Position numbers and translations under genes: made by a program. 64,000 nt of DNA from Desulfonatronovibrio magnus (lineage in GTDB: Bacteria; Desulfobacterota; Desulfovibrionia; Desulfovibrionales; Desulfonatronovibrionaceae), in the NCBI RefSeq assembly GCF_000934755.1, contig NZ_KN882175.1:331736-395735 (forward strand), given 5' to 3'. Below are positions 1 to 64,000 of the stretch, in pieces (within the stretch, counting starts at the first letter, position 1; every line of letters begins with the position of its first letter). The notes below the pieces were generated by a model. It was not told the origin of the DNA, did no database searches, and saw only the letters and a list, made by a program, of their open reading frames with translations.

Positions 1-60
1 CTCCTTCAGCCTTCAGCCTTCAGTCTTCCCTCTTCCTCCTTCAGCCTTCCCCCTGTATCT
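1..60. repeat. Heptamer-type tandem repeat (TTCAGCC/CTTCAGC)
   Basis: The window opens in a pyrimidine-rich tract in which CTTCAGC-like units recur, partly in tandem. The same heptamer expands inside the R1 repeats at about 29720 and 33803. No gene is visible before hrcA at 186. Confidence 0.6.
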
Positions 61-115
61 TCCCAACAATTCAAAATCCCACACCGCTTTAACACAGCCA
101 CTCCTATCGCGTGCC

Positions 116-162
116 TTGACAGACAGGGCAAGCGTTGTTACTTCATTAGCACTCTGTAACAT
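116..162 (+). promoter_or_regulatory. Candidate hrcA promoter
   Basis: TTGACA lies at 116-121 but has no good -10 at 16-18 bp. A second pairing is TTGTTA (135-140) with TAACAT (157-162), 16 bp apart, which would put the start inside the right arm of the CIRCE element. Either would be blocked by HrcA. Visual match only. Confidence 0.35.
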
Positions 163-172
163 AGAGTGCTAA
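146..172 (+). promoter_or_regulatory. CIRCE operator (HrcA binding site)
   Basis: TTAGCACTC (146-154), a 9-nt spacer and GAGTGCTAA (164-172) form a perfect CIRCE inverted repeat, ending 13 nt before the hrcA start codon. HrcA dimers bind this element and repress hrcA-grpE-dnaK type operons until heat shock. The arms and spacing match the consensus exactly. Confidence 0.97.
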
Positions 173-185
173 TGAGGTAAAACCA

Positions 186-1229
186 ATGACTCTGAATAAA
201 AGACAAACTGACGTACTGCTCACTATAATCAAAAACTATATTATGACAGGCCAGCCTGTGGGATCAAGGACTGTTTCCAAAGACTCAACCCTGAAACTGA
301 GCCCTGCTTCCATCAGAAATATAATGGCCGACCTGTCAGACGCAGGCTACATTGAACAGCCCCACACATCAGCTGGCAGAATTCCCACGGCAAAAGGATT
401 CAGAATATACTTGGATTCCAACCTTGAAGTGGAACCTGTTTCTTCGGAGATTCAGGAAAAAATAAAGGCCACGCTGACCAGTGTAGGCCCTGATCTGTCC
501 CAGACTCTCAGTCAGGCCTGTAAACTGCTTTCTGTTCTGTCCAACCAGATCAGTCTCATCATTACTCCAAGTCATCAGCTCATAAGGTGGCAGCAGATTG
601 ATTTTGTTCTGCTGCGCCCTGGACTGGTCATGTCCATCCTCATCATGGAAGGAGGAATGATTCAGAATAAGGTCATCAAGGTAGACAAGGAAATATCATC
701 TGATGATCTCATCAGGTTCAGCAATTATCTCAATGAGCATTATCAGGGCAAAACACTGCAGCATGTTCGAGCCGGAATTCTGGACCAGATGAAAAACGCC
801 AGACAGCAGTTTGAACATCTTTATGAAAACGCCCTGAAACTTGCTCAGGAGTCTTTTCAAAACACCACAAGAAAAGTTTTTGTTGAGGGCACTCATTATC
901 TCTTTACAGGAAATGAACATGCGGACATCAACAAAATGCGCGAGCTTTTCCGAATGCTGGAGGAAAAGTCCAAGCTTCTCAAACTTCTGGATCAGACCAT
1001 AGAAAGCAGAAACCTGAATATCATTCTGGGCCAGGAACAAAAAATGGATGAATTAAGTGATTTTTCATTAATTTCATCACCTTACAGCTTACAGGACAAT
1101 ATCGGCACGGTAAGTATCATCGGTCCCACCAGAATGAACTATTCAAAAATAGTTCCGGCTGTTGACTTAACAGCAAAAATTCTTAGTCAGTTCCTGCAGG
1201 AAATATACGAAAATTCAGAAGCAGAATAG
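186..1229 (+). CDS. hrcA: Heat-inducible transcription repressor HrcA
   Basis: HrcA represses class I heat-shock genes by binding CIRCE, and its folding depends on GroEL. The 347 residues match the family length. The N-terminal winged helix (about 1-75) contains GQPVGSRTVS and the recognition-helix region SPASIRNIMADLSDAGYIEQ, followed by SAGRIPT. The rest fits the GAF-like and inserted dimerisation domains. A GAGG ribosome site lies 8 nt before the ATG, and a perfect CIRCE element just upstream implies autoregulation. grpE follows after a 239-bp gap. Confidence 0.97.
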   Translation: MTLNKRQTDVLLTIIKNYIMTGQPVGSRTVSKDSTLKLSPASIRNIMADLSDAGYIEQPHTSAGRIPTAKGFRIYLDSNLEVEPVSSEIQEKIKATLTSVGPDLSQTLSQACKLLSVLSNQISLIITPSHQLIRWQQIDFVLLRPGLVMSILIMEGGMIQNKVIKVDKEISSDDLIRFSNYLNEHYQGKTLQHVRAGILDQMKNARQQFEHLYENALKLAQESFQNTTRKVFVEGTHYLFTGNEHADINKMRELFRMLEEKSKLLKLLDQTIESRNLNIILGQEQKMDELSDFSLISSPYSLQDNIGTVSIIGPTRMNYSKIVPAVDLTAKILSQFLQEIYENSEAE

Positions 1230-1468
1230 TGTCACTGAGTTGCAAACGTTCCGCCCCGACAAACCGAGACCAATCCTGCGAGTAGCTTAAAGTGAGTCAT
1301 CTCTCTTAAAATTGAGACACTCCCTGTGCCAGGCACAAATTTTTGATCATTAAACGAAACTTTTTCGGTAATTGTTAATGGATTTCAGGAGAGCCCCCAA
1401 AAATTTCGAAAATGCATAGTTCTTAGCGGGTTTACCCACTACAAAAAATACTCTGGAGGTTAGGATAT
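1230..1468. repeat. hrcA-grpE spacer with degenerate R2-like palindrome and REP motif
   Basis: Bases 1236-1300 resemble a decayed copy of the R2 palindrome (compare 10625-10676), ending in a GCGAGTAGCTT variant of the AGTAACT edge. At 1325-1337 the palindrome TGTGCCAGGCACA matches the GTGCC/GGCAC motif found in other repeats here. No ORF or factor-independent terminator was found, so grpE may be co-transcribed with hrcA or have its own promoter. Confidence 0.45.
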
Positions 1469-2047
1469 ATGTCTGAAGAAAAAGACAGACTGGATTTTGA
1501 AGAATATGAGATGGAAGGGCAAGATGACCCTCAGGAGGAATTGGAAGAACACATAGAAATATCCTTTGATGAACTCAGATCTCTTTGTGAAGAAAAAATT
1601 TGTCCTGAATGCAGATTGCTCAAGGAAGAAAAAGATAAGGCGCTTAGAGCTGTGGCTGAGTCTGATAACTACAAGAAACGACTCAACAGGGAAAAGGAGG
1701 AATTCTGCAAATTTGCCGTATCTTCTTTTGTTGAGGAAATAATTCCTGTGGTGGACAACCTTGAACTGGCTCTCGAGCATGGCAGAAAGAATGATGCCTG
1801 CAAGGAACTTGTCAGCGGTGTGGATATGACTTTGTCCATTTTCAAGCAGATCCTGGAAAAAAACAAGCTTGTTCAGGTCGGCTATGTGGGAGAGCCTTTT
1901 GATCCGAACTTCCATGAAGCACTGGCTCAGGAAGAACGAGATGACATGGATCATGAAACAGTATGTCATGTCATGCAGAAAGGGTATGTCCTCAACGACC
2001 GCTTATTGCGGCCTGCAAAAGTCATGGTCAGCAAAAAATCTTGTTAA
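1469..2047 (+). CDS. grpE: Nucleotide exchange factor GrpE
   Basis: GrpE releases ADP from DnaK and tunes the chaperone cycle to temperature. The 192-residue protein has an acidic N-terminal tail, a long helical segment and the C-terminal beta domain (NFHEALAQEE through VLNDRLLRPAKVMVS), all in family order. Start at 1469 is supported by GGAGG 9 nt upstream. An unusual feature is a CPEC pair before the helix (about residue 50), not typical of GrpE. It sits between hrcA and dnaK on the same strand. Confidence 0.95.
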   Translation: MSEEKDRLDFEEYEMEGQDDPQEELEEHIEISFDELRSLCEEKICPECRLLKEEKDKALRAVAESDNYKKRLNREKEEFCKFAVSSFVEEIIPVVDNLELALEHGRKNDACKELVSGVDMTLSIFKQILEKNKLVQVGYVGEPFDPNFHEALAQEERDDMDHETVCHVMQKGYVLNDRLLRPAKVMVSKKSC

Positions 2048-2131
2048 AATGTTTAATGCTGATCTTTACAACCAGAATATTATAATTATGAAAGGATTTA
2101 TTTAATTTTTTAAAAATTGTATTTGTTTATA

Positions 2132-2254
2132 GTTTTCAAGTGTGACGGAAATCTGATTCACTTCAGTTGCTTTATTTTTCACACACCTGATGACATTTTC
2201 TTGTCTGCCGGATGTGGCTGCTGAAAATCAGATTCTTGTACTGCACTTGAAAAC
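2132..2254 (+). promoter_or_regulatory. Long inverted repeat in the dnaK leader
   Basis: GTTTTCAAGTG (2132-2142) pairs perfectly with CACTTGAAAAC (2244-2254). Inside it AATCTGATT (2150-2158) pairs with AATCAGATT (2226-2234), extended by TTCAG/CTGAA after a small bulge. The roughly 120-nt structure ends 21 nt before the dnaK Shine-Dalgarno sequence (2276-2282). It could be a structured 5-prime leader controlling expression or processing, or a repeat remnant. No U-tract follows, so it is not an ordinary terminator. Confidence 0.6.
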
Positions 2255-2291
2255 CCTGAACAGATACGACAAATTAAGGAGGCTCATAAAT

Positions 2292-4220
2292 ATGGGAAAA
2301 ATAATCGGAATCGACCTTGGCACCACCAACAGCTGTGTATATGTCATGGAAGGCAAGGAGGCAAAGTGTGTAAGTAACCCTGAAGGAGGCCGCACCACAC
2401 CTTCCATTGTTGCCTTTACAGACAAGGAGCGACTTGTAGGTGAAATAGCCAAAAGACAGGCAGTTACCAATTCGGAAAAAACTATATTTGCGTTCAAACG
2501 ACTGATGGGGCGTCAATTCAATGATCCGGCACTGACCGACTGGGTAAAAAGCTGCCCTTATATAATTACAGAAGGCTCAGGTGGCGATGCGCACATTCAG
2601 GTAGGGGACAAGAAGTACAGCCCGCCGGAAGTGTCTGCAATGCTTCTGCAGAAACTCAAAAGTGATGCTGAAGCCTATCTCGGTGAAAAGGTAACAGAAG
2701 CAGTAATCACTGTACCTGCTTATTTTAACGACAGTCAGCGTCAGGCTACTAAAGATGCAGGTAAAATTGCCGGACTGGAAGTAAAGAGAATAATTAATGA
2801 ACCTACTGCCGCATCTCTTGCGTATGGTGCAGACAAAAAGGCCAATGAAAAAATCGCGGTCTTTGATCTTGGCGGCGGTACATTTGATATTTCCATCCTC
2901 GAGGTTGGAGACAATCTTGTGGAAGTTCGTTCCACCAACGGAGACACCTTTCTTGGCGGCGAAGACTTTGACCATAAAGTAATTGATTACCTCGTCAGCG
3001 AATTCAAAAAAGAAAATGGCATTGATCTTTCCCAGGACAAGATGGCTCTGCAGCGTCTGAAAGAGGCTGCAGAAAAGGCCAAAAAAGAGCTGTCCACCAC
3101 CATGGAAACAGATGTCAACCTGCCTTTTATCACTGCTGATCAAAATGGTCCCAAGCATATGAATATCAAGTTGACCAGGGGTAAGCTGGAAAGACTGGTG
3201 GAAGATCTGGTTGACCGGACCATCGGCCCCTGCAAAAAGGCTTTGAGCGACGCCGGGGTTTCAGCTTCAGAAGTGGACCAGGTTCTGCTGGTTGGCGGCA
3301 TGACCCGTATGCCTCTCGTACAGAAAAAAGTAACTGAATTTTTCGGCAAAGAACCCAACAAAAGCGTCAATCCCGACGAAGTTGTTGCCATGGGAGCCGC
3401 CATTCAAGGAGGAATCTTTTCCGGAGATGTCAAGGATGTTCTTTTGCTTGATGTTACTCCTCTGTCTTTGGGCATTGAAACCATGGGCGGTGTTTTTACC
3501 AAACTCATTGACCGCAACACCACCATTCCAACACGCAAAAGCCAGATTTTTACCACCGCCGCAGACAATCAGCCTTCGGTTTCCATTCATGTTCTCCAGG
3601 GTGAAAGACCCATGGCCAATGACAATATGACTCTTGGAAGGTTTGAACTTGCCGGCATTCCCCCCTCACCACGCGGGGTTCCTCAGATTGAAGTTACCTT
3701 TGATATTGACGCCAACGGTTTAGTTAATGTCTCAGCCAAAGATACCGGAACAGGTAAAGAGCAATCCATTCGAATTACCGCTTCCAGTGGTCTTTCAGAA
3801 GATGAAATCAACAACCTGGTCAAGGAAGCTGAATCTCACGCTGAAGATGACAAAAAGAAACAGAAGCTCATAGAAGCCCGCAATCACGCTGATACCCTCA
3901 TCTATACTACTGAAAAATCACTGAGAGACCTTGGTGATAATATTGATGCTGAATTGAAGGCTGAAATTGAAGCCAAGTCCGAGGACCTGAAAAAGGCCAT
4001 GGAAGGAGAAGATGAGGCTGAAATTCGCAAGGCCACTGACGAGCTGTCCCAGGCATCCCACAAACTGGCTGAGAAACTTTACTCTCAAAAGACTCAACCC
4101 GGAGGAGATCCCGGAGCACAACAGCCAGGTCCTGGTCCTCAGGGGCAGGCAGGTGCAGGTCAGAAGGGATCATCAGGAGATGATGATGTAGTCGATGCTG
4201 ACTACACGGAAGTCAAATAA
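2292..4220 (+). CDS. dnaK: Chaperone protein DnaK (Hsp70)
   Basis: DnaK is the ATP-driven Hsp70 chaperone working with GrpE and DnaJ. From 2292 the protein is 642 residues and begins [15 protein letters not shown], the phosphate-1 motif. The reading frame stays open 34 codons further upstream, but AAGGAGG (2276-2282) points to 2292. [19 protein letters not shown] and the substrate-binding domain follow. The Gly/Pro/Gln-rich tail ends [13 protein letters not shown], typical of Gram-negative DnaK. No dnaJ is adjacent. A terminator follows. Confidence 0.98.
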
Positions 4221-4253
4221 ACCTTGACAGCATCTTATGCACCTTTCTATTCT

Positions 4254-4284
4254 AGCCCGGTTCAAGTTTGAGCCGGGCTTTTTT
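4254..4284 (+). terminator. Rho-independent terminator after dnaK
   Basis: AGCCCGG and CCGGGCT arms flank a short AT-rich loop and are followed by a run of six T. It lies 33 bp after the dnaK stop and closes the heat-shock locus. Confidence 0.93.
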
Positions 4285-4324
4285 GTATTATTTTTAAACT
4301 GAATTCTAAGGGAAATTCTGTCAG

Positions 4325-6280
4325 ATGCATGTAATTAAATCCATTCTGATAATATTATGTCTTCTTACGCTTTGGGCCTGCGAAAAACGCATCATGCCTG
4401 AACCTGAAGCTCCGGAAGCACCCTTGATGCGTCAGGCAGCATCCTACTGGGACAGTAGGGACTATGCCATGAGCCGGAGCCTGTACAAGGAGCTGTCTCA
4501 GATTCCAGATCTGCCCCGCAGACAGAAAAACATCATTTTAAGACGCCTTGCCACCAGTTCGTATTACCTTGAAGATTATGAAAGTGCCGTTAACCAGCTT
4601 GAAGAATGGTCCAGAATTGATCCCTCAGCTGTAAGGTTGTGGTCCTGGCACGAGATGTATGCCGATTCTCTGAAAAAGGTTGTAGGCGAACAGCGATACT
4701 ATCAATATTTTTCAGAACTGATCCGGGACAGACTGCTGCCTGCGGAGATACGCACGCAAGCAGTCATGGAGCTGACCAGGATTGATTTTGCCCGCCACAA
4801 CTTTCAGAATGCAGCCCTGAATCTGCAAACACTCTATGCACAGCTTGAGACATTCCAGAGCAGAGCATCACTTGAAAACAAGTTCATCTCATATCTTGTA
4901 TCTCTTCCTGCCAGCAAGCTGAACCAGGCTGCGCAGGCCCTGATTCCCATGGATCAGACAGATTTTCCCTGGAGTGTTTTTGCATGGCATTATCATGCCT
5001 TAGTGCTTGAGCAGACTCCTGGGATGTGGAATGATCTCCTGCCCAAGTTCCAGGCTCTTATTAAGCGCGGACAATTTGCCGATCCGTCCCCGTATCAGAA
5101 TCAACTGCAGGCATGGATGGATAAATTTGGAGTTCCAGCCAGGGAAATCGCACTTCTACTGCCTTTAAGCGGCAATTTTTCATCAGCAGGCTGGAAAATA
5201 ATGCGCGGAGCAGGATTGGCTCACTGGCAGTCTCTTTCTGACAGCAACCCCATAAAAATAAGATTCATCAATACTGATGAAGAGGGCTGGTTAGAAAAAC
5301 TGCAAAACATGAACTCCGTATCTATGGTGGGTGGACCTGTATCAAGGGCCCATTGGGATGATATCCAGAGAGCCGGTCTTAACTCAGACAAAACGTTTTT
5401 TACTTTTTTGCCAGACATAAATGATGAAGGGCGCTCAGGCTGGAGATTTTTCACCAGTCACAGAGATCAGATACGTTCCCTTCTCATGAAGACAACTTCA
5501 GGTTTGAATTTTACCAATTTTGCACTTTTTTACCCTGAAGAAGAATTTGGAAGAGCTTATGCCCGAATTTTCCTGGAAGAAGCAGAAAGGCTGGGGGTAA
5601 CAGTAAGTAATGTCAGCAGTTACCCGGCAGACGACCCTCAGCGCTGGAACCGCATCGTTGCCTCACTTTTGGATATTACCAACTTCAGCAGTCCTTACTT
5701 GCAACCCTCACCTGACTTTCAGGCAGTTTTCATACCTGACAGCCTTTCCAGAGCCAAGGGCATGCTTCCCCAGTTCTTTTATCACGATCAGAATCAGCTG
5801 GTCTTTATGGGGCCTATGCTCTGGTCGGAATCCCATTCACCAGGCTTTACTGAGCACCAGTACTTTTCTCTGTCCATGTCCCCGGGTCCCTGGGATGCGC
5901 AAAGCTCTAAAACAGCCTCCATTGATCTAATCCATGGCATGGAAGAGAATCTTCAGGATGAACCGGACTTCTGGGTGGCCTTAGGATATGATTTTATCAA
6001 TTTTGCCATGCATACAGGTGAGTTGCCTGCCCCATCTCAGTACTATAACATTAATCAAACCCTTCATTCCAGCACTTTCAATCACTGGAGCATGGCCCCC
6101 ATCACCTGGGACATGGAAGGAAATGCTTCACAGGACCTGTACATTTTTCAGCTGGAACGTAACGCATTATCCCGTGTAGATCTGGATTACTTTGACTCTC
6201 TGATTCAGATTCGAGAGCAAAGAAAAATTCACTGGCGGGACGAACTCTGGCAAAGACGGCAAAGCCAGGAGAATAACTGA
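4325..6280 (+). CDS. Periplasmic lipoprotein, LpoA/PBP-activator-like
   Basis: A 651-residue lipoprotein. The signal peptide ends in a lipobox with the lipidated Cys at residue 19 (LTLWAC). The N-terminal half is helical and TPR-like. The C-terminal half, from about residue 275 (REIALLLPLSGNFSSAGWKI), has the type-1 periplasmic-binding fold seen in LpoA/YraM and branched-chain amino-acid receptors. LpoA activates penicillin-binding protein 1A from the outer membrane; that role here is inference from architecture. Aspartate at position +2 is absent (CEK), which fits outer-membrane sorting by Lol. It stands alone between dnaK and gatC. Confidence 0.75.
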   Translation: MHVIKSILIILCLLTLWACEKRIMPEPEAPEAPLMRQAASYWDSRDYAMSRSLYKELSQIPDLPRRQKNIILRRLATSSYYLEDYESAVNQLEEWSRIDPSAVRLWSWHEMYADSLKKVVGEQRYYQYFSELIRDRLLPAEIRTQAVMELTRIDFARHNFQNAALNLQTLYAQLETFQSRASLENKFISYLVSLPASKLNQAAQALIPMDQTDFPWSVFAWHYHALVLEQTPGMWNDLLPKFQALIKRGQFADPSPYQNQLQAWMDKFGVPAREIALLLPLSGNFSSAGWKIMRGAGLAHWQSLSDSNPIKIRFINTDEEGWLEKLQNMNSVSMVGGPVSRAHWDDIQRAGLNSDKTFFTFLPDINDEGRSGWRFFTSHRDQIRSLLMKTTSGLNFTNFALFYPEEEFGRAYARIFLEEAERLGVTVSNVSSYPADDPQRWNRIVASLLDITNFSSPYLQPSPDFQAVFIPDSLSRAKGMLPQFFYHDQNQLVFMGPMLWSESHSPGFTEHQYFSLSMSPGPWDAQSSKTASIDLIHGMEENLQDEPDFWVALGYDFINFAMHTGELPAPSQYYNINQTLHSSTFNHWSMAPITWDMEGNASQDLYIFQLERNALSRVDLDYFDSLIQIREQRKIHWRDELWQRRQSQENN

Positions 6281-6367
6281 ATTTTAATCTCTCATTGAAG
6301 TTAAACTGTCAATGGTCTGTCTTTGTCAGAAACAAAATATTTAATTTGTAAAATGGAGCAAACAAGC

Positions 6368-6652
6368 ATGGATATATCACCGCAGCAGATTGCAAAGATT
6401 GCCAGCCTTGCAAGGCTAGAATTAAAAGATGACCAAATCCTGAAATTCGCTCAGCAGTTTAATGATATCATTGGTTATATGGACAAAATGAACTCATTGG
6501 ACACCCGGGGCATCGAACCTATGTATTCTCCATGTGAGAATACTTCTGTAATGCGTCCAGATGAGGTCATTAATGAACATGAACGCAGCAAACTGCTCAG
6601 CAATGCTCCCATGCAGGATGGCAAGTACTTTATAGTTCCCAAAATTATCTAA
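6368..6652 (+). CDS. gatC: Asp-tRNA(Asn)/Glu-tRNA(Gln) amidotransferase subunit C
   Basis: GatC is the small scaffold of the GatCAB complex that converts misacylated Glu-tRNA(Gln) and Asp-tRNA(Asn). Start 6368 (94 residues, MDISPQQIAKIASLARLEL) is preferred over an upstream in-frame start because GGAG lies 9 nt before it and the family begins there. Residues MYSPCENTSVMRPDEV match the conserved C-terminal part. The TAA stop is formed at the first bases of an R1 repeat. gatA follows after that repeat; gatB is not in the window. Confidence 0.93.
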   Translation: MDISPQQIAKIASLARLELKDDQILKFAQQFNDIIGYMDKMNSLDTRGIEPMYSPCENTSVMRPDEVINEHERSKLLSNAPMQDGKYFIVPKII

Positions 6653-6810
6653 TGCGAGCTGTGCCCACAACCCGGTTATGAGTTATCTGTTAATTATTAT
6701 CAGGGTAAGGCTGTGGATTCAGGCTTTTGTTATTCAACGATTAACAATTAATTATTAGCTGATAACAATTTCTTGTTTTTTGCTACAGAATTGAAACGAT
6801 AAATTTCTAA
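6650..6810 (+). repeat. R1 repeat, copy 1
   Basis: Head TAATGCGAGCTGTGCCCACA, then an AT-rich body with the shared TTATCAGGGTAAGGC and TTCAGGCTTTTGTT blocks, ending in TTTCTTGTTTTTTGCTACAG and a degraded tail. The first three bases are the gatC stop codon. Confidence 0.85.
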
Positions 6811-6842
6811 CCTTCAAATACATATCAAAATCAGGATATATT

Positions 6843-8318
6843 ATGACGGATATTGTGAAAAAATCCCTGCTGGAAATTAGAGAACTGCTGAAAAGAGGCG
6901 AAGTCAAAGTATTAGATGTGGTTAACAGCTGTTTTGATCAGTTAGAAAAGTCAGAACCAGTCATCAACGCCCTTGTAAGCTGGAATAAGGAAGCCTGCCA
7001 GACCATGGCTCAGGAAATGGACAAAACAGGCCCGGATAGTCAGAAGCCATTGTGGGGAGTACCAATCACCATTAAAGATGTCATCTGTACAAACGATTTC
7101 CCAACCACCTGCGGTTCAAAAATTCTGCAAGATTACAGACCATGCTATGATGCGACCCTGGTGGAAAAACTGAGGCAGGCCGGTGCTATCATCATGGGTA
7201 AAAACAACATGGATGAATTCGCCATGGGATCATCAACAGAGAATTCAGCTTTCAAAACCACGAAAAATCCATGGGATATCCAAAGGGTGCCCGGTGGTTC
7301 AAGCGGTGGCTCTGCTGCCAGCGTTGCTGCCTGGCAGTGTTATGCATCCATTGGTACTGATACCGGCGGCTCCATCAGACAGCCCGCTTCGTTTTGCGGC
7401 ATTAACGGATTAAAGCCCACCTACGGCCGTGTCTCAAGGTTCGGGCTTGTAGCTTATGGTTCATCCCTGGATCAGGCCGGGCCCATGACCAGGAATGCCC
7501 GGGATGCAGCTCTTATGCTGAATGTAATCTCAGGCCATGATCCCAAAGATTCCACTTCTGCCCCAAAACATGTACCTGATTTTTTACAGGCTACTTATCA
7601 GCAGACCAGCCTTAAAGGCTTGCGCATTGGTCTTCCCAACCAGTACTGGAAAGGTCGTATGAGCCAGGAAACCAGCCAGTGCTGCACAAATGTTCTAAAC
7701 GCTGCCCGGAACGCAGGATGTAAAGTGGTTGAGGTGGACATGCCCCATGCTGATATGGGCATTGCCGCCTATTATATAATTGCCATGGCTGAAGCCTCAT
7801 CCAATCTGGCCAGATATGATGGAGTCAAATACGGGGTAAGGGATAAAGACAGCAAAGATATCCTGGAAATGTACCGTAAAACCAGATCCATGGCTCTTGG
7901 TGAAGAAGTACAACGCCGGATCATGATCGGCACTTATGTTTTGTCCGCTGGATATTATGATGCCTATTATAAAAAGGCAGCACAGATCAGACGCCTTATT
8001 CTTGAAGATTATATGCGAGCTTTTGAGTCCTGTGACATAATATGCGCTCCTGCGTCTCCATCCACTGCTTTTAAGATTGGAGAAAACATTCATGATCCCT
8101 TGCAGATGTATATGACGGATATTTTCACAACCTCACTTAACCTTGCAGGACTGCCTGGCATGACAATTCCAGCAGGGCTGGGCAATGAAAGCGGCATGCC
8201 CGCAGGTATTCAGATATTTGCCCCTGCTTTTCAGGAAGCAACCATTCTAAGCACTGCCCACATTCTGGAAAGCGCGCTGCCTCCACTTGGCATTCCTGCG
8301 GGGCTCACCGCTTCCTGA
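6843..8318 (+). CDS. gatA: Asp/Glu-tRNA amidotransferase subunit A
   Basis: GatA is the amidase-signature subunit that hydrolyses glutamine and feeds ammonia to GatB. The Ser-cisSer-Lys triad is intact: Lys78 (VPITIKDV), Ser153 ([10 protein letters not shown]) and Ser177 ([10 protein letters not shown]). Length 491 is normal. It is followed after 3 bp by mnmA, which suggests translation from one message. A glnS is also present at 61373, so the GatCAB complex here may serve mainly Asn-tRNA (inference). Confidence 0.97.
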
Positions 8319-8321
8319 TAT

Positions 8322-9365
8322 ATGAAAACTGCAGTGGCCTTAAGCGGCGGAGCTGACAGTCTTTATGCCTTACTCTCCCTTCATGAGGCAGGCTGGAAAC
8401 TGATGCCGGTCCACGCCAGATTTTTTAAGACTGACCATCAAAGTCATGAAACAGAAAAACTGCTTGCAGATTTTTGCTCCACCATAGGTTTGCAATTGAC
8501 AGTACTGGACCTGGCTAAGAAATTTAAAACCCTGGTCATGGATCCCTTTGTTCAGGATTATATTGACGGACTTACTCCTAATCCTTGCGTTACCTGCAAC
8601 CAGCGGATAAAGTTCGGGCTCATCATGGATCATGTCAGATCTCTCGGAGCTGATCAGCTTGCCACCGGGCACTACGCACGAATTGATTCCAATAATGATA
8701 TTCCAGCACTTTTTCGAGGGCAGGACCCCTTAAAGGATCAAAGCTATTTTTTATCCCTGGTTCCAGTTAAGGTCTTAAACCATGTAGTTTTCCCCCTGCA
8801 GACATCAACCAAGAAAAACATTTTAAAACTTCTCGGTGAAAAAGGAATCACCCCTCCGGTTCCCGGGGAAAGTAATGAAGTTTGTTTCATTGAAAATGAC
8901 TACAGATCATTTATTCAGGAACAGAGACCAAACCTCAAAACCCTGAAAGGCCCTATCATGACCACCAATGGAACAGTGCTGGGACAGCATCAGGGACTAT
9001 GGCACTACACTCCAGGTCAACGTAAAGGACTGGGCATAGCCTATAAACATCCACTATATGTCATTGAAAAAAACTTTCAAAACAACGCCTTGATTGTAGG
9101 CAATGCTCAGGAACAGATGAGCAGAGGGTGTGAAGCCAAAGATATCAATATCCACGTAGCTCCAAAAAACTGGCCCGAAACAGTCATGGTACAGATTAGA
9201 TATCGTTCCAGGCCTCATCCAGCCATAGTGACCATCAATAAATCACGCATGACTGTCAAATTTTTAAACCCTCAGGATATTGCTGCTCCAGGTCAGATCG
9301 CAGCTGTTTACTCGCAGCATGGCCAGGTTCTCGCTGCAGGCATAATAACTTCTTCTAAACCATGA
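8322..9365 (+). CDS. mnmA: tRNA-specific 2-thiouridylase MnmA
   Basis: MnmA installs 2-thiouridine at U34 of Lys, Glu and Gln tRNAs. Seen are the PP-loop (ALSGGADS, residues 6-13), the catalytic Cys89 in NPCVTCN and the second sulfur-relay Cys188 in SNEVCFIE. Length 347 is slightly short, with a compact C-terminal barrel. It starts 3 bp after gatA and overlaps mtaB by 4 bp, so the three probably form an operon of tRNA-maturation genes. Confidence 0.96.
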   Translation: MKTAVALSGGADSLYALLSLHEAGWKLMPVHARFFKTDHQSHETEKLLADFCSTIGLQLTVLDLAKKFKTLVMDPFVQDYIDGLTPNPCVTCNQRIKFGLIMDHVRSLGADQLATGHYARIDSNNDIPALFRGQDPLKDQSYFLSLVPVKVLNHVVFPLQTSTKKNILKLLGEKGITPPVPGESNEVCFIENDYRSFIQEQRPNLKTLKGPIMTTNGTVLGQHQGLWHYTPGQRKGLGIAYKHPLYVIEKNFQNNALIVGNAQEQMSRGCEAKDINIHVAPKNWPETVMVQIRYRSRPHPAIVTINKSRMTVKFLNPQDIAAPGQIAAVYSQHGQVLAAGIITSSKP

Positions 9366-10627
9366 ACTTCCACATCATCACCCTGGGATGCAAAATCAAT
9401 CAGTATGAATCTCAGGCCATTACTGAATCCCTGGCCCGCAGAGGCTTAAACTGCTCCAGCACTCCTCAGGAAGCAGAGATCATTATAATTAACAGCTGTG
9501 CAGTAACCACGAGAGCCGTCAGGGATCTTAAAAAATGCTGCCGCAGAATGGCACGACAGAATCATACAGCAAAAATAATTGTCACCGGGTGTGCAGCACA
9601 AGTTTTTGAGCAGGAACTCCAGAGCCTTGATGAAGTGGCACAGGTAGTTGCGCAAACACATAAAACCAGATTCCTCCAGGGCCTTGAACAATTGGAAAGT
9701 ACCTCCTGCCAGGAACAGGATTTTTTCATCTCAGACTTTTACAGGTCACGGGCCATTGTCAAGGTACAGGATGGGTGTGATCACAATTGTACCTATTGCA
9801 TAGTTCCTCAAACCCGGGGGGTACCGAGAAGCAGGGAACCACAAATCATTCTCCAGGAAATAGAAGGTCTTTTGCAAAAGGGGTTTACAGAAATTATTAT
9901 GGGAGGGATTAACTTGCGTCTTTATGGCAGAGATTTAAGCCCTCAGAAGGATTTCTGGGATCTCCTGGCCTTTGTTTGTCGCCAAACCATGGCTGCACCT
10001 GAAAATTTTCGGCTGCGCATGAGCTCTCTTGAGCCTTCAGAACTTAATTCCAAGGCGCTTGACTGCCTGAACAGGTATAATCAAATCTGTCCGCACCTGC
10101 ATGTATCATTACAAAGCGGCAGCCCGGCAGTTTTAAAAAAGATGAACCGGTCTCACTGCAACCCTGCAGAACTGATACGTTTTTGCAATGACCTGAAATC
10201 CATCTGGCCTGTTTACGCTCTTGGCGCAGACCTATTAACCGGATTTCCCGGAGAAACCCATGAAGACTATCTTGACACTTTCAGGATTATGAACCAACTT
10301 CCCCTTACTTATGCGCATGTCTTTCCATTTTCTCTAAGACCGGGAACGCCCGCAGCCAGATTCTCAGGCCAGATCAGTTCTACTCTGAAAAAGGAAAGAG
10401 CAGCCTCTTTACAAGCAGCAGCTCTATGCTGCAAACAGAAGTTTCTGCAAAAAGTTCTCAGTCAGCCCAAGCTGCAAGTGGTCATAGAAAATGAAAACAG
10501 AGGAATGTCAGAATACTATATTGAATGTACTGTGCTTGATACTTTTCCTGAACTCCCCCCGAGAAGCATGATCCAGGCTCAGCCACTATCAGTGCAGGAC
10601 AAAGGGCTTTGTGTAAAAGCACTGTAA
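9362..10627 (+). CDS. mtaB: tRNA ct6A37/t6A37 methylthiotransferase MtaB-type
   Basis: A radical-SAM methylthiotransferase, 421 residues. The N-terminal MTTase cluster cysteines are Cys10, Cys46 and Cys77; the radical-SAM triad CDHNCTYC gives Cys139, Cys143 and Cys146. The opening MNFHIITLGCKINQYES and RGVPRSR favour MtaB (acting on t6A37) over MiaB or RimO. The TRAM-like C-terminal portion is short. Translationally coupled to mnmA by an ATGA overlap. Confidence 0.9.
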   Translation: MNFHIITLGCKINQYESQAITESLARRGLNCSSTPQEAEIIIINSCAVTTRAVRDLKKCCRRMARQNHTAKIIVTGCAAQVFEQELQSLDEVAQVVAQTHKTRFLQGLEQLESTSCQEQDFFISDFYRSRAIVKVQDGCDHNCTYCIVPQTRGVPRSREPQIILQEIEGLLQKGFTEIIMGGINLRLYGRDLSPQKDFWDLLAFVCRQTMAAPENFRLRMSSLEPSELNSKALDCLNRYNQICPHLHVSLQSGSPAVLKKMNRSHCNPAELIRFCNDLKSIWPVYALGADLLTGFPGETHEDYLDTFRIMNQLPLTYAHVFPFSLRPGTPAARFSGQISSTLKKERAASLQAAALCCKQKFLQKVLSQPKLQVVIENENRGMSEYYIECTVLDTFPELPPRSMIQAQPLSVQDKGLCVKAL

Positions 10628-10935
10628 CTTACAAGCTCTTCACCCGGGCGGCCCGGGACCGAACATGCGAGTAACTGAAAATGAGTCTCCTCTATGGACA
10701 TTGGGACAGTCCCCGCGAGGTACTATAAAAAAGATTGATGCTGCATTGGTTCCTGGAAAAAATTTGCTTAAATGATAAAATTTACACAGCGAGGGACAGT
10801 CCCAGTGCCAGGTGCATATTTCCCATCTTTGACGGAAATTTTCTGGCAAATGTTCATGTATCATAGGCAAAAATCGTATAAATGTGAAAACTGTAAACGT
10901 CAGATTTTGTTGATAATTTGGTTTTAGTTACTTAG
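10625..10935 (+). repeat. R2 composite repeat, copy 1
   Basis: It begins with a palindrome (10625-10676) holding AAGCTCTTCACCCGGGCGG and a GCGAGTAACT edge. The core contains two GGGACAGTCCC-type palindromes and the block GAGGTACTATAAAAAAGATT. It ends TTTGGTTTTAGTTACTTAG. The same unit occurs in reverse at 25137-25460 and truncated at 51218-51436. The GC-rich hairpin next to the mtaB stop may also act in transcript ending. Confidence 0.85.
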
Positions 10936-10982
10936 AAGGATGAATAGAACCAGGAATAATGGACAGGGAACAAAAATTTTGA

Positions 10983-11050
10983 CTACCAGCTACCAGCTAC
11001 CAGCTATCAGCTACCAGCTACCAGCTACCAGCTAAAAACTACGAGCTAAA
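10983..11050 (+). repeat. Tandem heptamer (CAGCTAC)n before DUF4416 gene
   Basis: About eight near-perfect copies of CAGCTAC (one CAGCTAT) run up to the start codon region of the 11056 gene. No normal Shine-Dalgarno sequence is left between the array and the ATG, so copy-number change would alter the 5-prime leader of that gene. With R2 this fills the 428-bp gap after mtaB. Confidence 0.9.
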
Positions 11051-11055
11051 TATCC

Positions 11056-11595
11056 ATGAGTACACCCAAAATTCCTGAACCTGGCAAACTAATCCTGTCC
11101 ATACTCAGTTCTAAGTGGTCGCACTTCTGGCCTGCACTTCAGTCAGACTTAGAAATTGAGTTTGGACCTGTTGACTACATTACAGATATCATTGATTTTA
11201 CCGAAACCAGATACTACGATCATGAGCTTGGTGTACCCATTTTTCGAAGAATACTAACCTTTTCACCCCTGCTCCCATTAGACAGACTGGTTGATACCAA
11301 ATTATTCACCAACACTTTAGAAAACAAACATCTTTCCAATGGCAAACGAATTTTTAATCTTGATCCAGGACTGATCACCCTTGAAAGGTTAGTGCTGGCC
11401 ACAGGCAAAAACTTCACTCATCGCATATACCTGTCTCAAGGCATATGGGCTGATTTGACCATGATCTACACCAAAGGAGACTGGAAAGCTCTGGACTGGA
11501 CATTCCCTGACTACGCATCCTCCAGAATAAAGCATCACTTGCGGATCATTAGAAATAACTATTATAAACAACTGAATATGGGCAAGGAAAATTAG
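11056..11595 (+). CDS. DUF4416 family protein
   Basis: A 179-residue protein of the uncharacterised DUF4416 family, recognised by KLILSILSSKWSHFWPA, FTETRYYDHELG and the LDPGLITLERLVLATGKNF segment. No catalytic motif is known to me, and there is no signal peptide or membrane segment. The family often lies beside yicC and gmk in deltaproteobacteria, as here: yicC starts one base after this stop. The start at 11056 lies directly behind a heptamer tandem array and lacks an obvious ribosome site. Confidence 0.85.
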   Translation: MSTPKIPEPGKLILSILSSKWSHFWPALQSDLEIEFGPVDYITDIIDFTETRYYDHELGVPIFRRILTFSPLLPLDRLVDTKLFTNTLENKHLSNGKRIFNLDPGLITLERLVLATGKNFTHRIYLSQGIWADLTMIYTKGDWKALDWTFPDYASSRIKHHLRIIRNNYYKQLNMGKEN

Positions 11596-11596
11596 C

Positions 11597-12478
11597 ATGG
11601 CAATAAGCATGACCGGTTATGGTTCTAAAACCATGACCCGACCGGACTGGACAGTTACCTGGGAAATTCGCAGCGTAAATCACAGGCACCTTGACATCAA
11701 ATGGAGAGTTCCACATACCCTTTACTTTTTGCAGCAAAAATGGGAAAAAATCATTCGCGCACATGCGTTACGCGGCAGACTCGATGTAAACCTGCACCTC
11801 AGAATCAACAACCCTGAGATACTGGGAATAGGCTTTGACCAGGCCATGGCCGGGGCCATGCTGACCCAGCTTGAAGACTTTGCAAGAAGCTCGGGTCATG
11901 ACTTTGCACCGGACCTGAATCTATTTCTGAGAAACTCCTCATTATGGGTGGAGGAAAAGTCAGGCATTAACCCTGAAATGGAAGAAGATCTTGCTCTGAC
12001 GCTTAAAACCGCTTTGAAGCACTGGAACGAGTCAAGGCAGACAGAGGGTCAAAACATGCTTAATGACATCGTCTCCCGCCTGGAAAGCCTGGAATCATTG
12101 CTTGAACATATGGAAAGTTTTGTTGCAGATAATACAAGCAACCGCTTCAATGATCTCAAGGACAAACTTTCCAGAATTATGAATGACTTGAATATTGAAG
12201 CAGACGAAAATCGTTTTCTCCAGGAGTTGATCATTATGACCGACCGACTTGATGTATCTGAAGAGATAACCAGGCTCAAAACGCATCTTAAGGCCATGCG
12301 CCAACTCACTGATCAACACAGTGAAATCGGACGCAAACTTGATTTTATGCTCCAGGAAGCATTTAGAGAAATCAACACCTGTGCCAATAAATGCCAGAAT
12401 ACAGACATCAGCCGGGTGGCTGTTGATTTCAAGGCAGAGCTGGAAAAATGTCGTGAGCAGGCCCAGAACCTTGAGTAA
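11597..12478 (+). CDS. yicC: YicC family endoribonuclease
   Basis: 293 residues with the family opening MAISMTGYGSKTM, then SVNHRHLDIKWRVP and the C-terminal signature KLDFMLQEAFREINTCANKC. YicC proteins are endoribonucleases; E. coli YicC has been linked to decay of the small RNA RyhB. It follows the DUF4416 gene with one base between, so the two are almost surely co-transcribed. An R1 repeat separates it from remA and gmk, its usual neighbours. Confidence 0.94.
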   Translation: MAISMTGYGSKTMTRPDWTVTWEIRSVNHRHLDIKWRVPHTLYFLQQKWEKIIRAHALRGRLDVNLHLRINNPEILGIGFDQAMAGAMLTQLEDFARSSGHDFAPDLNLFLRNSSLWVEEKSGINPEMEEDLALTLKTALKHWNESRQTEGQNMLNDIVSRLESLESLLEHMESFVADNTSNRFNDLKDKLSRIMNDLNIEADENRFLQELIIMTDRLDVSEEITRLKTHLKAMRQLTDQHSEIGRKLDFMLQEAFREINTCANKCQNTDISRVAVDFKAELEKCREQAQNLE

Positions 12479-12498
12479 GTCAGATTAGCAGGAATATA

Positions 12499-12693
12499 CT
12501 AACGCGGGCTGTACCCGCAACCCAGTAATCTGTTATCTGTTATCTGTTATTTGTTATTTGTTAATGATTAGTGGTTAATTGTTATCAGGGTAAGGCAGTG
12601 AATTCAGGCTTTTGTCTTCAACAATTAGCTTTAACTATTTTTGATAACAATTTCTTGTTTTTTATGACAGGGTTTCAGGAGTAAGTTACTAAT
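12499..12693 (+). repeat. R1 repeat, copy 2
   Basis: Head CTAACGCGGGCTGTACCCGC, then tandem TCTGTTA/TTTGTTA heptamers, the shared body, TTTCTTGTTTTTTATGACAG and the full tail CAGGAGTAAGTTACTAATG. The tail supplies the ribosome-binding site and the start-codon bases of remA. Confidence 0.9.
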
Positions 12694-12961
12694 GCAAGAT
12701 AACAAACTTAATCTTTTAAATATCGGTTTTGGCAATTTTGTTGTCAGCTCCCGGGTTGTGGGCATTGTCAACCATGGTTCGTCTCCCATGCGCAGGCTCA
12801 GAGAAGATGCCCGCAATGCCAACATGCTTATTGACGCTACCCAGGGTAGAAAGACTCGGTCATTGATAATTACTGACTCCAACCATATCATTCTGTCAGC
12901 CATTCAACCTGAAACTATCTCCCAGCGTCTTGAAGGGACCAGGGGTAAATCCAATGAATAA
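12692..12961 (+). CDS. remA: RemA-like DUF370 regulatory protein
   Basis: 89 residues of the RemA/DUF370 family ([58 protein letters not shown]). In Bacillus RemA is a DNA-binding activator of matrix genes; in deltaproteobacteria it lies just before gmk with unknown targets. Its AGGAG ribosome site (12677-12681) is part of the R1 repeat tail. It overlaps gmk by 8 bp. Confidence 0.93.
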
Positions 12962-13577
12962 AGGCATCCTGTTAATTATCAGCGCTCCATCAGGTACAGG
13001 TAAAAGTACTCTTATCAACATGCTCATCAAGGATTATCCTGACATTGGCTTTTCCATTTCATATACTACCCGAAAACCGCGACAGGGGGAAGTACATGGA
13101 CAGAATTATTACTTTGTCACAAGAGATGAATTTCTAAATCTTCGAGAAGAGAATTTTTTTGCTGAATGGGCTGAGGTACATGGCAATTTTTACGGCACCC
13201 CTGCCAAAGAAGTAACCAGGGCCATTGATCGCGGAAAAAGCCTGATCTTTGATATTGATGTTCAGGGAGCTGCTCAAATCAGAAAAAATCTGCAAAAAGG
13301 AGTATTGATCTTTATTTTTCCTCCTTCACTGAAAACTTTAGAACAAAGACTTTCCCGACGCGCGACTGATTCGTCAGATATCATTGCCCGCAGACTGAAA
13401 AATGCTCAGGACGAAATCCTGCAAAGCACCATGTTTGACTACTGGATAATTAATGATGATTTGCATCAAGCATATGAAGATCTCAAGTCCATTGCCAGGG
13501 CTGAAAAATTAAGACCTTCGTGCCTGCCCAGTCTGCCGGAGCGTGTTGTAAAGTATGATTCCATACACACTGGATAG
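12954..13577 (+). CDS. gmk: Guanylate kinase
   Basis: Converts GMP to GDP with ATP. From 12954 the protein is 207 residues and starts [19 protein letters not shown] with the P-loop. The frame is open for 8 more codons upstream, but AGGGG at 12941-12945 and family length support 12954. [20 protein letters not shown] is the GMP-binding segment, and GNFYGTP is present. It overlaps remA by 8 bp and is followed 28 bp later by pyrF. Confidence 0.97.
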
Positions 13578-13605
13578 TAATTTTTTTTAAAGGTAGTGCA
13601 ACAGC

Positions 13606-14307
13606 ATGAGTAAAATTATCATTGCCTTAGACTTTGCTGAACCTGTCCATGCCTTGGATTTTGCAAAACAAATCCAAAACAAGAATGTATGGGTAAAAGT
13701 CGGGCTGGAACTTTTTATTAAAGGCGGGCAGCATATCGTATCCAGCTTGCGTGAAATGGGCTTTTCTGTTTTTCTGGATCTTAAGTTTCTGGATATACCC
13801 AACACTGTAGCTGGAGCTGTCAGGTCCTGTTCAGCCTTTGATGTTGACATGATAACCCTGCACATCTCGGGCGGCAGGCAAATGATTGAGGCAGCCATTG
13901 ATGCTCGAAATTCATGTTCCGCACTTGACAAAGCTCCCCGGCTGATAGGAGTTACTCTGCTCACAAGCATGGATACCAGAGACATGCCTTTTGTTGAAAA
14001 TATAAATGCCGGCCAGATTGCCCGTAAACTTGCCCTTGACGCTTATGCCTGGGGGCTTGACGGCTGTGTGTGTTCAGGACTTGAAGCAGCAGACATCAGA
14101 GAAAGCACGGCAACAGATTTCAAAATCGTGACTCCAGGTATTCGCCTGCAATCCATGGGCGATGATCAGAAAAGAACAGTAACACCGAATGAAGCAGTTA
14201 AGGCAGGCTCAGACTTTCTTGTCATTGGACGCCCGGTTACCAGAAGCTCTGATCCTCTACTCGCACTGCAAAAAATAATTTCTTCGATTCAAAGCTCAAA
14301 CAATTGA
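13606..14307 (+). CDS. pyrF: Orotidine 5-phosphate decarboxylase
   Basis: Final step of UMP synthesis. The 233-residue TIM barrel shows the D-x-K-x-x-D catalytic motif in LDLKFLDIPNTV, the opening IIALDFAEPVHAL, and TPGIRLQ with VIGRPVTRS at the phosphate site. It sits 28 bp after gmk in a nucleotide-synthesis pair. Confidence 0.97.
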   Translation: MSKIIIALDFAEPVHALDFAKQIQNKNVWVKVGLELFIKGGQHIVSSLREMGFSVFLDLKFLDIPNTVAGAVRSCSAFDVDMITLHISGGRQMIEAAIDARNSCSALDKAPRLIGVTLLTSMDTRDMPFVENINAGQIARKLALDAYAWGLDGCVCSGLEAADIRESTATDFKIVTPGIRLQSMGDDQKRTVTPNEAVKAGSDFLVIGRPVTRSSDPLLALQKIISSIQSSNN

Positions 14308-14413
14308 GTATCTATGAACCTGATTTCATAAACGCAAAATACTCGCCATTAATTATGTTGCTAACAAAGCATTTTTAGAGTACTCTGAAAAAAGTAATCA
14401 AGGAGTAATACTC

Positions 14414-15190
14414 ATGTCTACCAATCCTGAACAAGATATTCTCAAAGATCTTGAAGATGACAAAACCTTAATCACCGGAGTTTTTTCATCCCAGAGCTTA
14501 GTCAAGGTCGGCACCGGAACAACTCAGAAAAAAACCATCCAGAAAACCTACTGGTTTGTTAAAGAACTCGAAGACGACCAGGTGGAAATCCAGCCGTTGA
14601 ACATCAACTATGTTCCATCAGGCCCCAAAAGTATTATCTCCAAGGATGATCTGCTGGAAAAGTTTTCGCCAGAGCCTGAGTACTACACCTATACTGTATA
14701 TCCCAAGATGCGGGAACTCAACAAGACCATTGCCAGGGCAGACAGACACAGGCAGAAAGGTGAGAGTTTCAGCGCAGAGTTTGAATATAACAACGCCCTT
14801 AAGGTGGATGAAGAAAACATAAGAGCCAACTTCGGACTGGGACTTACTTATCTCGAAAGAGGCGACAAGGACAAGGCCAATAATATTTTTGAAAGACTGG
14901 TAAAATTAGACGCTGCCTTTGAAAAGGAACATAAGCATCTTTTTAATGATTTTGGCATTAACCTGCGCAAACAGGAGATGTATGCTCAGGCTTTGGAATA
15001 TTATCAGAGAGCACTCCAGCTTGTAGAAAATGATGAAAACCTGCACTATAATGTTGCCAGAGCGTATTTTGCTTTTAAAAAATATCCCAAGACGCTGGAG
15101 CACCTCAAAAAGGCCCTGCAGTTAAATCCTGATTTTCAAGAGGCCATTAAGTTTGTCAAATACCTGAAACAAAAAAAACTGGTTAAATAA
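14414..15190 (+). CDS. Tetratricopeptide repeat protein
   Basis: 258 residues with no signal peptide. The first 100 residues are of unknown type (charged, with SQSLVKVGTGTTQKKTIQKT). From about residue 110 there are three to four TPR units (AEFEYNNALKVDEENIRANF, ALEYYQRALQLVENDENLHY, TLEHLKKALQLNPDFQEAIK). Probably a cytoplasmic scaffold. AAGGAG lies 9 nt before the ATG. The HDOD gene follows after 24 bp, so the two may act together (inference). Confidence 0.85.
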   Translation: MSTNPEQDILKDLEDDKTLITGVFSSQSLVKVGTGTTQKKTIQKTYWFVKELEDDQVEIQPLNINYVPSGPKSIISKDDLLEKFSPEPEYYTYTVYPKMRELNKTIARADRHRQKGESFSAEFEYNNALKVDEENIRANFGLGLTYLERGDKDKANNIFERLVKLDAAFEKEHKHLFNDFGINLRKQEMYAQALEYYQRALQLVENDENLHYNVARAYFAFKKYPKTLEHLKKALQLNPDFQEAIKFVKYLKQKKLVK

Positions 15191-15214
15191 ATTTTACCGA
15201 CCGGAAGCTTTATC

Positions 15215-16069
15215 ATGGACTTATACAGTGCGGAACAATTCATGGTTCAATTATCAGAAGTCGGCAATGAACTGCCGGTTTCTCCTGATATACTTGGAGC
15301 CCTTTTTCAAAGCACTTCATCATATTCCTATATGAGCATGGATGATATATCCATGCTCATATCAAGAGATCAGGGTCTCACAGCCAAAATCCTCTCCAAA
15401 GCCAACTCAGCCTATTACGGTTTGCAGGGTCAGATATCCTCAGTTTCACGGGCCCTCAATATTCTGGGCATGGCAGAGTTGCGAAGAATCATTTTGTTTA
15501 TTGCCTTGAAATCCATGGGTGCCAAAATTAAAAATCAGGTCATTAATCTTGATGAATACTGGGATCACCAATGTACAGTGGCTGTAATGGCCGGAGAGAT
15601 ATGCTCCATGTGCGGACGCAATGACTCTGAAGATCTTTTCACCATGGGCATTCTGCATGATATGGGCAAGCTCATGATTGCCATGTGTCAGCCATGGACC
15701 TGGTCAGCCATCACAAAAATTGCCCGTAACTCCGGGATGAGTATTTATGATGCAGAACAGGATTATTGGGGAATTGACCATGCCATTGCCGGATCCATGG
15801 TTTTAAGACGCTGGAATCTCCCGGAAAATCTTACCGAAGCTATCAACTGGCATCATATCCCTGAAAAAGCAGCGGAAAAATACAAGGATCAGGCACGAAT
15901 TATTTTTCTGGCCGATACATTGAGTCATCACCTGACCAACAGTGCTGAGCCATTAGACAACCAGGCTTTTGCCCGCTTAGATCTGGACCCCGACGAAACT
16001 TTGGATATAGCTGCCAATATATCTACTACTTCGCGCCTGACTAACCTCAAAAACCTCTTTATCAACTAA
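15215..16069 (+). CDS. HDOD domain signalling protein
   Basis: 284 residues. An HDOD domain spans about 15-215 (LPVSPDILGALFQ, SRDQGLTAKILSKANSAYYG, SVSRALNILGMAELRRIILF, GILHDMGKLMIA). HDOD is a catalytically impaired relative of HD phosphohydrolases used in signalling, often with c-di-GMP or stress circuits. One HD pair is still visible (LHDMGK). No receiver or GGDEF domain is attached. It lies between the TPR gene and recJ on the same strand. Confidence 0.9.
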   Translation: MDLYSAEQFMVQLSEVGNELPVSPDILGALFQSTSSYSYMSMDDISMLISRDQGLTAKILSKANSAYYGLQGQISSVSRALNILGMAELRRIILFIALKSMGAKIKNQVINLDEYWDHQCTVAVMAGEICSMCGRNDSEDLFTMGILHDMGKLMIAMCQPWTWSAITKIARNSGMSIYDAEQDYWGIDHAIAGSMVLRRWNLPENLTEAINWHHIPEKAAEKYKDQARIIFLADTLSHHLTNSAEPLDNQAFARLDLDPDETLDIAANISTTSRLTNLKNLFIN

Positions 16070-16115
16070 GGTCGTATACCTCTTTGACACTCCTTGTTAG
16101 ATAATACCGGCAAGC

Positions 16116-17903
16116 ATGTGTCTGAATGAGTCCATAACGGCCTGCCTGAAAATTATTCCGGACAAAAAACCTAAAATGCATTCCCATGTTTCTCAGAATA
16201 CACTTAAATGGCGTGTTAAAAACACCGAAGTTTCAAAACAGTTTATATACGACCTGTCCAGGCGCTTGGAAATCTCACCCGTCTTGTGTCTCCTTCTGCA
16301 CCAGAGAGGAATGACCACCTACGATGACATGCATTTTTTCCTGAGTCCGGGGCTCCGTTATCTTCCTCCTTTGCATGAATGGCCCTGCCTGGAAGAAGCC
16401 GCCCGTATCCTTGCAGCATCCATCGAAAACAAGGAAAAAATCGCTGTATGGGGTGATTATGATGTGGACGGAATCACATCTGTTGCACTAATTAAGGATT
16501 TTTTTAACCAGCGAGGTTATGAAATAACCCCCATCCTGCCCCATCGCATGGAAGACGGCTATGGTCTGAACATGCATGAAATGGAAAGCCTGGCAAAGGA
16601 GGGTGTCAAAACTCTCATCACTGTTGATTGCGGCATATCCAACTTAAAAGAAGTTTCTAAGGCCAGAGAGTTGGGCATAAAGGTGATTCTTACTGACCAC
16701 CATCAACCTGGTCAGGAACTGCCCCCGGCCAACGCCATTATAAATCCCAAAATCAGCGGACCATGTCCGCATCCCGAACTGGCAGGAGTCGGCACAGCTT
16801 TTTTTCTTATGGCTGCACTAAACAGAATTCTTCCGGGAGATCAGCTTGATATACGCAATTTCCTTGACCTTGTAGCCTTGGGAACCATTGCTGACCTGGT
16901 CCACCTGGACCGTACCAACAGAATTCTGGTCAAGAATGGATTATTGCTTCTTGATAAGCATGAAAGGCCAGGCATAAAAGCCTTGAAAGAAGTAAGCGGC
17001 ATCAATGGAAACAGCAATATAGGAGCTGGAGAAGTCGGGTTTGCTCTGGGGCCGAGAATCAACGCTGCAGGAAGGCTTGACGATCCAGCCATTGCCCTGG
17101 AACTTCTGCTTACATCTGATCACGACCTTGCTCTAAAACTGGCTCACAGACTGAACAAACTCAATGAGCAGCGCAAAAAAACAGAACAGATCATCTTAGA
17201 ACAGGCCCGGGAAATGGCCTTAAAGATGATGGATTACAATAGTTTTGTGCTTTATCATCCAGAATGGCATCCTGGAGTTGTCGGCATTGTAGCCTCAAGA
17301 ATTGTTGATGAGTTTCATAAGCCCTGTTTTGTTCTAACGCAGGACGGTGACTATTTAAAAGGCTCTGGACGCAGTATTGAAAAATGCAACCTCTATGAAA
17401 GTCTTTGCGCCGTCAGTCATGTTCTGGAAAAATACGGCGGCCACAGCCAGGCTGCCGGCCTTTCCATTGCCCCGGACAATCTTGAAGAATTCCGGCAGCT
17501 TTTTGATGAACAGGTTGTTAAAGCTCTTGGCCCAGGCCCGGTTTCAAGAGAAATTATGCTGGATGCTGCACTTAACCTGGATGAAATAAACCCTGAGCTC
17601 ATTTCCGAGCTGGAACTTCTTCAACCTCTTGGTCCCGGCAATCCCCGTCCGGTGTTTCTTTCACCCGAACTTACAGTTCTGGACCAGACTTTATTTGGAA
17701 ATGACAAACACATCCGTTTTCATCTCAAGGATGAAAATAGCGAAGTAGCCCTCCGTGCCCAATTCTGGAGAAAAGGCGATACATGGGGACAAAAATCCAT
17801 TAAAGGCAAAAAAGTAGTTGTGGCCTATACTCCTGCTATTAATCACTACCGCGGAGTAACGAGCATCCGCTTGAATATCAGAGAAATTCTGAGCGTAAAG
17901 TAA
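16116..17903 (+). CDS. recJ: Single-stranded-DNA-specific exonuclease RecJ
   Basis: 5-prime to 3-prime ssDNA exonuclease for recombination and mismatch repair. Motif I DYDVDG (residues 114-119), DHH at 194-196, GPRINAAGRLDDP and the DHHA1 motif GGHSQAAGLSI are intact. 595 residues from this start. The true start is uncertain: homology seems to begin near residue 30 (LKWRVKN), and neither 16116 nor the internal ATG at 16176 has a clear ribosome site. Confidence 0.95.
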   Translation: MCLNESITACLKIIPDKKPKMHSHVSQNTLKWRVKNTEVSKQFIYDLSRRLEISPVLCLLLHQRGMTTYDDMHFFLSPGLRYLPPLHEWPCLEEAARILAASIENKEKIAVWGDYDVDGITSVALIKDFFNQRGYEITPILPHRMEDGYGLNMHEMESLAKEGVKTLITVDCGISNLKEVSKARELGIKVILTDHHQPGQELPPANAIINPKISGPCPHPELAGVGTAFFLMAALNRILPGDQLDIRNFLDLVALGTIADLVHLDRTNRILVKNGLLLLDKHERPGIKALKEVSGINGNSNIGAGEVGFALGPRINAAGRLDDPAIALELLLTSDHDLALKLAHRLNKLNEQRKKTEQIILEQAREMALKMMDYNSFVLYHPEWHPGVVGIVASRIVDEFHKPCFVLTQDGDYLKGSGRSIEKCNLYESLCAVSHVLEKYGGHSQAAGLSIAPDNLEEFRQLFDEQVVKALGPGPVSREIMLDAALNLDEINPELISELELLQPLGPGNPRPVFLSPELTVLDQTLFGNDKHIRFHLKDENSEVALRAQFWRKGDTWGQKSIKGKKVVVAYTPAINHYRGVTSIRLNIREILSVK

Positions 17904-17949
17904 CAGACAGGCGAATTTTACAACCTTACTGGAACAAGGATCGACAGGC

Positions 17950-18050
17950 TGGAGTTTTGAGTTTTAAGTTTTAAGTTTTGTGTGTTAAGTTTTAAGCTTT
18001 GAACTTTAAGCGTTAACCTTTGAGCTTTAAGCTTTAAGCTTTAAAACATA
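17950..18050. repeat. Tandem heptamer (TTTAAGC/TTTTAAG)n
   Basis: About twelve imperfect copies of a TTTAAGC-like unit between recJ and the outer-membrane gene. It is a third sequence type of 7-bp array in this window. The remainder of the 224-bp gap holds no gene I can support. Confidence 0.85.
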
Positions 18051-18127
18051 GGCAGCCTGGATGAATTTACATTATACTGATTGCAATCAATCTCAGCAAT
18101 TAACACTTACCCATAGAGGAGATATTT

Positions 18128-19006
18128 ATGAACAGGCTGTTGTGGGTTTGGATTTTTTCAGGGTTGTTCTTTTTTATTGTTTCACCTGTAATGGCGCAAA
18201 CTTTTAAGTCAGATCCAGATCGTATTTCTCTTAAGGCAGAAACTCAGTACAGGTTTAAATCAGGCATCAAAAACAGCCGTACCGATGTTTCCAGCACCAG
18301 ATATAACATTTCAGGCTCATACTCATACTTTACTCTTGCATACGAACATACTCACTACTCGTGGGACCATGCAAACCGGTCTGAAATAAGCGATGCAGAC
18401 AGTACTCCGTGGACCGGACTGCACCAGGTCACTCTGTCCGGAAGAAAATCATTTTTTTTGAGCCGGCAATGGATGATCAATGCAGGCTTCAGCTCTTACA
18501 GCGCATTTGAAAAGGAGCTTTCCAAGTCTTTCGGAGGTTCTGCCGACGTTTCTTTCATTCGAATATTTCCCAATGGATGGTCTGCCGGCGTTGGTGCAGT
18601 AGGACTTTACCATCCTGTACGCAGCTTTTTCCTTCCAGGTATCCAGGTCAGTTATGCGCCAACAGGAGAATCAGGTTTTTCTGCCCGTCTGGGGTTGCCC
18701 AGATCTCAAGTCAGATACGGATTTAACGAAAAAATTGCAGCTCAGGCATACGGATCACTGGCATCAAGAGTTTACAGACTCAAAGACAACAGCCCTGTAA
18801 GTTCCAAGGGCTACTATTGGGATAGATCAATCAAGCTGGGTCTGGAAATGGAACTCAAGCCTCTGGAGCAGATGACCATTAACTTTGGTCCATATATTCT
18901 GGTGGACAGGAAGTGGAAATTATATACGAGAAGCGGAAAACGCATCAGCACGGAAAAACTGGATAACACTCCGGGGGTACGTGCATCAGTGAACTGGCGA
19001 TTTTAA
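18128..19006 (+). CDS. Outer-membrane beta-barrel protein
   Basis: 292 residues with a signal peptide cleaved after VMAQ-type sequence (about residue 24). The mature chain alternates polar and hydrophobic residues with many aromatics and ends in NWRF, the C-terminal Phe expected for BamA-dependent barrels. It resembles DUF6268-like barrels, but I do not assign a substrate. A GAGGAG site lies 7 nt before the ATG. The VTT-family gene follows after 51 bp. Confidence 0.75.
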   Translation: MNRLLWVWIFSGLFFFIVSPVMAQTFKSDPDRISLKAETQYRFKSGIKNSRTDVSSTRYNISGSYSYFTLAYEHTHYSWDHANRSEISDADSTPWTGLHQVTLSGRKSFFLSRQWMINAGFSSYSAFEKELSKSFGGSADVSFIRIFPNGWSAGVGAVGLYHPVRSFFLPGIQVSYAPTGESGFSARLGLPRSQVRYGFNEKIAAQAYGSLASRVYRLKDNSPVSSKGYYWDRSIKLGLEMELKPLEQMTINFGPYILVDRKWKLYTRSGKRISTEKLDNTPGVRASVNWRF

Positions 19007-19057
19007 GACAAATCAAATCAACCAAGAACTAAGAACCAGGAACTTTGAAATCTCAAG

Positions 19058-19720
19058 ATGCAAGGCTATTTTAAAATAACCATTCTGTTAATGATTCTTG
19101 TAACAGGAATAGTCTTGCAGAAAACTGAGATTATCGACCTGAAAGATGCCCTGTCAAACCTCGAAATTCTGGCGGAATCATGGTGGCTGCCCCCCATAGC
19201 AGTGCTTATCCAGATAATCCTGTATATGCTGGCCTTTCCAGGTTCGCTGCTTATGTGGACTGTTGGAGTAATATACACTCCATGGGCAGCAACCTTGATT
19301 GTAACAGCTGGAGGACTTTTCGGCAGTCTTGCCGCCTATTACTTTGCATCACGCATGACTGACGGAGCGCAAAGGTTTCAGAAAACAAAAGTTTACAAAA
19401 TCATGCAGAAAAATTCCGGATTTCTTCAGCTTTGCGCCCTGCGCTGTCTGCCGGGTTTTCCTCATTCCTTCATCAATTACAGTGCCGGTATTCTAAAAGT
19501 AAGGATGATTCCTTTTATTATCAGTACAACTCTTGGTTTTGCCTTTAAAGGATTTATCTATTGCTCAGCCATCTATTCAGCCCTGCACCTTGATGATCAA
19601 CAGCCCATAATCACCATGAGCACTCTGCTGCCCCTCATTGTTCTGGTCCTGTTCTCCCTGCTGGGGGTTGTCATCCAAAAAAAGTACTTTCAGGCAGACA
19701 CTCATAAGACTTCCGGGTAA
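19058..19720 (+). CDS. VTT/TVP38-family membrane protein
   Basis: 220 residues with about five to six transmembrane segments. The VTT core is visible: FPGSLLMWTVGVIYTPWAAT, the GGLFGSLAAYYFASR glycine segment and RCLPGFPHSFINYSAGILKV. VTT/DedA relatives move lipids such as undecaprenyl phosphate or act in membrane homeostasis; the substrate here is unknown. Confidence 0.88.
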   Translation: MQGYFKITILLMILVTGIVLQKTEIIDLKDALSNLEILAESWWLPPIAVLIQIILYMLAFPGSLLMWTVGVIYTPWAATLIVTAGGLFGSLAAYYFASRMTDGAQRFQKTKVYKIMQKNSGFLQLCALRCLPGFPHSFINYSAGILKVRMIPFIISTTLGFAFKGFIYCSAIYSALHLDDQQPIITMSTLLPLIVLVLFSLLGVVIQKKYFQADTHKTSG

Positions 19721-19834
19721 AAAAAATTACAATAGTTGTTAAAGATTACTATAATATAACGATGACACTACAAATTATAAACAACCCATGTCAGCTTTTT
19801 CCTGACAACTGTTGAAATTGGAGAGGTGATCATA

Positions 19835-20968
19835 GTGCGTTACATAAAAGAACCCGCCTTCGTCAATCGGCAGGGCGAGCTGGATTACCTGAATTCCTGG
19901 ATACAAGAACGTCCGGAGCACATTCTGTTCCTTTATGGTCCCAAGTCCAGCGGAAAGACGACGTTGATTTATCGGTTCATTGAGCGGAACCTGTCCCAGA
20001 AAGAATACGAAATCAAGCATTTCAACCTGCGCAGATTGTTGCTGGTCAACTATGAGAGCTTTTTGCGGGCCTTTTTCGAGCGCAAGAACAGCGAGCAGGT
20101 CAAAGAGACCCGACAGTATGATCTGAAGGTGTTCAAGCTCAGCGTGGAAACGCTCAAGGGGCTGGAAAGCAAGCAGCTGGATCCGTTCATCGTCATGAAG
20201 CGGGAATTGGAAAAAATCGCCAGGAAAGGCAAGCGCCCGCTGATCATCATCGACGAGTTACAGGCCCTGTCTGAGATATATTTCAACGGCGGCCGGGAGC
20301 TGCTCAACGAGATGTTTAACTTCTTCGTGGCCATGACCAAGGAATCACACTTGTGCCACGTGCTCATTGCCAGCTCGGACGGGTATTTCATTGAAAGGCT
20401 GTACAACGACAGCAAGCTAAGAAAAACCAGCGAGCTGTTTGAAGTGGACTACCTGCCGAAAGAGGATATTGTTTATTGGTTGAACAATCTGGAAAAAGAG
20501 TCGAGTATCACCGATTTTACCTTGACCAGTGAACAGATTGAATACGTCTGGGAGCATTTCGGGGGCAGTATCTGGGAGATATCCACCGTACTCGGGCAGT
20601 TTTTGAAGGTGTGCCGGGATGGAATGGTACCACAAAAAGAAATGGAGCGTGTTGTGGCCAGGTATGTCTTGCAGGCCATGAGCTATTTTGAGGAGTATGC
20701 CGCCCTGGATACTCCCAAAACGGAATTACTAAGGGAAATACTGAAAAACGTTCAGTTCATGGGATATGCAAAGGAATCCCGGATGGGACGTATTCTCGAG
20801 GAGAGTCACTTTCCGGACAAGGAATCCTTGCAGGAAGAACTTCATTACCTGGTTCAGCAAAATTTTCTTTACTACAACCCCACCCGGGGGGAATACAGGC
20901 TCCAGGGCAGAAGCATGGAGATCGGGCTCGAGATGTTTTTGCGGGAGATAGATGCGCAAATGGGATGA
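19835..20968 (+). CDS. Archaeal-type AAA/STAND-like ATPase (PF01637 type)
   Basis: 377 residues. It opens with FVNRQGELDYLNSWI, then Walker A YGPKSSGKTTL (about 34-44) and Walker B RPLIIIDELQAL, with SSDGYFIERL after it. This is the pattern of the ATPase family found mainly in archaea and thermophiles, whose function is unknown. The C-terminal third looks like a winged helix (SRMGRILEESHFPDKESLQE). Start: the GTG at 19835 is preferred because GAGAGG (19821-19826) then has normal spacing; an earlier GTG at 19826 is inside that site. Codons look richer in AAG and CGC than the neighbours, which hints at transfer. Confidence 0.85.
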   Translation: MRYIKEPAFVNRQGELDYLNSWIQERPEHILFLYGPKSSGKTTLIYRFIERNLSQKEYEIKHFNLRRLLLVNYESFLRAFFERKNSEQVKETRQYDLKVFKLSVETLKGLESKQLDPFIVMKRELEKIARKGKRPLIIIDELQALSEIYFNGGRELLNEMFNFFVAMTKESHLCHVLIASSDGYFIERLYNDSKLRKTSELFEVDYLPKEDIVYWLNNLEKESSITDFTLTSEQIEYVWEHFGGSIWEISTVLGQFLKVCRDGMVPQKEMERVVARYVLQAMSYFEEYAALDTPKTELLREILKNVQFMGYAKESRMGRILEESHFPDKESLQEELHYLVQQNFLYYNPTRGEYRLQGRSMEIGLEMFLREIDAQMG

Positions 20969-20998
20969 GAGCTGGGCGGTGATGATAGTCGGGGATAA

Positions 20999-21021
20999 AG
21001 GGCGAACATATGGTTCGCCCC
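20999..21021. repeat. GGGCGAAC/GTTCGCCC palindrome
   Basis: GGGCGAAC and GTTCGCCC flank ATATG between the convergent ATPase and putA genes. It could form a hairpin in either transcript, but no strong T-run follows. Similar motifs are widespread REP-like units. Confidence 0.6.
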
Positions 21022-21051
21022 AGTAAAACAACTAATCTAAATCTTAAACCT

Positions 21052-24051
21052 CTAAGCCACCCAGTCATCATCCTCTTCTATGGGAGCAAAACCTCTGCGC
21101 ATAGTGTTCTCTGTCACGCATCTCGGGTCAAGGAACTGTACAAGATAATCAGGCCCGCCAGTCTTGGATCCCACACCTGACATTTTAAACCCGCCAAATG
21201 GCTGCCTTTCCACAAGCGCACCAGTGCTGCCCTTGTTAAGGTAAAGGTTGCCCACACGAAAATCTTTCCTGGCCTTTTCCAGGTTGCTGGGACTTCGACT
21301 GAATACAGCACCGGTCAGTGCAAACTGGGTGGAATTGGCCCATTCAACAGCCTGATCAAAATCTCTGGCTTTCATTACCGCCAGAACCGGACCGAATATT
21401 TCCTCCTGAGCTATTCTATGCTCGGGAGTTATACCGTCCACAATGGTCAAAGGAACATAAAAGCCTTTGTCCGGAACTTCAGAACTGTAAAGAATACTGC
21501 CCTCCTGCCTGGCCACATCAACATACTCCAGAATCTTTTCCTGAGCAGATTTATCAACTACCGGCCCCATATAGCATTGCGGATCTTCAGCTGGCCCAAT
21601 TTTCACAGATTTGGCTGCTTCCACCAGTCGGGTAATAAACTTATCGTAAATATTTTCCAGAACAATAACTCTCGAGCAGGCAGAGCATTTCTGGCCCTGG
21701 AATCCATAAGCTGAATACAGCACTTCCAGAACAGCCTCGTCCAGATCAGCATCATCATCAACAATTGTGGCGTTTTTACCACCCATTTCAGCGATAACTC
21801 GTTTTACCTGCAATTGGCCCGGATAAACAACTGAGGCCTTGTTTACAATGCGCAGACCAACTTCCATGGAACCAGTAAACGCAATCAGGCTGACATCAGG
21901 ATGCTCAACAATATAGTCACCGATAATTCTGCCTCGTCCCGGTATATAGTGAAATACTCCATCAGGTATGCCTGCCTGGCGGTATATTTCAGCCAGACCA
22001 TAACCAATCACAGATGCCACTCCTGCAGGTTTGTATAATACGCAATTCCCTGTAACCAGGGCCGCTGAAGTCATTCCGCAACTGATGGCCAGAGGAAAGT
22101 TCCAGGGCGAAATAACCGCAGCAATGCCTTTGGACTGATAAAAAAGATGGTTGACCTCTCCAGGTGCCCTGCCCATGCGCCTGGGCGTTCCCAGTCTTAA
22201 CATTTCCCTGGCGTAATATTCCATAAAATCAATGGCCTCACCCACGTCAGCATGAGCCTGATTCCACTGCTTACCCACTTCAAGCACCTGCCAGGCTGAA
22301 AGCTTGAAAATATCCTTGCGGGCAATATCAGCAGCCTTGAACAGGTAGTTGGCTCGATCTTCAGGACTCAAATCACGCCACATGGGCAATGCCTCTCTGG
22401 CACCATTGAGTGCCTGGTCAACCTCCTGCCTGGAAGCCTGACATACGTGTCCAACCACTTCATCAGGATCAGCTGGATTCACTGTAGTAAGCCGATCATC
22501 GGTTATGACCTCTTTATTGTTAATTATCAGAGGATAAACACCTCCCATTTCGTTTCGAACTTCTTTAATGGCTGCAGGAAAGGCTTCACGTTCTTCCAGC
22601 AAGGTGAAGTCAGCAAAACTCTCATTGACAAATGGAGGCACCTTGCCCTGAGGCTTTTCCTGAGGTGGTCTGGCTGCCTTTTCATTTTTAGCTGTGATCA
22701 CTGGATCTTCAAGAAGTTTGTCGGTATCAGTGCCTTCTGCAAAACTCTGGCGCAGAAATGACTCATTGGCGGTATTTTCAAGAAGTCTGCGCACTAAGTA
22801 AGCCATGCCCGGCAGAATCTCCCCGTAAGGAGAATAAAGTCTGACCCTTTTGGCCACATTAAGCAGCCCCTTACGCACAGGTTCAGCCATACCGTAAAGG
22901 ACCTGAAACTCATATCTTTGCTCAGGAACATTCAACTCAATGGCGGTCTCCATGACAGCAGCAATGGAGCGAATATTATGAGAACCGCAGGCATAATAAC
23001 ATATATCACTGTTTTCCAGAATCTTTCTGGACTGCCTTTCAAAAGCAGCATCAGTTTCAGCTTTTACAACATAAACAGGAACTTTCCAGCCTGACTGTTT
23101 GGCAATGACTGTTTCATAATCCCAGTAAGCCCCCTTGACCAGGCGAATGGCTATGGGCAAACCCTGCTCACGCGACCATGAAAGAAGCTCTTCCAGATCA
23201 TTGTCTGTATCCACAAGATAAGACTGCAGCACAATAGCCAGCTCATGAAAATCCTTGAGATCTGCATCAGCCCGCAGCCTCTTATAAACCTCAATGGTAA
23301 TATCCTTAAACTTGTACTGCTCCATATCAATACAAAGATGAGCGCCAATTTCTTTGGCCTTGAGAGCAACAGGTTTGAGCCTTCTGCATATTCCCGCTAC
23401 TGATCCGGCAAAATCCGAGGGTCTGGCCTGAGAATAAAGAGCGGAAGGCTTAATGGACACATTGATCTTAGGCGCATACCCCCAGTCCTTATCACCCTCA
23501 GCACCAAGAGCTTTCCAGCTTCCCTGACTGGAAGCCAAACCATCCAGAAGTTCCAGATAGCTTTGCTTATACTGTTCTCCTTCAGCCTCACTGACAGTTG
23601 CCTCTCCAAGAATGTCTACAGCAAAGGCAAAATTATCCTTGCGCAGCTTGTTCAGACTTTTCTGAGCCTGCTTAATGTTTTCACCAATGATAAACTGTTT
23701 GGCCATGCTCTCAATATTGGATCGAATGGATTTGGCCATTAATTTTCCAGCAAGGCCGCCACCCCAGCCGGAACTTTTGGCACCCCACTTCAGAACCGAA
23801 GGAATATCCTGCCCTTCACCTCCAAAATATTCCTGGATATGCTTAGTCAGAGACTCTGAAGTATTCAGATATGGAAGGACATCCACAAATCGAAACAGCT
23901 GAACCTTAAAATCTTCATTGCGCATTGCCCAGTCCATTACTTTACCGGTCCACCAGCCTTTATTGAAAATTGACGGAGCCTCGCCACTGATGCTTTTAAA
24001 AAATTCCTGTCCTCTGGCTCTGATTTTCACATTCAGCTCATCGCTGTTCAT
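21052..24051 (-). CDS. putA: Bifunctional proline dehydrogenase / L-glutamate gamma-semialdehyde dehydrogenase
   Basis: Oxidises proline to glutamate. The 999 residues divide into an N-terminal helical region, a PRODH barrel (about 190-440; RLVKGAYWDYE is part of the FAD/proline site) and an ALDH domain (about 510-985; AEMGGKNA with the general-base Glu, and FQGQKCSACSR with the catalytic Cys). There is no N-terminal ribbon-helix-helix, so it is not a self-repressing PutA. GAGGAGG lies before the ATG. The Lrp-type gene just upstream on the same strand is the likely regulator. Confidence 0.96.
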   Translation of the reverse strand: MNSDELNVKIRARGQEFFKSISGEAPSIFNKGWWTGKVMDWAMRNEDFKVQLFRFVDVLPYLNTSESLTKHIQEYFGGEGQDIPSVLKWGAKSSGWGGGLAGKLMAKSIRSNIESMAKQFIIGENIKQAQKSLNKLRKDNFAFAVDILGEATVSEAEGEQYKQSYLELLDGLASSQGSWKALGAEGDKDWGYAPKINVSIKPSALYSQARPSDFAGSVAGICRRLKPVALKAKEIGAHLCIDMEQYKFKDITIEVYKRLRADADLKDFHELAIVLQSYLVDTDNDLEELLSWSREQGLPIAIRLVKGAYWDYETVIAKQSGWKVPVYVVKAETDAAFERQSRKILENSDICYYACGSHNIRSIAAVMETAIELNVPEQRYEFQVLYGMAEPVRKGLLNVAKRVRLYSPYGEILPGMAYLVRRLLENTANESFLRQSFAEGTDTDKLLEDPVITAKNEKAARPPQEKPQGKVPPFVNESFADFTLLEEREAFPAAIKEVRNEMGGVYPLIINNKEVITDDRLTTVNPADPDEVVGHVCQASRQEVDQALNGAREALPMWRDLSPEDRANYLFKAADIARKDIFKLSAWQVLEVGKQWNQAHADVGEAIDFMEYYAREMLRLGTPRRMGRAPGEVNHLFYQSKGIAAVISPWNFPLAISCGMTSAALVTGNCVLYKPAGVASVIGYGLAEIYRQAGIPDGVFHYIPGRGRIIGDYIVEHPDVSLIAFTGSMEVGLRIVNKASVVYPGQLQVKRVIAEMGGKNATIVDDDADLDEAVLEVLYSAYGFQGQKCSACSRVIVLENIYDKFITRLVEAAKSVKIGPAEDPQCYMGPVVDKSAQEKILEYVDVARQEGSILYSSEVPDKGFYVPLTIVDGITPEHRIAQEEIFGPVLAVMKARDFDQAVEWANSTQFALTGAVFSRSPSNLEKARKDFRVGNLYLNKGSTGALVERQPFGGFKMSGVGSKTGGPDYLVQFLDPRCVTENTMRRGFAPIEEDDDWVA

Positions 24052-24122
24052 TGGATATCCTCCTCTTAAAAAAGTTATCAGGCATCAGTTTTACGCCTGA
24101 AGCTGCTTGATCAAATAAGAAT

Positions 24123-24596
24123 CTATTTCTTATGCAAGCGCGGTTCAGCCTGGAGATATAAACCCGCGCTTTCCTTAATTGTATTGAGAACAAAAGTAGT
24201 TCGAGTATCCCTTATACCCTGAACCTCACCCATTTTCTGCAGTAAAGCGGTCAAAGCATCAGTATCAGCCACTCTTGCCTTGACCATATAAGAATATTCA
24301 CCGGCAATAAAATATACTTCCTGTATGTGCTGAATTTCAGCCAGTTCTTTGCCGACCCTGGTTGAACCTACATCTTCATCAGTCTTGATCAGGGTAATTA
24401 CTGTCAGGGTCAGACCTATTGCCTTGGGATCAATCCTGAGCTCATAGCCCTTGATTACTCCTTTTTTCTCCAGCTTGCGTATGCGCTCCAGGATTGCCGA
24501 AGGAGCCATACCAAGACGCCTGGCAATTTCCGCATTGGATACACGGCAGCTTTCTTGAAGCAAGTTCAAAATCTTTATATCTTTTTCGTCAATCAT
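24123..24596 (-). CDS. Lrp/AsnC family transcriptional regulator
   Basis: 157 residues from the preferred start at 24596 (MIDEKDIKILNLLQESCRVS), with AGGT 9 nt upstream. An in-frame start 18 codons earlier is less likely. The helix-turn-helix is NAEIARRLGMAPSAILERIR; the RAM effector-binding domain follows (LTVITLIKTDEDVG, VYFIAGEYSYMVKARVADTD). It lies 71 bp before putA on the same strand and probably controls proline use. Confidence 0.93.
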   Translation of the reverse strand: MIDEKDIKILNLLQESCRVSNAEIARRLGMAPSAILERIRKLEKKGVIKGYELRIDPKAIGLTLTVITLIKTDEDVGSTRVGKELAEIQHIQEVYFIAGEYSYMVKARVADTDALTALLQKMGEVQGIRDTRTTFVLNTIKESAGLYLQAEPRLHKK

Positions 24597-24790
24597 TCTG
24601 TTTCTACCTGCTTTTTGTACACTATTATTCAAAATATTAGGCACGGTCAAGAACTTTCTGTTTTTTTTATAACTAAAGGGACAATTAATAAGGGCCTTTC
24701 ATCCAAACAACATGAGGATGTTTGCCACCAAACTGTTGGCAAGGGACAAGCACATCTGTCTACCTTTCGATTACAAAAAAAAGTCATTTT

Positions 24791-25009
24791 ATGAAATTTA
24801 CAAAGAGTGTTTCAGCCAATACCGGTTACATAGCCATGAGCGAGAAAATCCAAAAAATAGAATCCCAGGGTCTGCCAAAAAATCTTGAAAAAATAGAATA
24901 CCTTTTGCCTGAGCTGGAAAAACAATTTGAACTTTGTATGCTGGATATAGAAAATCACCTGAAACCTGAACAAAGAAGCTTTAAGAAGTGTGTCCGTATG
25001 ACAAGATAA
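24791..25009 (+). pseudogene. Possible truncated Hpt-domain fragment
   Basis: A 72-residue reading frame from the ATG at 24791 resembles the second half of a histidine-phosphotransfer domain: SANTGYIAMSEKIQKIESQG, then LLPELEKQFELCMLDIENHL. A His just upstream in the open frame (HFMKFTKSVSAN) is near where the phospho-accepting HxLKG motif would be, but the spacing is wrong and the first helices are missing. No parent kinase is adjacent. Most likely a remnant; a small expressed gene is not excluded. Confidence 0.45.
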
Positions 25010-25136
25010 GTGCTCTGTCTACCCTGTCTGCCTTTTGAAAAAAGTTATAGCTTGTCAAGATGAAAAAAATTTGATAATGATAAGTTACAACCTCTCATGT
25101 TATAATCTCCTTGTCTGTTCACCAAGCTTATTTTTT

Positions 25137-25460
25137 CTCACAGGTTCGGTCCCCGACCGCCCGGGTGAAAAGCTTCTAAGTAACTAAAACCAAATTATCA
25201 ACAAAATCAGACGTTTACAGTTTTAATGTTTTTACGATTTTTGCATATGATTGATGCACATTTGCCTGAAAAATTCCGTCAAAGATGGGAACTTTGCGCT
25301 TGGCACAGGGACTGTCCCTCGCTGTGTAAATTTTGTCATTAAAGCCAATTTCTTCCAGGAACCAATGCAGTATCAATCTTTTTTATAGTACCTCGCGGGG
25401 ACTGTCCCAATTTCCAGAAAAGTGACAGACTCGTAAAGTTACTCACAGGTTCGGTCCTCA
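25137..25460 (-). repeat. R2 composite repeat, copy 2 (reverse)
   Basis: Reverse copy of 10625-10935. It runs CTCACAGGTTCGGTCCCCGA, ACCGCCCGGGTGAAAAGC and AAGTAACT, then the shared core with GGGACTGTCCC twice, then AGTTACTCACAGGTTCGGTCC. Both ends carry the palindrome edge. The following 25461-25560 holds short GC-rich inverted motifs (GGCTAAAGCTGGGAAC). With the Hpt fragment this accounts for the 580-bp gap. Confidence 0.87.
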
Positions 25461-25589
25461 CCAGGGATGCCTTGGGCCAAAGCTGTGAGCAACTTATACC
25501 CCTCGTCCCCCTGGCTAAAGCTGGGAACAAGCGCAAATATACTGAAGCTTGTAAGTGCCTGAATTTATATTTTATATAATTCTATGAAG

Positions 25590-26075
25590 TTATCGTAGAA
25601 AGGTGATGATCAGGAAGGTGGCGGATATGGTCAATCCCAAAGCCCAGAACATGAATCGGTCAAGGCGACGGTTTAAACCCTCGAAACGTTTATCCATGGC
25701 TTCAAAACGCTTATCCATAGCTTCAAAACGTTTTTCCATGGCCTCAAAGCGTTTATTCATGTTTTTTTGCATTTCTTCGAAGCGCTTATATGAGGCATCA
25801 AAACGTTTATCTATATTCCTTTGCATTTCCTCGAAGCGCATATTTGTCTGTTCTAACAGAGATCTGGTCAATTGCTCATGGGCGCGCTGGGCTTCTTCAA
25901 CTCGGACTATACGCTCAATAAGCGAGACATGACTAGCTCGTTTTTCCTGAGTTGCTATGAAATCTGCCAGGATATCGGACAGTTCTTCGCGGACCATATT
26001 CTTGAATTCCGGACTGGAAAGGTAGTCCAGAGAATTATTTGAGGGATTGCTTGTTGAGGCTGTATGAATGTCCAT
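25590..26075 (-). CDS. Tail-anchored coiled-coil protein with KRFEAMD repeats
   Basis: 161 residues from MDIHTASTSN; the open frame continues 19 codons upstream without a better start. The region SPEFKNMVREELSDILADFI leads into a coiled coil built of seven-residue units (KRFEEMQ, KRFEAME, KRFEAMD twice, KRFEGLN) and one C-terminal membrane segment (MFWALGLTISATFLIITFL). The repeat is visible in DNA as 21-bp units. It resembles DUF1640-like and other membrane-anchored trimeric coiled coils; function unknown. The unit number may vary between strains. Confidence 0.8.
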   Translation of the reverse strand: MDIHTASTSNPSNNSLDYLSSPEFKNMVREELSDILADFIATQEKRASHVSLIERIVRVEEAQRAHEQLTRSLLEQTNMRFEEMQRNIDKRFDASYKRFEEMQKNMNKRFEAMEKRFEAMDKRFEAMDKRFEGLNRRLDRFMFWALGLTISATFLIITFLR

Positions 26076-26243
26076 AATTTTTTTCTTAATACGCCGAATA
26101 ATAATCGTCCATACGAATTGCGTTACATGCAATATGACCTCAATTCTTTTTTGACAATTTTGAAGTAAAGGGAAAAAAACAGGGAGGCAAGTACTATCCT
26201 GACACCAGTATTATGCGTTTTAAGGTTTCAGGATCAGAAAACT

Positions 26244-27179
26244 TCAGCTGATAATCAAGGCAATAAGAGTAAAAAAGGCTGCATAAATAATTGAACTCAG
26301 CACAATAAGGTTTATGAGTTCATCAATCTTGGATTTTGAATAAGCATTATCACCACTGCCTATTTCCGGCTTGATGCGCGTCTTGCCGAAATAAGAAGCA
26401 GCTCCGCCCATGCGCACATTTAGAAGATGAGCAGCAGCAGACATTGTCCAGCCAGCATTGGGACTGTCTGTTTTGCGGGCATCCCCGGCAATTCTGGACC
26501 ATGATACTGAACTTTCAAGACGCAATATTCTACTGGCCACCAGCATTGACAAGGCACCTGTTCTCGCCGGTATCCAGGCCAGAATATCGTCAGCCTTAGC
26601 CGCCGCATAACCCAGATCCTTCCAGTGCGACACCTTGTAACCCCACATGGAATCAAGAGTGCTGACAAATTTATAGGCCCAAACCCACGGAACTCCAAGA
26701 AGACTTAAATACATAAACGGCGCACAAAAAGCATCATTATAGTTTTCAGAGACTGACTCGGCAAGGGCTTGATAGAGCCCCTGCTGATCCAGATGTTCTG
26801 TGTCCCTGCTCACTAAACAGGCTACAGCCTCCCTGGCCTGCTGTATATTTTTGCCGGCTATGAGTTTTTGGGCTTTACGTGTTTCATGGATCAGACACCC
26901 AAGGGCCAGAGATGCGTAACCGAGATAAAGGGAGATGACCAGACCGAAAAAGGGAAGAGAAATACAGAGAGAAACAAGGAAAAGAATGAGAAAAACACCC
27001 AGGAAAAGAACGATAAAGCCGCATTTCCTGAGGCTGAAACCGGTTATTCTGCACTTATGCTCGATAAAGTTAATGGCTTTGCCAAGAACCTTGACCGGAT
27101 GTGGCCAGGAGCGAGGATCACCGACGATCAAATCAACAATATAGCAAAATAAAAGAAAAATAATTATGTTTACAAACAC
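26244..27179 (-). CDS. cbiB: Adenosylcobinamide-phosphate synthase CbiB/CobD
   Basis: Attaches the aminopropanol arm to adenosylcobyric acid in B12 synthesis. 311 residues with several membrane segments. The family opening DLIVGDPRSWPHPVKVLGK, then SVSENYNDAFCAPF, STLDSMWGYK and WTMSAAAHLLNVRMGG match. No other cobalamin gene and no cobalamin riboswitch is visible nearby. It follows the TRAP terminator. Confidence 0.95.
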   Translation of the reverse strand: MFVNIIIFLLFCYIVDLIVGDPRSWPHPVKVLGKAINFIEHKCRITGFSLRKCGFIVLFLGVFLILFLVSLCISLPFFGLVISLYLGYASLALGCLIHETRKAQKLIAGKNIQQAREAVACLVSRDTEHLDQQGLYQALAESVSENYNDAFCAPFMYLSLLGVPWVWAYKFVSTLDSMWGYKVSHWKDLGYAAAKADDILAWIPARTGALSMLVASRILRLESSVSWSRIAGDARKTDSPNAGWTMSAAAHLLNVRMGGAASYFGKTRIKPEIGSGDNAYSKSKIDELINLIVLSSIIYAAFFTLIALIIS

Positions 27180-27222
27180 TTATACGCTACTTTATTTCCT
27201 TGAAAAAGCGCTGTGAAAGTAC

Positions 27223-27256
27223 AAAAAAGGGCCTGTTGAAAGCAGACCCTTTTTAT
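27223..27256 (-). terminator. Terminator after TRAP permease
   Basis: On the minus strand AAAAGGG-T-CTG pairs with CAG-G-CCCTTTT around a TTTCAA-type loop, then a T-run. It lies 55 bp downstream of the permease stop. The A-rich other side could let it act in both directions. Confidence 0.85.
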
Positions 27257-27310
27257 AAAACTAAAAAAATGAGTGAGTTAATGACTCACAAGTATAAAAA
27301 ACATCACGTA

Positions 27311-29266
27311 CTACGCAGTCCTCAGAGCTTCAAGCTTCTGCCTGTCTCTTTTATTTTTTCGGTACTGATTTAAAATAACCAAAGTTACAAGGGAAATACC
27401 TATTATATCCTTCACAATATCAGGGCTGAAGCACAGATAAGTTCCAACACCGAAGACGATCCATTCGATAAGTGTGGTTTTCCTGACAAGATAAAACATG
27501 GACCAGGCAGAAAAGGCGATGGTACCAATGGTGGCTGCAAAGTAAACCATGGCAATTTCCTGAACACTGCCCTGCAGCACCATAGCCGGCTCATAAGCAA
27601 AAAGAAACGGCACAACATAAATCAGCTTGGAAAACTTCAATGCAGTCCAGCCCGTGCGCCACGGATCAGATCCGGCAATGGCCGCACCAGCATATGCAGC
27701 TACGCACACAGGTGGAGTTACGTTGGAGTTCTGACTGAACCAGTAGACTATCATATGCGCGGCAATGAGGCTTACGCCCAGCTCATGCAGGGCCGGCACT
27801 GCAAGCACAGCTACAATGAGGTAAGAAGCAGTAACTGGAACGCCCATGCCGAGAACAAGGGAGGCAAAGGCAATAAGAATCATGGCAATCAGCAGGTTTC
27901 CACCAGAAAGAGAGATAATCAGATCGGAAAATTTCAGCCCTATTCCACTCAAGGAAATTGTACCGACAATAATACCAATAACACCTACAGTTGCGCCAAT
28001 GACCAGTGTATTACGAGCACCAACTACTATGGCTCTCCAAATTTGACTGGGACCCATACGATATTCTTTATCCACCCAGCTGATGACAACACAGGAAATA
28101 GTGGCCCAGAAAGCCGCCATGCCCGGAGAATATCCAAACAACATCATGGCTACAATAATGACAAGTGGCATGGCCTTGAACCAGTGCTGTTTAAAAACTT
28201 CTCTTGCTTTGGGTGAATTTTCATCCACAATGCCGCGAATATTTTGTTTTTTGGCCTCAAAGTGAATCATGACAAATACAGAAATAAAATAAAGAAGGGC
28301 AGGAAAAACAGCAATGGCCATGATCTGAACGTATGGAGTATTGGTCATCTCAGCCATTAAAAATCCACCCGCTCCCATAATGGGCGGCATAAACATACCG
28401 CCTATGGATGCGGCAGGCTCAATGGCTCCTGCCACATGCGGTCTGAAACCGGCCCTTTTCATCAAAGGGATGGTAAATGAACCTGTGGAAACTGTATTGG
28501 CGATGGCTGATCCGGAAACTGAACCAAAAAAACCTGACGCTACAACTGATACTTTAGCCGGACCACCAAGACTTCTGCCAGCAAGGGCCAGGGGCCAGTC
28601 AATAAAAAACCTGCCCACTCCTGACTGCTGCAGAAAGGAACCAAAAAAGATAAATATAATTACATAAGTCACCAGAACATTACACATGACTCCGAAAACA
28701 CCGTCCTGAGTCAGGTACAAAAAAGTTGCCAGACGCTCAATATCAAATCCTCTATGCGCAATGATGCCGGGCATGTATGGACCAAAATAACCATAGACAA
28801 GAAAAAGCAGGCCTCCAATGGTGATGGACCACCCCAAAACCCTTCTGCTGACTTCAAGAGAAAGCACAATACCGACAATACTTACCCAGATATCCATCTG
28901 AGTCTCTGCACCCATTCTGTAGGCCAGATTTTCAAATTCCAAAATCCAGTATCCAACAACAAATATGGACGTAAGAGCTAGACCAATATCTACTATTGTC
29001 GGGCGATGCATGTTGGATTTGGACCAGAAGGGAAAAGAGATAAAAATCATCACATAGGTCAGCAGCACATAAACACCACGATGGTATTGGTCACTAAAGG
29101 GCTGTACACCTGCGGAATACAAGTAAAAGAATACCATTGCCGCACCCAACACACATACCAGTACATGCCAGAACGGGGTCAGCCTTCTACCAAACTTGGA
29201 TTCCTTGGCCTTTATTTTTTCCAGCTCTTGTTTTTGTTCTTCTGTAAGGTCCTTGATATCCGACAT
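27311..29266 (-). CDS. TRAP transporter fused permease (TAXI type)
   Basis: 651 residues from MSDIKDLTEEQ (29266; AAGG just upstream). The frame is open 6 codons further. A fused small and large TRAP permease with about 16-18 membrane segments. The DctM-like part contains SGVGRFFIDWPLALAGRSLG, GSVSGSAIANTVSTGSFTIP, GAIEPAASIGGMFMPPIMGA and GMGVPVTASYLIVAVLAVPA. It imports organic anions or amino acids using an ion gradient together with the TAXI receptor at 29866, from which it is separated by 580 bp of repeats and a terminator. Confidence 0.95.
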   Translation of the reverse strand: MSDIKDLTEEQKQELEKIKAKESKFGRRLTPFWHVLVCVLGAAMVFFYLYSAGVQPFSDQYHRGVYVLLTYVMIFISFPFWSKSNMHRPTIVDIGLALTSIFVVGYWILEFENLAYRMGAETQMDIWVSIVGIVLSLEVSRRVLGWSITIGGLLFLVYGYFGPYMPGIIAHRGFDIERLATFLYLTQDGVFGVMCNVLVTYVIIFIFFGSFLQQSGVGRFFIDWPLALAGRSLGGPAKVSVVASGFFGSVSGSAIANTVSTGSFTIPLMKRAGFRPHVAGAIEPAASIGGMFMPPIMGAGGFLMAEMTNTPYVQIMAIAVFPALLYFISVFVMIHFEAKKQNIRGIVDENSPKAREVFKQHWFKAMPLVIIVAMMLFGYSPGMAAFWATISCVVISWVDKEYRMGPSQIWRAIVVGARNTLVIGATVGVIGIIVGTISLSGIGLKFSDLIISLSGGNLLIAMILIAFASLVLGMGVPVTASYLIVAVLAVPALHELGVSLIAAHMIVYWFSQNSNVTPPVCVAAYAGAAIAGSDPWRTGWTALKFSKLIYVVPFLFAYEPAMVLQGSVQEIAMVYFAATIGTIAFSAWSMFYLVRKTTLIEWIVFGVGTYLCFSPDIVKDIIGISLVTLVILNQYRKNKRDRQKLEALRTA

Positions 29267-29308
29267 CTCGCCTTTACACCTCATATTTTAAAAATTTGAC
29301 AAAGGGGA

Positions 29309-29627
29309 CACTACAGCGACATTCTGTGTAAATTATTGTCTGGCCATCGGGAACAGACACTTTTGCCGGACTCAAACCGTAAAACCCGGCGGCAATAGAG
29401 CCAGTCATCTTTACAATTGGTATCTGTTTAGCGCTTTTAAGGAAAGCAGGGGACAGGCACTCCGGGACCCACTTGATCATCAATTTGTGCTCAAAATGAC
29501 TCATTTTCGGGATAAGCGGGTCCCGGAAGAGCAGTCCCCCTCCGGGCTGTATGCCTCCGGGCAGGAAGCCGTGCCACATGCAAAGCGCTAAACAGATACT
29601 ACCATTGAATAAAGTATCACTGTAGTG
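29309..29627 (+). repeat. R4 repeat copy 1, carrying a nested R3 element
   Basis: Left edge CACTACAGCGACATTCTGTG; right edge AATAAAGTATCACTGTAGTG (inverted CACTACAG ends). The body matches the 142-bp R4 at 42588-42729 up to AGAGCCAGTC, where a 180-bp R3 element (29420-29599) interrupts it. Removing R3 leaves 139 bp, close to the intact copy. Confidence 0.8.
29420..29599 (+). repeat. R3 structured repeat, copy A
   Basis: Bounded by perfect 18-bp inverted ends (GTATCTGTTTAGCGCTTT and its complement). Inside, CCGGGACCCACTT (29462-29474) pairs with AAGCGGGTCCCGG (29514-29526). Conserved blocks are GCAGGGGACAGGCAC and CCCCCTCCGGGCTGTATGCC-TCCGGGCAGGAAGCC-GTGCCACATGC. No ORF is present. Copies B and C are at 38253 and 54321. 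Confidence 0.88.
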
Positions 29628-29636
29628 GTAATAGTT

Positions 29637-29808
29637 TAGTAACTTACCGTTTCAATCCTGTAGAAAAAAAACAAGAATTTTTTATAACCTTGAAAGAGCA
29701 ATGATGCCCAAGATCCTTATTCTTCAGCCTTCAGCCTGAAAAGTAAGGTTATCGCCCAAACTTAACTATTCTTGTTTAAATTGGGTCGTGGGCACAGCCC
29801 GCATTAGA
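29637..29808 (-). repeat. R1 repeat, copy 3 (reverse, subtype b)
   Basis: On the minus strand it starts TAATGCGGGCTGTGCCCACG and ends GGTAAGTTACTA. The middle (TTTAAACAAGAATAGTTAAG, GGGCGATAACC, CTTCAGCC heptamers, GATCTTGGGCATCATTGC) is nearly identical to copy 4 at 33728 and differs from copies 1, 2 and 7. Confidence 0.88.
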
Positions 29809-29812
29809 CCTG

Positions 29813-29850
29813 AAAAAAAAGAGAACCGGACTAAAAAATCCGGTTCTCTT
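29813..29850 (-). terminator. Terminator after the TAXI receptor gene
   Basis: A perfect 12-bp stem AAGAGAACCGGA/TCCGGTTCTCTT around an 8-nt loop is followed on the minus strand by eight T. It lies 16 bp past the receptor stop and should uncouple receptor and permease transcription at least partly. Confidence 0.93.
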
Positions 29851-29865
29851 AAAAAGATCATTACT

Positions 29866-30858
29866 TTACGGCTTCAAGTGCTCAGGAATATCAATACCCT
29901 GCTCGCTCCAGAAGCGATATGCTCCAGGATGCAATGGAACTGACGCACCCATAATGCCGTTTTCAATGCTCATTTCCCGGGCAGCACCGTGAGCTGTACG
30001 CATATGCTGCAGACCGGCTTCGGAAAAAATGGTTTTTACAGATTCATACACTATGTCTTCATCCACTCCTGCTCCGGCGCACCAGAATGTTGAGTCCTGA
30101 AAGGAGTACACATCGTTTTCCTGACCGCGATATGTTTCGCCGGGAATAACAACTCTCTCATAAAATGGGTATTCATCATAAAACCCGGACTCTTCAGCAT
30201 CAATATGCAGATTGACAAGATCAATTCTGGTCTGGGTGGCAGCTTCAATAACCGAGGCATTGGGATAACCCACAAGCACCCAGAAAGCATCAATATTACC
30301 ATCTCTAAAAGCAGATGCAGCAGGTGAGTAGCCTAAGAACTGAGGTCTGATGTCATCCCATATTCCAATGTGCCTGAAAAATCTTTCTGCAGACAGTGCA
30401 GCACCTGATCCGGCATTACCTACGGCCACTCTCTTGCCTACAAGATCTTTGGCTGAAGAAATCTCATCTCTTGCTCTTACAACCAACTGGGCAGGAGCAC
30501 CGTACAAATAGGCCACAGACATTACATTTTCGTATTTCCTTTCGTCATTGGGAAGCAGCCCCAATCTGCCAAGGTAAGCATCCCCTGAGTAAACAATACC
30601 ATAATCTATCTGACCGGCGTTGATTCTTCTAAGGTTTTCACCAGATCCTCCAGATCCCTCAGATGACATTTCAAGATTAGGCACGTGCCTGCCAAGATAT
30701 ATGGCCATGCCATTGGCAAAATAGTTGAATGTACCGCCGGTGGGACCGCCGCCAAAGGCAAGAAAAGCCCTTCTCTGAGCATCTGCCTTGTCAAAGCTCA
30801 AGCAAAAGGACAAAGCCAGAAAACCGGCCAGCAAAAAAATTAAACTACCCTTTTTCAT
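29866..30858 (-). CDS. TAXI-family TRAP solute-binding protein
   Basis: 330 residues. The signal peptide is cleaved near residue 27 (DKADA-QRR). The mature protein starts RAFLAFGGGPTGGTFNYFAN, a TAXI-family signature, and contains RINAGQIDYGIVYSGDAYLG and GSGAALSAERFF. It binds a small anionic solute in the periplasm and hands it to the TRAP permease. AGGAGG lies 5 nt before the ATG. Confidence 0.95.
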   Translation of the reverse strand: MKKGSLIFLLAGFLALSFCLSFDKADAQRRAFLAFGGGPTGGTFNYFANGMAIYLGRHVPNLEMSSEGSGGSGENLRRINAGQIDYGIVYSGDAYLGRLGLLPNDERKYENVMSVAYLYGAPAQLVVRARDEISSAKDLVGKRVAVGNAGSGAALSAERFFRHIGIWDDIRPQFLGYSPAASAFRDGNIDAFWVLVGYPNASVIEAATQTRIDLVNLHIDAEESGFYDEYPFYERVVIPGETYRGQENDVYSFQDSTFWCAGAGVDEDIVYESVKTIFSEAGLQHMRTAHGAAREMSIENGIMGASVPLHPGAYRFWSEQGIDIPEHLKP

Positions 30859-30917
30859 TTAGACCTCCTAAAGTCTGGTTGAGTTAAAAAAGCTCTAATC
30901 TTATTTTGTTACATAAT

Positions 30918-30946
30918 TAAAAACCTGAAAACGCTGTTTAAGTCAA
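30918..30946 (-). promoter_or_regulatory. Candidate promoter for the TAXI receptor
   Basis: On the minus strand TTGACT (30946-30941) is followed by TTTTTA at 17 bp or TTTAAT at 19 bp, in an AT-rich stretch 60-90 bp before the ATG. Visual match only. Confidence 0.35.
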
Positions 30947-30989
30947 GATTTTTTTTAAATATAATAAATTATTATATCAGCGTGCTCCA

Positions 30990-31297
30990 TAAAACTCCGG
31001 GAAGTTACTGCATCATCCACTAAGACAAAATAGTGCCAACCCTTTATGAGCTTAACAAGATCAAGCCGAAAGCCTTGACTCTCAGACTGTCTCCATATTT
31101 TGGGAAGTGCTGCAAGGCTCCACACAAATGGCAATACCCTTTAACGAAGCAAATCTTGAAGCTTTCCACCCTATTATGTATGAACATCTTATCGGTTTCT
31201 CAAAAATTTTCAAGTTGTTCTTTTTTTCACTTTATACCGGTCATTGGAGGGAGTAATGGTAAGGGGTTGAAGGATGGAGGCTGGGGATTTAAGGTTA
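30990..31297. other. Intergenic stretch without a supported gene
   Basis: A 90-codon open frame exists on the plus strand at 31033-31305, but it has no ribosome site, no family resemblance and a composition like non-coding DNA. I see no RNA gene or other feature here. Confidence 0.4.
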
Positions 31298-31577
31298 TTT
31301 CCTAAGAAGCTCCTCACCCGGGCGGACCGGGACCTAACCTGTGAGTAACATAAAATAGCCTTAACGCGTTAGAGATTGCCGCGCTCGAAGACTCGCTCGC
31401 AATGACACCTGAGCTGTCAGGGATGTAGTTGCTCAAAACCTGTCACCCACGAGGGAGCCTAAGCGACCGAAACAATCTGTATGGTAAAACCATAATGCTG
31501 TGAATTTATTACTAATTTGGTTTTAGTTACTTGTAAGCTCTTCACCCGGGCGGACCGGGTGAGGAGCTTATAACTAA
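31298..31577 (+). repeat. R5 composite repeat, copy 1, flanked by R2 palindromes
   Basis: Left palindrome 31298-31350 (AAGCTCCTCACCCGGGCGGA, CTGTGAGTAAC). The core has a GATTGCCGCGCTCGAAGACT / CGCTCGCAATGAC hairpin (31374-31406) and ATCTGTATGGTAAAACCATA. The right palindrome 31534-31570 forms a near-perfect stem AAGCTCTTCACCCGG/CCGGGTGAGGAGCTT. The same composite in reverse is at 50816-51070. Confidence 0.87.
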
Positions 31578-31594
31578 ATAAAGTGTCGCTGTAG
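31574..31594. repeat. R4 end fragment
   Basis: AATAAAGTGTCGCTGTAGCG matches only the right edge of R4 and lies directly after the gap stop codon on the minus strand. Confidence 0.5.
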
Positions 31595-31616
31595 CGTTAA
31601 AGGTTTATCAATATTG

Positions 31617-32615
31617 CTACATATTGGCTTTGACCTTTTCCATCAGCCTCAGAAACTGATTGCAGAAACCGGCCTCATTGTCATACCAGATTATAAGCTT
31701 GACCATGGTTCCATTCATAACTGTGGTGGAAAGGGCATCAACTACACCGCCGTGAATGCTGCCATTGTAATCAATGGAAACCAGAGGCTTGACAGTATAC
31801 CCCAGAGGGCCTTTCATGGGACCTTCGGCAGCAGCCTTGAGGGCATTGTTCACATCTTCTGCACTGGTGCTCTTTTCCACTTCAGCCACAAGATCAACAA
31901 GCGATACATTAGGTGTAGGAACCCTTACTGCCATTCCATCCAGCTTGCCTTCTAAGGCTGGAATTACCTGACTGACTGCCCTCGCCGCTCCAGTAGTGGT
32001 AGGGATCATGGACATGGCCGCAGCCCTGGCCCGGCGGATATCCTTGTGAGTTCCGTCCAGAATGCGCTGGCTCATGGTATAAGCATGAATTGTAGTCATA
32101 AGACCATGCTTGAAACCAAAATTATCCACCAGAACCTTGGCTGCCGGGGCAAGACAATTAGTGGTGCATGACGCGTTGGAAACAATCCTATCATCTGCTT
32201 TGAGAGTAGAATCATTTACTCCCATGACAATGGTTGCATCAGCATTTTTACCAGGAGCACTGATAAGCACCTTTTTGCCTCCGCAGCTTAAATGCTTCTC
32301 GCAGCTCTCGCGATCAGTAAACTTTCCTGTTGTTTCAAGAACCATGTCCACACCAAGATCTTTCCAAACCCACTCGCCAGGACCTTTCCTGGTCACCTGA
32401 ACTTCCTGGCCGTCCACTGCAAAACCGTTGTCTGTGGGGCTGACTTCCTTACTAAAAGTTCCATGGACTGAATCAAACTGCAGCAGATGAGCCAGTTGTT
32501 CATTATCTGCTCTGGCATTGACTGCCACAAGCTCCATTTCCTTATTTCCGGCCAGAAGCCTGGCCATATACCTGCCGATTCTGCCAAAGCCGTTCATACC
32601 TACCTTAATGGCCAT
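31617..32615 (-). CDS. gap: Glyceraldehyde-3-phosphate dehydrogenase, type I
   Basis: 332 residues. Rossmann motif NGFGRIGRY, catalytic Cys150 in NASCTTNCLAP, and the substrate loop after it. The cofactor loop reads AVNARADN, so the usual NAD-specific Asp after Asn33 is Ala followed by Arg. This loop is common in sulfate reducers as I recall and may relax cofactor choice (inference). AAGGAGA precedes the ATG. It is 11 bp downstream of fba; the two form an operon for the middle of glycolysis or gluconeogenesis. Confidence 0.97.
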   Translation of the reverse strand: MAIKVGMNGFGRIGRYMARLLAGNKEMELVAVNARADNEQLAHLLQFDSVHGTFSKEVSPTDNGFAVDGQEVQVTRKGPGEWVWKDLGVDMVLETTGKFTDRESCEKHLSCGGKKVLISAPGKNADATIVMGVNDSTLKADDRIVSNASCTTNCLAPAAKVLVDNFGFKHGLMTTIHAYTMSQRILDGTHKDIRRARAAAMSMIPTTTGAARAVSQVIPALEGKLDGMAVRVPTPNVSLVDLVAEVEKSTSAEDVNNALKAAAEGPMKGPLGYTVKPLVSIDYNGSIHGGVVDALSTTVMNGTMVKLIIWYDNEAGFCNQFLRLMEKVKANM

Positions 32616-32626
32616 TTATATCTCCT

Positions 32627-33550
32627 TTATATCTTGTTTGATGATCCAAGAACAGTTTTGATTTTGTGCTGCACCATATCCTTGACTGCCTGGCGGGCGG
32701 GTTTAAGATAGCTTCGTGGATCAAATTCCTGTGGATTTTCCTTGAAAAATTTGCGAATAACAGCAGTCATGGCCAGACGAATATCTGTGTCAATATTTAT
32801 TTTACACACACCCATGGTTGCAGCCTTGCGCAGAAAATCTTCTGGCACTCCCTTGGCATCAGCAACCTGTCCGCCGTATTCATTGGCCATGGCAACAAAT
32901 TCCGGCAAAACCGAAGAAGCACCATGAAGAACTAAGGGATATCTCGGCAACATGGAGGATATTGTTTCCAGACGGTCGAAATCAAGCTTTGGCTCTCCTT
33001 TGAACTTGTACGCTCCATGGCTTGTGCCAATGGCAATAGCGAGAGAATCGCAGCCCGTACGTTCAACAAATTCCGCTGCTTCATCAGGCACTGTATAGAC
33101 ATTTTCTTCAGAACTTACTTCATCCTCTACACCTGCAAGCCTTCCAAGTTCAGCTTCAACCCATACATTTTTATCATGGGCATATTCCACAACCTGCTTA
33201 GTCAGCGCAATATTCTCCTCAAAAGACAGATGAGAACCGTCAATCATGACTGAGGTAAAGCCCCCGTCAATAACTTCCTTGCAGATTTCAAAGGTCTGTC
33301 CATGGTCTAAGTGCAGGACAATAGGCAGATCAGCTTCCTCAAGAGCTGCTTCCATGAGTTTAATAATGTATCCCTGGCCGGCATACTTTCTTGCACCGGC
33401 AGAGACCTGCAGAATCAATGGTGATTGCTCTTCTTCAGCTGCTTTGATGATTCCCTGAATAATTTCCATATTGTTGACGTTGAATGCGCCGATGGCATAT
33501 TTACCATCATACGCCCGATCAAACATTTCTTTGGGTGACGTCAAGGGCAT
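32627..33550 (-). CDS. fba: Class II fructose-bisphosphate aldolase
   Basis: Cleaves fructose-1,6-bisphosphate with a Zn ion. 307 residues. HLDHGQ holds the catalytic Asp and first metal ligand; VEAELGRLAGVEDEV, IGTSHGAYKF and VLHGASSV supply the other ligands and phosphate loop. AAGGAGG lies 7 nt before the ATG. A perfect 17-bp inverted repeat lies 42 bp upstream. Confidence 0.96.
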   Translation of the reverse strand: MPLTSPKEMFDRAYDGKYAIGAFNVNNMEIIQGIIKAAEEEQSPLILQVSAGARKYAGQGYIIKLMEAALEEADLPIVLHLDHGQTFEICKEVIDGGFTSVMIDGSHLSFEENIALTKQVVEYAHDKNVWVEAELGRLAGVEDEVSSEENVYTVPDEAAEFVERTGCDSLAIAIGTSHGAYKFKGEPKLDFDRLETISSMLPRYPLVLHGASSVLPEFVAMANEYGGQVADAKGVPEDFLRKAATMGVCKINIDTDIRLAMTAVIRKFFKENPQEFDPRSYLKPARQAVKDMVQHKIKTVLGSSNKI

Positions 33551-33591
33551 AACAGAACCTCCTTATAGTATACAATGGTTTGTTTGAAGCT

Positions 33592-33637
33592 TAAACCGTT
33601 TCCTGAAATCCGGCACCGGTTTTCAGGAAACGGTTTA
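33592..33637 (-). promoter_or_regulatory. Perfect 17-bp inverted repeat upstream of fba-gap
   Basis: TAAACCGTTTCCTGAAA (33592-33608) and its exact complement (33621-33637) flank a 12-nt loop that itself holds CCGG-CA-CCGG. It begins 42 bp before the fba ATG, with a possible TATATA -10 box at 33650-33655. There is no T-run, so an operator or a 5-prime stabilising or regulatory hairpin fits better than a terminator. Confidence 0.75.
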
Positions 33638-33727
33638 CATCTAAGTCTCTATATACCTGCCCGACCATAGTCAGCAGATTGCCATGACTATCTTCGAACC
33701 AGCCATGATAAATCAACAGCTGGAATG

Positions 33728-33904
33728 ACTAATGCGGGCTGTGCCCACAGCTCAATTTAAACAAGAATAGTTAAGTTTGGGCGATAACCTTGCTTTTCAG
33801 GCTGAAGGCTGAAGGCTGAAGAATAAGGATCTTGGGCATCATTGCTCTTTCAAGGTTAAAAAAATTCTTGTTTTTTTCTACAGGACTGAAACGGTAAGTT
33901 ACTA
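33728..33904 (+). repeat. R1 repeat, copy 4 (subtype b)
   Basis: Head CTAATGCGGGCTGTGCCCAC, GGCTGAA heptamer x3, and tail GAAACGGTAAGTTACTA. Nearly identical in the middle to copy 3. The rest of the 454-bp gap between surE and fba (33905-34004) has only weak inverted motifs (AACACA/TGTGTT at about 33977-33994). Confidence 0.88.
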
Positions 33905-34004
33905 TTAATCAGTCACAAATATCGCAAGAGCCTTATATCAGGGCTTTCCCCTGCCGTGCAGAAGGTTGTACCACCTTTAACACAGGCTGTTGTGTTGATT
34001 GAAA

Positions 34005-34772
34005 TTAAGACATACTAATCGATTGAACAAGTTCTTGCAACTCATTCATGGCAGCAAAGTTGGTAAGTTCAAATCTAAGAGGAGTTAAAGTGATATAATC
34101 CTTGCTAAGCAGTGCCCGATCAGCTCCAGGATCAACCTTTTCCATGGGAATTTCCCCGCCCAGCCAGTAGTATGGTCTGCCTCGCGGATCCTTGCGGCAA
34201 TTATAATAATCACAATAGACAACATTGGTCTGAGGGCAGACCTTGACACCTTTGACGCTACTCAACGCACAACTTGGAAAATTCAGGTTCAGAACATTTT
34301 GCGCCGGAAGCCTGTCCCATGGAAATTTCAAGAGCAGTTCAGCAGTCCAGGCTGCCTGGGCGCTCAGATCTGTCGGCCTGAAATCATCTATGGATACTGC
34401 AAGAGAAGGAATTCCAGCAAGAGCGCTTTCAGTTGCTGCGGACACAGTTCCTGAATAAAGAACATCAATACCCACATTGGCCCCGTTGTTGATGCCGGAC
34501 ACCACAAGATCAGGCATTTTATCAAGATAGGCATTCATGGCCCATTTTACGCAGTCCACAGGAGTTCCGCTCACTGCCATGCCCTTGTATCCATCCTCAG
34601 AGATTTCCTTAACTCTCACAGGAGAGAAAATTGTCACTGAGTGACCTACAGCGCTCTGTTCAGTGACAGGGGCCACCACACGAACAGTGTGCCCGGCCCC
34701 TGTCAACGCCCGGTAAAGGGCCTTGATGCCTACAGCATGTATGCCGTCATCATTTGTCAGGAGAATGTCCAT
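34005..34772 (-). CDS. surE: 5-prime-nucleotidase SurE
   Basis: A 255-residue nucleoside 5-prime-monophosphatase. The opening MDILLTNDDGIHAVG gives the metal-binding Asp pair (8-9); VVAPVTEQSAVGHS and VSGINNGANVG complete the active site. It overlaps the end of korC by 16 bp, so it is translationally coupled to the oxidoreductase genes without an evident metabolic link. Confidence 0.96.
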   Translation of the reverse strand: MDILLTNDDGIHAVGIKALYRALTGAGHTVRVVAPVTEQSAVGHSVTIFSPVRVKEISEDGYKGMAVSGTPVDCVKWAMNAYLDKMPDLVVSGINNGANVGIDVLYSGTVSAATESALAGIPSLAVSIDDFRPTDLSAQAAWTAELLLKFPWDRLPAQNVLNLNFPSCALSSVKGVKVCPQTNVVYCDYYNCRKDPRGRPYYWLGGEIPMEKVDPGADRALLSKDYITLTPLRFELTNFAAMNELQELVQSISMS

Positions 34773-35338
34773 TTTTCCGGAGCATCGGGGTAATCTCTCT
34801 TGGCCTTGTTAAACCCCGCATTATAAGCTTTAAGGTTAATATCAATAATTTTCGCCGGCAACGTGCTTTTAAGGCTTTTGCGCACTGAAGCAGGCTTCAT
34901 AAAGGGCAGAAAATGAGTCAAAGCACCCAGGGTCACAATATTTGTAGTCTGCACCAGTCCGACCTTTTTGGCCATATCTGTAAATGGCAGGCCCCAATAA
35001 ATATTTGTCGGAGTCTGAGCCACCATGGAGGTGTCTACCACCAGAAAACCGCCATTTTTCAGGTTGGTGAAAAACTTGTTGCACGCCTCCTGACTCAGAG
35101 CTACGAGAAGGTCTAAGTTTATGGTTTTAGGATAGCTTATGGTGGAGGAACTGATGACCAGATCTGACCGGCTGGCCCCCCCTCTCGCCTCAGGACCATA
35201 ACTCTGAGTCTGGGTTACGTAAAAGCCGTGATCCAGAGCCAGCGCCTGGCCCATGATTTTTCCAAGAGTCAGAATGCCCTGCCCTCCAAGACCGGACAGG
35301 CGAATTTCAAACCTGTTCAACGGAGTATCTTTGATCAT
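34757..35338 (-). CDS. korC: 2-oxoacid:ferredoxin oxidoreductase gamma subunit
   Basis: 193 residues with the gamma-subunit opening RLSGLGGQGILTLGKIMGQA and TQTQSYGPEARGGASRSDLV. With KorA, KorB and KorD it forms the 2-oxoglutarate- (or related 2-oxoacid) ferredoxin oxidoreductase that makes acyl-CoA and reduced ferredoxin. It overlaps korB by 4 bp. Confidence 0.93.
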   Translation of the reverse strand: MIKDTPLNRFEIRLSGLGGQGILTLGKIMGQALALDHGFYVTQTQSYGPEARGGASRSDLVISSSTISYPKTINLDLLVALSQEACNKFFTNLKNGGFLVVDTSMVAQTPTNIYWGLPFTDMAKKVGLVQTTNIVTLGALTHFLPFMKPASVRKSLKSTLPAKIIDINLKAYNAGFNKAKRDYPDAPEKWTFS

Positions 35339-36168
35339 TTCCCACCTCCTGTAAGCTTTTGACGCGCCTCAATATATCTCTGTTCAAGTCCTGCGCAGTC
35401 CTTTTGCACAAAAATACCCGTTGAAATCCTGTCTTTCTGTTTTTCAGGGGGAAGTTCCCTGTACTTTTCGATGGGAGTGGCGTTTTTTTTCAGCCATTTA
35501 TACATATCAACAGTGGTTTTATATTTGTTCTTGCGCCCAAACTGGGTATGACAGGGAGTGATAAGCTCGACAAGGTTGAACCCGGGATGCTCCAGGGCGG
35601 TGGAAATAAGTCTGTCCATGAGATTGGCCTGCATTACCGTGGCTCTGGCCACAAAGTTGGCCCCGCAGGCTCTTGTTACTTCAGCTATATCAAACTCCTT
35701 TTCCATTTGCCCGAAAGGTGTTGTGGTGGAATAGCAGCCAAAAGGAGTAGTGGACGAACTCTGACCTCCGGTCATGCCGTAAATATGGTTATTGAGGACC
35801 AGAGTAGTCAGCCCGATATTTCTGCGCGCAGCATGAATCAAATGGTTCCCACCAATTGACAGGGCATCTCCATCACCCATGATGACAATAACCTTGAGCC
35901 TGGGATTAGCCAGCTTGATTCCTGTGGCAAATGTCAGCGCCCGGCCGTGTGTTGTATGAACAGTATTAAAATCAACATAAACCGGAATCCGTCCTGAACA
36001 TCCAATTCCGGCAACTACCACTATATCATCCTTGGGGATGTTCATGGAGTGAACACTTCTAATCAAAGAACCAAGTACAATCCCATGTCCGCATCCTGGG
36101 CAGAACACATGGGGAAATTTCTTGGTGTGCCTCAAATAATTATGTATGAGTTGAGTTACTTTTGCCAT
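35335..36168 (-). CDS. korB: 2-oxoacid:ferredoxin oxidoreductase beta subunit (TPP-binding)
   Basis: 277 residues. FPHVFCPGCGHGIVLG is the 4Fe-4S/TPP-proximal Cys motif; GIGCSGRIPVYVDFNTVHTT and the TPP-Mg motif GDGDALSIGGNHLIHAARRN are complete. The KorB type is supported by length and by the partner order. It starts 3 bp after korA. Confidence 0.94.
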   Translation of the reverse strand: MAKVTQLIHNYLRHTKKFPHVFCPGCGHGIVLGSLIRSVHSMNIPKDDIVVVAGIGCSGRIPVYVDFNTVHTTHGRALTFATGIKLANPRLKVIVIMGDGDALSIGGNHLIHAARRNIGLTTLVLNNHIYGMTGGQSSSTTPFGCYSTTTPFGQMEKEFDIAEVTRACGANFVARATVMQANLMDRLISTALEHPGFNLVELITPCHTQFGRKNKYKTTVDMYKWLKKNATPIEKYRELPPEKQKDRISTGIFVQKDCAGLEQRYIEARQKLTGGGK

Positions 36169-36171
36169 ATC

Positions 36172-37326
36172 TTATCCTTTAAGGATTTTTTTAAGTATTT
36201 CGCCGGGCGTAATGATCTGCCCGTCAATTCTGTTCAAAGTAAGGACCTTGGTCTGACCATTGTTTACCCTTTTTACCTCACGGGAAATCTGCCCCATATT
36301 CATTTCTGGAACAAGAACCGATGAACACTGTCGGATCATCTTTTCCACTATTGGCCTTGGAAAAGGAAACAGGGTCCTGAGCTTGAGAAGACCAACCTTT
36401 TCTCCCTGTTCTCTGGCCAGCTGCACAGCAAGCTCAGCCGACCTGGCCACACAGCCGTAAGCAATTATGCAGCAGTCAGCATCCTCGCACTGCACTTCGT
36501 CCACCAGCTGTATATCATAAAAGAACTGGTCAATCTTGCGAAACAGGCGGTAAACAAAGTGCTCCACCTCTTTGGGTTTGGATGTTGGATAGCCGTGATC
36601 ATCATGGGTCAGACCGGTGACATGATATCTGTAGCCAGTGCCCACTGGAGGCATCGCTGATACGCCCCGCATGTTGTCTTCAAAAGGCATGTACCATTCT
36701 GGGGGCATACTGGGCAGAAGCCTGGAATAGATGAATGCATCTTCTGGATCAGGAATAGAAATCTTTTCACGGGTGTGGGCTGTTATCTCATCCAGCAGAA
36801 GAATAACAGGAGTTCTGTATTTTTCAGCAAAGTTAAAAGCAGTAACAGTCATTTCCAGGCATTCCTGAACATCCCCGGCTGAAAGAACAATAATGGGATG
36901 ATCCCCATGAGTGCCCCACCTGGCCTGCTGAACATCTCCCTGGGCCGGACTGGTGGGCATCCCTGTACTTGGTCCTGCTCTCATTACATTGACAAGCACC
37001 AGGGGGACTTCTGTAATGCACGCATACCCTATATGCTCCTGCATCAGGGAAAAGCCCGGACCTGAAGTGGCGGTCATGGCTTTTCTTCCAGCGAGAGAAG
37101 CACCGATTACTGTTCCTAAGCTGGCAATTTCATCCTCCATCTGAATAAAAACGCCATTTTCCAAAAATGGAAGACGTCTTGCCATCTCTTCTGCAATCTC
37201 AGTGGATGGGGTGATGGGATAACCCGCATAAAAATCACAACCTGCCAGTAAAGCGCCCTCGACAACCGCTTCATTGCCAAGAGCGAACACTTCATTTTGT
37301 CGTTTCTTTTTTGCTTTTGGTGGCAT
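36172..37326 (-). CDS. korA: 2-oxoacid:ferredoxin oxidoreductase alpha subunit
   Basis: 384 residues. GNEAVVEGALLAGCDFYAGY-type opening and YPITPSTEIAEEMA, TATSGPGFSLMQEHIGYA and SPAQGDVQQARWGTHGDH are alpha-subunit signatures. The long insertion GYPTSKPKEVEHFVYRLF resembles KorA rather than PorA. Substrate (2-oxoglutarate) is inferred from family. A 333-bp gap separates it from korD. Confidence 0.93.
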   Translation of the reverse strand: MPPKAKKKRQNEVFALGNEAVVEGALLAGCDFYAGYPITPSTEIAEEMARRLPFLENGVFIQMEDEIASLGTVIGASLAGRKAMTATSGPGFSLMQEHIGYACITEVPLVLVNVMRAGPSTGMPTSPAQGDVQQARWGTHGDHPIIVLSAGDVQECLEMTVTAFNFAEKYRTPVILLLDEITAHTREKISIPDPEDAFIYSRLLPSMPPEWYMPFEDNMRGVSAMPPVGTGYRYHVTGLTHDDHGYPTSKPKEVEHFVYRLFRKIDQFFYDIQLVDEVQCEDADCCIIAYGCVARSAELAVQLAREQGEKVGLLKLRTLFPFPRPIVEKMIRQCSSVLVPEMNMGQISREVKRVNNGQTKVLTLNRIDGQIITPGEILKKILKG

Positions 37327-37659
37327 ATTTTTTCCTGTAATTTATTGTTTTGTTATAGCAGTGCAGCCCCTTGTAAATGTCTGGGTGACTGAATTCTCCT
37401 GGGCATATGTTCTAAACTGGACAGTCAAAAATTCTTGTGCAACACTTTGGATTTATTGCCATTTTCCAAACTTTAGACATCCAGACGTCCTCAAAGCCTA
37501 ACATTTGAAATCATAATGATTTTTATTCAACTAATAACAGTTAACTGATAACTTTCAACTCTCAAGTTCTGAAATACCAACATAAAATACCAACATTAGT
37601 GCAAAGCAGCCGCAGATAATCCAACACCCTTATTCCCTTTAAAGACTGCTGATAAGTAA
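37327..37659. other. korD-korA spacer, no gene supported
   Basis: AT-rich stretch between two genes of one complex. Visible are only a short direct repeat (ATACCAACAT x2 near 37577-37600) and TAATAACAGTTAACTGATAA. No terminator hairpin with T-run, RNA gene or R-family repeat was recognised, so read-through from korD is possible. Confidence 0.5.
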
Positions 37660-37986
37660 TCAGCCTTGCGAGGCAGCTGGCTGAGGATTGTCCGGTGTTG
37701 GAACTGCCTCAGGTTTTGCTGATTCATCTTCTCCGGCAGCAAATTGCCCGGCATCAGCACCACAATTGTTTGCATCCTGATTTTTGGGATAAACCATGAT
37801 GGCAAAATCCGGACAGTGCACCTCACAGAAACCACAGTTTATGCACTCCTCCTCATTAACAACTTCTGCCTTGCCCTTTGGGCTGATTTTCAGTGTTTTG
37901 GTGGGACAAAAAGCTGCACATATTCCACAGCCTTTACACCAGTCCAGGTAAATCTTTACCCTGCTTTCTCCCTTTTTTTTAGCCAT
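37660..37986 (-). CDS. korD: 2-oxoacid:ferredoxin oxidoreductase delta subunit (2x 4Fe-4S ferredoxin)
   Basis: 108 residues from MAKKKGESRVKIYLDW; start 37986 is preferred (AAGGATGG upstream) over a long N-terminal extension. CKGCGICAAFCPT and CINCGFCEVHCPD bind two 4Fe-4S clusters. An unusual roughly 35-residue acidic, Pro/Ala-rich tail (NNCGADAGQFAAGEDESAKP onward) follows the clusters and is longer than typical delta subunits. It is the first gene of the kor cluster. Confidence 0.92.
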   Translation of the reverse strand: MAKKKGESRVKIYLDWCKGCGICAAFCPTKTLKISPKGKAEVVNEEECINCGFCEVHCPDFAIMVYPKNQDANNCGADAGQFAAGEDESAKPEAVPTPDNPQPAASQG

Positions 37987-38189
37987 GTTCCATCCTTTTG
38001 TAATTATATCAACGTTTAAAATAATCAGTCCCGCCCTCCCGGGACTGACCTGCCATTTTGTTTTATCCTCTGACACAGGTAAAATCTATTTCGCCTTTTC
38101 ATGCAGCATATATCCAGACTTTTACAAATATTCACTTATACATTGAGAGCATTACGCGTTTTCTTAAGTCTATAAATATGAGGTGATTG

Positions 38190-38240
38190 TTTAGCTCCCT
38201 GGGTGTGGCACTAAGGACTGTCCCCAGCCCATTATACAAA
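38190..38240. repeat. REP-like GTGGCAC / GGACTGTCCCC motif
   Basis: GTGTGGCACTAAGGACTGTC followed by CCC is a half-decayed form of the GTGCC...GGGACAGTCCC palindromes seen at 10790, 25305, 41485 and 51258. Confidence 0.45.
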
Positions 38241-38252
38241 AAAGCCCGTAAT

Positions 38253-38414
38253 AGTTTAGCCCTTTTCTAAGGTAAGCAGGGGACAGGCACCCCAGCCCTT
38301 GTTTTTTGTTGATGTAAAACACAGATTTAATAAAACAAGGGCTCGGAGAGCTATTCCCCCTCCGGGCTGTATGCCTCCGGGCAGGAAGCCGTGCCACATG
38401 CAAATGGCTAAACT
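38253..38414 (+). repeat. R3 structured repeat, copy B (divergent stems)
   Basis: The conserved blocks GCAGGGGACAGGCAC and CCCCCTCCGGGCTGTATGCC onward are unchanged. The inner stem is now AGCCCTTGTTTT (38294-38305) with AAAACAAGGGCT (38332-38343), unrelated in sequence to copies A and C but perfectly paired. The outer ends are GTTTAGCC/GGCTAAAC instead of GTTTAGCGC/GCGCTAAAC. The remainder of 38077-38595 shows no gene. Confidence 0.87.
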
Positions 38415-38595
38415 GTTACAAAAGCCCAATATTCCCGGTACAATTTCTGCTGCAGCCATTTATGGGCTTTATTTCAATAAAAATCAATGATAATAGCAGT
38501 TCAACGTTACCTTCTTGCCGGATCCAGTAAAACAAAAATGATTCATACCCCGTAAGAACGAGCCCATACTTCAAGCTTAATTATTTGACAACAGT

Positions 38596-39696
38596 ATGAA
38601 AGAGAAAAATTTATTTATTCAGGATATCCAGGATGGAATGAAAGTCCATGATCTGTTCATCGTAGTTGAGAGCAGGCTGGACCAGGCCAGAAACGGTCCT
38701 TACTGGCAAATGACCCTCCAGGACAGCAGCGGCACTATTCCAGCAAGAATCTGGAGCCCTTTAAGCCGCAACTTTGAACAGATCGCTTCAGAACAAATTA
38801 TTGAAGTAACTGCCGCTGCCCAGAGCTTCAGGGATCAGCTTCAGTTGAATATTGAAACATTGAATTTTGTACCCCCTGAGCAGACTGATCTTTCTTTTTT
38901 TCTGCCGGTTTCCTCCATCCCTCCAGAGGAGCTTTACCAGGATCTGATGCGTCTTCTGCATCAAAAAGTAATATTCCCCCCCTGGACCAGGTTCTACAAA
39001 AAAATCCTGAAAAACAATGATATTCGTGAGGCCCTGGTAAAAACTCCCGGTGGCAAAACAATACACCATGCCTACATGGGAGGTCTTCTGGAACACACCC
39101 TTTCTGTATGCAGAATATGCGACAGTATCTGTGATTTGTATCCTGCCCTTGACAAAGATATACTCTTAGTCAGTGCAGCATTGCACGATATTGGCAAAGC
39201 AAGAGAAATTTCAGCGGGTGTTTCCAGAGAATACTCTACTGAAGGAAAACTAATGGGGCATATCTTTCTTGGTCTGGAAATGATCAATCCTTTTTTGAGC
39301 AAAGCACAGAATCTTTCACCAGAGCTCATCATGCATTTTAAGCATATCATTTTAAGCCATCACGGAGAGCTGGAATATGGTTCGCCCAAAAGGCCTAAAA
39401 CACAAGAAGCCCTGCTTCTGCATTTTGCAGACAACCTTGATGCCAAGATGAATACCATTGATAATGCTCTTGACAACCCATCAGACAATCATGACAGAGC
39501 AGGACATTGGTCCCAGTTTCAGCGCAGCATGGGACGTTTTTTATACAACCCGCACCGTACACCAAAACCCGAGCAGCCTGAACCAGAGCCCAAACCTTCG
39601 CATTCATTGCAGAAAGTACGAAAAACTATAGCTCGCCAGCCTACTCTTGCAGCCGACCCAGATTTCTCAAGCTCTGACACGGATGCCAACTCTTGA
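38596..39696 (+). CDS. OB-fold/HD-domain protein, YhaM-type 3-prime-5-prime exoribonuclease
   Basis: 366 residues. An OB-fold (about 5-100; DLFIVVESRLDQARNGPYWQ, DSSGTIPARIW) precedes an HD domain (HHAYMGGLLEHTLSVC, SAALHDIGKAREIS, IILSHHGELEYGSPKRP). This is the YhaM/CBF1 arrangement, an exoribonuclease of Gram-positive bacteria with relatives in deltaproteobacteria. An unstructured Pro/Glu tail (PEQPEPEPKP) ends the protein. It is followed 50 bp later by tmk. Confidence 0.88.
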   Translation: MKEKNLFIQDIQDGMKVHDLFIVVESRLDQARNGPYWQMTLQDSSGTIPARIWSPLSRNFEQIASEQIIEVTAAAQSFRDQLQLNIETLNFVPPEQTDLSFFLPVSSIPPEELYQDLMRLLHQKVIFPPWTRFYKKILKNNDIREALVKTPGGKTIHHAYMGGLLEHTLSVCRICDSICDLYPALDKDILLVSAALHDIGKAREISAGVSREYSTEGKLMGHIFLGLEMINPFLSKAQNLSPELIMHFKHIILSHHGELEYGSPKRPKTQEALLLHFADNLDAKMNTIDNALDNPSDNHDRAGHWSQFQRSMGRFLYNPHRTPKPEQPEPEPKPSHSLQKVRKTIARQPTLAADPDFSSSDTDANS

Positions 39697-39746
39697 ACAT
39701 GTATACAGAAAACTGCCGCTATGCCGGATTTGCTTAAGGAGGTAAT

Positions 39747-40388
39747 GTGTTTATCAGTTTTGAAGGTATTGAAGGCTGTGGAAAATCCACCCAGGCCCAA
39801 TTGCTCGCCGGGCACTTAGAAGAAAATGGTATTTCAACAATTTTGACCAAGGAACCTGGAGGAAGCAGGCTGGGTTTAGAGCTGCGCGACATCCTGCTTT
39901 CCATGGAAAGTACTGACCTTGTACCGGAAACAGAGCTGTTTCTTTATCTCGCCGACAGAAGCCAGCACGTGCATACCCTGATCAAGCCTGCCCTTAGTAA
40001 GGAACAGGCAGTCATCTGCGATCGCTTTGCTGATTCCATGATTGTTTACCAGGGGTATGCAAGAGGACTTGATATTAATCTGCTGATCCAACTGAATCAG
40101 GCCGCTGTGCAGGGAGTCGAGCCGGAGCTTACAATATTGCTGGATCTTCCTGCTGACGAAGGACTGAAAAGGGCTCTAAGCCGCAACATTCAGAAAAAAA
40201 TGACCAAATCAGAAGGCAGATTCGAAGCTGAAAGCCTGGAGTTTCATGAGAAAACCCGCAAGGGATATCTGGAATGGGCCGGCATCAACCAGAACAGATT
40301 TCATATTATTGATGCCCGGAAGGGTGTCAGTGAAATTCATGAAAATATAGTCCAGCAGGTAAAAAAAGTTTTTTTCCAAAAATATTAA
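39747..40388 (+). CDS. tmk: Thymidylate kinase
   Basis: Phosphorylates dTMP. 213 residues from a GTG start at 39747, behind AAGGAGG (39736-39742, only 4 nt spacing). FEGIEGCGKSTQAQLLAGHL is the P-loop; TKEPGGSRLGLELRDILL and CDRFADSMIVYQGYARGL are the TMP-binding DR(Y/F) segments. The P-loop Gly-Cys-Gly-Lys and downstream lid are normal. Confidence 0.96.
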   Translation: MFISFEGIEGCGKSTQAQLLAGHLEENGISTILTKEPGGSRLGLELRDILLSMESTDLVPETELFLYLADRSQHVHTLIKPALSKEQAVICDRFADSMIVYQGYARGLDINLLIQLNQAAVQGVEPELTILLDLPADEGLKRALSRNIQKKMTKSEGRFEAESLEFHEKTRKGYLEWAGINQNRFHIIDARKGVSEIHENIVQQVKKVFFQKY

Positions 40389-40396
40389 AAAAAAGA

Positions 40397-40425
40397 TTGA
40401 CAACCTGTTGCAAAGTCATTATTCA
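40397..40425 (+). promoter_or_regulatory. Promoter of the tRNA-Val/tRNA-Asp unit
   Basis: TTGACA (40397-40402), a 17-bp spacer and TATTCA (40420-40425) match the sigma-70 consensus well and end 17 bp before the mature tRNA-Val. Confidence 0.8.
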
Positions 40426-40442
40426 TCTTTTTCTCGCATCGG

Positions 40443-40518
40443 GGGCGGGTAGCTCAGTTGGGAGAGCATCGGCCTTACAAGCCGAGGGTCACAGGTTCGA
40501 GCCCTGTTCCGCCCACCA
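40443..40518 (+). tRNA. tRNA-Val (anticodon TAC)
   Basis: 76 nt with a full cloverleaf: acceptor GGGCGGG/TCCGCCC (G7-U66 wobble), D stem GCTC/GAGC, anticodon stem TCGGC/GCCGA with loop CTTACAA, T stem ACAGG/CCTGT with TTCGAGC. Discriminator A and CCA are encoded. Confidence 0.98.
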
Positions 40519-40536
40519 GATGTTTTTCATATATGC

Positions 40537-40613
40537 GGGGCCGTAGTTAAGTTGGTTATAACGCTGGCCTGTCACGCCAGAGGCCGCGAGTTCGAGTCTC
40601 GTCGGCCCCGCCA
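40537..40613 (+). tRNA. tRNA-Asp (anticodon GTC)
   Basis: 77 nt: acceptor GGGGCCG/CGGCCCC, anticodon stem CTGGC/GCCAG with loop CTGTCAC, T arm with TTCGAGT, discriminator G and encoded CCA. It is 18 nt after tRNA-Val and transcribed with it. Confidence 0.98.
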
Positions 40614-40679
40614 CAAAAAATACAGTGCTGTCAACACTGTTAGTTAAATAAATATTTTTGCACTGCGCAAACAAAAAAA

Positions 40680-40710
40680 CCTCAGAACTCATTGTTTCTG
40701 AGGTTTTTTT
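40680..40710 (+). terminator. Terminator of the tRNA unit
   Basis: CCTCAGAA (40680-40687) and TTCTGAGG (40696-40703) form an 8-bp stem extended by A/T pairs, followed by seven T. It ends 20 bp before the preferred start of the next gene. Confidence 0.92.
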
Positions 40711-40729
40711 ATTCTGGAAAGCATCAACT

Positions 40730-41401
40730 GTGAGCCCTCCTGAAAATCAAAACCCGGACGAATCAAGCCCAACCTGCTCTTTATGTACCGGAAAATCACG
40801 ACTATTTTTTCAAGGCTTTAATCGCAGCTTTTATATTTGTAATGTCTGCCAGCTGGTCTTTGTACCCCCATGGGAACACCTTACCACTGCACAGGAAAAA
40901 AAGAGATATCTCCTTCATAATAATGATCCCCGGGACAAAGGGTATCAGAATTTTTTAAAACCTGTCTGTCAGCAAGTGATGTTGCACCACAAACTGCCTG
41001 CTTCAGGTATGGATTTCGGCAGCGGAACAGGCTCTCCCCTTCCCATGATGCTGCAAAGCCAGGGGTTTAATGTAAAAGTATTTGATCCGCTTTTTTCACC
41101 AGACCATAAGTTACTGCACAAAAAATATGACTTTATCACATGCACTGAGGTTGTAGAACATATGCGCACACCAGGTCAGGATATCCTGACCATGTGGAAC
41201 TTGATTAAACTTGGCGGATCACTTTATATCAAAACTCAATTTCGTCTTCCAGAATACGATTTTGGCCAATGGGCTTACATGAGAGACCTGACTCACGTCT
41301 GTTTTTACTCTAAAAAAACCATGTACTGGCTGGCCACATTTTTATCGGCAAACCTGCTCCTCCCAGGCAGCAACATCACCATCCTCAGTAAAAAAAAGTA
41401 A
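40730..41401 (+). CDS. Zinc-ribbon class I SAM methyltransferase
   Basis: About 223 residues from a GTG at 40730. An open frame begins at 40658, but a terminator hairpin lies in that stretch. A weak GGAAAG site 9 nt upstream supports the GTG. The N-terminus holds CSLC...CNVC, a probable zinc ribbon. The Rossmann motif MDFGSGTGSPLPMMLQSQGF and the acidic loop FDPLFSP follow; EVVEHM is the post-motif typical of the methyltransf_12/SAM-C-methyltransferase group. The substrate is unknown. Confidence 0.82.
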   Translation: MSPPENQNPDESSPTCSLCTGKSRLFFQGFNRSFYICNVCQLVFVPPWEHLTTAQEKKRYLLHNNDPRDKGYQNFLKPVCQQVMLHHKLPASGMDFGSGTGSPLPMMLQSQGFNVKVFDPLFSPDHKLLHKKYDFITCTEVVEHMRTPGQDILTMWNLIKLGGSLYIKTQFRLPEYDFGQWAYMRDLTHVCFYSKKTMYWLATFLSANLLLPGSNITILSKKK

Positions 41402-41432
41402 TATACGCCAACGCCAAAGCTATCTTTTGATG

Positions 41433-41608
41433 CGCAAGGCAGTCAGCAGGGAGCATTGCGCGTTTCTGAAAAGTCAATTTGGGGACAGTCCCGAAGCCGG
41501 GGACAGTCCCCGTGCCATGCAGTTAAAATTAGATTTTAACCCCAAAATAGCTATGACAAACAGCTCATTTTTTATGTTTTCAGAAACGCGTAATACGCAA
41601 GGCAGTCA
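41433..41608. repeat. REP-bearing element with 13-bp flanking direct repeats
   Basis: CGCAAGGCAGTCA occurs at 41433-41445 and 41596-41608. Between them GCGTTTCTGAAAA and TTTTCAGAAACGC form inverted ends (about 41457-41469 and 41577-41589) around a core with two GGGACAGTCCC palindromes and GTGCCATGCAG. The right part forms the last codons and the stop of the protease gene, so the element has replaced or overlaps its 3-prime end. Confidence 0.7.
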
Positions 41609-42572
41609 ACATACGTCTGCATTTAAACAAAACAATCAAGGACAGCATGATGACCCATTCAAAGCCTGCCTTTTGAGTTGAAGCCACTGTACATCCACCT
41701 CCGGAACTGCTGCTGTCAGCATGGATGCAATCATCTATGCCGGTAACTTCTACGATCCAGTCGCAGTAATTTGAAAGCCGCACATACACTCCGTACACAT
41801 CAGGCGTTCCGCATTCAAGACCCCAGCTTGTCACTCCCACCAGCACAAATTTACCCCTGTCATACACCACAAGAGGCCCTCCGGAATCACCATGACAGGT
41901 ATCCACTGAACCGTCTCCTGGCCCTGCCCCTATCATATTGTCTGTAACCTCATTTACCCCTATGTACGCTTTGACAAGATCTTCCTGGTTGACCAGAGGA
42001 GTACTGGCCTTTTGGAGGTCTAAAGGGTATGTTCTATCTCCATCAAGTGCCCCCCAGCCAGTTATCCAGGCCGTGTTGCCTGGTAAAGCCCTGCTTAGAG
42101 GATCGCCTGATTCTATAATTGGTATATAGCCCCAATCCGTGGCAACATCAGGTGGATATTCAATATACAGCAAAGCAAGATCAGAATCATAATTATACGG
42201 ATCATAGCCGGGATGCAGCACCTGCTTCTTAACCGGAATCATCTGGCCTGCTTCGTCCCTCAAATTACTTCGCCCGGTAAGCACAAGCATATCTTCGGGG
42301 GCGCGTTTCAAGGTGCCGCTCATATCCACAAGGCAATGCGCGGCAGTAATGATCCACTGCGGTGAAATAAAGGTACCACCGCAAAAATGAGCTCTATACG
42401 GATCACGCACATTGGCATTGAGCAGAGCTATGTTCCAGGGCCAATCAGCAATATCAGCATCCTCTCCACCTTTTATCTTTGGCAGTACTGACTCAAGCTC
42501 TGAATTTGCTTCAACATTCAGAGGCAGGATGGCAAAAATAAAAACAAAAAAAATCCGGAAAAAAATACTCAT
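41580..42572 (-). CDS. Secreted trypsin-like serine protease with C-terminal sorting signal
   Basis: 330 residues from the ATG at 42572; an in-frame GTG at 42590 has no ribosome site. Signal peptide to about residue 23. The S1 domain begins IKGGEDADIADWPWNIALLN (R/K-I-x-G-G type activation site) with the triad in ITAAHC, DSDLALL and GDSGGPLV. After EVTGIDDC come SSSSGGGC, a hydrophobic stretch (WVIMLSLIVLF) and KCRR, which looks like a GGGC-type C-terminal sorting signal (MYXO-CTERM or Synergist-CTERM style). The final ten residues derive from a repeat element. Confidence 0.9.
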   Translation of the reverse strand: MSIFFRIFFVFIFAILPLNVEANSELESVLPKIKGGEDADIADWPWNIALLNANVRDPYRAHFCGGTFISPQWIITAAHCLVDMSGTLKRAPEDMLVLTGRSNLRDEAGQMIPVKKQVLHPGYDPYNYDSDLALLYIEYPPDVATDWGYIPIIESGDPLSRALPGNTAWITGWGALDGDRTYPLDLQKASTPLVNQEDLVKAYIGVNEVTDNMIGAGPGDGSVDTCHGDSGGPLVVYDRGKFVLVGVTSWGLECGTPDVYGVYVRLSNYCDWIVEVTGIDDCIHADSSSSGGGCTVASTQKAGFEWVIMLSLIVLFKCRRMLTALRITRF

Positions 42573-42587
42573 TGTGTTTCTCTTTAT

Positions 42588-42729
42588 CACTACAGCTACA
42601 TTATGTGTTAATTATTGCCCCGGACACCAGGGACAGGAACTTGTGGCGACTTCAAACCGCAACACAGATGGACTATCCAGCGGCAAAAGAGCCAGTCCAT
42701 TGAAGCTAAAGTAAAGTGTAGCTGTAGTT
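42588..42729 (+). repeat. R4 repeat, copy 2 (uninterrupted)
   Basis: CACTACAGCTACATTATGTG at the left and AAAGTGTAGCTGTAGT at the right. Fills the whole gap between the protease start and the hybrid-kinase stop (42730). Compare 29309-29627. Confidence 0.82.
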
Positions 42730-44661
42730 TTACTGAACTCCACAATATTTTCTAAACACTCTCTTAAATTCTTCAATATTTACCGGCTTTGCCAGATAAT
42801 CATTCATTCCAGCCTTTAAGAAGCTTTCTTTGTCTCCAGGCAGGGCATGAGCAGTAACCGCGATAATGGGAATATTGCTCTTGGCTCCCAGTTCTTGTGA
42901 TTCTCTGACAGCTGCTGTTGCTTCCAGACCATCCATTACAGGCATCTGCACATCCATTAATACAAGATCAAAGTCATTGTCCATTATCAGCTGAACAGCC
43001 TGCAAACCGTCATTGGCCAGGACTATCTTGTGCCCCATGGTCTCAAGCATTTTGGAAATGATCTTCTGGTTTACAGGTTCATCTTCTGCCAGCAAAATCT
43101 TCAATGATGTCTGCCCGGTGTAAGCATCTGCATCGATAGTGTCATCTTCGCGACTCGCGTGAGACGTTTGAAAGGTCAGTGCCACATGAACTGCAGTGCC
43201 ATACCCTTCCTCACTTTCCACGGAAATATTTCCGTCCATCATCTCCACCAGCCTGCGCACCAGCCCCAGACCAAGTCCTGCGCCCTCATGACGGCGCGAA
43301 TATGATCCATCTGCCTGAACAAAAGGTTCGAAAAGCTCATCCAGCTTTTCACCGGCAATACCGGGTCCGTTGTCAACCACGGAAAAAAGAACTCTGCACT
43401 TATCCGGTTCCAATTGAGACAAGGTAGTGACAGACAGCTCAACCTTGCCCCGGGAAGTAAACTTGATGGCATTTCCCACAAGGTTAAATAAAACCTGCTG
43501 AACTCTTGTCTTGTCTCCAATTAGAGTCTCCGGCAGGTCAGGATCAACATGGCACTCATACTCAATTCCTTTTTCCTTGACTGAAAGCATGAACAGGTCG
43601 TTGACAATTGAAGTCAACTCTTTGGGGCAGAAATGTTTACTTCTGATGGCCATTTTACCGGATTCAATGGTGGATAGATCTAGAATATCTGAAAATAGAC
43701 TGGCCAGTCTTTTGGCAGAAATGTTTCCAAGATCAATCATTTCCTTCTGATCGGGATTCATTTCCCAGGTGGACATTATTTCCATGATTCCGGTTATGCC
43801 GTTGAGGGGAGTTCTGATCTCATGGCTCATATTATTAAGAAATTGTGACTTGGCCAGACTGGCAGCTTCTGCCTTTTGTTTGGCCTTGAGCATTTCCAGC
43901 TCAGCTTTTTTCTGAGCAGTTATGTCTCGGCTTATGGCCAGTACAGACTGAATTTCACCTCTGGCATTCTTTTCAGGGAAAAGTCTCAGATCATGAAAAA
44001 CAGGTTTGCTTTCAGAACCGAGAAGCATCTCTCTTTCCACGCGTTCACCTGTTGCAAAAACCCTGGATATAACTCCTTCCCAGAACATGCACATTGCTTC
44101 AGAAAACCCCAGTTCTCTATGCGTTTTGCCAATGTACTGTGCAGCATCAAGGTCGCTGATCTCTGAAATTCCGGAGGAAACAAACTGATGCCGTGCGTTG
44201 CTGTCAAAACGCATGACCACATCGGGAAGCTCTTCAATGAGCACTCTGTTGCATTCCTGACTCTGATGCAGCAATCTGCTCAGCCTGAGGTGAGTCTCCA
44301 CCCTGGCATCCACTTCTTCAGGCTGAATTGGTTTGGAAACATAATCAGCACCTCCCACAGCAAAGGCACGAACCTTGTCTTGAGGTTCACTCAGGGCACT
44401 GATGAAAAGCACAGGAATATCCTTGAGTTTGTCATTACTTTTGAGCTGTCTGCAAACCTCATATCCATCCATTTTGGGCATGACAATGTCTAAGAGGATC
44501 AGATCAGGAGGATTGTCTTCTGCTGCTGCCAGGGCATCAGGTCCATTTAAAAAGGCTAAGACTTTGTAACCTCTGTCCCGCAGCAGGTCCATCAGTAGTT
44601 TAAGATTTCCAGGTGTATCATCCACCAGCATGATGTTACCGGTTCTTGGCATGCACTTCAT
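42730..44661 (-). CDS. Hybrid histidine kinase (REC-PAS-HisKA-HATPase-REC)
   Basis: 643 residues with no membrane segment. N-terminal receiver with Asp58 (LILLDIVMPKMDGYEVC); a PAS domain (about 150-260); HisKA with the phospho-accepting His in FLNNMSHEIRTPLNGITG; HATPase N and G boxes (VLFNLVGNAIKFTS, DNGPGIAGEKL, GAGLGLGLVRRL); C-terminal receiver (ILLAEDEPVNQKIISKM, LVLMDVQMPVMDGLEA). Two receivers around a kinase suggest an internal relay; output is unknown. GGAAGGAA lies before the ATG. It follows another kinase by 66 bp. Confidence 0.95.
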   Translation of the reverse strand: MKCMPRTGNIMLVDDTPGNLKLLMDLLRDRGYKVLAFLNGPDALAAAEDNPPDLILLDIVMPKMDGYEVCRQLKSNDKLKDIPVLFISALSEPQDKVRAFAVGGADYVSKPIQPEEVDARVETHLRLSRLLHQSQECNRVLIEELPDVVMRFDSNARHQFVSSGISEISDLDAAQYIGKTHRELGFSEAMCMFWEGVISRVFATGERVEREMLLGSESKPVFHDLRLFPEKNARGEIQSVLAISRDITAQKKAELEMLKAKQKAEAASLAKSQFLNNMSHEIRTPLNGITGIMEIMSTWEMNPDQKEMIDLGNISAKRLASLFSDILDLSTIESGKMAIRSKHFCPKELTSIVNDLFMLSVKEKGIEYECHVDPDLPETLIGDKTRVQQVLFNLVGNAIKFTSRGKVELSVTTLSQLEPDKCRVLFSVVDNGPGIAGEKLDELFEPFVQADGSYSRRHEGAGLGLGLVRRLVEMMDGNISVESEEGYGTAVHVALTFQTSHASREDDTIDADAYTGQTSLKILLAEDEPVNQKIISKMLETMGHKIVLANDGLQAVQLIMDNDFDLVLMDVQMPVMDGLEATAAVRESQELGAKSNIPIIAVTAHALPGDKESFLKAGMNDYLAKPVNIEEFKRVFRKYCGVQ

Positions 44662-44727
44662 TTATCATTCCTTCCTTGGTTGAGTGCCTGCTTATCCACA
44701 AGCACTGGATCATGTTCCTTTTTCATT

Positions 44728-47031
44728 TCACTCACCCTGCTTAAGCAACTGCCTTATCCCGGCATAGTCAAAATTTTCAGCTTTGGAACGTAATAATTGG
44801 GCACCTGCTTCATCTTCTAAGGCAGCATCATCTATCAGTTCCAGAAGACGGAATATATCACCCTGAGAAAGCACCTCAATAATGGATTTGCGCATTGTTT
44901 CTGAAAATTGAGGAGTAAAAGCAGATGGCCTGTCCGGACAGGGGATTGAGTCATGAGTCAGGGTATGCTTGTCCGGCAAAAGATATTCCAGATTCCATGC
45001 AGGGCGGACTGGTACTTTTATAGTGAACCGACTGCCCTGACCAGGAGTGCTTTCTACATGAATATTGCCGCCCATAATTTTAATATACTCTAAGCTGATG
45101 GACAGCCCCAGACCTGTGCCCCCTGCTGAAAGACCCTTTTCTGTCTGATGGAACGGATCAAAGATCTTTGAGAGCTCATGTTCGTCAATTCCTGGACCTG
45201 TGTCTTCCACCTCAATAATCAGGGTCTTGTCTGTCTGATTTTCCTCATGGGGCTGATCCATTATCCGGCATTTGAGTTTAACATGACCTTTATCAGTAAA
45301 TTTAACCGCATTTCCCACTATATTGATTAAAATCATTCGTAATTTGGAATAGTCTGCCCGAACCTGTACGGGCAGTTCAGGAGACTTTTCAAGGCGCAGT
45401 TCAATACCTTCGGCACCGTGTGAGAACATTTTCAGAATATCGTCCAGCATTTCCGGAAGAAAAAAATCATCCTCATTCAAAACAAGCTTGCCCGCTTCTA
45501 TTCTGGACATTTCAAGAATATCATTGATAAGGCGCAGCAGATGTCCGCCATTGTCCTGAATAAGTTTTATATAGTTGACATTTTTCCTGGAAAGCGAGGA
45601 GTCGCGCAGAAGGACATGGGTAAAACCCAGCACAGCGTTCATGGGAGTTCGGAGTTCATGACTCATATTGGCCAGGAATTTACTTTTGGTTAGATATGCT
45701 TCCTCAGCCCTTGCAGCCATTTTTCTAGCTTCCTCCATAGCCGAAGCAAGCCGCTGATTGGCTTCCATGATCTGTTTCTCAGCCTTTTTGCGCTCATAAT
45801 TGGAATAAAGCTGTGCAATAATGGCGGCCACAGTAGTGGCGAAAGCTTCTTCATCAGGATGCCATCTTCTAACCGAACCTGCATGCTCAAAGCAAACAAC
45901 CCCTTCCATTCGGCCTTCGATAAATATTCCGGCATCAAGCAGTGAGCGGACCTGCATTGGCTCAAGATATTCTTCAGAAAAACATCTCGTACGCGGATCT
46001 TCCAAAGCGTTCTCAACTGCTATCCTGTTTTCTCTGGCAATGGCTTCAATGTACTCTGAACAGTTTTTCGTCTGTATTGCCATATTAAATTGCGGTATGT
46101 TTTGAACACTGGAGAACTGCCCAACACAATTAAGCCATGCCTGATCATCAGAAAAATTCCACACACTTACGCGTCTGACATCTGTAACTCTGGTACTGAC
46201 TTCAAGAATCGTTTCCAAGGCATTCTCAAGATCTCCTGAAGTTACGTAAGGATCTAAGGCAAGCCTGGCTATGGCTTTTCTCTGGGCAAACGCCCGTTGC
46301 TCGCTCAGGGCAAGAACCTGTTGCAGCTCCTTATGTTCCTGGATTTCCCTGCGCAGCTTTTCTGTACGGTCCTGAACCATAATTTCTAAATGATCTCGAC
46401 TTTCCTTCAGAGCATTTTCAGCATTTTTACGTGCGGTAATGTCTACCACAGTCAATTGGCAATCATTGCCGGCACCTTTTGCGCAGAGATTCATGGTCAC
46501 ATGAGCCCAGAAATGCTCTTCCTTCTGCGGAGAAATCCTGATCTCCATAGACTGCTGCTGCCTGCTTTTGTAGAGCTTGTTGAATGCACGGACAAATACA
46601 CTCTGATCCCCGGCCACGACAAAACGTACAAGGCTTTTTCCCAGCAAACCTGCACGGGGGGCACCCAGCATCCGGGACATTAAAAGATTGATTTCTTTTA
46701 ATACTCCTTTCTCATCAACAGTACAATAACCAACAGGAGCAAGATCAAAAAGATCAAAATATTTTTTACGGACTGCCTCCACCTCCTGCTGCGCCTGGCG
46801 AAGTTCTTCATTCTGTGTGTCCAGTTCCACCTGATGGATCAGCAGTTCATTTACAAGTTTTCGAGCCTCTTCACCCGAAAGCTCTTTAACATCACTAAGG
46901 TCTCGAAGGTTATACGTCCTTGCAGGTTTAGAGCGGAAAATACTTAGAGCATGATTAGCGGGCAGATCACTTGAATTTATATTCTCCCTGGATGATATTT
47001 CCCAGTGCGGTGGTTTGCTTTTGTTTGTCAT
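44728..47031 (-). CDS. PAS/GAF sensor histidine kinase
   Basis: 767 residues, apparently cytoplasmic. After a charged N-terminus with coiled coil there is a PAS domain (YFDLFDLAPVGYCTVDEKGV), a helix, a GAF domain (about 265-405; DVRRVSVWNFSDDQAWLNCV), HisKA with FLANMSHELRTPMNAVLG, and HATPase motifs (ILINIVGNAVKFTDKG, EDTGPGIDEHEL, GGTGLGLSISLEY). It has no receiver. The start lies 18 bp after the MacB-like stop, so it is likely co-transcribed with the efflux genes and may pass its phosphate to the hybrid kinase next to it (inference). Confidence 0.94.
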   Translation of the reverse strand: MTNKSKPPHWEISSRENINSSDLPANHALSIFRSKPARTYNLRDLSDVKELSGEEARKLVNELLIHQVELDTQNEELRQAQQEVEAVRKKYFDLFDLAPVGYCTVDEKGVLKEINLLMSRMLGAPRAGLLGKSLVRFVVAGDQSVFVRAFNKLYKSRQQQSMEIRISPQKEEHFWAHVTMNLCAKGAGNDCQLTVVDITARKNAENALKESRDHLEIMVQDRTEKLRREIQEHKELQQVLALSEQRAFAQRKAIARLALDPYVTSGDLENALETILEVSTRVTDVRRVSVWNFSDDQAWLNCVGQFSSVQNIPQFNMAIQTKNCSEYIEAIARENRIAVENALEDPRTRCFSEEYLEPMQVRSLLDAGIFIEGRMEGVVCFEHAGSVRRWHPDEEAFATTVAAIIAQLYSNYERKKAEKQIMEANQRLASAMEEARKMAARAEEAYLTKSKFLANMSHELRTPMNAVLGFTHVLLRDSSLSRKNVNYIKLIQDNGGHLLRLINDILEMSRIEAGKLVLNEDDFFLPEMLDDILKMFSHGAEGIELRLEKSPELPVQVRADYSKLRMILINIVGNAVKFTDKGHVKLKCRIMDQPHEENQTDKTLIIEVEDTGPGIDEHELSKIFDPFHQTEKGLSAGGTGLGLSISLEYIKIMGGNIHVESTPGQGSRFTIKVPVRPAWNLEYLLPDKHTLTHDSIPCPDRPSAFTPQFSETMRKSIIEVLSQGDIFRLLELIDDAALEDEAGAQLLRSKAENFDYAGIRQLLKQGE

Positions 47032-47049
47032 GGCAATATGGATGAAGTG

Positions 47050-48228
47050 CTAATCTGAACGTAAGGCCTGGATGGGAATAAGGTTGGCAGCTTGTCTGGC
47101 AGGATAAAACCCAAAAAAGATACCTACCGCTGCAGATACTCCCACACCTATAAATACCGCGCCGTAAACAATCATGAATTCCCATCCGGAGAATTTTGAA
47201 ATTCCAAATGACACAGCTATTCCAATAATAATCCCCAGAAATCCGCCCAGCAATGACAAAATTACAGACTCCATAAGAAACTGACTTTGAATATCTTTTT
47301 TCTGGGCTCCCAGGGCCCGGCGGATTCCAATTTCTTTTTTTCGTTCGGCCACAGAAACCAGCATGACATTCATTACACCCACTCCGCCAACAATCAGAGA
47401 AATGCTCCCTATGGCCCCAAGCAGCAATGTAAACATCTGCATCTGTTTTTCCATATGCTCAATAATCTGCTCTGCGCTGCGCACAGTCACAGATTCAGGC
47501 CGTGACAGATTTTCAAAGTAATCCTGCATTCTTTCCTGAGCCATATCATGAGTCAGGTTAGAGTCCTTTACTACCATAACTTCTCTGATTGAACTGCTTT
47601 CACTCATGCGCAAGGCTGTAGAAATGGGTATCATCAAGCCTTCATTGCTTTCCCAGGGCCGCATGGGACCAAAAGCTACAGGTTCCAGTTCACCTACAAC
47701 AGTGAACATGCGATCCTCAAAAAATATCTGCTGCCCCACCAGCTGTTCCATACCTTCCTGCCGCAGATTGTTGGCCAGTCCACCACCAATAACAGCCTGA
47801 TACATGAGATAGTCCAGGTCAGAGATGAACCTTCCTTCAGCAACACGCATCTGATTAATATCAATGAATGACTGTGTAACACCGATGGCTGCTACATTAA
47901 ATCTCTGTCCTTCCACCCTCAACACCCCATGCGCAGATGCATAGGGAGCAGCACTGGAAATACCTTCTATGTAGTATTCCAGATCCGTGACATCATCTAA
48001 GCGAAACCCTGTATTTTGTTCGCCCCTGCGCATATCTTTCTGCACCTTTAAAACATCTGTTCCCATTTCCATAAACTGTTTCATGCTCTCACGCTGAACA
48101 ATGGTTCCAGTGGAAACAAGAGCAATCACTGAGCCAATACCGATAACAATCCCAAGCAGGGCCAGTATTGTGCGCTGCTTGGATGATGCCAGACTGCGAA
48201 CAGCCTCTTTGATATTTGCCTTAATCAT
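47050..48228 (-). CDS. MacB-like ABC transporter permease
   Basis: 392 residues in the FtsX/MacB fold: first membrane helix near residue 20 (LALLGIVIGIGSVIALVSTG), a periplasmic MacB-type domain, then three helices at the C-terminus (GAIGSISLIVGGVGVMNVML, MESVILSLLGGFLGIIIGIA). VSVAERKKEIGIRRALGAQK is the coupling helix. It lacks the fused ATPase of E. coli MacB; the ATPase is the separate gene 6 bp upstream. Such mechanotransmission pumps push substrates from the periplasm through TolC. Confidence 0.94.
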   Translation of the reverse strand: MIKANIKEAVRSLASSKQRTILALLGIVIGIGSVIALVSTGTIVQRESMKQFMEMGTDVLKVQKDMRRGEQNTGFRLDDVTDLEYYIEGISSAAPYASAHGVLRVEGQRFNVAAIGVTQSFIDINQMRVAEGRFISDLDYLMYQAVIGGGLANNLRQEGMEQLVGQQIFFEDRMFTVVGELEPVAFGPMRPWESNEGLMIPISTALRMSESSSIREVMVVKDSNLTHDMAQERMQDYFENLSRPESVTVRSAEQIIEHMEKQMQMFTLLLGAIGSISLIVGGVGVMNVMLVSVAERKKEIGIRRALGAQKKDIQSQFLMESVILSLLGGFLGIIIGIAVSFGISKFSGWEFMIVYGAVFIGVGVSAAVGIFFGFYPARQAANLIPIQALRSD

Positions 48229-48234
48229 AATAAA

Positions 48235-48903
48235 TTACAGCATTACGCCGTCGCGCATGCTCATTTTGCGACCGCACTGGGCGGCAATTTTGGGATCATG
48301 AGTGATGATGACCATAGTTATATGGCTTTTGCTGTTGAGTTCAAGAAACAAATCCATGATGTCCTGGCCGACTTTTGTGTCCAGAGCACCTGTAGGTTCA
48401 TCAGCAAGGATAATGGCAGGATCAGTACTCAAGGCGCGGGCAATGGCTACTCTTTGCTGCTGTCCGCCGGAAAGTTCGGAAGGTTTGTGCTCACGGCGTT
48501 CATCCATATCCACCAGTTTAAGAGTGGCCCTGGCCTTTTCAACCTGATCCTTCTGCTTCATCCCCCGGTAAACTAATGGTACGCAGACATTCTCTAATGC
48601 AGTCAGTTTGGGCAGCAGATTGAACTGTTGAAAGACAAAACCGATCTTTCGGTTTCTGATCAATGACAGGTCATAGTCATTGAGGGTGGAGGTTTCCCTT
48701 TCTTCAAAGTAATATTTTCCTGAACCGGGAAGATCCAGAAAACCCATAATATTCATCAATGTTGACTTGCCGCATCCTGAAGTCCCTACAATGGCCGTCA
48801 ATTCTCCGGCATGAACTTCCATGTTGACACCCTTGAGCACTTCCACATTCACTGGCCCCATTTTGAATGACTTGAAAACATCAACCATCCTGATCAGTGT
48901 CAT
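48235..48903 (-). CDS. MacB/LolD-type ABC transporter ATP-binding protein
   Basis: 222 residues from [13 protein letters not shown] (48903, AGGA upstream). An in-frame ATG at 48948 lies inside the adaptor gene and has no ribosome site. Walker [11 protein letters not shown], signature [15 protein letters not shown], Walker [11 protein letters not shown] and switch His in IITHD are intact. [18 protein letters not shown] is typical of the MacB/LolD group. Partner of the 47050 permease. Confidence 0.96.
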
Positions 48904-48941
48904 ATTAATCCTGTTGTCCCGGTTCTGTGTTAGTACCTGTT

Positions 48942-50681
48942 TTACCATTGAGCCAGTCTCTGACCAGCCTCGACTCCGGAAACAATTTCCACATCCCGCA
49001 ACGTAGTGATTCCTGTTTCTACTTCCCTTTCTCTAACCTGCCCATCAGGCCCCACCAGCCTGACAAAGGACGCTCCCCGGACAACTCTTACAAAAGACAA
49101 GGGCACCATCATGGCATTATCGTTTTCATATACCACCACCTCGAGATCTGCAGACATGCCCACCCTTATATATTCGAGACTTTTCTCATCCAGCTCTGGA
49201 AAAGTAACTCGGACATCAAAGGTGGCACCCTGACGTCCAGAGCCTGCAACGGCCTGTGCAGATATATGTGAAACCTCTCCCTGCAAAGTTACGCCCGGAA
49301 ACGCATCTCCCCTGGCCCTGACACTTTGTCCTGGAAAAATTTTTCGTACATCAACCTCGTCCACCTTGGTGCTCACGGTCATTCCCTTAAGATCGCCGAC
49401 AGCAAAAAGACTTGTTCCAGCACTGACTCTGGAACCTCTCTCCAAAGCAGTCTTTTTGCCATCTTCACCAACAGGCTGGATTACGACACCGGAAACCGGG
49501 GCTCTAACCTTTCTTTGCTCGATTTGAACTTCCAGCTTCTCAAGGTTAACCCTGGCATTTTCCAGCTCCATTTCCACCAGCTCGATATTTTCCCTGCTGC
49601 CCTTTTCTCTTACAGTTTCAAGTTCATCCCGGGATGAACGTACCTCATCTACGGCATTCTGATGCTGTCGCTGGGCATTTTCCAGTTCCTGACCCGGTAT
49701 AACCCCTTTTCCAAATAAAAGCTCAGCTTCCTCCAGTTTTCGCTCCTGCAATTCCAGCGAATCCTCAGCTCTGACTAAACTTCTTCGGGCTCTGGTCATT
49801 TCCAGACCTGTATCCCAGTTAAGAATTTCATTATAACGCTGCCTGGTTTTAATATAATCACTTCTTGCATTCCGAAGATTTATCTCCAAGTCTGAAGAGT
49901 CAATAAGTATGAGCACTTCACCCTGCTCCACCATTTGCCCGAAAGAAAAATTACGCTCCAGGATCCTGCCGTCAAACGGCGCTGTAACAACAATCTCTTC
50001 AAGGGGTTCCAAGCTTCCCACCAGGGAAACCGAAGTAGATACAGGGCGCGTGGAGACAGTTACGTGTACAGTTTCATCCTGTGATCTGGTAACATCATCG
50101 CTTCTTGCGCTCTGCACAGCCTTAAGCAGATTATCGCCTTGAAAATGATATATACCAATGCTTAGAAAAAGGCCGATGATGAGTAATGTGGAAACAAACC
50201 TGACAACCTGAACCCTTTTCGCTGCTTTTTGAAGCTCCTCATTTTTCTGTTCCAGATCCTGATAGGCCTTGCCAAGCTTGCGGGCATCTTCCTCCTGCCT
50301 GGCCTGCATCTTTTTCAACTCAGTGACATCTGAAAATACAAGAATAACACCTTTTTTATCCTTATCGTTTTCACTGAGATATGAAGAGCGTACTGACAGG
50401 GTAACAACCCTTTTATCGTATCGAGTAAAGTCAACAGTACTGCTTAACCCGATTCCCTGTTCATATACTGCGTCCAGGACCAACTGGTTAAAGTCATCAT
50501 TTTCGTCCATCCCTGTTAGAAAGACCCGGGCAAAAGTATCATTGATGATTTTTTCAGGAGCCAGACCCAGCATGTCACCGGCAGCTGTGTTGAACATTAT
50601 GATCCGACCCTGAAAATCAATAGCCATGACACCATCAGCCATATTTTCCAGGATATTTTCAAAAAAATCATGTTTAGACAT
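48942..50681 (-). CDS. PAS domain fused to a MacA/HlyD-type periplasmic adaptor
   Basis: 579 residues in an unusual order. Residues 1-120 are a PAS domain (ILENMADGVMAIDFQGRIIM, GVILVFSDVTELKKMQARQE); 120-157 form a coiled coil; 159-178 are one membrane helix (VRFVSTLLIIGLFLSIGIYH). From about 210 an adaptor follows: lipoyl half (VTAPFDGRILERNFSFGQMV), a long alpha hairpin (about 270-380), lipoyl second half (KVRAPVSGVVIQPVG) and beta-barrel (VSTKVDEVDVRKIFPGQSVR). The PAS would be cytoplasmic and the adaptor periplasmic. The frame is continuous with no sign of a joining error. The ATPase and permease genes follow directly. Confidence 0.93.
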   Translation of the reverse strand: MSKHDFFENILENMADGVMAIDFQGRIIMFNTAAGDMLGLAPEKIINDTFARVFLTGMDENDDFNQLVLDAVYEQGIGLSSTVDFTRYDKRVVTLSVRSSYLSENDKDKKGVILVFSDVTELKKMQARQEEDARKLGKAYQDLEQKNEELQKAAKRVQVVRFVSTLLIIGLFLSIGIYHFQGDNLLKAVQSARSDDVTRSQDETVHVTVSTRPVSTSVSLVGSLEPLEEIVVTAPFDGRILERNFSFGQMVEQGEVLILIDSSDLEINLRNARSDYIKTRQRYNEILNWDTGLEMTRARRSLVRAEDSLELQERKLEEAELLFGKGVIPGQELENAQRQHQNAVDEVRSSRDELETVREKGSRENIELVEMELENARVNLEKLEVQIEQRKVRAPVSGVVIQPVGEDGKKTALERGSRVSAGTSLFAVGDLKGMTVSTKVDEVDVRKIFPGQSVRARGDAFPGVTLQGEVSHISAQAVAGSGRQGATFDVRVTFPELDEKSLEYIRVGMSADLEVVVYENDNAMMVPLSFVRVVRGASFVRLVGPDGQVREREVETGITTLRDVEIVSGVEAGQRLAQW

Positions 50682-50703
50682 TCAACACTCCAATGACTGT
50701 TGA

Positions 50704-50818
50704 CGATCATCTGTTATCTGTTATCTGTTAATTGTTAATTGTTATTTGTTATCAGGTTAAGGCAGTGAATTCAGGCTTTTGTTCTTCAACAATTAACTAT
50801 TGATTTGCTACAAGTAAC
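50704..50818 (+). repeat. R1 repeat, copy 5 (headless)
   Basis: Begins at the TCTGTTA heptamers, has TTATCAGGTTAAGGCAGTGA and TTCAGGCTTTTGTTCTTCAA, and runs into the R5 composite at AAGTAACTA. The GGGCTGTGCCC head is missing. Confidence 0.8.
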
Positions 50819-51070
50819 TACAATCGTATATGTAATAAATTCAAAACATTATGGTTTTACCATACAGATTGCTTCGGTCGCTCAGGCTCCCTCGTGGATG
50901 ACAGGTTTTGAGCAACTACATCCCTGACAGCTCAGGTGTCATTGCGAGCGAGTCTTCGAGCGCGGCAATCCTTGTTGCGAGCGAAGCGAAGCAATCTCGT
51001 GTTAAGGCTGATTTTTTAGTTACTCACAGGCTCGGTCCCAGGCTGCCCGGGTGAAAAGCTTACAAGTAAC
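50816..51070 (-). repeat. R5 composite repeat, copy 2 (reverse)
   Basis: Reverse of 31298-31577, here with ATTGCGAGCGAGTCTTCGAG and a second ATTGC-type arm, GTTGCGAGCGAAGCGAAGCA. It ends with the R2 palindrome (AGTTACTCACAGGCTCGGTC to AAGCTTACAAGTAACT). Confidence 0.87.
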
Positions 51071-51081
51071 TTCAAAAAAAA

Positions 51082-51218
51082 CTGGACCCCGGATCAAGTC
51101 CGGGGTGACGGTTGGAGCAAGTTTTTTACTCTTTACCGTCATTCCGGCGAAAGCCGGAATCCAGGTTTTGATTAGTGTGAGTTGCTCTTGTTCCTATGCT
51201 CCAGCTTTGGAACAAGAG
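51082..51218. repeat. Cluster of three unrelated REP-like hairpins
   Basis: (i) ACCCCGGA/TCCGGGGT at 51086-51106. (ii) ATTCCGGC-GAAA-GCCGGAAT at 51141-51160, with the common GTCATTCCGG...CCGGAATCCAG context. (iii) CTCTTGTTCC/GGAACAAGAG at 51185-51218. They lie side by side between R5 and R2. The first two match palindromes widely seen in proteobacterial intergenic DNA. Confidence 0.8.
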
Positions 51219-51436
51219 GAAAAGTTCCGTCAAAGACGAGAACTTTGCGCCTGGCAAAGGGACTGTCCCTCGCTGTGTAAATTTTTTCATTTAAGCAAAT
51301 TTTCCCAGGAACCAATGCAGCATCAATCTTTTTTATAGTACCTCGCGGGGTCTGTCCCAATTTCCAGAAAAGTGACAGACTTGTAAAGTTTCTCACACGC
51401 TCGGTCCCGGTCCGCCCGGGTGAGGAGCTGCTAATC
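51218..51436 (-). repeat. R2 composite repeat, copy 3 (truncated)
   Basis: Shares AGAACTTTGCGCCTGGCAAA, GGGACTGTCCCTCGCTGTGT and TTTTTTATAGTACCTCGCGG with the other R2 copies, and ends in CTCACACGCTCGGTCCCGG and CCGCCCGGGTGAGGAGC. The far half is replaced by the REP cluster. It ends at the TolC-like stop codon. Confidence 0.85.
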
Positions 51437-53158
51437 CCCCAGCATCCAGGTTCTGTTCCCCAGAAATTCCTGCTCCAGATCAGCCCTGTTGGGTGTGAAG
51501 TCAATTTCCCAGGTATCTAAGGTAGTGGCCAGCAGTTGATCCAGCATGGTCAGAGAATTTTCATAACTGATAATGGCCTGGTTCAATGCTAATCGATCAT
51601 CGCGCAGCCGATCCTGGTCCCTGACATAATCCTGGTTTGAAATGCGTCCCATGCGAAACTGGACCTGGCTGACTTCATAATTTTGCTCTGAAAGTTCCAC
51701 AGTTCTTTGAGCCAGTTTAACTCTTTTTAAACTGGATTCTACACTGCGTACAGCATTTATCACCCTGTTCTCAAGATTTTCCATCTCATTGCTGATTCTC
51801 AAATCAACCTTTCTCAGGTTGATTTGTGCCGAAAGCTCAGCTGATTCATGCCTGTATTTTGGCTCTCCATAAATGGGAAGTGGAACTCGCAGGGAAAGAC
51901 CAACATTCCACTCATCCCTTCTGTAGTCAGGGTCCTGCCTCCTGGAATGCCAGCCCTGCCTGTAGCCGGCATCAGCTGAAAGTTCCCACAATTTCTGATT
52001 TTTCGCCTGCATCAGGTCAAGTTGGGCAATTAGTTTCTCATTAAGCACACTAAGGTATTGTGAATTTCGCTCAAAAGCTATTCTGAGACAGTCATTAAGA
52101 TCTGGCTCAACAGCCCTGAATTCTACCTGTTCTGTGGGAATGATTGTGATATCCTGTCCAATATTCAGTAAGCCAAGCAGGTTAAGCTGGGCATCATCCA
52201 GGCTGGCTCTCGCTGATTCAAGAGCAAGTTCCTGTCTGGCCACATTGGCTTCAGACTGGACAATTTCATTGGCTGCTCTTCTGCCTGTGGAAATAAGAAG
52301 TCTGGTCAGTTCCATCTGCTCCCTGGCCTGCTCTAAGGAAGCTTTCTGGATGTTCAAGTCCTGATATACATTCAGCAGGGTTCTATAGCTGGTAATAACA
52401 TTGGTAACAGTATTTATGACCTGGTCCCGAAGGGAACGAACTGCATTTTCCTCACGAATCCTGGCCTTTTCTAAGGAAGCCCTGTTGTATTCAGTTCCAC
52501 CTCCCTTAAGAAGAGGCTGTCTGATATCCACACCCCAGGCTGAATCCATGGGCTCATTTCTCATGGTATCCATCCTTGATGAACTTCTTGCTCTTTCAGC
52601 CCGGTTGTCCCAGATAAAGTTAATTTCTGCTCCTGTAGGTATTCTCTGCCTGACCCTGGTCTCCACGGAAGCACCAGACCTCCTTGACGAAATCCTGGCA
52701 TCTTCCTGGGCACTGCCTCTATATCTTAGTTCATCCTCAGTATATTTGGTATCAGCCAGCAAATTGACCTCAAGATCAGGGTGAAACTCAGTGAGATCCC
52801 GGCGCAAGTTAAACCTTGCCAGCACCCTGTCCAGATAAGCACTCTCAAGATTTCGATTATGGCGAAGGGCCATAAAAACCGCATCAGTCAGGGTCATCTC
52901 CATAACCTGTGGATAGCCGGGACTAAAATCTACCTCCCAGGAATCATGAGCAAGGACTAAACCTGATAAAACAAATAATAGAAAAAGGAGAGAAGCAAGA
53001 GTGCAGCAAAGTTTTGTACCAACTCTAAAACGAATGTTTTTTTTGTCCTTTGCAAGCAGGGGCCCTAAGGGATTCAGGCTTGTGAAGCATGCCTGATTCA
53101 CATGAGATGTATAATGCTGTTTACCGGGCATTATTGCAAAAATGAGTTTATTATGCAT
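51431..53158 (-). CDS. TolC-like outer-membrane efflux protein
   Basis: 575 residues; the domain has two outer-membrane-factor repeats (EMTLTDAVFMALRHNRNLES; NDCLRIAFERNSQYLSVLNE) with long helices rich in Gln, Glu and Arg. The signal peptide (CTLASLLFLLFVLSGLVLAH) sits at about residues 49-70, so about 45 residues precede it. No later start codon or good ribosome site was found, so the start is unsure. The mature N-terminus (SWEVDFSP) and the C-terminus (TWEIDFTP) carry the same short motif. The likely outer-membrane channel for the adaptor, ATPase and permease below it. Confidence 0.9.
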   Translation of the reverse strand: MHNKLIFAIMPGKQHYTSHVNQACFTSLNPLGPLLAKDKKNIRFRVGTKLCCTLASLLFLLFVLSGLVLAHDSWEVDFSPGYPQVMEMTLTDAVFMALRHNRNLESAYLDRVLARFNLRRDLTEFHPDLEVNLLADTKYTEDELRYRGSAQEDARISSRRSGASVETRVRQRIPTGAEINFIWDNRAERARSSSRMDTMRNEPMDSAWGVDIRQPLLKGGGTEYNRASLEKARIREENAVRSLRDQVINTVTNVITSYRTLLNVYQDLNIQKASLEQAREQMELTRLLISTGRRAANEIVQSEANVARQELALESARASLDDAQLNLLGLLNIGQDITIIPTEQVEFRAVEPDLNDCLRIAFERNSQYLSVLNEKLIAQLDLMQAKNQKLWELSADAGYRQGWHSRRQDPDYRRDEWNVGLSLRVPLPIYGEPKYRHESAELSAQINLRKVDLRISNEMENLENRVINAVRSVESSLKRVKLAQRTVELSEQNYEVSQVQFRMGRISNQDYVRDQDRLRDDRLALNQAIISYENSLTMLDQLLATTLDTWEIDFTPNRADLEQEFLGNRTWMLGD

Positions 53159-53201
53159 AAATAACGATAAGTTTAGTCAAACAGGATAGTTTGGTCATGG
53201 C

Positions 53202-54146
53202 TCAGGCCCCTTTAAGCTCTTTAACATGGGCCGCGCATGAAGCAGTCAGACCGGGAAGATCATAACCACCTTCCAACACAGAAACAACTTTGCCCTGAGC
53301 ATACTGGTCAGCTATATCTAAGGCAATCCTGGTCAATACACTGAAATCCTCCACATCAAGTGCCATTCTGCACAAAGGGTCTCCACGCAAGGCATCAAAA
53401 CCGGCTGAAACCAGTACAAGCTGAGGTCTGTAATTCTCCATGGCAGGAACCAGTCTGTCCTTGAAAGCAGCAATAACTTCACTGCCGTCAGTTCCGGCCG
53501 GGAAAGGAATATTCATGGTTGTGCCCTGCCCTTCTCCAGTTCCGGTTTCATTATAATTACCGGTGAAAGGATACCACATGGACTGATGGGTACTGAAGAA
53601 AAATACCTCTTTATACTCATAAAAAGACTCCTGAGTCCCGTTGCCGTGATGGGCATCCCAGTCAATAATCAGTATTCTGTCCATGCCATATTTTTCCCAG
53701 GCATACCATGCACCAATTGCAATATTGTTGAACAGGCAAAACCCCATTCCAACATTGGGGCGGGCATGGTGACCTGGAGGACGAACAGCACAAAAGGCAT
53801 TCCTGCATTCACCGCCAACAACCAGGTCAATGGCATCCAGAACTGATCCAGTGGCTACAAGAGCTGCATCCCATGACCCAGAGCTTACTCCGGTATCAGG
53901 AAAACCAAGTGATGAATATCCACCTGCAATTCTCTCCTGCACCAGTTGCACATAAGGTCTGGCATGATTGTAAACAATTTCCTCAGACAGAGCCTTGCGT
54001 GGAACAGGATAGAGCAAGTCAGAAAAGTGTTCATGATTTTTCAAAGTATTCATGATTGCCCTCAGCCGGTCCGCGTTTTCAGGATGGCCTGGACCGGCTG
54101 AATGGGTCAGAAATACTGGATCATAAAATATTGCTGTCTGAGACAT
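53202..54146 (-). CDS. Histone deacetylase family protein (class II type)
   Basis: 314 residues. RPPGHHARPNVGMGFCLFNN carries the catalytic His pair; DWDAHHGNGTQ gives the Zn-binding Asp and His; VSAGFDALRGDPL carries the third ligand; LEGGYDL the Tyr. Bacterial members act on acetylpolyamines, acetoin-type compounds or acetyl-lysine; the substrate here is not defined. GAGGAA precedes the ATG. It lies 43 bp upstream of the TolC-like gene, on the same strand. Confidence 0.94.
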   Translation of the reverse strand: MSQTAIFYDPVFLTHSAGPGHPENADRLRAIMNTLKNHEHFSDLLYPVPRKALSEEIVYNHARPYVQLVQERIAGGYSSLGFPDTGVSSGSWDAALVATGSVLDAIDLVVGGECRNAFCAVRPPGHHARPNVGMGFCLFNNIAIGAWYAWEKYGMDRILIIDWDAHHGNGTQESFYEYKEVFFFSTHQSMWYPFTGNYNETGTGEGQGTTMNIPFPAGTDGSEVIAAFKDRLVPAMENYRPQLVLVSAGFDALRGDPLCRMALDVEDFSVLTRIALDIADQYAQGKVVSVLEGGYDLPGLTASCAAHVKELKGA

Positions 54147-54164
54147 TGTTATTCCTCATCATAA

Positions 54165-54194
54165 GACTAATGCGGGCTGTCCCAAAACCCAGCT
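54165..54194 (+). repeat. R1 head fragment, copy 6
   Basis: ACTAATGCGGGCTGTCCCAA plus AACCCAGCT, then divergence. Only the head is recognisable. Confidence 0.65.
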
Positions 54195-54320
54195 GACACC
54201 GGGATCGTCAGGGCACGGGATAACAGGACATTTTTTGTTGTAAAGATAAACACTCAAAGACTTTCATATTAGAAAAGCAGGCCCAACTCAATATTTTTTT
54301 ATCATAATATTTTGAAATTG

Positions 54321-54502
54321 GTATCTGTTTAGCGCTTTGCATGTGGCATGGCTTCCTGCCCGGAGGCATACAGCCCGGAGGGGGACTGGCTCTTCCGGGA
54401 CCCACTTGTCCCAAAAAATGAGATATTTTAAGCACAAAATGATGTTCAAGTGGGTCCCGGAGTGCCTGTCCCCTGCTTTCCTTAAAAGCGCTAAACAGAT
54501 AC
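54321..54502 (-). repeat. R3 structured repeat, copy C (reverse)
   Basis: Same 18-bp inverted ends as copy A. Inner stem CCGGGACCCACTTG (54395-54408) with a perfect complement at 54447-54460. Relative to copy A the stem mismatch is repaired. The pseudoknot arm reads ATGCC instead of GTGCC. With the R1 fragment this occupies most of the gap before the glycosylase gene. Confidence 0.88.
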
Positions 54503-54670
54503 TGAAGTTGAACTTTGTCCTGACTCTGGAAACCCAGCATCTCAGCAACAGAAATAATATAGTCCACCTACAGGGAATAAGTTTCGTAGAAACAATATAA
54601 AAACTTGAGTATTGGCCCTGATTCTGTAAAAATGATCCCATTCAGCACTTTGGAACTTGAGAATTCAAAC

Positions 54671-55360
54671 ATGAATATCCTTAAAATGAACAGAGCCAGC
54701 CTTCTGCTTGAAATGTATCAGGCCATGTACGACAAGCTTGGACCCAGCAATTGGTGGCCGGGAGAAACCCCTTTTGAGGTGGCGGTAGGCGCCATCCTTA
54801 CTCAGAATACAAACTGGAAAAATGTAGAAAAGGCCATTCTCAACCTCAAATCCCGTCAGATGCTGGAACCGGATAAAATGTTTTTCATGACTGATGAAAC
54901 CATGGCCTCACTTATCAGGCCTGCAGGATATTTCAGAATAAAAACCCGGCGTCTTAAAAATTTTCTCCTTTTTCTTCACAATGAATGCGGTCTGAATATT
55001 TCCGTATTGGAAAAATACAACGTTGATGCTGTTCGGGAAAAACTATTACTGGTCAAAGGAATTGGACCTGAAACTGCGGACAGCATTATTCTTTATGCCC
55101 TGAACAAACCAAGCTTTGTAGTGGACACTTACACGCAGCGCCTTCTAAACCGGCACGGCATCATCCACGAAGATGCCGGTTACGACGAAATAAGAGAAAT
55201 GTTCATGTCTAACCTGCCTGAGGATACTTACCTGTATAATGAATACCATGCCCTGCTGGTCAGGGTAGCTAAAAAGTGGTGCAGAAAAAAACAACCCCAA
55301 TGCGCAGACTGCCCGCTTGAAAGATTTCTCAGCGACAATGCAGCACTTCATACTCCATGA
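54671..55360 (+). CDS. HhH-GPD DNA glycosylase, MagIII/endonuclease III-like
   Basis: 229 residues from the ATG at 54671; the frame opens earlier at a TTG, and the start is not certain. The helix-hairpin-helix LLVKGIGPETADSIILYALN and catalytic Asp in VVDTYTQRLLNRHG are present. The position of the endonuclease III lyase Lys is Glu (GIGPETAD), as in MagIII-type 3-methyladenine glycosylases, so a glycosylase without AP lyase activity is expected. The iron-sulfur motif has three cysteines (WCRKKQPQCADC) and lacks the fourth. Confidence 0.88.
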   Translation: MNILKMNRASLLLEMYQAMYDKLGPSNWWPGETPFEVAVGAILTQNTNWKNVEKAILNLKSRQMLEPDKMFFMTDETMASLIRPAGYFRIKTRRLKNFLLFLHNECGLNISVLEKYNVDAVREKLLLVKGIGPETADSIILYALNKPSFVVDTYTQRLLNRHGIIHEDAGYDEIREMFMSNLPEDTYLYNEYHALLVRVAKKWCRKKQPQCADCPLERFLSDNAALHTP

Positions 55361-56475
55361 TTAAAGCAACCTCTTTTCAGCGTATAGTGCTAAGCCTGAG
55401 TCTGGTCTTGATTTTTCTGTGTACAGGTTCCACTGATATGGCGGCTGAAAACATTGAGTCACAGATTGAACAGCGCCGTCAGGAACTTCTCAGACAGCAA
55501 AGAACTGTGGAAAGACTGTCCCAGCAGGAAAGAGAAACATATTCAAGGCTGGCCCGGGCAGAAGACCGGCTGGATAAGCTTGCTCACGACGTAGCCTCTC
55601 ACGAAAAACGGTTAGAAGAACTGGCTGAGCGTGAACAGGAAATACGCAATGAATATGAAGCTCTGTCATCGCAACGAGCAGAAACAAGAGATGAGCTGAG
55701 TCTTATGCTCCAGAATATCTGGCCCATATTCCTTGAAAGTCGTGGATCAAGTGCGGCAGATATGCTCAAATGGAACGAGCTGGACCGGCATATATCATGG
55801 TTGCGGGCAATTTACGATGCTGCCCGTGAGCAATACGCTCTCTTGCAGACCCAGTCAGCTGACGTTGCCTCCAGTCTGGTCCGTCTTCAGTCCATGCAGG
55901 AAGAACAAAAGAATCAAATGCAGCGTACTGATGCAGTCAGAGGGCAAATGCTCAATGAAAAACTGGCTTATTTAAATGAACTGCAGGAAATACGGGCTCA
56001 AAGGCTTGCCGGAGAAGAGGTGGTCAATGAAATAATGCAGATCATCGAAAATCTGCGATTTCGCCTCCAGGCCGTTGAGGACAGAGAATTTCCAACTTTG
56101 AAAGGTACTTTGTTTCCCCCGGCTGAAGGCAATACCATTGCATCTTTTAATGCTTCTGCAGATCCCCCGCACAATGGACTTAGCATAGCTCTGATGGAAA
56201 ACGCGCCCGTGCATTCGGTCTCCTGGGGCAAAGTGGTACATAACGGCACATTGCGCGGCTTTGGAAGAGTGGTTATAATACTACATGGCAATGATTATTA
56301 CAGCCTGTATGCTTATCTCGCAGACAGCCACCTGCAGGTGGGCCAGGATGTGGAAAAAGGAGAACAGATCGGGTTGGCTGGATATTATCCTCAAATAAAC
56401 TCCCACGGTATTTATTTTGAATTGCGTTTTAAGCAAAAAGCCATTAACCCTGACCCGTGGATAGCAGGCCGCTGA
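55357..56475 (+). CDS. EnvC-like murein hydrolase activator (degenerate LytM)
   Basis: 372 residues with a signal peptide (cut near MAAEN, about residue 30), a long coiled coil (about 30-240) and a C-terminal M23/LytM domain. The domain has HNGLSIALMENAPVHSVSWG and SHGIYFELRFKQKAINPDPW, where the metal ligands are partly lost, as in EnvC, which activates amidases rather than cutting murein. It overlaps the glycosylase gene by 4 bp and is followed by ctpA, the common envC-ctpA-yibQ order. Confidence 0.93.
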   Translation: MIKATSFQRIVLSLSLVLIFLCTGSTDMAAENIESQIEQRRQELLRQQRTVERLSQQERETYSRLARAEDRLDKLAHDVASHEKRLEELAEREQEIRNEYEALSSQRAETRDELSLMLQNIWPIFLESRGSSAADMLKWNELDRHISWLRAIYDAAREQYALLQTQSADVASSLVRLQSMQEEQKNQMQRTDAVRGQMLNEKLAYLNELQEIRAQRLAGEEVVNEIMQIIENLRFRLQAVEDREFPTLKGTLFPPAEGNTIASFNASADPPHNGLSIALMENAPVHSVSWGKVVHNGTLRGFGRVVIILHGNDYYSLYAYLADSHLQVGQDVEKGEQIGLAGYYPQINSHGIYFELRFKQKAINPDPWIAGR

Positions 56476-56552
56476 TAAGAAGTCTAAACTGTTAATATAA
56501 ATCTGCCACCATGAATTTTACCAATAAAGATCCCAATAAGCTGGAGGAGATA

Positions 56553-57839
56553 ATGCGAGTCAACCATTTAATAGGTATTTTTGTAATTCTGTTTGTCATA
56601 ATGATTCTGCCCTGGACAGGTCAGGCCAGAGAGGATCAATATGAAAGCCTGAAAAGATTCAGTCAGGTCATGCACCTGATAGAAGAAAACTATGTCCACG
56701 AAAAAGAACGGGAATATCTTCTGCAGGGTGCCATTGAGGGAATGCTGCAAAAGCTTGATCCCCACTCAGCTTATGTGTCCTTAGATGAACTGCGCATGAT
56801 GCAGGAAGACTTTTCCGGAGAATTTGGAGGTATAGGTATTCAAATCGGCATGAGAGAAAATCAGCTCGTGGTCATTGCCCCCATTGAAGACACTCCTGCT
56901 CACAAGGCCGGCCTGCAGCCCGGAGATATGATTCTTGAAGTGGATTCCAAATCCACACAGGGCATGAGCTTGACAGATGCTGTTCGACTTATTCGCGGCC
57001 CCAAAGGTGAGGCAGTTGTGCTCACCATCTTGTCGAGAGAAGACAATAAGCCCAAAAAAGTGGAAATTGTCCGCGATACAATTCCCGTGCATTCCGTAAG
57101 AAGCTTAGAGCTGGAACCTGGCTATATTCAGCTGCGCATCACTGATTTCAAAGGCAATACTACTGATGACCTGCGCCAGGAAATTGAGAAGTACGCTTCT
57201 AACCAGATACTTAAAGGGCTGATACTGGACCTGCGCAACAACCCCGGAGGACTCCTGGATCAGGCTGTATCCGTAGCCGATCTTTTCATGGATCAGGGCT
57301 TGATAGTTTATACCCAGGGCAGAGATGAAAGGCAACGCAAGGACTACACAGCTGGAAGAAGGTCAGCTGATGCCACAACTCCCATGATTGTACTTATCAA
57401 CGCTGGTTCAGCTTCTGCATCGGAGATTGTGGCCGGAGCGCTCCAGGACAGCAACAGGGCGCTGGTCATTGGTGAAAACACATTTGGCAAAGGATCAGTT
57501 CAAAGCATCATACCCTTGTCTGATGGATCTGCCATAAAGCTGACCATTGCCCTTTATTACACCCCCAGTGGAAGGTCCATCCAGGCAGAAGGCATATCCC
57601 CGGATCTGCGCATACCTTTTGAGCGAAAGCAGGTAAGTGAGGAGGAAGGCTCACAGCATCCGGCCCTGCGTGAATCCGGCCTGCAGATGCATCTGAGAAA
57701 TCCGGAAATGCGAGATCAGGAAGATTTAGATCAAAGTGAGGAAGTAATGGAACTCTTGGCCCAGGATAATCAATTGCGTCTTTCTCTGGAAATCCTGAAA
57801 TCAATGCCCAGAATAAAAGAGCTTACTACGACAAGATAA
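56553..57839 (+). CDS. ctpA: C-terminal processing protease CtpA (S41)
   Basis: 428 residues from 56553, behind GGAGG (56543-56547); the frame is open 14 codons upstream. A signal anchor (IGIFVILFVIMILPWTG), a PDZ domain (GIGIQIGMRENQLVVIAPIE to AVRLIRGPKGEAV) and the S41 core: nucleophile Ser in NAGSASASEIVAGAL, Lys in GENTFGKGSVQ. It processes periplasmic proteins or murein hydrolases. It ends 7 bp before the deacetylase gene. Confidence 0.96.
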   Translation: MRVNHLIGIFVILFVIMILPWTGQAREDQYESLKRFSQVMHLIEENYVHEKEREYLLQGAIEGMLQKLDPHSAYVSLDELRMMQEDFSGEFGGIGIQIGMRENQLVVIAPIEDTPAHKAGLQPGDMILEVDSKSTQGMSLTDAVRLIRGPKGEAVVLTILSREDNKPKKVEIVRDTIPVHSVRSLELEPGYIQLRITDFKGNTTDDLRQEIEKYASNQILKGLILDLRNNPGGLLDQAVSVADLFMDQGLIVYTQGRDERQRKDYTAGRRSADATTPMIVLINAGSASASEIVAGALQDSNRALVIGENTFGKGSVQSIIPLSDGSAIKLTIALYYTPSGRSIQAEGISPDLRIPFERKQVSEEEGSQHPALRESGLQMHLRNPEMRDQEDLDQSEEVMELLAQDNQLRLSLEILKSMPRIKELTTTR

Positions 57840-57846
57840 TCCCATC

Positions 57847-59190
57847 ATGGCCTCAGCAGCAAAAAAAGGAAAGAAAAAGAAAAAAACCACGTCCTCCAGG
57901 AAACGGACTCCACTTCTCGGAGTCCGTTCCCTGTTGTGGACTGCGGCTTTTGGTACAACTTTGCTATGCCTGATTGCCATCCTGCTTCTGCCTCATAAGC
58001 AGGACCCTGTGACAACCCATACTGTAAGCGAGAAAGCTCCAGCCCCGACATACAAGCAGCCTGAGCAGTCTGTTGCAGTTCGTGAACCTGTAAAGCCCGA
58101 ACCTCCGGAGCCTGCTGCACCCAGACCTTTCATGTATGAAGAGCGCATAGGTGCCAACTTTGACCTCAGGGTCTGGGAGGCGGATATGGCCCTTTTACAG
58201 ACCATGTCCCTCACTGATCAAACCAATGATCTCATGGTACACAAGAAGGTTGAGAACAGATTTTTTTACGGCACACCATATCATTATCAGGAAATTGAAA
58301 TTTATACAGCAACCCCGAGGGACGAGTTCATTGGCAAGCTGGCCAATTCTCTGAAAAGATTTTTGTCCAATGCCACCCTTGAGCAGGGCCTTAATCCCAA
58401 TGTCTGGAACATAAACATTGACGGCAAAAAGACCCATAAACTTTTTCTTGAAAAAATCATAGAAAAGCCCCTGCCCGGATCTGGCAAGATGGCCATTATT
58501 ATCGACGATCTCGGAGGCAGTCTTGGATACGCCCGGCGGCTTGACCAGCTGGATTTCCCTGTGGTTTTTTCCATTTTGCCGTTCATGGACGGCACCCGCA
58601 GTGTATCTGATTACGCCAGGGCCAATAATGTTGAAATCATGCTTCACCTGCCCATGGAACCTCTGGGCTACCCCCAGGGTATTGAACCGGGCCCTGGAGC
58701 CCTTTTTGTGGGCATGGACTCCAATGAGATCAGAAAGAGAGTTCTGGACAATATCGAGCAGGTGCCCGGAGCCATCGGGGTCAATAATCATATGGGATCA
58801 AGATTCACCCAGGACTCGGATGGCATGTCAACAGCCTTGGAAATCATTGGCAGCAAAGGCCTTTTTTTCCTTGACAGTCTTACTACACCTCGCAGCGTAG
58901 CCAAAGATGTGGCAGCCCGGAAAGGAGTGGATTTTCTCAAGAGACATATCTTTCTGGACAATATCCAGGACAAACAGGCCATACTTTTTCAACTGAGCAA
59001 GGCTGAAAATCTGGCCATCAAACAAGGTATGGCCATTGCCATAGGCCATCCCTATCCTGAAACAATCCAGGCTCTTCAGCACTGGAGTAGAATTCGTAAC
59101 AGCAATGTTGAGGTTGTCAGAATATCCGAGCTGCTTTCAGCCCAGAAATACAGTACAGCCACCCGCAATAATGCAGGCCGGATCAACTGA
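57847..59190 (+). CDS. Divergent polysaccharide deacetylase, YibQ family
   Basis: 447 residues. Basic N-terminus, one membrane anchor (about 30-50), a Pro-rich linker, a middle region and a NodB-like deacetylase fold: KMAIIIDDLGGSLGYARRLD, MLHLPMEPLGYPQG, NNHMGSRFTQDSDGM. The family is an envelope carbohydrate esterase relative of unknown substrate, nearly always next to ctpA and envC. Confidence 0.93.
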   Translation: MASAAKKGKKKKKTTSSRKRTPLLGVRSLLWTAAFGTTLLCLIAILLLPHKQDPVTTHTVSEKAPAPTYKQPEQSVAVREPVKPEPPEPAAPRPFMYEERIGANFDLRVWEADMALLQTMSLTDQTNDLMVHKKVENRFFYGTPYHYQEIEIYTATPRDEFIGKLANSLKRFLSNATLEQGLNPNVWNINIDGKKTHKLFLEKIIEKPLPGSGKMAIIIDDLGGSLGYARRLDQLDFPVVFSILPFMDGTRSVSDYARANNVEIMLHLPMEPLGYPQGIEPGPGALFVGMDSNEIRKRVLDNIEQVPGAIGVNNHMGSRFTQDSDGMSTALEIIGSKGLFFLDSLTTPRSVAKDVAARKGVDFLKRHIFLDNIQDKQAILFQLSKAENLAIKQGMAIAIGHPYPETIQALQHWSRIRNSNVEVVRISELLSAQKYSTATRNNAGRIN

Positions 59191-59250
59191 ACCAGGCCAT
59201 AACAAAGCCCTTCTCTTTATGGGCAAGAAAACTTTAATAAAGGAGTGACA

Positions 59251-59673
59251 ATGACCCAGCAAACCCTGTCCATCATCAAACCCGATGCCACACAAAGAAA
59301 CCTGCAGGGAGCAATCCTCAAAATGATTCAGGATGCAGGACTCAAAATTACTGCCATGAAAATGATTCACCTGAGCAAAAAACAGGCTGAAGGTTTTTAC
59401 GCGGTTCACAGTGATAAACCTTTTTTTGACAGCCTGACCGATTTCATGTGCTCAGGACCAGTGGTGGTAAGTGTTCTGGAAGGCCAGGACGCCATAAGCA
59501 AATACCGGGAAGTTATGGGAGCCACCAATCCGGCCAATGCCGATGAAGGAACAATCCGCAAGGCATTTGCGCTGGATATTGAAAAGAACTCGGTACATGG
59601 TTCAGATGCTCCGGAAACAGCAGCAACAGAAATCGCATACTTTTTCAATCAGCTGGAGATAGTAAGGTCATGA
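59251..59673 (+). CDS. ndk: Nucleoside diphosphate kinase
   Basis: 140 residues from [20 protein letters not shown] 59251 is chosen because AAAGGAG ends 6-7 nt before it, while the in-frame GTG at 59245 would be too close. The phospho-His is His116 in [13 protein letters not shown]. It equalises NTP pools. It overlaps proC by 4 bp. Confidence 0.97.
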
Positions 59674-60476
59674 CCATTAGTATTGGTTTCATCGGGGCGG
59701 GCAACATGGGCGGCGCAATGATCGCCGGGCTTGCCCCGGGCAAGGATCTGCAAATTCATGTTTTTGATCCGGATCAGGACCGAGTTGGTGCTCTTGTTCA
59801 AAAGTACGGTATACAAGCCGCGTCAACCCCCATGGACGTTGCTGACAAGAGTTCGTACATTTTTTACGCAGTCAAGCCCGGGCTGATGAAATCGGTAATC
59901 CAACAGACTTTGCCTCTAATCAATGAGACAAAATGTATACTGTCCATAGCCGCAGGAGTGCAAATCAGGAACCTGATTCTGTGGTCGGACAACAAATGTC
60001 CGGTAGTTCGAATCATGCCCAACACTCCGGCTCTTGTGGACCGGGGTGTCTTTGCGCTTTGTCTGGAACACTCCCTTCTTGGTTCAGATCAAAAAGATTT
60101 AATTACTGCCCTGCTCAACCGTCTTGGGCAGACCTTCATCCTTCCGGAAAAATCATTTGATGCTTTTACAGGGCTTATCGGCTCTGGTCCGGCCTATGTA
60201 TTTTATTTCATGGAAAGCATGGTGGAAGCAGGTGTGCTGGAAGGGCTGGATCGCAAGACAACAACAGCCATGGTCAGGGAGTTGTTCGCAGGTTCTGCCC
60301 AGATGACCTTTATGCAGGATACCTGCATTTCCGGACTGAGGGAAATGGTCACATCTCCTGGCGGAACCACCATCCAGGGTCTTAAAACCCTGGATAAAAG
60401 AGCGGTCAGGGCTGCCATTATGGAAGCCGTAGAAAAGGCAACTCAAAAAAGTGCTGAACTGGGCAGGGATTCATGA
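59670..60476 (+). CDS. proC: Pyrroline-5-carboxylate reductase
   Basis: Last step of proline synthesis. 268 residues: Rossmann [31 protein letters not shown], and the C-terminal signature [20 protein letters not shown]. The genome thus has both synthesis (here) and breakdown (putA at 21052) of proline, which may serve as an osmolyte (inference). Confidence 0.97.
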
Positions 60477-60516
60477 CTTGCAAACCCAGCCCCACAGGAC
60501 ATTCAAAGGACGCAAC

Positions 60517-61326
60517 TCATAGTAAATGATTGACCGGACCGTCACCATGTCCCAGATCAAAGCTGGTCTCAAGGGCCTTTTGCAGATAATCTCTTGCCTT
60601 TTGCACAGCAGCGGTTATGTCCTGTCCCTTAGCAACATTGGCTGTTATGGCAGCAGAAAGAGTGCAGCCTGTGCCATGGGTATTTCTGGTGCTTATTCTG
60701 GGTCTGACAACAGATACAGGATCAGCGCCGGCAATGCCCAGCCAGTCCACCATTTCATCCTGCACTTCAAAATGCCCGCCCTTTATCAAAACTGCTTTGA
60801 CCCCCATATCCATCAAAATATTCATGGCCTGCAGCACATCTTCCATGGAATCAATGCTGATGCCGCACAGCAGTTCCGCCTCAGGCTTGTTGGGTGTGAT
60901 TAGAGCTGCCAGAGGCAGTATTTCTTTTTTAAGTGCCTGCACAGCATCATCTTTGAGCAGTTTGTGACCTGTCTGGCTGACACAGACCGGGTCAACTACA
61001 AGGGGCAGCTGCTCGCTGCGCAGGACACCGGCAACTTCCTCAATAATCTCTGAAGAAAAAAGCATGCCTGTTTTGGCTGCTTTTACCGGAAAGTCTTCAA
61101 GAACCTTTTCAAGCTGCAGGGCTACAAAACCTGGATCAGGCACATAAATTCCATGCACTCCCATGGTATTTTGAGCAGTCAGCGCCGTTACCACAGAGAG
61201 CCCATAGACATGGTGCATTGTAAATGTCTTTAAATCGGCCTGAATACCGGCCCCACCCCCTGAGTCAGAACCTGCAATGGTCAAGGCACAGCTCACAGCT
61301 GCAGTCATATTTTTATCATTTTTCAT
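60517..61326 (-). CDS. thiD: Hydroxymethylpyrimidine/phosphomethylpyrimidine kinase
   Basis: 269 residues. TIAGSDSGGGAGIQADLKTF, VTALTAQNTMGVHGIY, DPVCVSQTGHKLL and NTHGTGCTLSAAITA (with the catalytic Cys and anion hole) are all present. It makes HMP-PP for thiamine. It follows glnS by 46 bp with no TPP riboswitch visible, so it is probably read from the glnS transcript. Confidence 0.96.
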   Translation of the reverse strand: MKNDKNMTAAVSCALTIAGSDSGGGAGIQADLKTFTMHHVYGLSVVTALTAQNTMGVHGIYVPDPGFVALQLEKVLEDFPVKAAKTGMLFSSEIIEEVAGVLRSEQLPLVVDPVCVSQTGHKLLKDDAVQALKKEILPLAALITPNKPEAELLCGISIDSMEDVLQAMNILMDMGVKAVLIKGGHFEVQDEMVDWLGIAGADPVSVVRPRISTRNTHGTGCTLSAAITANVAKGQDITAAVQKARDYLQKALETSFDLGHGDGPVNHLL

Positions 61327-61372
61327 GCTAAACCTACACTAAATTCTTACCGGAAGGAAAAAGGTATCTGTC

Positions 61373-63055
61373 TTACTTTTGTTTCTTAATCTTGGCCCAG
61401 GCATCACGCAAGGTCACTGTGCGATTAAAAACCGGATTGCCTGGCGTAGAATCCCTGTCAACACAGAAATAACCGAGTCTTTCAAACTGATAGTTTGTAC
61501 CTGGATCAGGATTTTCCAGTCCGGGTTCAATGCGGCAATCATCTATGACTTGCAGGGAATCCGGGTTGATATGCTCTGTAAAGTCAATGCCCTTTTTCTC
61601 ATCTTCAGCCGGGTTTGGCTTTAAAAAAAGGCGGTCATAAAGTCTGACCCCGGCTTTTGCCGCGTGCCTGGCTGATACCCAGTGCAGAGTTGCCTTGACC
61701 TTTCGTCCATCTGGAGAGTCTCCCCCTTTTGTAGCCGGATCATAAGTACATCTTATTTCAACAATTTCATTGGTTTGCGGATCTTTAACCACTTCCTGGC
61801 AGGTTACAAAATAGGCATATCTGAGTCTGACTTCACGCCCCGGAGCCAGACGGAAAAACTTTTTGGGCGGATCCTCCATAAAATCATCACGTTCAATATA
61901 TAGTTCCCGGCAGAACGGAACCATGCGCGTACCCATAGCAGAGTCTTCAGGATTGTTAATGGCCTCAAGCATTTCATGACCATCTTCAGGGTAGTTGGTA
62001 ATGACCAGCTTAACAGGATTAAGCACTGCCATAACCCGGAGAGCTTTTTTGTTCAGATCATCACGGACGCAGTATTCCAGCATGGACATATCTACTATAT
62101 TGTCGCTTTTGGCTACTCCAATCATGGAGCAGAACTGTCTGATGGAACGTGGTGAATATCCCCTGCGTCTTAAACCCGAAAGGGTCGGCATTCTTGGGTC
62201 ATCCCAGGACTGAACATAACCTTCGCTCACTAAGCGTGACAGTTTGCGCTTACTCATAACAGTATAGTTTAGATTCAGCCGGGCAAACTCTATTTGCTGC
62301 GGATGACATGGAACAGGAAGCTGATCCAGAATCCAGTCGTACAGTGGCCGGTGATCCTCAAACTCAAGAGAACATAATGAGTGAGTAATGCCTTCAAGAG
62401 CATCGGACAGACAATGGGCATAATCGTAGGTGGGATAAACACACCACTGATCACCGGTACGATGATGTGCGGCATGAAGGATACGAAAAATAACCGGATC
62501 ACGCATGTTTATATTGGGGGAAGCCATATCAATTTTAGCTCTCAGCACATGGGTGCCCTCAGGAAACTCACCGTTTTTCATTTTCTCAAACAGATCAAGA
62601 TTATCCTCAACACTCCTGTCCCTGTAGGGGCTGTTGGTGCCTGGTTCAGTCAGAGTACCGCGAAATTTTCTGATGTCTTCCGGACTCAGACTGCATACAT
62701 ACCCCTTGCCTCTCTTTATAAGCTCAACGCCAAAAGCATACAGATCACTAAAGTAGTCTGAAGCATGATAAAGATGTTCCCCCCAGTCAAAACCCAGCCA
62801 GCGGACATCATGCTTTATGGCGTTAACATATTCAGGGTCTTCCCTTTTTGGATTGGTGTCGTCAAAACGCAGGTTGCACCTTCCTCCATAATCTTCAGCA
62901 ACTCCAAAGTTCAAGCAGATGGACTTGGCATGGCCTATGTGCAGATATCCATTTGGTTCAGGCGGAAAACGGGTTATGACATGTTCATGCTTGCCAGCGG
63001 CAAGGTCAGCCTCAATTATGTCTCTGATAAAGTTTGAGCGGGGTGCAGTTTCCAT
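61373..63055 (-). CDS. glnS: Glutaminyl-tRNA synthetase
   Basis: 560 residues. Class I HIGH motif as [18 protein letters not shown], and MSKRKL as [25 protein letters not shown] and the two beta-barrel anticodon domains match bacterial GlnRS. Its presence with gatCA means Gln-tRNA can be made directly. Confidence 0.97.
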
Positions 63056-63080
63056 CCTTACCTCTATAATTTATGATTTG

Positions 63081-63291
63081 TTACTAATGCGGGCTTTGCC
63101 CACAACCCAGCTATCTGCTATCTGCTATCTGCTATCTGTTATCTGTTAATTGTTAATTGTTATCAGGGTAAGGCAGTCAATTCAGACTTTTCTTCAACAA
63201 TTAACTAATAACTAATAACAAAAACTAATAACAAATAACTGATAACAATTTCATGTTGTTTTATGACAGGGTTACAGGAGTAAGTTACTAA
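63081..63291 (+). repeat. R1 repeat, copy 7
   Basis: Head ACTAATGCGGGCTTTGCCCA, TATCTGC x4 and TATCTGT heptamers, shared body and full tail GTTACAGGAGTAAGTTACTA. The tail forms the TAG stop of the minus-strand kinase. Confidence 0.9.
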
Positions 63292-64000
63292 AAAGCCTCA
63301 ATGTACTTACTGACCATACCCATGAGTTCCTGATTATCAATAGGTTTGGAAAGGTAGGCGTTCATGCCGCTGTCAAAACATTTCTGCCGGCTTTCGGAAT
63401 CAGCCAGTGCTGTCACAGCTATAACCGGTACATTGCTGATGCCTGAAAATTTTCCTTCCCGGATCATCCTGGTCAGCTCAAAACCATCATATTTGGGAAC
63501 CATGATATCCATCAGCACCAGCGAAATATCAGGGCGGGACTGCATAACTTCAACAGCCTCATCCCCATCCATGGCCGTAACCACAGTATATCCTTTTTTC
63601 CTGAGCATCTTTTCTATCAGCATGAGGTTGATCTTTTCATCCTCAACCACCAGGATCAGTTTCTCTGTGTCATGAGATGGGACATAATCCTGAGCAGGGG
63701 CCGCATCCTCTACTTGAACTACAAGGTCCACCAGTACATGAAATCTGCTGCCCTGCCCATGAGTTGACTCGTATCCAATGCTTGCCCCAATGGTGTCGGC
63801 AAGCTGTTTGCAGACACTCAGACCTACACCATAGCCTGCCCTTCTTTTCTGATGAGCACTTTCGTTGATTCCAAAGGGTTCAAAGATATCATCAGAAACA
63901 TCTGAAGGAATACCAATTCCACTGTCAATAACTTCAAACATCACAGACAAATGGCCATTATCACCTGCCTGACCACCTGCCGGGTCTAAATTTGTAACTT
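63288..64000 (-). CDS. Hybrid histidine kinase, C-terminal part (runs off the window)
   Basis: The frame stays open to the window end, about 237 residues seen. The HATPase end (FEVIDSGIGIPSDVSDDIFE, GYGVGLSVCKQLADTIG) is followed by a receiver (LILVVEDEKINLMLIEKML, SLVLMDIMVPKYDGFELTRM with the phospho-Asp). The sensor and HisKA parts lie beyond 64000. Its stop codon is made by the R1 repeat tail, so the original C-terminus may have been cut or replaced. Confidence 0.93.
   Translation of the reverse strand, partial: VTNLDPAGGQAGDNGHLSVMFEVIDSGIGIPSDVSDDIFEPFGINESAHQKRRAGYGVGLSVCKQLADTIGASIGYESTHGQGSRFHVLVDLVVQVEDAAPAQDYVPSHDTEKLILVVEDEKINLMLIEKMLRKKGYTVVTAMDGDEAVEVMQSRPDISLVLMDIMVPKYDGFELTRMIREGKFSGISNVPVIAVTALADSESRQKCFDSGMNAYLSKPIDNQELMGMVSKYIEAF

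Follow-up and report, generated by a model that had tools for sequence, protein, structure and literature searches.

The window analyzed in this work (the whole stretch of 64,000 nucleotides from Desulfonatronovibrio magnus) harbors three copies of a dispersed repeat, hereafter R3. Copy B is located on the plus strand at 38248..38419, as judged from its ends, its 8-bp duplication, and its alignment with other copies. Its outer ends are GTAATAGTTTAGCC ... GGCTAAACTGTTAC, and the same target duplication, AAAAGCCC, lies on the left (38240..38247) and on the right (38420..38427). This copy is of terminal type B and inner-stem type B, the two arms of the inner stem being AGCCCTTGTTTT (5' arm, 38294..38305, plus strand) and AAAACAAGGGCT (3' arm, 38332..38343, plus strand). 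Copy A (29420..29599, plus strand; flanks TACAATTG at 29412-29419 and TACCATTG at 29600-29607) and copy C (54321..54502, minus strand; flanks TGAAATTG at 54313-54320 and TGAAGTTG at 54503-54510) share terminal type A and inner-stem type A. All three embed a module of 30 nt, placed in copy B at about 38360..38389 (plus strand) from the comparison of long forms with short ones lacking it. An earlier, sequence-only reading had given the exact ends of copies A (29420-29599) and C (54321-54502), but copy B really extends over 38248-38419. The inner stems that it quoted are present: AGCCCTTGTTTT/AAAACAAGGGCT in copy B, and GGGACCCACTT with its complement in copies A and C (with one mismatch in A, GCGGGTCCC). 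The GGGGAC/GTCCCC pairing that it described as conserved is no longer intact in copy B, whose 3' core arm is mutated (GCTATTCCCC, 38350-38359, versus the B consensus GCCAGTCCCC). The predicted folds of the three copies are far beyond chance when compared to shuffled sequences (z of -5.3, -7.7, and -9.7).

Other dispersed repeats occur in the same window. In the region adjoining copy A (29304-29410) lies a degraded relative of a different repeat, which shares the R3 core but has TTTTGCCGG as its inner stem and ACACTACAGCGACA in its ends; L235 and L246 carry better copies. A second family (10624-10938, 25134-25457, 31295-31584, and 50809-51435) is characterized by GGGACTGTCCC motifs, 127 of these 11-mers being present in 797 kb, and by ends like TTACTCACAGGTTCGGTCCCGG; it is also captured within composite R3 elements (456-514 bp) with perfect 8-bp duplications. 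R3 copies have frequently landed in a further dispersed repeat, CCTGTAGAAAAAAACAAGAA...AACCTTGAAAGAGCAATGATGCCC (29666-29737 and 33793-33917).

Searches of the genome and of its relatives revealed a family extending far beyond three copies and present in relatives too. The genome of the window harbors more than 100 copies of 140-182 bp; the terminal pattern GTAWYWGTTTAG occurs at 257 sites, compared to 10 for the reversed control pattern, and probing with copies B and A retrieved dozens of copies each (338-369 first-look candidates). About 0.8 Mb of this genome, plus selected regions, was examined directly. On contig C114 (797 kb), 16 of 19 copies do not overlap any ORF of at least 150 aa, such ORFs covering 81% of the contig, and about half of the copies lie between divergent genes; the majority of copies are intergenic. 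In the 61 genomes searched, matches were confined to the taxonomic family of the window, in two genera. The distribution within the same genus is patchy, with no exact terminal repeat in G001, G002, G004, and G005 and 48 in G003. A scan of GTDB contigs retrieved the core mostly from those titled Desulfonatronospira and Desulfonatronovibrio; the few records under other taxa come from similarly named sediment MAGs and are likely misbinned. One match to the core pattern was found in viral contigs.

At their two boundaries, complete copies carry terminal inverted repeats (14-18 bp, GTATCTGTTTAGCGC or GTAAYAGTTTAGCC) that match each other and are nested in a longer imperfect palindrome of about 56 bp per arm, the termini being GTATC/GTAAY. 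When inward-facing terminal repeats were paired and their flanks compared, 98 of 385 candidate pairs had exactly matching 8-bp flanks, and the other lengths from 4 to 12 gave 0-3 matches; the duplicated targets are A+T-rich (71%). The composite elements enclosing another repeat have perfect duplications, too. Moreover, the flanks of another copy, L023, joined after removing one duplication, align over 125 nt with C114:365528-365652 (window 33793-33917, minus strand) with 93.6% identity, thus giving the empty counterpart of this target site. Uninterrupted counterparts were likewise found for L007, L046, and L022; the empty sites found are paralogous. Two terminal types (A and B) exist, and both ends are of the same type in 127 out of 128 copies. 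A deletion form of 82 bp without the inner cassette (C114:780053-780134) has an 8/8 duplication; most of the other apparent 82-bp copies turned out to be chance second ends within full elements. The matched terminal inverted repeats and the exact 8-bp duplications therefore identify R3 as a MITE-type DNA transposon, and terminal inverted repeats, target-site duplication, shortness without a transposase, dispersed copies, and empty sites are all found, as in bacterial MITEs. Hence, the mobile hairpin element that the sequence-only reading had listed among its options is borne out in this form. We consider it highly probable that each of the three repeats is a MITE copy moved in trans with 8-bp duplications, and that their paired arm changes derive from different source lineages.

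The analysis of 9 subfamily representatives revealed a nested structure with a 17-pair terminal stem, a 9-pair core, and a 15-pair inner stem, in which 95.1% of the cells are paired, compared to 85.5% after shuffling and 32-49% when the sequences are slid. Changes on both sides affect 14 of the 41 pairs, a value reached in none of 500 shuffles. The change of terminal and inner stems on both arms, proposed from the three window copies, is thus seen across several subfamilies and genomes. The proposed pseudoknot did not hold up, its GGCAC/GTGCC half being without covariation and broken in 6 of 45 cells. There are at least three types of inner stem, including GGGACCCACTTG, AGCCCTTGTTTT, and CGCACTTATTTT, each with its own complement, and inner type A combines with either terminal type (since the table of inner versus terminal types mixes inner types B and C, only the matching of terminal types was used). 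In one subfamily the inner 3' arm has been swapped for an unrelated small palindrome, and perfect duplications are found in L080, L226, and L277. Because both these copies and the 82-bp copy without the cassette have perfect duplications, insertion does not strictly depend on the inner stem.

In principle, a transposase acting in trans would recognize the ends of the MITE and move it, inserting it at an 8-bp staggered cut, as DDE transposases are known to do. The paired changes on both arms would come from the source lineages, since there are several subfamilies in which terminal and inner repeats each match within an element, and single insertions, once made, would decay roughly neutrally. 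The matching of the arms may be kept either by the needs of movement or by replication or gene conversion copying one arm onto the other. The mobilizing enzyme might tentatively be assigned to an IS66-like DDE type, because IS66 elements of relatives begin with GTAA and make 8-bp duplications (L137, GTAACTTCTCAATAGT and CAAAAACA; L139, GTAAGCGTCC and GTTGTAGC); our confidence in this assignment falls somewhat short of even. These elements share with the MITE the GTAA-type end and the 8 bp, but not a full terminal repeat: the full MITE ends were found on no IS66 element retrieved, the overlap stopping at GTA(A), and the subterminal sequence of the MITE is absent from every IS66 element found. 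This, together with G003, which harbors many MITE copies and gave no IS66 match, argues for a source enzyme of another DDE type, the resemblance to IS66 being coincidental. We give this possibility an even chance. Against it, these bacteria do harbor IS66 elements that have GTAA ends and make 8-bp duplications, and IS256, also an 8-bp duplicator, gave no match in G000, G006, and G009. Two of the IS66-type elements have a second ORF, located after the transposase in L137:315-2936 and before it in L074:2667-4896, which may encode a DUF4338 (DruA-like) protein.

An autonomous partner with the same ends was not found on contig C114, at 20 unpaired G009 ends, or at the IS66 loci, in genomes that are fragmented; the unpaired G009 ends mostly belong to MITEs with one end decayed. 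Two facing ends 3.9 kb apart (C2:14982-18880) enclose ORFs of housekeeping type and represent two relics.

The MITE reading leaves one aspect less well accounted for, since parts of the core are conserved beyond what terminal recognition alone needs, and this counts against it. Moreover, the core hairpin is also found with other inner stems joined to other outer ends. The 30-nt module has the sequence GGCTTCCTGCCCGGAGGC[A/T]TACAGCCCGGAGG (minus strand of copies A and B); its position is GGCAC(A/G)^GGGGACTG, and about 40 copies of it occur in 797 kb. It is shared by three different repeat families of the window's genome, that is, by R3 (38360-38389 and 29540-29569) and by others (G000 C114:51033, 303148, and 306928), each of which also has copies lacking it (repeats of this kind are at 25268-25351 and 51219-51302 of the window). 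This distribution suggests that small transposons exchange parts. One might go further and suppose that the conserved core, made up of GGGGACAGGCAC, a variable stem, and GAGCCAGTCCCC, forms a separate module recognized by its structure and reused by several repeat families with different outer ends, the inner stem being replaced as a matched pair and the 30-nt module taken up at one fixed point, so that an unknown factor acting on the hairpin would cause unrelated small transposons to exchange parts; we regard this as unlikely. Four R3 cores in tandem (period about 103), lacking intervening terminal repeats, were also observed (L243:336-740).

The sequence-only reading had seen in the paired changes the mark of selection for a folded nucleic acid. 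According to this hypothesis, R3 would be a structured non-coding or cis-regulatory RNA, the fold of each copy being kept by selection; this would agree with the strong predicted folds, the covariation between subfamilies, and, in subfamily A, a lower variation in stems (0.02-0.05) than in loops (0.08-0.10), the latter probably representing inherited variants of the source elements. However, compensatory changes occur between subfamilies only: within subfamilies (124 copies), 116 one-arm changes were counted versus 6 two-arm changes, about 2.9 of the latter being expected by chance, and 61 of the 116 (about half) give mismatches that G-U pairing explains on neither strand. This is the independent drift of arms that the sequence-only reading had itself named as contrary evidence. 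Young B copies, whose stem and loop rates are regarded as equal, change at 0.020-0.029 per base in stems and at 0.014 in loops. Furthermore, the Rfam covariance models, those of HEARO and of any other family included, gave no match at the gathering threshold or at E<=1, close relatives carry the family patchily, and divergent genes flank about half of the C114 copies. Since paired changes fall between subfamilies and arms decay singly within them, the data do not support selection acting on an RNA fold at the individual sites, and a functional RNA appears very improbable. The two ends mirror each other; therefore, two-arm changes reflect several versions of the element and not a working RNA. 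The covariation between subfamilies is genuine and is explained by the structure of transposon ends and the history of subfamilies.

Still less credible is the idea that R3 is a hairpin of the REP/REPIN type, mobilized in the form of single-stranded DNA by a Y1 (RAYT/IS200-like) transposase. An imperfect hairpin core, in which an A-A mismatch is conserved, and ten Y1_Tnp matches in the genome would correspond to this idea. It is already largely refuted by the duplications, since Y1 transposition does not fit 8-bp duplications and terminal inverted repeats; in addition, none of the ten Y1 loci is flanked by the repeats or has the core motif within about 1.5 kb.

These data have an implication for RNA discovery, in that paired changes at the subfamily level can be strong (14 pairs, 0 of 500 shuffles) without selection on the fold of each copy; covariation in dispersed repeats should therefore be tested within subfamilies. 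Moreover, they reveal, between the genes of sulfate reducers from soda lakes, a MITE family that evolves in a modular manner. Nothing relevant on repeats in these genera was found among open-licence papers and, judging from this literature, the family is seemingly undescribed.

Among known systems, the HEARO RNA is likewise a hairpin-rich repeat associated with mobile DNA, and it differs from R3 in that the latter has no Rfam match. REP/REPIN sequences with RAYT are also dispersed, imperfect intergenic hairpins; unlike them, R3 has 8-bp duplications and long terminal inverted repeats, with no association with Y1 genes. IS66-family insertion sequences (L137 and L139) resemble the MITE in that their ends begin with GTA(A) and their duplications measure 8 bp, whereas the MITE has no transposase and its subterminal sequence differs from that of every IS66 element found. 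ERIC, Correia/NEMIS, and RUP are bacterial MITEs folding as a single long hairpin (PMC10969869, PMC2229807). As in R3, these are non-coding elements of 100-200 bp with terminal inverted repeats, present in many, mostly intergenic copies and forming a long stem-loop. The target duplication of ERIC and Correia is TA, whereas the MITE described here has an 8-bp duplication and GTATC/GTAAY termini. It further differs from ERIC, Correia/NEMIS, and RUP in having several subfamilies with exchanged inner stems, and in belonging to another host lineage.
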